Origin: a virus
Length of the DNA stretch: 25,479 nt
IMG/VR virus record: IMGVR_UViG_3300030118_006221
Location: 1-25,479 of that record
Reading direction: 5' to 3' (one strand)
Each line of letters begins with the position of its first letter. The stretch's first letter is position 1. Made by a program: the position numbers and the translations under genes. The notes beneath the pieces are model-generated. The model was not told where the DNA came from and did no database searches. It saw only the letters and a program-made list of their open reading frames with translations. Of this stretch, positions 1-25,479 are shown in pieces.

Positions 1-704
1 TCAGAAGTATTGATGGCGCTCAAAACTGGAGTAAGATTGATCTCAGCAACATTTCTGGTCATGCAACTAACAAGTTTATGAACGGGATAGCTAACGACGG
101 TTCTGGAAACTGGATGACCTTACAGGGTGAAAGCGGCGGTCGGATCTACTATTCGACTGATGACGGCGCTTCTTTCGCAGCCTCAAGCCCTTTTCAGATC
201 GGGCGAGGGCAAGCTATTGCCTACACAAACAATACTTGGGTCGTAGTGTATTCGAGACAATCCAATATTCAAGTTAGATGTGCAGCCGCTTCTGACATTA
301 CAACTTGGAGTTCAGAACTTGATATTACCCCTCCAGTTCCTCACTTAACTCAAGACGGCCAAAAAGTAAGCATTGCCTGCGCTAACGGCAGGTGCGCTGT
401 TGTAGGTCAGGCTGACGGAGATGTTGCTTACTTTGACGTAAATGGAACAACTACACCCACACTAAACACTGCGTCTCAGATTACCTCTGCTGAATCGTCA
501 GATAGCATTTTTGATGTTGCCACTGATGGAACTACTTGGCTGATTTCGTGTAAGGATGGAGATATATACGAAGCCGCCCACTCTGACTTGTCAAGTTGGA
601 CAAGAATCGTTGATGGGTTTCAAGCGAACTCGGGTGGAAGCAACGTAGCAAACAGAGAAAAAGATTTGGTCGGCATATGCGCTGACGTAATTTTACCACT
701 TTAA
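1..704 (+). CDS. Tail fibre / receptor-binding-like protein, 5' truncated
   Basis: The reading frame is open from base 3 at the window edge, so the N-terminus is missing; the first in-frame ATG at 78 is probably internal. The visible 233 residues hold at least four imperfect repeats in which a glycine/asparagine turn precedes a W-containing strand and a further beta strand (for example GNWMTLQ, NNTWVVVYS, GRCAVVGQ, TTWLISCKDG). The motif YYSTDDGASF resembles a BNR/sialidase-type Asp box. This suggests a beta-propeller or beta-helix receptor-binding or tail protein exposed on the virion. It heads a plus-strand run of small structural and lysis genes, which fits a late operon. The assignment to tail is inferred from repeats and context; no catalytic residues are identified. 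Confidence 0.7.
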   Translation, partial: RSIDGAQNWSKIDLSNISGHATNKFMNGIANDGSGNWMTLQGESGGRIYYSTDDGASFAASSPFQIGRGQAIAYTNNTWVVVYSRQSNIQVRCAAASDITTWSSELDITPPVPHLTQDGQKVSIACANGRCAVVGQADGDVAYFDVNGTTTPTLNTASQITSAESSDSIFDVATDGTTWLISCKDGDIYEAAHSDLSSWTRIVDGFQANSGGSNVANREKDLVGICADVILPL

Positions 705-730
705 TGGCTTGAATCTAAGAGGAGTTAGAC

Positions 731-1084
731 ATGGCTATGACCGAAGAACAAGAGCGTAAGCTCGCTATTATCGAACAGAAGCTGAAGGAAAAGGGCGTTA
801 CTATGACTCCAGCTCAAAAGGCAATTTTGGTTTCTAAGGGCAGTGCAATGATGAACTTTATGTCCGGTGAAACCGGTTCATCAAGTAAAATGCCAAAAGA
901 CCCAAATCCAGACAAAGAGGCCGGTCCTGCGAAGGATTTACCCAACTTTCCTCGCGATTTAGCACAAAATCCAGAGGCAAAGAGGCAAAAAGAAATGGAG
1001 ATGCAAGAGGAAAAAAGGCGTCAGGCAGGAGCCCGAAAGCTTGAAGAAGCCGCTAAAAAAGAAGACGAGGCTTTGAACAACTAG
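731..1084 (+). CDS. Small charged, helical phage protein of unknown function
   Basis: A protein of 117 residues with a strong ribosome binding site (AGAGGAG seven bases before the ATG). The N-terminal half is predicted helical (MTEEQERKLAIIEQKLKEKG) with a methionine-rich stretch around residues 37-45. The middle is Pro/Asp-rich and the C-terminal third is a highly charged K/E/R helix, likely a coiled coil. No signal peptide or membrane segment is seen. It lies 26 bases after the fibre-like gene and abuts the next gene, so it is probably co-transcribed with structural genes. It could be a virion or assembly-associated protein. I do not recognise the family. Confidence 0.8.
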   Translation: MAMTEEQERKLAIIEQKLKEKGVTMTPAQKAILVSKGSAMMNFMSGETGSSSKMPKDPNPDKEAGPAKDLPNFPRDLAQNPEAKRQKEMEMQEEKRRQAGARKLEEAAKKEDEALNN

Positions 1085-1441
1085 ATGGCTCTGTCAAAAA
1101 CCAAGTTTGAGGATGCATTTAAGTACAGAATTGTGCAGGAAACTGCATGCGACAATTCTGCAATTGTAAACGCAACTTCAGAATCTGGATCTATCTATGC
1201 GATTCACTTTGTGAATGGCAGTAGTGCTGCAAGTTTGAAAGTATTTGATGCTGAAGCAGTTACACTTGGATCGACAAACGCAGACATGGTTTTTAGGATT
1301 CCAGCAAGCTCTACTACCATGATTGAAATTCCAGATGGACTTCCTTTTACCTACTTGAGTTTCGCAGTAACTGCCAACCCAAATCCATCAGATAACACCG
1401 CGCCAGCTGCTGGCGTAAACGTAAGGTTTTTGGTTCGATAA
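1085..1441 (+). CDS. Small beta-rich virion protein, paralog 1
   Basis: A protein of 118 residues that starts directly at the base after the previous stop (TAG then ATG). It is rich in Ser/Thr/Ala/Val, without long helices or a membrane segment, and looks like a single beta-sandwich. The core pattern is a G-S-I-Y-x-I-x-F-V-N strand, an A-S-L-K-V-F-D strand, then P-A-S-S-T-T and P-D-G-L-P-F, ending in a hydrophobic strand. The same order of strands recurs in the next gene and in the two genes at 13339-14101, so the four look like one family. Position after a fibre-like gene suggests a virion decoration or fibre accessory protein (inference). The stop overlaps the next start as TAATG. Confidence 0.75.
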   Translation: MALSKTKFEDAFKYRIVQETACDNSAIVNATSESGSIYAIHFVNGSSAASLKVFDAEAVTLGSTNADMVFRIPASSTTMIEIPDGLPFTYLSFAVTANPNPSDNTAPAAGVNVRFLVR

Positions 1442-1839
1442 TGGCATCTGTTACAACATCTGCACTTACCGAGTTGGGCGGCAAGTTCGTCCTCAACAGA
1501 GATGCAAAAGGCTCTGATCAGGATGTTACATCTCAAAAAAATGTTTTGAGTGGAAGCGGAACTATCTTTCTTATTGAAGTAGACAATGAAGCAAACTCAT
1601 CTGCAGTTTTTCTCAAAATAGTAGATTCGACTACGGCGACTCCTTCTACATCTACCCCAAACGGTGCAGGAACACCTGACCACTGTTTTATAGCTCCTGC
1701 TCACACAAAAATGTGCTACTCGTTCCCTGCAGGGTTGGCACTTTCCACAGGTCTTACATATTGGGTGACAACTTCCAAATCACTGGGAACAAGTGTAAAT
1801 CCGAGTTCAGCCGTAATAGTAAAAATACTTTGTGCATAG
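1441..1839 (+). CDS. Small beta-rich virion protein, paralog 2
   Basis: A protein of 132 residues whose ATG shares its A with the previous TAA stop, indicating translational coupling. Residues about 40-60 read GTIFLIEVDN...SAVFLKIVD, then come P-A-H-T-K-M-C-Y and P-A-G-L-A-L-S-T-G-L-T-Y-W, and the protein ends in VIVKIL. This matches, strand by strand, the protein at 13715-14101 (STLYFVEITN, AVYVKLF, CPADTTCY, a P-x-G strand, VTVKIG), including a C-Y pair after the central P-A turn. The two are therefore likely paralogs. The role is inferred to be structural; no enzyme motif is visible. Confidence 0.75.
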   Translation: MASVTTSALTELGGKFVLNRDAKGSDQDVTSQKNVLSGSGTIFLIEVDNEANSSAVFLKIVDSTTATPSTSTPNGAGTPDHCFIAPAHTKMCYSFPAGLALSTGLTYWVTTSKSLGTSVNPSSAVIVKILCA

Positions 1840-1849
1840 AGAGTGAGGA

Positions 1850-2245
1850 ATGTCGAACATGGAACCGGTAACTTTGACTGTAATCGCCGTTGTTGCGTCC
1901 TTAGGTGTTGGTTTTGGCGCAGGATGGGGTCTGAAGCCTGATGCTGGTGCGAAAGCGATTGAGGCCCAAACAGAAGCGATTGCTGAGCTCAACAGTGGTA
2001 ATCAAGAGCTGGTTGCCCAAGTCCAACAAGTTGCAGTCACAAACGCAGAGAAAGAAGCGTCGATTGCTGACAAACTAACTGACGTTCCTCCACCGTGTGT
2101 ACCAGATTTGGGAGGAGACCCAATGTCCATGCAGTGCATGTGGGCACTCTGCATCAGAACTGGAGAAACAGATAGGCAACGATGTGAGCCTGCAAAGTTG
2201 ACTGACCAGCTTCTGAGTTCATATAGTTGTCCTGAACCTGAGTGA
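1850..2245 (+). CDS. Membrane-anchored coiled-coil protein, possible spanin-like lysis protein
   Basis: A protein of 131 residues. Residues about 6-28 (VTLTVIAVVASLGVGFGAG) form a transmembrane helix; residues about 35-75 form an A/E/Q-rich coiled coil. The C-terminal part has five cysteines (PPCVPDL, MQCMWALCIR, DRQRCEP, SYSCP). An N-terminal anchor followed by a periplasmic coiled coil resembles inner-membrane spanins (Rz-like) in layout, but no sequence match is claimed. A second ATG at 1859 is better spaced from GAGGA and could be the true start, removing three residues. It opens the putative lysis block, two genes before the L,D-transpeptidase-like gene. Confidence 0.75.
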   Translation: MSNMEPVTLTVIAVVASLGVGFGAGWGLKPDAGAKAIEAQTEAIAELNSGNQELVAQVQQVAVTNAEKEASIADKLTDVPPPCVPDLGGDPMSMQCMWALCIRTGETDRQRCEPAKLTDQLLSSYSCPEPE

Positions 2246-2256
2246 TTGGAGCAGAC

Positions 2257-2553
2257 ATGGAAATGAAAGACTTCGCAGTGCCGGGAATAACAGTTATTTT
2301 TGCTGCTGGCGTATCGTTTGCATCATTTGAATCTTCTGCCCAAGAGGTCGAGGAACTCAATGACCGTTTGATTGCAATCGAATCTAATGTCGGTAAGCAG
2401 GAGGTCGTAGATGTTAAGATTGAAGGTATTGAAAAGCGTCTGGACAAAATGGAAGACATTGTTCAAAAGATGCTGGACATTCAGCAGCGGCAGGCTGTCA
2501 ACATCGCACAAATCTGCCAAGCAACCAACGCCAACTGCAGTAGTGGTAACTGA
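2257..2553 (+). CDS. Small exported or membrane coiled-coil protein
   Basis: From the ATG at 2257, preceded by GGAG at good spacing, the product has 98 residues. A GTG at 2242 overlaps the previous stop and is an alternative but lacks a Shine-Dalgarno match. After MEMKD comes a hydrophobic stretch (FAVPGITVIFAAGVSFASF) ending near SSAQE, which reads as a signal peptide or a single membrane helix. The rest is a charged coiled coil with heptad-like I/L spacing (VEELNDRLIAIES, IEKRLDKMEDIVQKML) and two C-terminal cysteines. It lies immediately upstream of the putative endolysin, so it may be a lysis accessory protein. The function is not established. Confidence 0.7.
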   Translation: MEMKDFAVPGITVIFAAGVSFASFESSAQEVEELNDRLIAIESNVGKQEVVDVKIEGIEKRLDKMEDIVQKMLDIQQRQAVNIAQICQATNANCSSGN

Positions 2554-2554
2554 T

Positions 2555-3142
2555 ATGAGACCTGAGATTCTTGATCACGCAGCCTCTCTCGGACACACCG
2601 TATTCGAGAGTGGTCAGTACAATCTAAACATTATTGGTATTCGCAACGCTGATCATCAAGCCAACCGGTTTGATGACACCATCCACTGTGTGTACAAGGA
2701 CGAGGATGGTGATTGGATTCACAAGTCATGGCCATGCACTACAGAGCCGGGAAAGTATTGGCTTGAGAATCCTACTAATGTCAACGGCACCGCAGTGTTG
2801 GTCCCCGGTCAGTATCGATCTGTTTGGAAAATCGATAAGCACCAAGGCAAGTATTACGCTCTGTGTCAGCGAAACGGAACCGTGAAGGTATATCGTGACG
2901 ACAACCGTGATGAGATTATTGACTGCGACCCTGACACGATCACTGAAGGCTTTTATGGAATCAACATCCACAAGGCCGGTGCTCACTCGACTCAAATCGA
3001 TCGGTGGTCCGCAGGATGCCAAGTCTTCGCAAACGAGTCAGACTTCGATGAGTTCATGGTTATTTGTGGCAAAGCTCGTGAGAAGTGGGGCAACGCCTTT
3101 TCATACACTCTGATTCTCGAACACGAGAAAGGCTCTGACTGA
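2555..3142 (+). CDS. L,D-transpeptidase-like peptidoglycan enzyme, putative endolysin
   Basis: A protein of 195 residues starting at the ATG one base after the previous stop, so reinitiation is likely; an in-frame ATG at 2411 would overlap the preceding gene almost fully and is rejected. The C-terminal half contains GFYGINIHKAG followed about 14 residues later by WSAGCQVF. This His ... Ser-x-Gly-Cys arrangement is that of YkuD-type L,D-transpeptidase catalytic domains, with the cysteine as nucleophile. Such enzymes act on peptidoglycan stem peptides. No signal peptide is visible. Neighbouring small membrane and coiled-coil genes support a lysis or wall-remodelling role. Whether it cleaves or cross-links cannot be told from sequence. 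Confidence 0.75.
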   Translation: MRPEILDHAASLGHTVFESGQYNLNIIGIRNADHQANRFDDTIHCVYKDEDGDWIHKSWPCTTEPGKYWLENPTNVNGTAVLVPGQYRSVWKIDKHQGKYYALCQRNGTVKVYRDDNRDEIIDCDPDTITEGFYGINIHKAGAHSTQIDRWSAGCQVFANESDFDEFMVICGKAREKWGNAFSYTLILEHEKGSD

Positions 3143-3450
3143 TGGAAGCGTTGGTCGACTCACTGTTAGCAGACGGCCACCTCGGAGTATTCGCGGCCTT
3201 CTTGCTGTATCAGTTCATCATGATGCAGAAGCGTCTAGATAAACTGGTCAGTGGGTTTCAAGGGCAAGTAGACCAAATGCGTTCTGAATATAACGAGAGA
3301 TCAGAGAAGATGAGAGAGCGGTACGACGACGTAATCAAAGAGTACAGGGATCGTGAGGACACACAGTCTAAGGACTTTCTGATCACGAGAACCAAAGTTC
3401 ACAATGACATTGTAGCGAAGCTTGACCGTATACTGGATCGAGACAAGTAG
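3142..3450 (+). CDS. Holin-like membrane protein with coiled-coil tail
   Basis: A protein of 102 residues whose ATG overlaps the stop of the L,D-transpeptidase-like gene (TGATG). The N-terminal 30 residues contain one hydrophobic helix (HLGVFAAFLLYQFIMM). The remaining 70 residues are a strongly charged helix (RSEYNERSEKMRERYDD...) with coiled-coil character. One N-terminal membrane span plus a charged cytoplasmic tail resembles the BhlA/UviB-type holin layout, and its place directly after an endolysin candidate fits a holin. This is based on topology and position, not on a sequence match. Confidence 0.7.
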   Translation: MEALVDSLLADGHLGVFAAFLLYQFIMMQKRLDKLVSGFQGQVDQMRSEYNERSEKMRERYDDVIKEYRDREDTQSKDFLITRTKVHNDIVAKLDRILDRDK

Positions 3451-3456
3451 GTTGAG

Positions 3457-4095
3457 ATGGAATGTGTTGTACAAGAAGGGTCTGACTGTAAGCTCGATGT
3501 GGGCTCACCCATTCGAATCTACGATGAAAAGCCTGTTCAAGAGGAGACAAAGTCTGTGTCAAACGAAACAAAAAAAGAAGCACCTAAGCCTGCCCCTGCA
3601 CCAGTGAAGGCACCTGATCCTGTTCCTGAGCCTGCAGCAGCGGCTGTTGAGACTGTGGCTGCTCCTGCCGTGTCAGATCTTGTCGAATCCGTCGGCGTCT
3701 CTCAAGACATCACAGCGGCTGCTGACGCTGCTAAGTCACTCGGAGGTGACTATGCCCCTATGGTCGCGATTGCATTGGCTGGTATGGCCGTTGCCGGTGG
3801 CTCGAAGGCGTGGAGCTACTACCGTGATCGCGCTGAGCAGAAGCACGAACAAGAGATGCAGAAGCTTAAGATTGAAGCACAGTCACAAGGTATGGACGGT
3901 CAACAACCGCCACCATGCCAAGCAGCCAATCAAAAGATGCAGGCTGAGTTGGACGAGCTAAAGTCAAAGCTAAGTGCGGTCCAGAAAAAGACATCGATGA
4001 TCTCTGCAGACTTCGATGGCGAAGATGTCGAGCGTCAGATCAAGCGGATGAAGAAGCGCATCGATGAGTTGTTTGAGATCACAGACCAGAAATGA
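3457..4095 (+). CDS. Pro/Ala-rich membrane protein with C-terminal coiled coil
   Basis: A protein of 212 residues. Residues about 35-65 are rich in P, A, K and E (KKEAPKPAPAPVKAPDPVPE), a TonB-like extended linker. A hydrophobic segment at about 100-117 (APMVAIALAGMAVAGG) is likely a membrane helix. The rest is a basic/acidic coiled coil of about 80 residues with a PPPC turn in the middle. It may span the envelope, as spanins do, but there is no lipobox and no clear family match. The ribosome binding site is weak (GTTGAG). The stop overlaps the next start (ATGA), so the two are probably coupled and may act as a pair. Confidence 0.75.
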   Translation: MECVVQEGSDCKLDVGSPIRIYDEKPVQEETKSVSNETKKEAPKPAPAPVKAPDPVPEPAAAAVETVAAPAVSDLVESVGVSQDITAAADAAKSLGGDYAPMVAIALAGMAVAGGSKAWSYYRDRAEQKHEQEMQKLKIEAQSQGMDGQQPPPCQAANQKMQAELDELKSKLSAVQKKTSMISADFDGEDVERQIKRMKKRIDELFEITDQK

Positions 4096-4460
4096 TTGTA
4101 GCTGCTCTCGTATTCTTTGGGACTCTGGTGATACTCCCTGCGGGTATTAGCTTTGCTGTGGAGCGAGAGGGTAAGCAGAAGGCGCCCAAACCAACGCCCG
4201 TGGAAGTTGTGCCGGAACCAGAACCCGAACCAACACCTGAACCAGAAGTAGTGGTTGAGCCTGAACCGGAACTAATACCGACGACTGTAGTTACGATTGC
4301 ACCGAAGTGTGACGACGAAGAATCCATCGTCCGACTCCGAGCAGCCACGTTCAACTTCTTGTCTCAGGTGAGTGATCTACCATCCGACATTTCGTTCAAT
4401 GTCATAGACTGCACAGAAGAAGGCATGGTCGACATCGAAATTGTTGAGGTTCCGAAGTAA
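4092..4460 (+). CDS. Exported protein with Pro-Glu repeat stalk
   Basis: A protein of 122 residues. The N-terminus (MIVAALVFFGTLVILPAGISFA) is a signal peptide or membrane anchor. Residues about 36-65 are alternating P and E (EPEPEPTPEPE and similar), a rigid extended stalk. The C-terminal 55 residues form a small globular region with two cysteines (PKCDDEE and IDCTEE), which could form a disulfide in the periplasm. There is no lipobox cysteine after the signal, so a classical o-spanin lipoprotein is unlikely. It is translationally coupled to the previous P/A-rich protein and is the last gene of the plus-strand block before a large hairpin. Confidence 0.75.
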   Translation: MIVAALVFFGTLVILPAGISFAVEREGKQKAPKPTPVEVVPEPEPEPTPEPEVVVEPEPELIPTTVVTIAPKCDDEESIVRLRAATFNFLSQVSDLPSDISFNVIDCTEEGMVDIEIVEVPK

Positions 4461-4464
4461 TAAG

Positions 4465-4541
4465 CCTAACCCCCCACCCGGTAGGAATCGCCCATGCTCG
4501 CGCCCCGAGATGGGGACAGACGATGTGGGTGGGGGGTCAGG
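4465..4541. terminator. Large G/C-tract hairpin between convergent operons
   Basis: A 15-nt arm at 4465-4479 (CCTAACCCCCCACCC) is complementary to 4527-4541 (GGGTGGGGGGTCAGG) with a single mismatch. The enclosed 47 nt contain a second stem: CCCATGCTCG (4491-4500) pairs with CGAGATGGG (4506-4514) with one bulge. It sits five bases after one stop and seven bases before the opposite gene's stop, as expected for a bidirectional terminator. A short TTATTTT run follows on the plus strand; the minus side has no U-run. Confidence 0.65.
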
Positions 4542-4547
4542 GGGACG

Positions 4548-5153
4548 TTATTTTCCTGATGGAGCTGCTGCTACACCTTGTGTGGGTGCGATGGCATCGT
4601 TCAGCATATCCAAAACGCGCGACAATCCCTCTGGAGGCCCGTCGTCTCGAGCCACGACCTTGACGTCGTACTTGGCGCTGTTGTCGCTGCTACGGCTGTT
4701 CTCGCTGTGGTTGGCGACAGATCCGTGCACGGTGACCTCACAGGAAAACAGACCTGCGTTGTACTTTGCTTTAGCCGTCAGATCGGCTTTGCTGTCAGAG
4801 GTAGTCTTGCTTGATGTCGACGACTTTACCTCCATGGTGAACCGTACCTCTGCTTCTTTGACCGAAAGCGAAGGAGTGTTGATGATGGCAAGCAGGGGGA
4901 CCTGAAGGTCGACCTTCTGCATCGTCGTGTTGCCTGCAGCGTCTTGGACTGGCTTGTTGAAGCCGAAGTCTACGGTGCGAGCTGACAGGTTGCCCTTTCC
5001 GTCATCGTTGAGACCAACGTCCTTGATGAAGTCACTTGATGCCTTTGCAAGCAGTGTTTGAGCATTACAGGCGGCTTTGAGTGGACCACCAATCAGTTGC
5101 TCCATTGGAAGACCACCGAACTGGTCCGACATCTTAACGAGTTGATCTGCCAT
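4548..5153 (-). CDS. DUF2589 family protein
   Basis: A protein of 201 residues matching the DUF2589 pattern as I know it: an N-terminal LP-x4-LIGGPLKAA helix followed by AQTLLAKASSDFI, then a beta region with VPLLAIINTPSLSVKEAEVRFTM, a long Ser/Thr-rich loop, and a C-terminal DDGPPEGLSRVLDMLNDAI. The function of DUF2589 is not established. No signal peptide or membrane span is visible. It is the last gene of the minus-strand operon that starts with YqaJ and RecT. A second, divergent member of the same fold appears two genes upstream (5892-6386), so the phage carries a pair. Start ATG at 5153; an AGGG lies nine bases upstream. Confidence 0.85.
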   Translation of the reverse strand: MADQLVKMSDQFGGLPMEQLIGGPLKAACNAQTLLAKASSDFIKDVGLNDDGKGNLSARTVDFGFNKPVQDAAGNTTMQKVDLQVPLLAIINTPSLSVKEAEVRFTMEVKSSTSSKTTSDSKADLTAKAKYNAGLFSCEVTVHGSVANHSENSRSSDNSAKYDVKVVARDDGPPEGLSRVLDMLNDAIAPTQGVAAAPSGK

Positions 5154-5163
5154 GAGTGCATCC

Positions 5164-5895
5164 CTACAATCTGATGTTGTTACTTAGCATGTAATCGATA
5201 ATCATTTCATCTGTCACGTATCCATCATTACTTTCGTCTTTTGAAATAGCCCGTTTGACGGAGTCGATAACAGCTTTACGCGCGTCTGGATCGGCTGCAG
5301 CAACTTGATAGGATCGAGCTCCCGCTAGTGAAGCCTCACGTTCAATTGGAGTAGGAGGAGTCAATAGGGATTCGGGCGGATATGGCTCAGTGCGCTTCAT
5401 CGGGTACGGGGCATCGGGACGCTTCATCGGGTACGGGGCATCGGGACGCTTCATCGGGTACGGAGCGTCGGGGCGCTTCATCGGGTACGGAGCGTCGGGG
5501 CGCTTCATCGGGTCGAGATTCTTGATTCTGTCTCTTTCTGTTGGGTGACTATCTAATAGACCTGTTGCCTTCTTTGATTTCGCAGATCGCCCTGCCATCC
5601 TCGCTGCCATAGCTCCAGATCCCGCACCGCCAGTCAACAAACCAGTGCTTGCTGCCAGCGCAGCTAATTCAGGGTCGCCTTCAGGGTCAAGCAACTCACC
5701 TGCAGCGTAAGCCAAGTCACCCAATGCTGCGTCATAGGGCGTTACCGAAGCAAAAAGAGCGGTCGGTTTAATAATTCTTGCAAGAGCGCGACGGAACTCA
5801 TTCAGATTCTCATTCCGCTCCATATCGTCCCTTCGGACATCGATTGCATCTCTTAAAATTCGAAACTCTTCAGATTTTTCTTCGGTCATAGTCAT
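5164..5895 (-). CDS. Protein with four tandem 9-residue MKRPDAPYP repeats
   Basis: A protein of 243 residues. The N-terminal third is charged and helical. Residues about 60-100 are Ala/Gly-rich (LAALAASTGLLTGGAGSGAMAA), possibly a membrane-interacting segment. The centre carries four exact copies of MKRPDAPYP plus a degenerate fifth (MKRTEPYP), encoded by 27-bp tandem repeats. The C-terminus is a compact helical region that resembles an EF-hand-like segment (KDESNDGYVTDEMIIDYML). It lies between the two DUF2589-like genes; its ATG overlaps the stop of the upstream one (ATGA). I do not recognise the family. Proline-rich repeats suggest a flexible linker or peptide-binding ligand (inference). 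Confidence 0.8.
   Translation of the reverse strand: MTMTEEKSEEFRILRDAIDVRRDDMERNENLNEFRRALARIIKPTALFASVTPYDAALGDLAYAAGELLDPEGDPELAALAASTGLLTGGAGSGAMAARMAGRSAKSKKATGLLDSHPTERDRIKNLDPMKRPDAPYPMKRPDAPYPMKRPDAPYPMKRPDAPYPMKRTEPYPPESLLTPPTPIEREASLAGARSYQVAAADPDARKAVIDSVKRAISKDESNDGYVTDEMIIDYMLSNNIRL
5393..5513. repeat. 27-bp tandem repeat inside a coding gene
   Basis: Four full 27-bp units at 5393-5419, 5420-5446, 5447-5473 and 5474-5500, plus a 13-bp partial unit to 5513. Units 1 and 2 are identical to each other, as are units 3 and 4. The pairs differ at three positions, all synonymous (GGGGCATCGGGA against GGAGCGTCGGGG). The unit length is a multiple of three, so copy number can change without breaking the frame. 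Confidence 0.95.
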
Positions 5896-6386
5896 GGTAA
5901 AAGCTTGATTAGTTGATCGTCGATTCTTGCATAACCCTCTGGGGGCTCACTGCCCTTGAAGATCAACTTCAGTTTAGCAGCGTTGCTTTCTTTTTGAAAC
6001 CACGACGGGCTATTTGCGCAAGGCCTTACCATCAGCTTGCCTTTCTTCTTATCCGCAGTCAGACCCGAGATTTCCACAGACATTTCCACTTCGAGAGTGT
6101 CCACCCGAAGGCTCTGGCCAGTGGTGAGGGACTGCAGCGGGACCGGTATTCTTTTGTGTACCAGTACTCCATCTTCCCATGTTGGGAGCTCCATGACGAC
6201 CATGCGAGGTGCATATACGTGTCTTCCGTCGTCATCGGTAATCGGCTTTCCATTCTCATCGACCTTCAACTCCCAAAACTCTTGGTTGGTGATTGAATCC
6301 AACTCATGACGTTCTGCAATGTCGGTCGCCGCTATAACAGCGGATTGAATCGAATGTACGATGTCGTCTAAAGAATGATCAGCCAT
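5892..6386 (-). CDS. Divergent DUF2589-like protein
   Basis: A protein of 164 residues from the ATG at 6386; a GTG at 6419 would extend it by 11 residues into the FmdB gene and looks less likely. It mirrors the DUF2589 protein encoded downstream: an N-terminal helix (SLDDIVHSIQSAVIAATDIAERH), then IPVPLQSLTTGQSLRVDTLEVEMSVE, matching that protein's VPLLAIINTP...VRFTM region, and a C-terminal PPEGYARIDDQLIKLL, matching PPEGLSRVLDMLN. It lacks the long Ser-rich loop. The pairing with a second DUF2589-type gene around a repeat protein suggests the three act together. The biochemical function is unknown. Confidence 0.75.
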   Translation of the reverse strand: MADHSLDDIVHSIQSAVIAATDIAERHELDSITNQEFWELKVDENGKPITDDDGRHVYAPRMVVMELPTWEDGVLVHKRIPVPLQSLTTGQSLRVDTLEVEMSVEISGLTADKKKGKLMVRPCANSPSWFQKESNAAKLKLIFKGSEPPEGYARIDDQLIKLLP

Positions 6387-6564
6387 TGTTTGAACTGTAT
6401 CCGTCTTTTGCCCAACCACCGCCCTTCAGAGTGAAGCTAGTGATTGCCACTTGTTTCTTCATCTCTGTCAGGCATTGATCACAGCTTGGCCTCGGATCAC
6501 CAAACGCTTGTAAGACCTCAAGCTTTTTGCCGCAGTCTTCACACTTGAAAACGTACAGTGGCAT
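6379..6564 (-). CDS. FmdB-family zinc ribbon protein
   Basis: A protein of 61 residues, the usual length for this family. It begins MPLYVFKCEDCGKKLEV and has CxxC pairs at residues 8/11 and 28/31 with an intervening VLQAFGDPRP. It ends with the family-like FTLKGGGWAKDGY. These are hallmarks of the FmdB/CxxC_CXXC_SSSS putative regulatory domain, a small zinc-binding fold of uncertain role. Its ATG overlaps the upstream stop (TGATG), and its 3' end overlaps the next gene's start by eight bases, so it sits inside the YqaJ-RecT-DUF2589 operon. Confidence 0.85.
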   Translation of the reverse strand: MPLYVFKCEDCGKKLEVLQAFGDPRPSCDQCLTEMKKQVAITSFTLKGGGWAKDGYSSNNG

Positions 6565-7226
6565 CAGCCTTCGAAGTCAGTAGGCATCTCAACCTCTTCA
6601 CCGGTAGCCTCTGGCTTGGTCTCCACTGTTCCAGATTCCTTTTGAATCATCAGTGCAGCCAGTTGCTTCAGCAAAGCCTTCATCTCAGGGTCACTACCAT
6701 TCGATGCTGCATTCTGAGCTTGGATTGCCTCGATAAGTTCCTTATTTGAACCACTGACATCTACCTTAACGTCGACCAGTGGAACTCCGTTCTGGTACTG
6801 AAGATCACGCTCGTTTTTCGCATCCACAAACTTAACTGCTAGCATGATTGCGTCGTCATTTTTGATATTTTTACGAATGGCTGCCTCGTATTCCATGACA
6901 ATCCACTCGCCATTTGGTTGACGCAATCGGATGTGCTTAAGCATTCCCTCAACAGTTTTCCCAATTTGCTCTCGATACAATGGAGCATCGACATTGTTGA
7001 GCATATTTTTCAGAGTCCACTCTGCAGTGTGAATCTTGCATCGAAAGTTTTTGAAATCTTTTTTAGATTTCTTATCAAGACACTTTGAGGACATCTCCTC
7101 ATTGAGGATATCCATCAGAATGTTGGGCTGAATAATGAACTTTCGTTGTTGTTCTGGACCAGCCTTCTCAGACATCATCACTTTGTAGGGTGAACGATTG
7201 CTTTTTGCTTCGTCAAGTAGGGACAT
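6564..7226 (-). CDS. Unknown protein directly downstream of RecT
   Basis: A protein of 220 residues with a good AAGGAG ribosome binding site. It looks soluble: a Lys-rich N-terminal half (KSKKDFKNFRCKIH), a beta-rich segment around GEWIVMEYEAAIRKNI, and a C-terminal helical region (KALLKQLAALMIQKESG) with an acidic end (EEVEMPTDFEG). No motif is recognised. It lies nine bases after RecT and is coupled to FmdB. The acidic tail could bind a partner of the replication/recombination machinery, in the manner of SSB tails, but this is only inference. Confidence 0.8.
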   Translation of the reverse strand: MSLLDEAKSNRSPYKVMMSEKAGPEQQRKFIIQPNILMDILNEEMSSKCLDKKSKKDFKNFRCKIHTAEWTLKNMLNNVDAPLYREQIGKTVEGMLKHIRLRQPNGEWIVMEYEAAIRKNIKNDDAIMLAVKFVDAKNERDLQYQNGVPLVDVKVDVSGSNKELIEAIQAQNAASNGSDPEMKALLKQLAALMIQKESGTVETKPEATGEEVEMPTDFEG

Positions 7227-7235
7227 GTTTGCTCC

Positions 7236-8120
7236 TTATGAGGTGAAATCTTCTTCTGGCTCTGGCAAATCGTTTGCTTGAGCTCGTTCAACTAAGTCCT
7301 TTACCTTCGTCTTCCTTTTAGATTTAGGCTTGGCTTCTTGAACTTCAATAACATCTGATGATGCTTTTGTGTTGTCTTCTTCGATAACATTCGTCTGGAA
7401 TGTTTCATCAATTACATTTGGCTCATGAAAATCACTGGCAATGTCGTGCTCAACAACTGCCTTTGTCTTTGGTGAGAGAGGCAGGTATTTACAGATTCTT
7501 CGAACCACTGTTTTTCGCCACATCTCCTCGGTGTGCTTTGCCCAAGGTCCAGAGTCGGGATTGCGTGATGATTGTCGAATCTTGTTTATTTGATCTCGAC
7601 GCATCACTTCTACTTGATGTCCCCCGTTTTTAAAGTGAGCAACTGCGTATGCCAACCTAAGAGGACCGGGGTCACCATCGAAAAACTGCTTGTGTTTGAG
7701 TTGTTTTCCGCCATCCAAATCGAATGAACACTCAAACTCATCCTTTTCGTACACTACCTCAGCTGTAAAATGAGACACATCCCCAGAACGGAGAACTAAC
7801 TCCATCAATCCCGTGTACTCAATCCAGAGTTCAGCGTCATAAGTCTTTTTAGACTTGTTCCACATTGGAACCAGTGATGCTCGATGAAGTGCTCCGCCTG
7901 CCACGAGGTCCAGCTCACAAGCTTTGGCGAGTGCCATGTAGACTGACGTGGGACTGCACTGAACCAATCGTTCGTTCTTTGATGCCTCGAACATGGCGGT
8001 GCGGATGATTCTATCTACATCGGCTCCGTCTGGTGCAACGCTTACTAGGCTGCCCCTTTTTTTCTCGAGAAAATCGTTAAGGTGTACAAGTTTGTCCCTT
8101 GTGCTCAGTGATGTGCTCAT
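7236..8120 (-). CDS. recT: RecT family single-strand annealing protein
   Basis: A protein of 294 residues with the RecT pattern: FEASKNERLVQCSPTSVYMALAKACELDL, then ASLVPMWNKSKKTYDAELWIEYTGLMELVLRSG, and a C-terminal core with WAKHTEEMWRKTVVRRICKYLPLSP. RecT proteins bind ssDNA and dsDNA ends left by the partner exonuclease and anneal complementary strands. After about residue 215 the tail is charged and probably disordered. Its ATG overlaps the stop of the upstream YqaJ exonuclease gene (ATGA), the usual two-component recombinase pairing, so co-translation is expected. Confidence 0.95.
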   Translation of the reverse strand: MSTSLSTRDKLVHLNDFLEKKRGSLVSVAPDGADVDRIIRTAMFEASKNERLVQCSPTSVYMALAKACELDLVAGGALHRASLVPMWNKSKKTYDAELWIEYTGLMELVLRSGDVSHFTAEVVYEKDEFECSFDLDGGKQLKHKQFFDGDPGPLRLAYAVAHFKNGGHQVEVMRRDQINKIRQSSRNPDSGPWAKHTEEMWRKTVVRRICKYLPLSPKTKAVVEHDIASDFHEPNVIDETFQTNVIEEDNTKASSDVIEVQEAKPKSKRKTKVKDLVERAQANDLPEPEEDFTS

Positions 8121-9073
8121 GTTGCCTCTTTTACTCGAAGTATGCGAGTTCCGGGTTTTTCAACGACGAATTTGTCGTATAACTTTGGGTGTTTTTCTCT
8201 AAATGATTCTTTATCGAAAACCTTTCTTGGTTTTCCTAGTTTCCATGTTGCAACCCCCTGTATTCCACTTTCGTTTCCAATCTTAGCGCGTAGAATATTT
8301 TCCATCTCTCTACGCTCTCTTTCCAAGTTTTTAATCTTCTCTTTTACAGATAAAAGTTTTTCATGCAGGTCTTTTTCTGCAACTGTAGCAACCCTTGGAG
8401 GGTCATCCTTGACCCTATCATTCATCATGCTGAGCACTTTTTTACAGGCATCAGTTGCGTCAACATCTGGCGGCACTTCATTTTCAACGTGATTTTCCCA
8501 CCAAGCTTCGGCTACATCTAGTATGGATTCACCCAACTCTTTATCTCTATGTATGCGGTACACTCTGAAATCATCTAAACCAAAAAGTGTTGCTATATCC
8601 CAGTATGGTGTGTCGAAAATCTCCATGTAGACGCGCATCTGTATTTCAACATCTAGAGGTACGTCAGTCGTACCAGATTGCCCCCACCCTCGCCTAAGCC
8701 TTCGAGTTTTAGCGTCCATACCAAAACGGACACCATCTTTTTCGACCATCCTGTCTGGAGTCCCAAAGATGCGTGATCGAGTCGAATGCCATGTCAATCC
8801 CTCTTCCCAAAGCTTGCAACCTTCCCCAAGATGAAGCTCATAAAATTCACATACATACTTTTCCATGACTCGACCACGCATCAGAATCGCATCGTCTATA
8901 TCCTCGGTTGGATACAACCCTGTTTTTTCAGACCAAAGCTTAAATAAACTGTTTTCGAAAGAACCTATTTTTTCAGAAGAATCAGCTCCAGACATCATTA
9001 TTGCTGCGACGTCTGTACCGCCCATTCCTTTACGACGTTCTTCAAGCCAAGCTTGTCGTTCTTCTTGATTCAT
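8117..9073 (-). CDS. YqaJ-like viral recombinase (exonuclease)
   Basis: A protein of 318 residues from the ATG at 9073, which has AGAGAGGA just upstream; an in-frame upstream extension lacks a site and crosses the promoter. Motifs in order: WLEERRKGMGGTDVAAI (9-25), RGRVMEKYV with E71, GTPDRMV with D107, MDAKT with D120 and K122, and Q145. These fit the (D/E)xK nuclease core of YqaJ/lambda-Exo exonucleases, which digest the 5' strand from dsDNA ends to feed RecT. The acidic residue of the xK motif is Asp rather than the commoner Glu. A coiled coil at about 235-265 (KEKIKNLERERREMENIL) follows the nuclease domain. First gene of its operon. Confidence 0.92.
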   Translation of the reverse strand: MNQEERQAWLEERRKGMGGTDVAAIMMSGADSSEKIGSFENSLFKLWSEKTGLYPTEDIDDAILMRGRVMEKYVCEFYELHLGEGCKLWEEGLTWHSTRSRIFGTPDRMVEKDGVRFGMDAKTRRLRRGWGQSGTTDVPLDVEIQMRVYMEIFDTPYWDIATLFGLDDFRVYRIHRDKELGESILDVAEAWWENHVENEVPPDVDATDACKKVLSMMNDRVKDDPPRVATVAEKDLHEKLLSVKEKIKNLERERREMENILRAKIGNESGIQGVATWKLGKPRKVFDKESFREKHPKLYDKFVVEKPGTRILRVKEAT

Positions 9074-9091
9074 GGTTCCTCTCTTTTGGTG

Positions 9092-9120
9092 AGAGTACTG
9101 AGTATCACAATGTGTGTCAA
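9092..9120 (-). promoter_or_regulatory. Sigma70-like promoter for the YqaJ-RecT operon
   Basis: Read on the minus strand: TTGACA (9115-9120), a 17-nt spacer, then TACTCT (9092-9097). The -35 is consensus; the -10 keeps T, A and the final T. The predicted start lies about 10-15 nt upstream of the ribosome binding site, leaving a very short leader. Confidence 0.55.
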
Positions 9121-9186
9121 CCGGCCACACCCATTATTAGACAAAGTCCTTCTATTCCGATAGTGTAGCCAAAGAAGGTGTGTCAT

Positions 9187-9426
9187 ATGGTCATAGCCGA
9201 ATATCGCAAAAGTCTTCCGGGACGAAGCACGAGAGCAAAATTTGTCGTTTGGTTAAACGATGAGTTGGTTCGATTCGAAATGAAAATCAGTATTGGATAC
9301 TTGCGTGATCTCGAGTATGGCCGAAAGACACCTTCTCTGCCGTTGGCAATTGGTATTGAAAGAGCCACAGGTGGTATTGTATCTGTAAGAGAATGGCCGG
9401 GCCTAAACCCCCGACTACGTTTATGA
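9187..9426 (+). CDS. Small Cro/CI-like HTH protein
   Basis: A protein of 79 residues from the ATG at 9187, seven to nine bases after AGAAGG; a GTG at 9178 overlaps that site and is less likely. The pattern KFVVWLNDELVRFEMKISIGYLRDLEYGRKTPSLPLAIGIERATGGIV follows the helix order of lambda-repressor-like domains (S-x-x-Y-L-x-D-L-E-x-G-R-K-x-P-S), ending in an A-T-G-G-x-V segment common in Cro-type proteins. It is divergent from the YqaJ operon and shares the 113-bp intergenic region, so it may control that promoter (inference). Confidence 0.7.
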   Translation: MVIAEYRKSLPGRSTRAKFVVWLNDELVRFEMKISIGYLRDLEYGRKTPSLPLAIGIERATGGIVSVREWPGLNPRLRL

Positions 9427-9437
9427 TTGGAGCAAAA

Positions 9438-9755
9438 ATGAGTCTTAAAGAAAAAGTACAAGCTATTCGATCGGCACGTAAGCCCGGTCGTTTTGTCATC
9501 CCCGGATACGACACGGTCGACGTGTTGAACACGTTGTTCAACTATTTAGATGAACTCGAGTCGACCGCATCGGAAGTTAAGTCTTTGAAGGTCAAGGTTG
9601 GTATCCTCGAAGCCAAAATCAGTGCAGGTCCTGATGGCAAGTTTGGCACGAAGGATGACAAGGTCACGTTGTCTCGAGCAAAGACGACAAAAAGAAAGGC
9701 ACCAGCAAAAAAGAAGACACCAGCAAAGAAAAAGGCACCAGCCAAAAAATCTTAG
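9438..9755 (+). CDS. Protein with a histone-H1-like Lys/Ala/Pro tail
   Basis: A protein of 105 residues from the ATG at 9438, which has GGAG five bases upstream. Residues 1-50 contain a basic start (KEKVQAIRSARKPGRF) and a helical region (VLNTLFNYLDELESTASEVKSL). A central AGPDGKFGTKDDKV looks like a small calcium-binding-type turn. The last 25 residues are three PAKK repeats in a Lys-rich tail, resembling eukaryotic H1 and bacterial H1-like tails. It probably binds DNA or RNA non-specifically. It follows the Cro-like gene by 11 bases, and its stop codon overlaps the stop of the convergent gene. Confidence 0.8.
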   Translation: MSLKEKVQAIRSARKPGRFVIPGYDTVDVLNTLFNYLDELESTASEVKSLKVKVGILEAKISAGPDGKFGTKDDKVTLSRAKTTKRKAPAKKKTPAKKKAPAKKS

Positions 9756-9982
9756 GCGTCAACCTCGTCACATATAGACAGCAGCAAGTCTATGCTTGCT
9801 GCTGCATATGCTTCTTTCAAATGATCTTCTACAGCTGACTGAACAAAGTTGTGTCTGACTGAACTCACAACAAAGTCTTTGTTTGTGTCAAGAACGTTGA
9901 TCATTTCATCATCTACGTCGACAGACCAATCGGAAGGTTCTTCCCAATGGCTTTCGATAGTAACGAGTTCATCTTTCATCAT
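9752..9982 (-). CDS. Small acidic protein of unknown function
   Basis: A protein of 76 residues, strongly acidic (many D and E; WEEPSDWSVDVDDEM), with a helical C-terminal half (VEDHLKEAYAAASIDLLLSICDEV). The start overlaps the upstream stop as ATGATGA, with two possible ATGs at 9982 and 9979. It is the last gene of the primase operon, and its stop codon overlaps that of the convergent H1-like gene by three bases, leaving no room for a terminator. No family is recognised. Confidence 0.75.
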   Translation of the reverse strand: MMKDELVTIESHWEEPSDWSVDVDDEMINVLDTNKDFVVSSVRHNFVQSAVEDHLKEAYAAASIDLLLSICDEVDA

Positions 9983-10554
9983 TTTAGTAGTCTAACTGTT
10001 CCGATACCCGGACAGGGAATAACTACGTTTTGTGACCACTCATTTAGTATGTCGATCATCATTGTGTGAGCTGTTTCATTCGAATGCGTCGAACAAGCTT
10101 TGCTCTTGACCACACAAGATGTCCACATGATATCTACGATTTTATGTAGTTGTTTTCGAATCGGGTCTGTAATGTACATGGTTTGAAAAGGCGTCAGACA
10201 TAACCATGCGTAAAGCTTGTCCAGTTGCGACTCATCGAATGTGTGACCGTCATCGACAAGGTCCATCAATATTTCTCTGGTTCGCTCAATGATTTCGAAT
10301 CTGCCTTCGATCTCATCCCAGTCTGACGTAAATCCACGATTGATGAAGTAATCGATACCGAAACCCATGACGCTAGAGTACGCTCCGTTGTTGCGGAACT
10401 CTTTTACTTTTTTAGCCTCTGAGTAGAGCAAAAATTTTTCGCTCCCCGGAAAGGCTCTTATTTGTTTCGATCCTTTTTTTGCTAAGATAAATTCTTTGTC
10501 TTCTTCGTCTAAATACCAATCTGTAATTTTAGTTCTGCTCTCTGCTTCTGACAT
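9979..10554 (-). CDS. Unknown replication-operon protein
   Basis: A protein of 191 residues, four bases downstream of the VirE-like helicase gene. It looks soluble and mostly helical with many aromatic residues (DWYLDEEDKEFILAKKGS, FGIDYFINRGF, LYAWLCLTPFQTMYI). There are three Cys in the C-terminal half but no zinc-binding spacing. No motif is recognised. Position after primase and helicase suggests an accessory to DNA replication. Confidence 0.75.
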   Translation of the reverse strand: MSEAESRTKITDWYLDEEDKEFILAKKGSKQIRAFPGSEKFLLYSEAKKVKEFRNNGAYSSVMGFGIDYFINRGFTSDWDEIEGRFEIIERTREILMDLVDDGHTFDESQLDKLYAWLCLTPFQTMYITDPIRKQLHKIVDIMWTSCVVKSKACSTHSNETAHTMMIDILNEWSQNVVIPCPGIGTVRLLK

Positions 10555-10558
10555 CTGC

Positions 10559-11890
10559 TCAGTCCTCTACTTTGTTCTCTACAACTGAAGGCGTTTCAAT
10601 CGGTATGACGTTGTCTACATTTATCTTACGCCAAATGTATTTACGCTCACCATACACTCGAGCCCTAGTCTTTTCATACTGAAGATCTCTCATGATATCT
10701 GCAACTCTCATTTCTGATGCACGGGTCATCTGATACTTTTCGAGTTTGAGCGCATGATTCATAATATCTGTTGTTGAAGAAGCAGACGTGCTTGTCACCA
10801 ACCAGTTTTCTACAATCTCATGCCATGGGTCAATCTGCTTGAATTCAGATGATTGGTTTTCAAGTTCTTCTTGTATCTCGTTCTGTAAATACCACTTTTC
10901 ACCGTTGTTGTATGCAACCACGGCCTCGGCCCACATTTGCTCTCTGTTTTGCTCAGTCCAATCAGTATCGACTGTACCAATCTGAATCGGCCAATATCGA
11001 CGTGATCCAGTCTGGTCAGTAATAAACTCTGCTTTATTTGTTGTACCGCAGAAGACTGTGTGCCTTTTTAGGCTGACTGGCTGACGTGCATACGGTGCCC
11101 GAAATGTATCTTCCTGAGCAGAAAGAAAAGCTTTGGTGCTTGAGTTGCGAGCGCGGTGAATCGAATCGAGCTCTGCCACTTCATAAATCCATGCTCTATG
11201 AATCTGCATGTAGGCATTGCTTGTACCAATATCCATCGGTGTATCACAGAAGTACTCAGGGGACGCGAGGATTCGAAACGTCGTGCTTTTACGAGCACCT
11301 TGTGGGCCAACAAGGATCAGAACACAATCTGCCTTACAACCCGGCTCCATGGCCCTTGCAATGCATTGGATAAGCCACCGCCTGCCAATTTCTCTGGCTA
11401 GCTTCGTATCTTCAGTTCCGCACCCTCGGATCAACCATTCATCCATTCGTGGGACTCCGTCCCATACGATGTCTTTAAGCCAATCTACCAATGGGTTTTT
11501 ACCGTTTTCCTCAGCAATAAAGTTGATTGCCTCGACAATACAATCAGTGCTGAAATGGACACCGTAGTGATTGTACATCCACGTTTTTACCCGAGTGTAA
11601 TCGGTGTCCTTAAGTGGATTGTCTTCATGAAAAATCGTGTTGGTAAACTCATTAAGCCAAATCTTTTTCTTCCATCGTTTGTCTTTACCCATAATGATGA
11701 GCAAATTCGGAACAGTGGGTTTAATTTTTTGCTGACCATCCTTGCTGGTCTGCATTTCAAGCAGGCTTAAAATCTTACCGTCGACTCCCGAACTTTTGCT
11801 CTGACGATAATTCTTCTCCGCCATGTCCAACAAATCAGAAAGTCTTGGTGATCCCTGTTTCCCATCTATGATCGAATCAATATCACGCAT
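10559..11890 (-). CDS. VirE-type (virulence-associated E) P-loop helicase
   Basis: A protein of 443 residues from the ATG at 11890. The Walker A motif GPQGARKST is at about 195-203, a Walker B-like AWIYEVAELD at 233-242, a sensor-like FCGTTN at 280-285, then TGSRRYWPIQI at 295-305. Before the P-loop is the family-typical NPLVDWLKDIVWDGVPRMDEWL. This is the VirE/VapE family of SF3-like phage replicative helicases, which pair with a primase. The upstream gene is exactly such a primase. The start lies within the last codons of the primase gene, just after an 8-G run; the frame is open upstream to 11986, relevant to a possible fusion. Confidence 0.9.
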   Translation of the reverse strand: MRDIDSIIDGKQGSPRLSDLLDMAEKNYRQSKSSGVDGKILSLLEMQTSKDGQQKIKPTVPNLLIIMGKDKRWKKKIWLNEFTNTIFHEDNPLKDTDYTRVKTWMYNHYGVHFSTDCIVEAINFIAEENGKNPLVDWLKDIVWDGVPRMDEWLIRGCGTEDTKLAREIGRRWLIQCIARAMEPGCKADCVLILVGPQGARKSTTFRILASPEYFCDTPMDIGTSNAYMQIHRAWIYEVAELDSIHRARNSSTKAFLSAQEDTFRAPYARQPVSLKRHTVFCGTTNKAEFITDQTGSRRYWPIQIGTVDTDWTEQNREQMWAEAVVAYNNGEKWYLQNEIQEELENQSSEFKQIDPWHEIVENWLVTSTSASSTTDIMNHALKLEKYQMTRASEMRVADIMRDLQYEKTRARVYGERKYIWRKINVDNVIPIETPSVVENKVED

Positions 11891-12899
11891 TGTTTCCCCC
11901 CCCGTACTGCTCAAGAGGTATGCGATATGAGATTCGGTCTGAAAGTTGCTGCTTGATTTTGTTTGCGTACTCCCTACCTTGCTCATCAGGATCGGTTCCG
12001 ATGTAGACTTTTAGATTTTTTGGAATATTTAGTTTTGAGATCGAAGAAAAAGCACCTGATGCCCCACCTAAAACTGCGAGTTTCATGCCCAAATCTTCGA
12101 CTTCTGCAGCGCATTTGAGAAAATCTGTCAGACCCTCTACAAATAAAACTCCTTCTAAGTCGACATCCAAACCTTTAAGCATTTTTACAGCGAATCGATT
12201 CGGCATGAAAAGTCCTTTTGCTTCGTAGCCCTTGGGCCATAAGGTTTTTGGAGCAGACTCAGGGGATCGAATAGCTCGCCCGTGAAGACTAACAAACTTT
12301 CCTGATTCATCGAAAGCTGGAACAACTACTCGCCAGAGATTGCTTCGACCTGCAGGCCACCAATCCGGCCAGATGTAGTCAGATCTTTTTGGTGTGAATC
12401 GAACAACTCCAGATTTAGCCAAAGCTTTCAGATTTAAATTACGGGTCTTAAGGAAATCAATACACTCGTCATTGTTTGGAAGTTGATGCAGCTGCATACT
12501 ACTTTTCCACAACTCAGTGACCTCGTTCAGTGGTGGTCGTTCACCCCTAAGCTTCGTTGGCTCTGTAGATACGACTGCACCATCTTTGATTTCTCCACTG
12601 AACCATTCAGATACTTTGTCCTTGGATTCCTTGGGGAGATCTACAAACTTCGATGCACCTATGACAAACGAAACGAGGTCTATACCTGATCCTTTTGCTC
12701 CGCATCGATGGCATGCCCATCCTTTGTTGTCGGTACGAATCCCGATCGCACCACGTTTATCTTTCGACCCTCGCTCTTTTGCTGCACAACTCGGACATGG
12801 TCCAATCGAGTTTGCCTTCATTAGCGTTAGTCCAAGTCTCTTTGCTACTTCTGTTACTGCTATACGTTCTGCTGCCTGTATCCACACGGATGGCTCCAT
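11883..12899 (-). CDS. CHC2-zinc-finger / Toprim DNA primase
   Basis: A protein of 338 residues. An N-terminal zinc ribbon has CPSC (C35, C38) and CHRC (C63, C66), typical of DnaG-like primases. A Toprim domain follows with VLFVEGLTDF (E255) and the acidic pair in YIGTDPDEQG (D303, D305), which binds catalytic Mg. It would synthesise RNA primers for the adjacent VirE-type helicase. The protein ends YGGGNNA, where the GGG codons are an 8-G run. The ATG at 12899 has no clear ribosome binding site; the next upstream gene ends 32 bases before it. Confidence 0.92.
   Translation of the reverse strand: MEPSVWIQAAERIAVTEVAKRLGLTLMKANSIGPCPSCAAKERGSKDKRGAIGIRTDNKGWACHRCGAKGSGIDLVSFVIGASKFVDLPKESKDKVSEWFSGEIKDGAVVSTEPTKLRGERPPLNEVTELWKSSMQLHQLPNNDECIDFLKTRNLNLKALAKSGVVRFTPKRSDYIWPDWWPAGRSNLWRVVVPAFDESGKFVSLHGRAIRSPESAPKTLWPKGYEAKGLFMPNRFAVKMLKGLDVDLEGVLFVEGLTDFLKCAAEVEDLGMKLAVLGGASGAFSSISKLNIPKNLKVYIGTDPDEQGREYANKIKQQLSDRISYRIPLEQYGGGNNA
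11895..11902 (-). other. 8-G homopolymer at the primase/helicase junction
   Basis: Eight consecutive G on the coding strand (C8 on plus), read GGG GGG GG in the primase frame. The primase stop is nine bases further on. The loss of one G would put the primase in the helicase frame, which is open across this point. Confidence 0.9.
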
Positions 12900-12931
12900 A
12901 AGTCAAATAGGGGAAGGATTTTAGGTGGAGA

Positions 12932-13198
12932 TCAGGTTCTCTTGATCTTCCATTTGCATGTACCGTCAGACGTTATCAAAAGGTCCATGCTGACCCCTGC
13001 GTTTTTCTTTGCCTCGTGTGCGTATCTAGCAAGCAAGTTTACCGATATTGGGTTTCGGTCTCCTTTCAATGCGTGCCACAAATGCGTATGTGATACACCA
13101 AGAACCCTTCCGACTTCTCTGTAAGAGTCTCCAAGCTCGTTGAATAAAGCTTGTAAAGCAGGGTTGGTGTCTATCTGAAATTTTTGTTGTTGTGACAT
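12932..13198 (-). CDS. HTH (XRE/Cro-like) transcriptional regulator
   Basis: A protein of 88 residues with AGAGGAG upstream of the ATG. Residues 24-60 (GDSYREVGRVLGVSHTHLWHALKGDRNPISVNLLARYA) form a recognisable helix-turn-helix: YREVGRVLGVSHTHLWHALKG matches the helix 2-turn-helix 3 pattern, and LLARYA is the following helix. The C-terminus is short and basic (CKWKIKRT). It is the first gene of the primase operon and lies opposite a plus-strand promoter, with a perfect palindrome (CACTA-N4-TAGTG) in between. Autoregulation and control of both promoters is a natural hypothesis. Confidence 0.85.
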   Translation of the reverse strand: MSQQQKFQIDTNPALQALFNELGDSYREVGRVLGVSHTHLWHALKGDRNPISVNLLARYAHEAKKNAGVSMDLLITSDGTCKWKIKRT

Positions 13199-13222
13199 GT
13201 GTTGTCTCCTCTTGGTGTTGCA

Positions 13223-13251
13223 ACATTAGTAAACACGGAATCTCTTGTCAA
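13223..13251 (-). promoter_or_regulatory. Sigma70-like promoter for the HTH-primase operon
   Basis: On the minus strand: TTGACA (13246-13251), a 17-nt spacer, then TAATGT (13223-13228), about 25 nt upstream of the HTH gene's start. The -35 is consensus and the -10 is partial. Confidence 0.6.
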
Positions 13252-13258
13252 AGAGAAC

Positions 13259-13272
13259 CACTACATTTAGTG
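13259..13272. promoter_or_regulatory. Palindromic operator candidate CACTA-CATT-TAGTG
   Basis: A perfect 5-bp inverted repeat with a 4-nt centre between the two divergent promoters, 7 nt upstream of the minus-strand -35. The same half-sites with the same spacing occur at 25306-25321, and 12 of 13 bases of this site recur at 16725-16737. Confidence 0.5.
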
Positions 13273-13282
13273 ATTGTGAACT

Positions 13283-13312
13283 TTGGTTCAACAGACTAAA
13301 GTTTGATACAAT
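13283..13312 (+). promoter_or_regulatory. Extended -10 promoter for the second beta-protein pair
   Basis: TTGGTT (13283-13288), an 18-nt spacer, then TACAAT (13307-13312) preceded by TGA, forming an extended -10 (TG-N-TACAAT). It lies 27 nt upstream of the gene at 13339. Confidence 0.55.
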
Positions 13313-13338
13313 CGATTTATCTCTGTTTCGGAGCTTGT

Positions 13339-13707
13339 ATGACTCTCAAAGTATCTGAACTTGTCGGCACGGCAGGAACTTTTAAAATCGTAAGCGATGC
13401 GACATCTAACGCTACTGCTGAAGTTAATGTGACTGGTGGTGCAGGAAAGTTGTACTCCGTAGACATTAGCGTTGCAGGAAGCAGTGGATACTCCAACGTC
13501 AAGTTCAAGCTTACATCAGGCACTGCAACGGTTGGAACGACAGAGCCTGATCTTCAGCTCGCAGTATTTGGAGGCGGATCTGAGCGATTTGATTTTCCAA
13601 ATGGACTGTCGTTTGACCAAATTACCTTCTGGTCCACAGCAGACTTTGCTACGTCAAGTACGTCGAACCCTGCGAACACTACGATCGTAACGCTTCTCAC
13701 TTCTTGA
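13339..13707 (+). CDS. Small beta-rich virion protein, paralog 3
   Basis: A protein of 122 residues from the ATG at 13339, with CGGAG five bases upstream; an in-frame upstream start at 13303 falls in the promoter. The strand order is GKLYSVDISVAG, SNVKFKLTSG, then TTEPDLQLAVFGGGS, FDFPNGLSF and a final hydrophobic strand. This resembles the 1085-1441 protein, which has SIYAIHFVNG, SLKVFDAEA, MVFRIPASS and IPDGLPF. It probably forms a small beta-sandwich used in the virion. Unlike its relatives it has its own promoter and lies among minus-strand replication genes. Confidence 0.75.
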   Translation: MTLKVSELVGTAGTFKIVSDATSNATAEVNVTGGAGKLYSVDISVAGSSGYSNVKFKLTSGTATVGTTEPDLQLAVFGGGSERFDFPNGLSFDQITFWSTADFATSSTSNPANTTIVTLLTS

Positions 13708-13714
13708 GGTTCAC

Positions 13715-14101
13715 ATGGCAGTATCAACTACAACGCAAGAAAACGCACCACTGGTGACATCGATCGTAACTGACACAGATTCAGACCTTACGGTTCGACA
13801 AGCAGCTGGGGCAGAGTCAACACTCTACTTTGTAGAGATTACGAACCCAAACTCGACACAAGCAGTGTATGTGAAGCTATTCGCAGCCGCACTAAGCAAC
13901 TCAGTAAACACTGCTACCCAACACTTTATGCAGTTTTATTGCCCTGCAGACACGACTTGCTACACATACATCCCTACTGGTGCGGTGATTGCAAACGGAA
14001 TCTGCTACTACACTTCTAACGAAGCTGGGCCAGCAGGGAGCCTGACCGCACCTTCTGAAGATGTGACCGTAAAAATCGGTTCAACACCAACTGGCAACTA
14101 G
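13715..14101 (+). CDS. Small beta-rich virion protein, paralog 4
   Basis: A protein of 128 residues with GAGG five bases before the ATG, seven bases after the previous gene. Matching positions to the 1441-1839 protein: STLYFVEITN, AVYVKLFAA, FYCPADTTCYTYIPTGA, then GICYYTSNEA and VTVKIG. Both proteins have a cysteine followed by tyrosine after the central P-A turn. The tandem pair at 13339-14101 therefore repeats the tandem pair at 1085-1839. A strong hairpin follows the stop codon. Confidence 0.75.
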   Translation: MAVSTTTQENAPLVTSIVTDTDSDLTVRQAAGAESTLYFVEITNPNSTQAVYVKLFAAALSNSVNTATQHFMQFYCPADTTCYTYIPTGAVIANGICYYTSNEAGPAGSLTAPSEDVTVKIGSTPTGN

Positions 14102-14117
14102 TATTTAGATAAAGCAC

Positions 14118-14144
14118 GTCCGCAGTAACAACCGCACTGCGGAC
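14118..14144. terminator. Bidirectional terminator hairpin
   Basis: A perfect 9-bp stem GTCCGCAGT (14118-14126) / ACTGCGGAC (14136-14144) with a 9-nt loop, flanked by AAAGC and GCTTT, which extend the pairing. T-rich sequence follows on the plus side (GCTTTGTTCTT) and AAAG precedes it, giving a U-run for minus transcripts. It lies between convergent genes ending at 14101 and 14165. Confidence 0.8.
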
Positions 14145-14164
14145 GAAGCTTTGTTCTTCATATG

Positions 14165-14554
14165 CTAGAAAGGTATCTCGTCATCCGAGTATCCCCTGCT
14201 CGAGTTTTGACTCGTAGATGGGCGAGTGCCGTTTTCTGGACGAGTAAGAAACTCGACACGGCTTGAAAGAATCTCGAAGCTTTTACGCTCGATTCCGTCT
14301 TTACCCTCGTACTTTCGGCTGCGAATCTCTCCCTCAACCAAAACCTTAGACCCCTTATCTAGCCAACGCTCACAGTTTTCTGCCTCCTTTCCGAAGACAA
14401 CAACACGATGCCACTCGGTATGGTCGACCCACTCATCACCCTTCTTCACTCGACTGTTGGTAGCAACGCTAAAATTGCCAACCTTTACTCCGCTTTTTGC
14501 CTCTCGAATCTCTGGCTTCTGACCTAGATTCCCACTGATAATTACCTTGTTCAT
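14165..14554 (-). CDS. ssb: Single-stranded DNA-binding protein
   Basis: A protein of 129 residues. It starts MNKVIISGNLGQKPEIR and has the OB-fold strands NFSVATNSRV, TEWHRVVVFGKEAENCERWLDKGSKVLVEGEIRSRKY, then a short Ser/Gly/Pro linker and the canonical acidic tail DDEIPF that recruits partner proteins. It coats ssDNA during replication and RecT recombination. The start is the ATG overlapping the upstream stop (ATGA), directly after eight A residues. Last gene of the helicase operon. Confidence 0.95.
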   Translation of the reverse strand: MNKVIISGNLGQKPEIREAKSGVKVGNFSVATNSRVKKGDEWVDHTEWHRVVVFGKEAENCERWLDKGSKVLVEGEIRSRKYEGKDGIERKSFEILSSRVEFLTRPENGTRPSTSQNSSRGYSDDEIPF

Positions 14555-15012
14555 TTTTTTTCCCATCGGAACTTTTGTTGTGTTGGATGTAAATCGACTC
14601 TAGGCCTGCTTTTGCAGTTCCAAGAGCCCCCTTGTGTCTCTGCGATTAGCGTCCAACCCGCTCCCCGCAAAGAAGACCCACCCTCTGAGGGGAGGGTATA
14701 CGTGACGCACTTTCGATAGCCCATGGCGCGTGCGACTCTCCATGCTGCCCCATACAGAGCAGAGCATGCGTTCGGACATCCGTCCGTAGCTACTCTGTTG
14801 ACTTCGACCGTCCAGCCATCGTCCAGTACTCTGTTCACCGGGCGACCAACCATAGCCACACCACGAATGACATTGTCCTCATCGGCAACGCCGATACAGA
14901 ACTTGCAGCCTCGACTTGGCTTGTGATGGCGATGATGCTCATCAACGTAGGCACACGCCTCACGGAACGTCATAGGAACAATCGTCAGCTTGACCTGCTT
15001 TTTCTTATTCAC
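14551..15012 (-). CDS. XF1762-family, GNAT-like protein
   Basis: A protein of 153 residues starting with GTG, which overlaps the upstream stop (GTGA) with AAAGGA before it. It shows the XF1762 pattern as I know it: YVDEHHRHHKPSRGCKFCIGV, GVAMVGRPVNRVLDDG, EVNRVATDGCPNACSALYGAAWRVARAMGY, and YTLPSEGGSSLRGAGW. The fold resembles GNAT N-acetyltransferases, so it may acetylate a host or phage target, though the family's substrate is not established. The gene ends GAA AAA AAA TGA, and the same bases provide the SSB start. Confidence 0.85.
   Translation of the reverse strand: MNKKKQVKLTIVPMTFREACAYVDEHHRHHKPSRGCKFCIGVADEDNVIRGVAMVGRPVNRVLDDGWTVEVNRVATDGCPNACSALYGAAWRVARAMGYRKCVTYTLPSEGGSSLRGAGWTLIAETQGGSWNCKSRPRVDLHPTQQKFRWEKK
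14554..14561 (-). other. A AAA AAA slippery heptamer at the XF1762/SSB junction
   Basis: Eight A residues on the coding strand, read GAA AAA AAA before the TGA stop. A -1 slip on A AAA AAA reads ATG AAC AAG next, which is the SSB frame from its start codon. Confidence 0.7.
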
Positions 15013-15287
15013 TTAATATCCTTTGGTGCATGACCACTCGATGCTTCAGCAATCATGTTCTCAGCATCATCGAGCAGTAGTTCGACGGTCATGATGAACT
15101 TGTTGCACTCTACGCATTTACGTTTTCGTGCCACGAAGTCACATGTGTACCAGTCAACAACTTTTGCTACCTTGTTTACCTCGGCACCCTTTCCCGGCTT
15201 GGCTAAAGACCTTGTCGCAAGAACGATGGTCTTGGATCCGCATGTACTACAGTTCATCTGGAACGGCCCTCGATATCTTTTCGACAT
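15009..15287 (-). CDS. NrdR-like zinc ribbon protein
   Basis: A protein of 92 residues from the ATG at 15287, overlapping the helicase 3' end by 41 bases. Cysteines C13/C16 (NCSTCGSK) and C58/C61 (RKRKCVECNKFIMTVE) are spaced like the N-terminal zinc ribbon of NrdR, in which R-R-R-x-C-x-x-C-x-x-R-F-T-T-Y-E follows an initial CxxC. The ATP-cone of NrdR is absent, so this is a stand-alone ribbon. It could bind DNA or regulate nucleotide metabolism (inference). A fifth Cys at 49 lies between the pairs. Confidence 0.7.
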   Translation of the reverse strand: MSKRYRGPFQMNCSTCGSKTIVLATRSLAKPGKGAEVNKVAKVVDWYTCDFVARKRKCVECNKFIMTVELLLDDAENMIAEASSGHAPKDIK

Positions 15288-16695
15288 TGCATCCGAGCTC
15301 TTTGTAGAACCGAGAACGCTTTTTGTGCATGTAGAATAGAGCCTTGACTGCATCGACAAGGTCGATCACCACTGGCTTTCTTTTGTTTTCTGCGTATCGC
15401 ATAATGCGACCTATACGCTGCTGTATTCGACCCAGAGATTTTGTGGGTGTGGTCAGTATGAGTGTATCTAGACCGGGGAGGTCTAAGCCCTCATCGGCTA
15501 CAGTCGTAGCAAACAACGCCTTCAACTCCCTAGCATCAGCCAGTTCCAAGACCTCTGCTCTCTGTTTCTTGGTCATCTTACCGACCAGTGTCGCAGCTGC
15601 TATGCCACGATCTGCAGTTGACTCTGCAAGATACTGACAATGATTAACCCTATCACTCAAGACCAACACTTGACGACCATCGCTTACGAATCGCTCAACC
15701 AAGTCAAGTATCTGTTGGTTACGTTCATCACTCTCAACCATGCCTTTGATGAGCTTTGTCCACTCTCCGTCTACCTTCGGTTTCCAAAGAGTAGCGAGAA
15801 AATGCACAGTTGGTGCAATGACTCGACCTGACTGAATCAGGTCTGCGGTCTCTATACGCTTCACAGCTGCACCGAAGTGCCAGTACATGATGTCACTCAA
15901 CCCGTCCGGTCGGTCGGGCGTCGCGGTCAGAGCGAGTCGCGCTTGGGCTGGCATGCCAAACATCACTGCACTGAAGGTCGATGCAGGAACGTGGTGGGCC
16001 TCATCCACAATGCACAAACCGAACTGCTTTCCGAACTCGAGCAGATCATCGAAGCGCATCCGTGCCAAGGTCTGAAAGCTCGCGATGACGATGTCTCCAG
16101 TGTCATCTTTCTTACCGTTGCCGTACATGGTGACCTTGACGTCATCACCCGTAGGTACGAGGCTACTACCGTCTTCAGTGGTGAGTTGAGCAGCAATACG
16201 ATCTTTCCATTGCGAGGCGAGATCTGAAGTATGCACCAGCACAATCGTTTTCTGGTCGCAGATCTGCATGGCTCCAAGACCCATCATGGTCTTGCCTGCA
16301 CCACAGGGTGCGACGATGATGCCTTCGCATCCAGCTTGATGCCATTTGTGAATGGCGTCCCTCTGGTAGTCTCGGAGCTCGATACCTTCGCGGAACATGA
16401 AAGAAGGTGCCAATCCAAATGTGGTTGCTGAGATATGCTCAAGACCCTTATATCGATTCAGGTCAATCCCCCTCGGAATCATCAAGCCACCACCCCACTT
16501 GTGCCAGAACGGAATCGTCTGGCATGCGAACACATGCGTAGGAGGGATGTCTACCCACTTGCCCTTGTCACGCAGTGACTGAGCTTGAGCGTAGGCAGGG
16601 TTGTTGCACCGGTACCGACGCTTGATGGTTTCCAAGTGGGGACTGGATGGCGGTATGAAGTAACCACCGCTCTTGACGCATGCATTCATTGTCAT
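15247..16695 (-). CDS. DEAD/DEAH-box (SF2) helicase
   Basis: A protein of 482 residues with SF2 motifs in order: a Q-like LRDYQRDAIHKW (107-118), motif I APCGAGKT (129-136), Ia VHTSDLASQW, motif II DEAHH (231-235), motif III LTATPDR (256-262), and C-terminal motifs VADEGLDLPGLD and QRIGRIMRY. This is the RecG/UvrB/type-III-like group common in phages (UvsW-like). It probably unwinds branched DNA during recombination and replication. A conserved AAAGAGAG leader precedes the ATG at 16695. Neighbours are SSB, an NrdR-like ribbon and an XF1762 protein. Confidence 0.93.
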   Translation of the reverse strand: MTMNACVKSGGYFIPPSSPHLETIKRRYRCNNPAYAQAQSLRDKGKWVDIPPTHVFACQTIPFWHKWGGGLMIPRGIDLNRYKGLEHISATTFGLAPSFMFREGIELRDYQRDAIHKWHQAGCEGIIVAPCGAGKTMMGLGAMQICDQKTIVLVHTSDLASQWKDRIAAQLTTEDGSSLVPTGDDVKVTMYGNGKKDDTGDIVIASFQTLARMRFDDLLEFGKQFGLCIVDEAHHVPASTFSAVMFGMPAQARLALTATPDRPDGLSDIMYWHFGAAVKRIETADLIQSGRVIAPTVHFLATLWKPKVDGEWTKLIKGMVESDERNQQILDLVERFVSDGRQVLVLSDRVNHCQYLAESTADRGIAAATLVGKMTKKQRAEVLELADARELKALFATTVADEGLDLPGLDTLILTTPTKSLGRIQQRIGRIMRYAENKRKPVVIDLVDAVKALFYMHKKRSRFYKELGCNVEKISRAVPDEL

Positions 16696-16719
16696 TGTGC
16701 TCTCTTTGTTGGTGTAGTG

Positions 16720-16741
16720 AGTATACTACATTTGGTGTAAA
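16720..16741 (-). promoter_or_regulatory. Promoter/operator upstream of the helicase operon
   Basis: On the minus strand a -10 TATACT (16720-16725) follows directly on ACACCAAATGTAG. No consensus -35 is present. The ACTACATTTGGTG on the plus strand matches the operator candidate at 13260-13272 in 12 of 13 bases, suggesting a regulated promoter. Confidence 0.4.
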
Positions 16742-16832
16742 AAGGCATCTATTCGACCCCCGACATGCCTTCCTGCTCGGGTACAAAAGGACATCCAGAG
16801 GATAAACAAACTGAATGCACCACGGTCTATCA

Positions 16833-16880
16833 AGCGAGGAACTCACATCTCGCTCTCTTATAAATCGGTTGTTCGATTTA
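16833..16880. terminator. Two small inverted repeats downstream of 16895-18031
   Basis: AGCGAG (16833-16838) pairs with CTCGCT (16849-16854), and TAAATCG (16861-16867) pairs with CGATTTA (16874-16880). Both follow the stop of the minus-strand gene ending at 16895. They may end that transcript, but neither has a U-run. The remaining stretch to 16719 shows no gene. Confidence 0.35.
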
Positions 16881-16894
16881 AAGTTGGGACATTT

Positions 16895-18031
16895 TTATTC
16901 GGCTCGTTCCCATCTTTCCGTAAATACTTTCTCATTTTGATCTGAATCCTCAATGTAGAAGACCCAAGAACTCTTGTTCTGGTCCCACTCGACCATGCGC
17001 TCGATTCCATCGTCATCCATAAAAAACGTGTACGTCTGACCGAATACCAACTCACGCTTTTCAGTTTCTTCCCGACCCTCAATCATGTTGATAAAACAAA
17101 CGCTCTCGACCTTTTTATCTGGAGATCCATCAGTAAAGTCATCCCATGGAAGGTCGTCTTCAGATGATGCTTGGTCGTCTTTTTCAGATAGTTTTGGAAG
17201 ACCGTTTGCAATATCATCTGTTGTCACGTCAACCTGCGTCTCTTCGATATCATTTTCAATCAATGTGTCTCTCTTCCTGAGCACGACTGCATCAGGGTCA
17301 ATAACGGGTGCATCACCATCAAAGAACGATTCGTCGTTCGGGTGCCAACCCCACTCTCCCTTTCGCATACGCTTCTTCCAACCCAATGCCTTCATCGTGG
17401 AGCCAAGCGCAAGCTTGACCTTGTGCTGGACATCCTTGTCCGTCTCTGGTCGAGCCAAGTCGTTTCCAATAAAATCGTAGAATCGAATAGCCAAGTCCAG
17501 TGTTGAGATATGTACGTCGTCCCTTGTCAGTCGATACTCACCGGTTGTCATACGTTCAATCATATCGTCGTCTGGTTTTACTCCCGGCTTTCCTTTAGAC
17601 GGATGAATCGTTGGGATGTCCTCACTGTAATCATCAGTGACCCAGTCAGATTCATCGTTGACTGTAGATTCCATCTCCACGGCCTCGTCATCATCAGGCT
17701 CTTCATCGATAAAACGAACCGGTTCCTCTGAAGACTTAGGCTCTTCGACCTTAGTGACATCCTGACCAGACATCTCTCCATACTCTTTCGATGATGCGAG
17801 AAGCCCCAGCTGAACATCCTCCAGTGTAACCGACTGTGAATACTGACCGGCCATGTATACCATTACATCTGCGAGTGTTCTCTTCGTCACTTGGTTCCCA
17901 TATTGGTCGAGCAGAAACTCTCCCTGCATGTGGAAGAAACGGTTCACCAGTTTTGGATCGAGTCGAGCTGCTAAGAATACGCTGCGAACTCCAATGGCCC
18001 TGCTAATCTTTAATGTTGTCTCTTGTTCCAT
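16895..18031 (-). CDS. Large acidic protein of unknown function
   Basis: A protein of 378 residues with an ideal AAGGAGG ribosome binding site. The N-terminal 85 residues are helical (LDPKLVNRFFHMQGEFLLDQYG...TLADVMVYMAGQ). About 90-150 is very acidic and probably disordered (EEPDDDEAVEMES). The segment LDLAIRFYDFIGNDLARPE...LGSTMKALGWKKRMRKGEWGWHP looks like a winged-helix domain with a basic wing. A second acidic linker precedes a C-terminal beta domain (TYTFFMDDDGIERMVEWDQNKSSWVFYIED). Possibly a DNA-binding regulator or DNA mimic. No family match is claimed. It is the last gene of the methylase operon. Confidence 0.8.
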   Translation of the reverse strand: MEQETTLKISRAIGVRSVFLAARLDPKLVNRFFHMQGEFLLDQYGNQVTKRTLADVMVYMAGQYSQSVTLEDVQLGLLASSKEYGEMSGQDVTKVEEPKSSEEPVRFIDEEPDDDEAVEMESTVNDESDWVTDDYSEDIPTIHPSKGKPGVKPDDDMIERMTTGEYRLTRDDVHISTLDLAIRFYDFIGNDLARPETDKDVQHKVKLALGSTMKALGWKKRMRKGEWGWHPNDESFFDGDAPVIDPDAVVLRKRDTLIENDIEETQVDVTTDDIANGLPKLSEKDDQASSEDDLPWDDFTDGSPDKKVESVCFINMIEGREETEKRELVFGQTYTFFMDDDGIERMVEWDQNKSSWVFYIEDSDQNEKVFTERWERAE

Positions 18032-18058
18032 TTCACACCTCCTTGTGTGTCGTTGTCA

Positions 18059-18280
18059 TTACAAACAGTCCCTGCGAACGCTAAGTACAGCCTCTACTTC
18101 GAGCGTATTATTTAGACGCTTCCACTCTTGATTCCGAATCCGGTCCTTCGCTACGCGCGCCAAACGATGCAGCCCTTGCTTCTGAGCTTCAATCATTACT
18201 TGCCGCACGTCGTAGCCTTCACGTACCAGTTCTTCCCAAGGCACTCGCCTCTTGTGGAATCGTTCATCAGTTAAATCCAT
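18059..18280 (-). CDS. Small basic helical protein
   Basis: A protein of 73 residues, rich in Arg and Lys (ERFHKRRVPWEELVREGYDVRQVMIEAQKQG), likely all helical and soluble. The start ATG at 18280 overlaps the methylase stop as TGATG within the 14-nt junction GGAGGTGAGTGATG. The stop is 27 bases before the next gene. No family is recognised. Confidence 0.75.
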   Translation of the reverse strand: MDLTDERFHKRRVPWEELVREGYDVRQVMIEAQKQGLHRLARVAKDRIRNQEWKRLNNTLEVEAVLSVRRDCL

Positions 18281-18978
18281 CACTCACCTCCCGTCCAGAT
18301 GGCTTCGCGGGATCGCTTGCCACCGGTCTTGCTTTCGTTTGATTTGGTGACCAAGAACGGCTCGAAGGGCAACCATGTGGCGCCTTCGTTCTCGCATACG
18401 ATGGTCTGACCCTTTCGGGTACGGCACCAACTTGCCAATCGTTCGTAGTCAACATTCCTCTTTGTGTAGTACTTGCCCATCACTTGGTACGGCGGGTCCA
18501 CAAACCATGTGGCCTCGATGTCCGGGGCGTCTTCAAAGTCACCGCAGATAACTCGCCAGTGCTTGATGCGCTCCACCTGCGAAGCTACACGGTTGCGAAT
18601 AGCCTCACCCCAGAACTGACGAGCGTACCGTGGCTCTCGACCCCACGCAGACATCGTCTTGTTTGGTACGGCACCACCCTTGGTGAGCCAGAAGCCGATG
18701 AGCCATCGAGCCTCTTGGCACACTGGCAGGTCGTCCGTGGACTGTCCCGGTTCCAGTAGCGGCAGCCGAAGGATGTCCTGCTCCCCGGAGCGAACCAAGA
18801 AGTCCCAGACCCCAGTGATAACAGGGTCGGCATCGACCAAAGTGATCTCACTATCTGGGTATCGGATTGAATATCCAGCTGAACCTGCGAATGGCTCAAC
18901 GATACTTCTGTGCGATGGCTTTGGATACTTGGGTGCTGCCCTGTACTTTCCACCGTAGTACGTGAAGAAAGGACTCAC
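18280..18978 (-). CDS. dam: D12-class (Dam-like) N6-adenine DNA methyltransferase
   Basis: A protein of 232 residues starting with GTG, two bases after the upstream stop. It has FFTYYGGKYRAA (the N-terminal GGK of D12 enzymes), motif I VEPFAGSAGYSIRYP (27-41) for S-adenosylmethionine binding, VDADP (48-52), and the catalytic motif FVDPPYQVMGKYY (159-171). DPPY marks N6-adenine methylation. The target sequence cannot be told. No restriction enzyme is adjacent, so it is an orphan phage methylase, which may protect phage DNA from host restriction or tune regulation. It ends WTGGE, where GGE is encoded by the next gene's ribosome binding site. Confidence 0.93.
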   Translation of the reverse strand: MSPFFTYYGGKYRAAPKYPKPSHRSIVEPFAGSAGYSIRYPDSEITLVDADPVITGVWDFLVRSGEQDILRLPLLEPGQSTDDLPVCQEARWLIGFWLTKGGAVPNKTMSAWGREPRYARQFWGEAIRNRVASQVERIKHWRVICGDFEDAPDIEATWFVDPPYQVMGKYYTKRNVDYERLASWCRTRKGQTIVCENEGATWLPFEPFLVTKSNESKTGGKRSREAIWTGGE

Positions 18979-18979
18979 C

Positions 18980-19201
18980 TCACGCCTCCGCTGCGACGAC
19001 GTTCTTCGCCATCTTGTGAAACAGCTCAGCCTTCTTGGTCATGGTGATCAGAGCCATGGCAACCTGAGGGTCGCCGCCCGCAAACGCGAGTGCCTCTTCG
19101 CACCAGTCTCCATCGGACATCGGCTGCTTCTTCTCAGCAACGTATTGAATGAACTGCTTCCACAGTTCAACAGGGGATTGTTCTCTTACATCGTTTGGCA
19201 T
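18980..19201 (-). CDS. Small protein of unknown function before the methylase
   Basis: A protein of 73 residues from the ATG at 19201, with AGAGAGG seven bases upstream; an in-frame ATG at 19243 lies in the promoter zone. Sequence features: ELWKQFIQYVAEKKQPMSDGDWCEEALAFAGGDPQVAMALITMTKKAELFHKM, mostly helical, soluble, one Cys. It precedes the methylase by one base. No family is recognised. Confidence 0.75.
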   Translation of the reverse strand: MPNDVREQSPVELWKQFIQYVAEKKQPMSDGDWCEEALAFAGGDPQVAMALITMTKKAELFHKMAKNVVAAEA

Positions 19202-19228
19202 GTGAACCTCTCTGTGTTTGGTGTTTTC

Positions 19229-19259
19229 GTTATGTATCAGCATAACAGTTTAGAAGCAA
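19229..19259 (-). promoter_or_regulatory. Possible promoter with a GTTATG/CATAAC palindrome
   Basis: On the minus strand TTGCTT (19254-19259), a 17-nt spacer and TACATA (19231-19236), overlapping a perfect inverted repeat GTTATG-N6-CATAAC (19229-19246). Only weak matches to consensus. It follows the terminator at 19269-19298 and precedes the gene starting at 19201. Confidence 0.35.
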
Positions 19260-19268
19260 TATCCGAGT

Positions 19269-19298
19269 GGGGGGCTGATTATATTTGACCAGCCCCCC
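19269..19298. terminator. GGGGGGCTG/CAGCCCCCC hairpin
   Basis: A perfect 9-bp stem GGGGGGCTG (19269-19277) / CAGCCCCCC (19290-19298) with a 12-nt AT-rich loop, 15 bases after the stop of the minus-strand gene ending at 19313. There is no U-run on the minus side; a CTTTTG lies on the plus side. Confidence 0.65.
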
Positions 19299-19312
19299 TC
19301 TCGCTTTTGTGT

Positions 19313-19594
19313 TTACGCCGTTTGCTTGGCCGACACACTCCGACGATGCTCTGCCACTTCACCCCAAGCATCAGTGATGGCTCGGTGAAGGGGAGAGTCG
19401 TATCCATCTGTGACTGCTGCCACATCGCGATGGTGCTCGATAGCGGCAATGAGTTCATCGAGCATGTGTACCGGGTTGTACCCAGCCCCACTGATGATCT
19501 TATTGAAGCCGTCGATCTCGACTGATCCAACGATATACTCCCCGGCCTCGTTGGTCCGAAGGGTAATGTCGTTGTCAAGGTGTACATAGTTCAT
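19313..19594 (-). CDS. Small protein of unknown function
   Basis: A protein of 93 residues from the ATG at 19594 with AAGGAG upstream. Residues 1-45 look beta-rich (YVHLDNDITLRTNEAGEYIVGSVEIDGF), the rest helical (MLDELIAAIEHHRDVAAV). Soluble, no cysteine. It is preceded by a perfect CTCGAC-N7-GTCGAG inverted repeat at 19618-19636, which may be a terminator or processing site after the upstream operon. No family is recognised. Confidence 0.75.
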   Translation of the reverse strand: MNYVHLDNDITLRTNEAGEYIVGSVEIDGFNKIISGAGYNPVHMLDELIAAIEHHRDVAAVTDGYDSPLHRAITDAWGEVAEHRRSVSAKQTA

Positions 19595-19647
19595 GTCATT
19601 CTCCTTGTTGGTGGTTGCTCGACCCGGCCTGTCGAGTTGGGCTCTAC

Positions 19648-19881
19648 TCATCTTTGCTGACAAATGTGAATGTTCTGAGTCCTCACAATGAGTTCAGACA
19701 TTGTTTCGTTTTGCTTGTCCTCGCACTCCGTACAGAACCGTGAGTCAATCACAGTAGCTTCGCACTCTTCAGACTCACATTCTTGGCAGGCACACTCGTA
19801 CTCACCCGACAGGTGGTATCGTTCGCCGCACTCTTTGCAGGTCTGAAACCCCTGCTTCCAAATCGCGTAGTCCCAACCCAT
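19648..19881 (-). CDS. Cysteine-rich putative zinc ribbon protein
   Basis: A protein of 77 residues from the ATG at 19881, coupled to the upstream stop (GGAGAAGAGTGATG). Cysteines: C15/C18 (CKECGERY), C30/C32/C35 (CACQEC), C40 and C50/C53 (CTECEDK). The CxxC pairs suggest one or two zinc sites. Soluble; begins MGWDYAIWK. It ends the coupled gene string. No specific family is recognised. Confidence 0.75.
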   Translation of the reverse strand: MGWDYAIWKQGFQTCKECGERYHLSGEYECACQECESEECEATVIDSRFCTECEDKQNETMSELIVRTQNIHICQQR

Positions 19882-20072
19882 CACTCTTCTCCTTCGTCCT
19901 GCGCTGGTGGCAGTGACGGGTTCCAGCTTGGTGGAACGATAAGGTCCATGACTGCCGCGACTGTGCAATCAAACATAAAGTCGTCAATCGCTTCATCCGA
20001 CGAGAAGGGGCCATGCGCCTCAAACCCGTCTACTATGTTTCCGACCAAAACAATCTTTAGTGGCTCATCCAT
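19881..20072 (-). CDS. Small protein of unknown function
   Basis: A protein of 63 residues from the ATG at 20072, inside the junction GGAGGTGAGTGATG. Features: KIVLVGNIVDGFEAHGPF, then SSDEAIDDFMFD and a proline-rich C-terminus (VPPSWNPSLPPAQDEGEE). The final GEE comes from the next gene's ribosome binding site. No family is recognised. Confidence 0.7.
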   Translation of the reverse strand: MDEPLKIVLVGNIVDGFEAHGPFSSDEAIDDFMFDCTVAAVMDLIVPPSWNPSLPPAQDEGEE

Positions 20073-20428
20073 CACTCACCTCCAAACGGTTCGCCGTAAA
20101 TCATACCAACGACACGATCAGTCGCATCGTTCCAACTATCGTCGCATTGATCCCACTGATGGATGAGTTGGTTCTTCACGTATTCGATGATGAAGGAACC
20201 GTAGCTATCGCTGTCAAATCCCAAGGCACGCTCTGCGTCCAGTACAATCTCACACTCCTCGCAGTCTTCGTTCGTGCAAGCGTGGTCTTCGCGGTAGACA
20301 CTGAGAAGTTTGAGCGCAGCCCGAAGCACAGGCACCGTTGCCTTGCGACGGTCTGACACAATCATGTTCAGTTCACCCACAATGAGGTCTGCAACTTGCT
20401 CTCGGTTCTCTTTGGTGTTGGCAGCCAT
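20072..20428 (-). CDS. Acidic protein with a CTNEDCEEC motif
   Basis: A protein of 118 residues from the ATG at 20428 in the same 14-nt junction. Helical N-terminus (REQVADLIVGELNMIVSDRRKATVPVLRAALKLLSVY), then CTNEDCEEC, a candidate metal site, and a W-rich helical C-terminus (HQWDQCDDSWNDATD). It ends FGGE. No family is recognised. Confidence 0.75.
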   Translation of the reverse strand: MAANTKENREQVADLIVGELNMIVSDRRKATVPVLRAALKLLSVYREDHACTNEDCEECEIVLDAERALGFDSDSYGSFIIEYVKNQLIHQWDQCDDSWNDATDRVVGMIYGEPFGGE

Positions 20429-20721
20429 CACTCACCTCCTACGGTGATTAGTTGGTTGTTGTTGATGCGGACCAGCCCACGGTCGAAGGCGTCCTGAAGC
20501 AGGACATCGAAGCTCGTACCATGAGTGTGCTCACTCCAGTTGGGAAGGTCGCGGATGTCGAACTCGTTGTCCTCATCCTCGGCCTCGTCGAACGTGTACC
20601 AGTAGGCCAAGGCATAGTCAGCACGATTGTCTTTGTAGACGTGGTACACGGGTATCTTGAGTCCCCACGTTTGAACGCGAACCTCGAAGGCTTCCTCTGG
20701 TGGTACGTATTGTAGTGGCAT
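20428..20721 (-). CDS. Small protein of unknown function
   Basis: A protein of 97 residues from the ATG at 20721 (a further in-frame ATG at 20745 is before the junction and lacks coupling). It opens MPLQYVPPEEAFEVRVQTWGLKIPVYHVYKD, then an acidic stretch, and ends VGGE. Mixed alpha/beta, soluble. No family is recognised. Confidence 0.75.
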   Translation of the reverse strand: MPLQYVPPEEAFEVRVQTWGLKIPVYHVYKDNRADYALAYWYTFDEAEDEDNEFDIRDLPNWSEHTHGTSFDVLLQDAFDRGLVRINNNQLITVGGE

Positions 20722-21041
20722 CACTCTTCTCCTTTTGGTGGCCACTCGTTTGGGAATGGCAGCGGACCCGGCAGCGGGATTCCATCCTCATCGAGTTCTT
20801 GAACTTCTTGTCCCTTGGCTTTGGCAATAGCGGCCAGCACTCGCGGCAGCACAATAGTCACATCCGTTGGTCGGTCGCTGTTGTGATCCAAGGAGTATTC
20901 CTCAATCAGAACCGCGACCTCTTCGAGCACCTCCAGCAGCTCAGGCGCTGCCTTGAACAGGCGGTAGCCATCGTTGCCCAGTGCGAACCGCTGGTTTGCC
21001 TCTTCGCGTTCGTTCAGGTCTTTCTCGTATTGACTCATCAT
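20721..21041 (-). CDS. Small phage protein with AAPELLEVLEE motif
   Basis: A protein of 106 residues starting with ATGATG at 21041. The core RLFKAAPELLEVLEEVAVLIEEYS ... RVLAAIAKAKGQE matches a pattern I know from many small phage proteins (AAPELLEAL ... AIAKA), whose role is unknown. The C-terminus is proline-rich (GIPLPGPLPFPNEWPPKGEE). Coupled to both neighbours. Confidence 0.8.
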   Translation of the reverse strand: MMSQYEKDLNEREEANQRFALGNDGYRLFKAAPELLEVLEEVAVLIEEYSLDHNSDRPTDVTIVLPRVLAAIAKAKGQEVQELDEDGIPLPGPLPFPNEWPPKGEE

Positions 21042-21304
21042 CACTCACCTCCACAGTAGTTGCGGCCAGCGTATTGAAAAACATGGACGAAGCTTCCGTC
21101 CTTCAAGGTGCCCGTGCTCATTGTGACCGGACCCCAGTTCCAATCAAGCTTCTCCATCAGAGCCTCGGCAGCAGCACGATGGTTGCCCTCGTTGTTCAGC
21201 TCGTAGTCCCACGACATGGTCACTGACCCCGCAGCAGCTGTGGCTTTGACACGTTCTCCCCGATGATTGGTGGCGCCCAAATACTTTGTTTGAATGGCTT
21301 GCAT
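21041..21304 (-). CDS. Conserved small phage-type protein, first gene of the operon
   Basis: A protein of 87 residues from the ATG at 21304, with the conserved leader AACCAAAGAGGACATC directly upstream; an in-frame ATG at 21373 falls inside the inverted repeat. It reads TKYLGATNHRGERVKATAAAGSVTMSWDYELNNEGNHRAAAEALMEKLDW, a pattern I recognise from small phage and bacterial hypothetical proteins (TKYxGPTNxRGxR...NHxxAAxAL). The function is unknown. It ends CGGE. Confidence 0.8.
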   Translation of the reverse strand: MQAIQTKYLGATNHRGERVKATAAAGSVTMSWDYELNNEGNHRAAAEALMEKLDWNWGPVTMSTGTLKDGSFVHVFQYAGRNYCGGE

Positions 21305-21336
21305 GATGTCCTCTTTGGTTGGTGTTTGAATCTTCA

Positions 21337-21387
21337 CTATACTAAACCTTGTGTTTTTGTGGTTAGATACCACAAGATTTAGTGTAG
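21337..21387. promoter_or_regulatory. 17-bp inverted repeat over the operon promoter
   Basis: Arms at 21337-21353 and 21371-21387, paired at 15 of 17 positions, with a 17-nt spacer. The right arm read on the minus strand is CTACACTAAATCTTGTG. The left arm includes ACTATA (TATAGT, a possible -10 on the minus strand at 21336-21341). It lies upstream of the gene starting at 21304, and half-sites contain ACACTAAA, related to the CACTA operators. Confidence 0.55.
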
Positions 21388-21422
21388 CTTCTATTCAGTA
21401 TCTAATAACATAAGTGTTGCTG

Positions 21423-21690
21423 TCAAGGTAAACATATCACTTTTTTCGCCGGGTATGCGGACAATAAATGTCCGATTGATGCTAATGGTGGGATAGCAAC
21501 CGGGACAGATGGCTGAACGGTGGGACGGGTAAAAACGCTGTGCTGCTCTAATGTCCTAACTGTCCTAACCTTACTCCCTTTATAAGGGTCTGAGTAATAG
21601 AGTGGTATAGAGAGCGTTATACCCAGAACCCCTCTATAGGCAGAGCAGGGGGACAATGGGACAGAAGGATTGTCTGTTCTCGAAAGTGAC
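21423..21690. other. Structured noncoding region with GGACA/TGTCC repeats
   Basis: No convincing gene. Inverted repeats in order: CGGACA-N5-TGTCCG (21458-21474), CCCTT-TAT-AAGGG (21576-21588), GGTATA-N8-TATACC (21604-21623), CCCCT-N13-AGGGG (21629-21651), and GACAAT-N11-ATTGTC (21652-21674). TGTCCTAAC occurs twice head to tail at 21552-21569, and GGACA or TGTCC appears about seven times. It could be an origin, a packaging or recombination site, or a structured RNA. Confidence 0.5.
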
Positions 21691-21699
21691 CATTGAACC

Positions 21700-22155
21700 T
21701 TACTTATCATGTGACCCAACCTCGATGGAGGATAGGACAGGCTCAATCTGACCACCCGGATGCAGAATGATGTGAACCTGATACCCATCGGAAACCCAGT
21801 GGCGAGTCAGTAAACAAGACCAACCATGCAGCTGGTCAGATGTGTACCGACTTCGACCACTGCCCCCACGCAAGAAGTTAAAGACCTTCGTGGTACTCTC
21901 ATGCAATACCGCAGCAAACTCATGGAAAGAACCCGGACGAGATAAGGATGACTCAAGACGACGCCACAAAATGTACAGGCGAACAGCACCAGCCTGAACC
22001 TCAGAACGAATCTTCAAACCGGTCAGGTGATTGTCTAAACTCCGCTCAAAGGATTCAATCCCACCCGGCGGGATCTCGCAAAGCATCTCACGGTTCTTCG
22101 ATATCAAACGGCTCCAGCGTAATGAACGGGGAGCATCAGGGTACAAATCACTCAT
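21700..22155 (-). CDS. Unknown protein
   Basis: A protein of 151 residues from the ATG at 22155, preceded by AAGGAA and a plausible promoter. Features: SLRWSRLISKNREMLCEIPPGGIESFERSLDNHLTG, a central LYILWRRLESSLSRPGSFHEFAAVLHEST and a glycine-rich RGGSGRSR. Basic overall and soluble. Codon use looks like a coding gene. Its 5' end overlaps by 34 bases the start of a divergent plus-strand gene. No family is recognised. Confidence 0.7.
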   Translation of the reverse strand: MSDLYPDAPRSLRWSRLISKNREMLCEIPPGGIESFERSLDNHLTGLKIRSEVQAGAVRLYILWRRLESSLSRPGSFHEFAAVLHESTTKVFNFLRGGSGRSRYTSDQLHGWSCLLTRHWVSDGYQVHIILHPGGQIEPVLSSIEVGSHDK

Positions 22156-22460
22156 TTGGTATTCCTTCTGTTTTCTACTCAACGTCGCAATATATCTACA
22201 ATCAGTATACTTTTGAATGGATTGATGAGCTGGATGCCTTCGGTGGACGGATAGTTCGGGCGGCCATCGAAAATGCCTCGCCAAATGTATGGGACCGTGC
22301 GATTGATGCGAGGCGCCATTTCATAGGTAAAACCTACCATATGGAGCAGGCCGTCCTGAATAGTGCTTTCGGCAACCCGAAAAAGGCGCCAGACACCCCT
22401 TCGTCGAGGGTGCGTAGGGCGGCAAGGCAACGCCACAAAAGGGGTCCAAAGTCCGAATGA
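22122..22460 (+). CDS. Possible small basic protein on the plus strand
   Basis: A protein of 112 residues if started at the ATG at 22122; the upstream in-frame starts would lie entirely inside the opposite gene. From about codon 32 the sequence is very protein-like (FEWIDELDAFGGRIVRAAIENASPNVWDRAIDARRHFIGK), with G-initial codons predominating as in real genes, and the C-terminus is basic (SSRVRRAARQRHKRGPKSE), suggesting nucleic-acid binding. There is no clear ribosome binding site. It might be a remnant whose true start is lost. Convergent with the gene at 22653. Confidence 0.5.
   Translation: MNGEHQGTNHSFGIPSVFYSTSQYIYNQYTFEWIDELDAFGGRIVRAAIENASPNVWDRAIDARRHFIGKTYHMEQAVLNSAFGNPKKAPDTPSSRVRRAARQRHKRGPKSE
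22189..22217 (-). promoter_or_regulatory. Sigma70-like promoter for the 21700-22155 gene
   Basis: On the minus strand TTCAAA (22212-22217), a 17-nt spacer, then TATATT (22189-22194). The -10 matches 5 of 6 and the -35 4 of 6. It lies 34 nt before the start codon, within the possible plus-strand gene. Confidence 0.5.
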
Positions 22461-22533
22461 TGCTGCAATCAAGAGTAGATGCCTCATCCCCGGCGTGCCC
22501 CTTCGTTGTTCGCTGCTTTGCAACAGTCGATGC

Positions 22534-22569
22534 CCGCGCGAGCGCGCGTGTGTCCCTGTCTGATAGGGC
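22534..22569. repeat. GC-rich 36-nt repeat, copy A
   Basis: A 17-nt block CCGCGCGAGCGCGCGTG, 8 variable nt, then TCTGATAGGGC; identical blocks and spacing recur at 24188-24223 in direct orientation. CGCGC-N4-GCGCG is self-complementary, and CCCT-N7-AGGG forms a second small stem. It lies between the convergent genes ending at 22460 and 22653. Confidence 0.85.
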
Positions 22570-22594
22570 GCGCGTGCGCGTATGGGTTGCGGCA

Positions 22595-22626
22595 GCTGGG
22601 GGGAGAACACCACTTCGACCCCCAGC
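22595..22626. terminator. GCTGGGGG/CCCCCAGC hairpin
   Basis: A perfect 8-bp stem, 22595-22602 with 22619-22626, with a 16-nt loop, 27 bases after the stop of the minus-strand gene ending at 22653. There is no U-run. It is similar in style to the hairpins at 4465-4541 and 19269-19298. Confidence 0.55.
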
Positions 22627-22652
22627 CACCTGAGTTGGCCAACTCAATATCA

Positions 22653-23111
22653 TCAGTAATCGTATCCGTCGATGGGGCCGTCCTCGTACGAGTCGAGTTC
22701 TGGCAGTGTGGGCTCTGGTTCCTCATCCCATGTCACCTCCTGCCACGTCCACTCGTATGCGCCGACTGAGTAATACCACTCTCCGTCCCGCTTGTGCGGG
22801 GTCAGGTAATACCGCTCGTCGTCATCGGGGTGCTTCAAGAACACGTTGCTGCCCTTGTTGTTCTCGAACCCGTGCTCGTCTATCCCGATGGTTTCGGTGT
22901 CATCGGGGTACTTCTCTGCCCACTTGTCGAACATGCGCTTCATCTTGCGGATGGTGGCGAGGTTGAAGCAGGGAGTCGCCCAGCCATTCCAGAGGGTCCC
23001 ACAGTGGTATCCTTCGAATGCAGCTTCGTCGTCGAAGCAGTCGAGGGAGAACTTGGACTTGCGCCACTTGAGCGTGTCGGGCACGATGATGTCGTTAGGC
23101 TTGAAGTTCAT
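22653..23111 (-). CDS. Unknown protein with FEGYHCGTLWNGWATPCF motif
   Basis: A protein of 152 residues with GGAGG before the ATG, which overlaps the upstream stop (ATGA). The motif FEGYHCGTLWNGWATPCF near residue 32 resembles a pattern I have seen in many phage and bacterial hypothetical proteins (WNGWATPYF-type). Many W, Y and acidic residues follow (EWYYSVGAYEWTWQEVTWDEEPEP). Soluble, function unknown. It is the last gene of a coupled set of three. Confidence 0.8.
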   Translation of the reverse strand: MNFKPNDIIVPDTLKWRKSKFSLDCFDDEAAFEGYHCGTLWNGWATPCFNLATIRKMKRMFDKWAEKYPDDTETIGIDEHGFENNKGSNVFLKHPDDDERYYLTPHKRDGEWYYSVGAYEWTWQEVTWDEEPEPTLPELDSYEDGPIDGYDY

Positions 23112-23323
23112 GATGCACCTCCTTCGATGATCTGCTCAGTGGTCTCGGCTTCGATTAGTTCCATGACGCGCATGGCGCCGTCGTACATCGGACCCCATAC
23201 CTCCATCTCCTCTGGGTCATCCTTGCAGTCGGGCAGGCGCTCCTCGATGTCCCTGCTCGCATGGTTGAGCACGTCGTACAGGGCGTTCGCTTCGTCTTCG
23301 GTCAGTGTGATGGTGATGTTCAC
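23108..23323 (-). CDS. Small acidic helical protein
   Basis: A protein of 71 residues starting with GTG at 23323 (GGAGGTGCAAA upstream), overlapping the upstream stop (GTGA); the ATG at 23368 is inside the upstream gene. It reads VNITITLTEDEANALYDVLNHASRDIEERLPDCKDDPEEME, with one beta strand then helices, ending EGGAS, where the codons double as the next ribosome binding site. No family is recognised. Confidence 0.75.
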   Translation of the reverse strand: MNITITLTEDEANALYDVLNHASRDIEERLPDCKDDPEEMEVWGPMYDGAMRVMELIEAETTEQIIEGGAS

Positions 23324-23784
23324 TTTGCACCTCCTTGGCGTTGGAATATTTGGGTGGCGCCGTGCCATGTGATGAATCCCTCGTCAACGAGAGCCCAGAC
23401 ATGACCGACATCCATGTGCAGGTCTTCAAATGCATAGACACTGGATGCGAGTGTGCCGGGACCGAACCAAGACATGTCGTCCGGTGGTTGTGGCATTGAG
23501 CAGTCGGCAGCGTCGATGCGGTCAGGATGAACCACGTCCTTATGGATGGCGATGCAGCAGTCGAGCGGGTTGTCCTCGTCGAGGAAGATGAGCCAGTCGT
23601 GGATGTGCTTCTGGTCCTTGATTTGCTGCACGTAGCAGTCGGGGCACAGATATTGGTCTGTCCCATCCGGCAGCGTGTCACCGCAGTGGTCTTCCGTGTG
23701 GACCCACTCGCTGCATGAGTCGCATGGGTAGGAGACGTGGACTGTTCCGCTGTCGTCGATGTAGATTTGAGTTTGTTTGCTCAT
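23320..23784 (-). CDS. Cysteine-rich protein of unknown function
   Basis: A protein of 154 residues from the ATG at 23784 with the leader CACACCAAGAGGACACC. After a short beta start (QTQIYIDDSGTVHVSYP) comes CDSCSEW...HCGDTLPDG...CPDCYVQQ, a probable zinc ribbon. Acidic/aromatic C-terminal region (EDLHMDVGHVWALVDEGFITWHG). It ends QGGAK, again giving the next gene's ribosome binding site. No family is recognised. Confidence 0.75.
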   Translation of the reverse strand: MSKQTQIYIDDSGTVHVSYPCDSCSEWVHTEDHCGDTLPDGTDQYLCPDCYVQQIKDQKHIHDWLIFLDEDNPLDCCIAIHKDVVHPDRIDAADCSMPQPPDDMSWFGPGTLASSVYAFEDLHMDVGHVWALVDEGFITWHGATQIFQRQGGAK

Positions 23785-23803
23785 GGTGTCCTCTTGGTGT
23801 GTT

Positions 23804-23817
23804 GGGGCCGAAGCCCC
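23804..23817 (-). terminator. C(UUCG)G tetraloop hairpin
   Basis: On the minus strand GGGGC-TTCG-GCCCC, directly after the stop of the 23828-24058 gene and before the next leader. An extra-stable tetraloop with no U-run; it may terminate transcription or stabilise or process the mRNA. Confidence 0.5.
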
Positions 23818-23827
23818 CGGTTGGTGG

Positions 23828-24058
23828 TTACTGGTCGCTGTACTTAGAGATCTGCACGTCAATCAGCGCAATCAGTGCGTCGTACATGGCAGCCTTCGCC
23901 TCGCGCTTTTGACGGATACCATCAATGACCGATGGCTTGATGGCTTCACGCGAAGACACGATGTCGTCTCGCATTTGTTGCAACTCGTTCAAGTCGCGGG
24001 TGAATCCAACGTGGGTTTGGATGGTGCAGATTAGTGATGAAAGAATGTTTGGTCGCAT
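23828..24058 (-). CDS. Small helical protein
   Basis: A protein of 76 residues from the ATG at 24058, with the leader ACACCAACCAAGAGGACACC nearly identical to that of the next gene. The sequence is mostly helical and coiled-coil-like (DLNELQQMRDDIVSSREAIKPSVIDGIRQKREAKAAMYDALIALIDVQI). Soluble. No family is recognised. Confidence 0.75.
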   Translation of the reverse strand: MRPNILSSLICTIQTHVGFTRDLNELQQMRDDIVSSREAIKPSVIDGIRQKREAKAAMYDALIALIDVQISKYSDQ

Positions 24059-24187
24059 GGTGTCCTCTTGGTTGGTGTTTCGCCGACACACAGCAGTGCC
24101 CGCACAAGTGCCATAACCCGTTGAGCAGGATTGCAACACCTTTGTTTTGATAATGTGCGCATGTTCGCAAGACCCCTCAGGCCCCAT

Positions 24188-24223
24188 CCGCGCGAGCGCG
24201 CGTGCGCTCCCATCTGATAGGGC
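24188..24223. repeat. GC-rich 36-nt repeat, copy B
   Basis: CCGCGCGAGCGCGCGTG (24188-24204), 8 variable nt, then TCTGATAGGGC (24213-24223), the same as copy A. It lies between the end of the gene at 24245 and the start at 24058, in a 186-bp stretch that holds no gene. Confidence 0.85.
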
Positions 24224-24226
24224 CGA

Positions 24227-24240
24227 AGGGCCGAAGCCCT
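24227..24240 (-). terminator. C(UUCG)G tetraloop hairpin
   Basis: On the minus strand AGGGC-TTCG-GCCCT, four bases after the stop of the gene ending at 24245. Same style as the hairpin at 23804-23817. No U-run follows. Confidence 0.5.
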
Positions 24241-24244
24241 ACAC

Positions 24245-24583
24245 TCATGAATAAGCAAGGGCGCCCCCGAATGCTCGAATCCAGTCCTCGCATTGTCGTC
24301 TTGGAAGCTTGTCTGCCTCAACAGTCCAGTCGATTACCGTAGAGCATACGACGTCTACTCCGCTCGCTACCATCATAGCGTTTCGGATTTTATCGAGGCT
24401 CGCGTTGTAATTGTAAAGGCTCGCACAACACACTCGGCGCCCGCTCCTAACATGCGTGATTCTATAGTCCCCACGGCTTCCCGTTATTGTCAGTCCGGGT
24501 ATTGGCGTCGGACGTGCCCTAACGGTTTCGGTTCCCGTCTGATTTCCTTTATCGTCGCCTATTGCTATTTCTACGGTGTTCAT
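24245..24583 (-). CDS. Small protein of unknown function
   Basis: A protein of 112 residues with AAAGGA upstream of the ATG. Beta-rich N-terminus (VEIAIGDDKGNQTGTETVRARPTPIPGLTITGSRGDYRITHVRSGRRVCCASLYNY split here only for description: GDYRITHVRSGRRVCC is the most distinctive stretch), then a helical C-terminus (RRQCEDWIRAFGGALAYS). Four Cys, no zinc spacing. It follows the GP88-like gene and a stable hairpin. No family is recognised. Confidence 0.7.
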   Translation of the reverse strand: MNTVEIAIGDDKGNQTGTETVRARPTPIPGLTITGSRGDYRITHVRSGRRVCCASLYNYNASLDKIRNAMMVASGVDVVCSTVIDWTVEADKLPRRQCEDWIRAFGGALAYS

Positions 24584-24599
24584 GATTTTGTTTCCTTTA

Positions 24600-24646
24600 G
24601 GGGCTTGCGCCCCCTGTTTGAGTTTAGTGTTTGAGTTTAGTGTTTG
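24600..24646. repeat. GNRA hairpin next to a 13-bp tandem repeat
   Basis: GGGGC-TTGC-GCCCC at 24600-24613 (GCAA loop on the minus strand), then TGTTTGAGTTTAG twice head to tail (24615-24627, 24628-24640) plus TGTTTG. On the minus strand the repeats read ACACTAAAC, sharing the ACACTAA half-site of the operator candidates. The first repeat contains the stop codon of the GP88-like gene. Confidence 0.75.
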
Positions 24647-25266
24647 TGGTAGTTTATTCGGTCAACGTTAGGGTCCCAGCATGCGCGGCAATCGCCGCAC
24701 TTGTTCCCTTGTTTCGGCGCTGGGCATTGATTACCGCCGGGGACGTCAACGCTTGACGTCGGGCCTTGCATGTTCATTGGCTTGCCAATCATTGGAGCGG
24801 ATACCCGGACAACGAGGTTGTCGGGCCAGTCCCCCGCCATCGCCCTCGCCATCTTGACCATGGCGACCTCGCGGGACGGCGCCCAGAAGTTTACCCATGG
24901 TAGCGCGCGCGCAACGGCTACCCATTGCAATACGTGCTCAACGCTTTGAAAATCTCCACTGTCATGGATTCGGAAGTATGGGTCATTAGGGTCCGTGTAG
25001 TGCCCTACCAGTTTGGTCATACCTTCAACCCATTGTGGGTTGTGTAGCGCCTCAAGTCTACGCTGCAGTCCAGCTTTTACGTCTGGATAGAGGTAATGGC
25101 CCTTTAGAGCGTAGCAGGAAGCGCAAACTGAACCCGCCACCTTCGCGAGTTTAGCGCCGAGGATGCAAGCTTGGGCCGGTAGTGACGTGGAATAACCGGG
25201 CATTTTCGAGGGCTTGCCAAGACCTGACTTGTGACCGGTTACGAGTTTAGCGGTTTTTAGGTTCAC
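24637..25266 (-). CDS. GP88-family-like protein with seven cysteines
   Basis: A protein of 209 residues starting with GTG at 25266, six bases after GGAG; an upstream ATG at 25293 lacks a site. Motifs: GYSTSLPAQACILGAKLAKVAGSVCASCYALKGHYLYP, then YFRIHDSGDFQSVEHVLQWVAVAR, FWAPSREVAMV, and a C-terminal NQCPAPKQGNKC-GDCRACWDP. The layout resembles the phage Gene-product-88 family (C-x2-CYA..KG..Y, H-x-x-GDF). Cysteines at about 34, 48, 51, 181, 190, 193 and 196 could bind an Fe-S cluster or zinc. The family's role is not established. Confidence 0.75.
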   Translation of the reverse strand: MNLKTAKLVTGHKSGLGKPSKMPGYSTSLPAQACILGAKLAKVAGSVCASCYALKGHYLYPDVKAGLQRRLEALHNPQWVEGMTKLVGHYTDPNDPYFRIHDSGDFQSVEHVLQWVAVARALPWVNFWAPSREVAMVKMARAMAGDWPDNLVVRVSAPMIGKPMNMQGPTSSVDVPGGNQCPAPKQGNKCGDCRACWDPNVDRINYHKH

Positions 25267-25300
25267 GGTGTTCTCCTTTGTGATGATATCCACTAACCCA

Positions 25301-25321
25301 ATAATACACTATGGGTAGTGT
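25301..25321 (-). promoter_or_regulatory. Promoter -10 with ACACTA-TGGG-TAGTGT operator candidate
   Basis: A perfect 6-bp inverted repeat with a 4-nt centre (25306-25321) abutting a minus-strand -10 TATTAT (25301-25306). No consensus -35. Same half-sites and spacing as at 13259-13272. Upstream of the GP88-like gene. Confidence 0.5.
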
Positions 25322-25345
25322 TTTAGGTGTTTTTTTTAAAGATAT

Positions 25346-25479
25346 ATGAAAATCATATCTTCAAAATCAGCTGACTCGGACCCTATCACCGCGACAACCG
25401 CCAGCCCGTCCCGCGAGCTCAGAGGTACATGCAACGGAAACCCAAACCCAGACCCATGCAGCTGCGTTGCCTGTCTGAT
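25346..25479 (+). CDS. Possible 5' part of a gene running off the window
   Basis: An open frame of 44 codons from the ATG at 25346 to the window end: a Ser/Thr/Ala/Pro-rich start followed by RELRGTCNGNPNPDPCSCVAC, with three closely spaced cysteines. It is divergent from the GP88-like gene. There is no ribosome binding site, and the start lies in an AT-rich inverted repeat (AGATAT ... ATATCT, 25340-25360), so it is uncertain. Confidence 0.3.
   Translation, partial: MKIISSKSADSDPITATTASPSRELRGTCNGNPNPDPCSCVACL

Follow-up and report, generated by a model that had tools for sequence, protein, structure and literature searches.

The window analysed here, the whole 25,479-nt stretch of an IMG/VR phage contig, contains a block at 21423–21690 that lies between a gene encoding a 151-aa protein (22155–21700, minus strand) and a leftward replication operon, whose gene set comprises RecT, a RecE-like protein, a VapE-like helicase, a Toprim-like primase, and an SF2 helicase. 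The features of the locus are as follows.

10559–11986, minus strand: VapE-like replicative helicase (PF05272, E = 1.2e-76), proposed initiator and putative box binder
11883–12899, minus strand: Toprim-like DNA primase
15247–16695, minus strand: SF2 helicase, in the same direction as the operon and used as the query for relatives
21397–21426, minus strand: putative σ70-like promoter, TTGACA–18 nt–GATACT, a match to consensus only, kept in the two nearest relatives
21458–21474, no strand: dyad CGGACA-N5-TGTCCG, perfect in the window and in relative L003, with one mismatch in relative L002
21503–21507, minus strand: further box, TGTCC on the minus strand
21552–21569, minus strand: second iteron set, two head-to-tail copies of GTTAGGACA (on the plus strand, two of TGTCCTAAC), with the strongest conservation in the block
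21566–21650, no strand: spacer between the iteron sets, candidate melting region
21651–21663, minus strand: first iteron set, two TGTCC boxes with starts 8 nt apart, matching one to three same-orientation boxes in 10 aligned relatives
21700–22155, minus strand: 151-aa protein just upstream of the block, coding by codon positions and a probable Cro/CI-like helix-turn-helix (HTH) protein by structure model

The VapE-like helicase gene is about 10 kb from the block. A spanin-like gene (E = 0.0005) on the other arm of the window suggests a Gram-negative host, and TTATNCACA, the DnaA box consensus expected of a DnaA-dependent origin, occurs on neither strand of the window. A 17-nt inverted repeat (21337–21387, 88% complementary) separates the promoter-like site from the next gene; it is kept in L002 and could serve as an operator or form a hairpin in a leader. 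A second conserved frame (22156–22460, plus strand) diverges from the 151-aa gene, on the opposite strand, and shows 50–66% amino-acid identity over 101 codons with a mild third-position excess; its start may overlap that gene.

The first-pass annotation had described about seven GGACA/TGTCC words in the block, including a head-to-tail pair, and both points hold. Specifically, seven words start at 21459, 21469, 21503, 21552, 21561, 21651, and 21659 within the 268 nt, and the TGTCCTAAC pair at 21552–21569 is exact. Seven words were reached in 0 of 2000 block shuffles (maximum 4) and in no 268-nt stretch of 200 shuffled windows (maximum 5), and when any 5-mer was counted, seven copies were attained in 1 of 500 block shuffles. 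With 6-mers, the top count of the block is 3, which was equalled in 156 of 300 shuffles and is not significant, so the repeat is limited to the five-base core. Read on the minus strand, the block presents two TGTCC boxes, about 90 nt, two GGACA boxes, and then mixed copies. In the window, the spacer is only mildly AT-rich (AT 0.43–0.63), and values in relatives reach 0.8.

The block is genuine and is kept in relatives. A first round of searching with the 151-aa protein returned two contigs, in both of which the block is conserved, with a near-invariant core of GGACAGT followed by GGACATTAGAGCAG and with the promoter-like site also present. A scan with the SF2 helicase collected 32 loci, 11 of which carry the 151-aa gene at ~40–81% protein identity. 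Directly downstream of that gene, all 11 loci (one of them, L044, a near-duplicate of another, L036) have 5–9 words per 270 nt, in each case the densest cluster of the locus; for L038, the exact window begins just after the 151-aa gene. An alignment of the window with 10 of the 11 relatives shows that the order of orientations is kept: one to three TGTCC boxes, a spacer of ~90–118 nt, one or two GGACA boxes, and mixed boxes. The box most often reads GGTAGGGACA; in the branch of the window it is GGTTAGGACA. A second repeated word, GGTTCAA, adjoins the boxes in the blocks of the window, L019, L024, L030, L036, L038, and L039. Phage DNA matches were found neither for the region nor for the block of L032, and scans of genome contigs gave no match.

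The absence of a gene from the block, as stated in the first-pass annotation, is borne out, even with a 121-aa open frame running across it. Substitutions by codon position in this frame are 19/18/25 and 38/31/37, without a third-position excess, whereas those of the neighbouring gene are 27/13/53, and several indels in the block are not multiples of three, which counts against coding; a protein-coding block was therefore rejected. On the gene strand, most of the 11 blocks do contain a long stop-free frame (as many as 90 of 90 codons), but in L036 and L028 no frame exceeds 53 codons.

The same boxes recur beside replicative helicases in other viral sequences. A first box pattern found L075, a contig in which about 12 words adjoin a gene for a VapE-like helicase and in which neither an HTH homologue nor an SF2 helicase was detected. 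A second pattern, TAGGGACANTAGGGACA, used in a DNA-only scan for the box pair, returned 72 viral stretches, with a word density around the pair of 8.2/kb versus a background of 1.95/kb. At least four words (the pair itself accounting for two) lie within 300 nt of the pair in 55 of the 72 stretches, and the remaining 17 have two or three words, the level expected by chance. A VapE-like helicase is encoded in 25 of the 55 box-rich stretches versus 0 of the 17 others (Fisher p = 0.0003, a value that overstates independence since many of the 25 are close relatives), and the boxes lie within ~260 nt of the 3′ end of the helicase match in 24 of the 25, the gene in L148 being 3 kb away. Among the 30 other clusters, neighbours chosen by hand were inspected for 16. 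Nine of these have a replicative-domain neighbour (L081, L084, L087, L105, L106, L121, L138, L147, and L149), comprising DUF5906, D5_N, PriCT_2/Prim-Pol, DUF3987, or Toprim with AAA_25, and seven have none (L085, L088, L093, L097, L101, L102, and L127). In L097, the box cluster (2876–3134) adjoins an FtsK-like gene, not a helicase. A more distant SF2 relative, L041, carries GTGGAC boxes in alternating orientation at 7354–7610, flanked on one side by a DUF927 helicase carrying a Cch HTH domain and on the other by an SF2 helicase; this cluster is likely an origin with another box. Among the papers listed in literature searches, no description of the TGTCC/GGACA box as an origin was seen, and those listed for the literal motif (25 of 1,864) seemed unrelated judging by their titles.

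On these comparisons of sequence, we consider it quite likely that the block is a phage replication origin, composed of two opposite box sets and a spacer, with the VapE-like helicase as the putative initiator. The origin or iteron cluster proposed in the first-pass annotation thus gains from the boxes and orientations conserved in 11 relatives, from their recurrence beside helicases, and from the layout of the Sfi21 origin described below; the structured RNA proposed with it does not stand. In the mechanism we propose, the core TGTCC/GGACA boxes, in two sets of opposite orientation, would flank a spacer of ~90–100 nt; the VapE-like helicase would recognise the boxes, probably via its C-terminal domain, assemble on both sets, open the spacer, and start replication; transcription of the replication operon would begin at the adjacent promoter; and the HTH protein may regulate that promoter or the origin. 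Because boxes are found elsewhere with helicases and without the 151-aa protein, the helicase is the better candidate for the binder, and likely the binder. A helicase C-terminus like that of the window occurs in 7 of the 9 box-sharing helicases compared, with L089 and L099 differing, and the helicase of Marinobacter phage PS3 has a similar C-terminus despite a different box; the C-terminus thus tracks the box imperfectly, and the binder is inferred. A check of GC skew, suggested earlier for an origin, gave a mixed answer. In each of the three contigs profiled, the raw skew changes close to the block. When four-fold sites were used to control for gene strand, however, only 2 of 8 contigs showed a significant step there (p = 0.002 and 0.042), and in none of the 8 did the best change point coincide with the block. 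Under this control the shift is thus not robust, and we count it as weak.

In favour of a structured or regulatory RNA, both strands of the block fold slightly better than shuffles (z of −2.0 and −1.9). However, much of the pairing forms between one box copy and another, an Rfam search of the block gave no match, and the consensus fold of 11 sequences reaches only −6.9 kcal/mol with 12 pairs, mostly box letters, and little covariation. The covariation in relatives that had been put forward as a check failed to appear, the flanks of the boxes changing independently (35 of 55 flank pairs, against 33.8 with shuffled partners). The hairpins listed in the first-pass annotation are accordingly weak, and we regard an RNA as highly improbable. 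Under a further reading, the block is a centromere-like (partition) or DNA packaging site with its repeats as the binding target. Such sites, too, typically have repeated boxes in non-coding DNA, and some clusters from the scan adjoin terminase genes (L127, L085, and L102). Most clusters with inspected neighbours, however, adjoin replicative helicases or primases, and the scanned proteins of the window include no identified terminase close to the block, so that such a site seems improbable here.

A closer competitor is the 151-aa protein, which might itself bind the boxes and explain them. Its structure model has a pLDDT of 77 (an earlier model from 3 sequences, with a pLDDT of 50, was set aside), and the top fold matches are mostly XRE-type HTH proteins, which is consistent with a Cro/CI-like HTH but weak (Z at most 5.2); Foldseek gave no match with E under 0.001, the HTH_3 family match is marginal (E = 0.12) and confined to 1 of 11 members, and no plasmid or phage protein matches were found. 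This probable HTH protein is encoded beside the boxes in 12 of 12 contigs having the gene, and a promoter-like site after the boxes is conserved in the three closest contigs. Against this, the same boxes adjoin VapE and other replicative helicases without the 151-aa protein, HTH queries matched only L005 among the 72 box-pair stretches, and the boxes are mostly upstream of the promoter and scattered over 200 nt. The recurrence of the boxes without the HTH protein leads us to downgrade it as the cause of box identity, and we judge this explanation unlikely.

Origins of uncultured phages are seldom annotated, and a recognisable box word with a fixed layout offers a route to finding them from sequence alone. 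More speculatively, and with a good deal of doubt, TAGGGACA might be a portable origin address, one iteron word serving many unrelated phages whose initiators are VapE, DUF5906/D5, DUF3987, or Toprim-AAA proteins; it might be maintained because origins are exchanged horizontally or because a binding factor, shared or from the host, recognises it, and phages and satellites might use or compete for each other's initiators. If one box does serve several helicase families, whether phages and satellites use each other's origins can be tested directly.

Among known systems, the origins of phage-inducible elements of the PICI/SaPI type (rep-ori; E. coli PICIs) are closest in plan. In PICI origins, an AT-rich region is flanked by two iteron sets (PMC6092414), the sets lie directly 3′ of the initiator gene (PMC6092414, PMC7145576, PMC7581432), and SaPI Rep recognises its own iterons through its C-terminal domain (PMC7581432). 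As in these origins, short iterons in the block form two sets with a spacer between them, and like these elements, the window encodes a primase (Toprim-like) and an initiator-type helicase (VapE-like). Unlike them, the block (21423–21690) does not lie immediately 3′ of the helicase gene (10559–11986) and is instead ~10 kb away, beside the HTH gene; on account of this position, we liken the block to PICI/SaPI origins and do not count it as a member. Furthermore, the known origins of this type reside on satellites, whereas the block is on a phage contig with lysis genes, and an integrase (PF00589) was detected in 0 of the 12 contigs, all of which may be fragments. The comparison suggests that the PICI-type arrangement may be shared by ordinary phages. 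The SCCmec Cch2 origin is similar in that short direct repeats located downstream of the gene for an initiator-type helicase are bound by that helicase, and differs in having three AAGTG repeats and a helicase of another family (PMC7581432).

We also compared the helicase regions of seven named phages: Haddon, PS3, EFP1, Sfi21, 2638A, EMB2, and P2559Y. Boxes do not cluster in the helicase region of EMB2, where 130 of 300 shuffles scored as high; in P2559Y, no gap follows the helicase gene; and 2638A has a weaker cluster (24 of 300) with a different layout. Unannotated boxes lie just after the primase-helicase gene in PS3 (GGTCAC; L151, 5200–5465) and in EFP1 (TATCCA; L154, 5420–5720), with 0 of 300 shuffles as high in each. 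Pseudomonas phage Haddon (PQ571161), whose helicase is the best named match to that of the window, has ten TGTCC/GGACA boxes with the same TGTCC core and nearly the same map; its cluster differs in lying ~0.4 kb past the helicase gene and bears no origin annotation in the part of the record retrieved. In Streptococcus phage Sfi21 (NC_000872), the origin, so designated in the record annotation, is a 302-bp non-coding stretch directly following a putative primase gene, and its spacer, which is AT-rich, is flanked by opposite box pairs, the latter as in the window; its box is GTTACT instead of TGTCC (6 of 300 shuffles as high), and its host is Gram-positive. The layout maps are 37> 45> 135< 144< for the window, 86> 94> 196< 205< 213< for Haddon, 83> 101> 181< 199< for PS3, and 92> 100> 183< for the annotated origin of Sfi21, and all four share one order: a pair, 80–102 nt, an opposite box or pair, and then single boxes.
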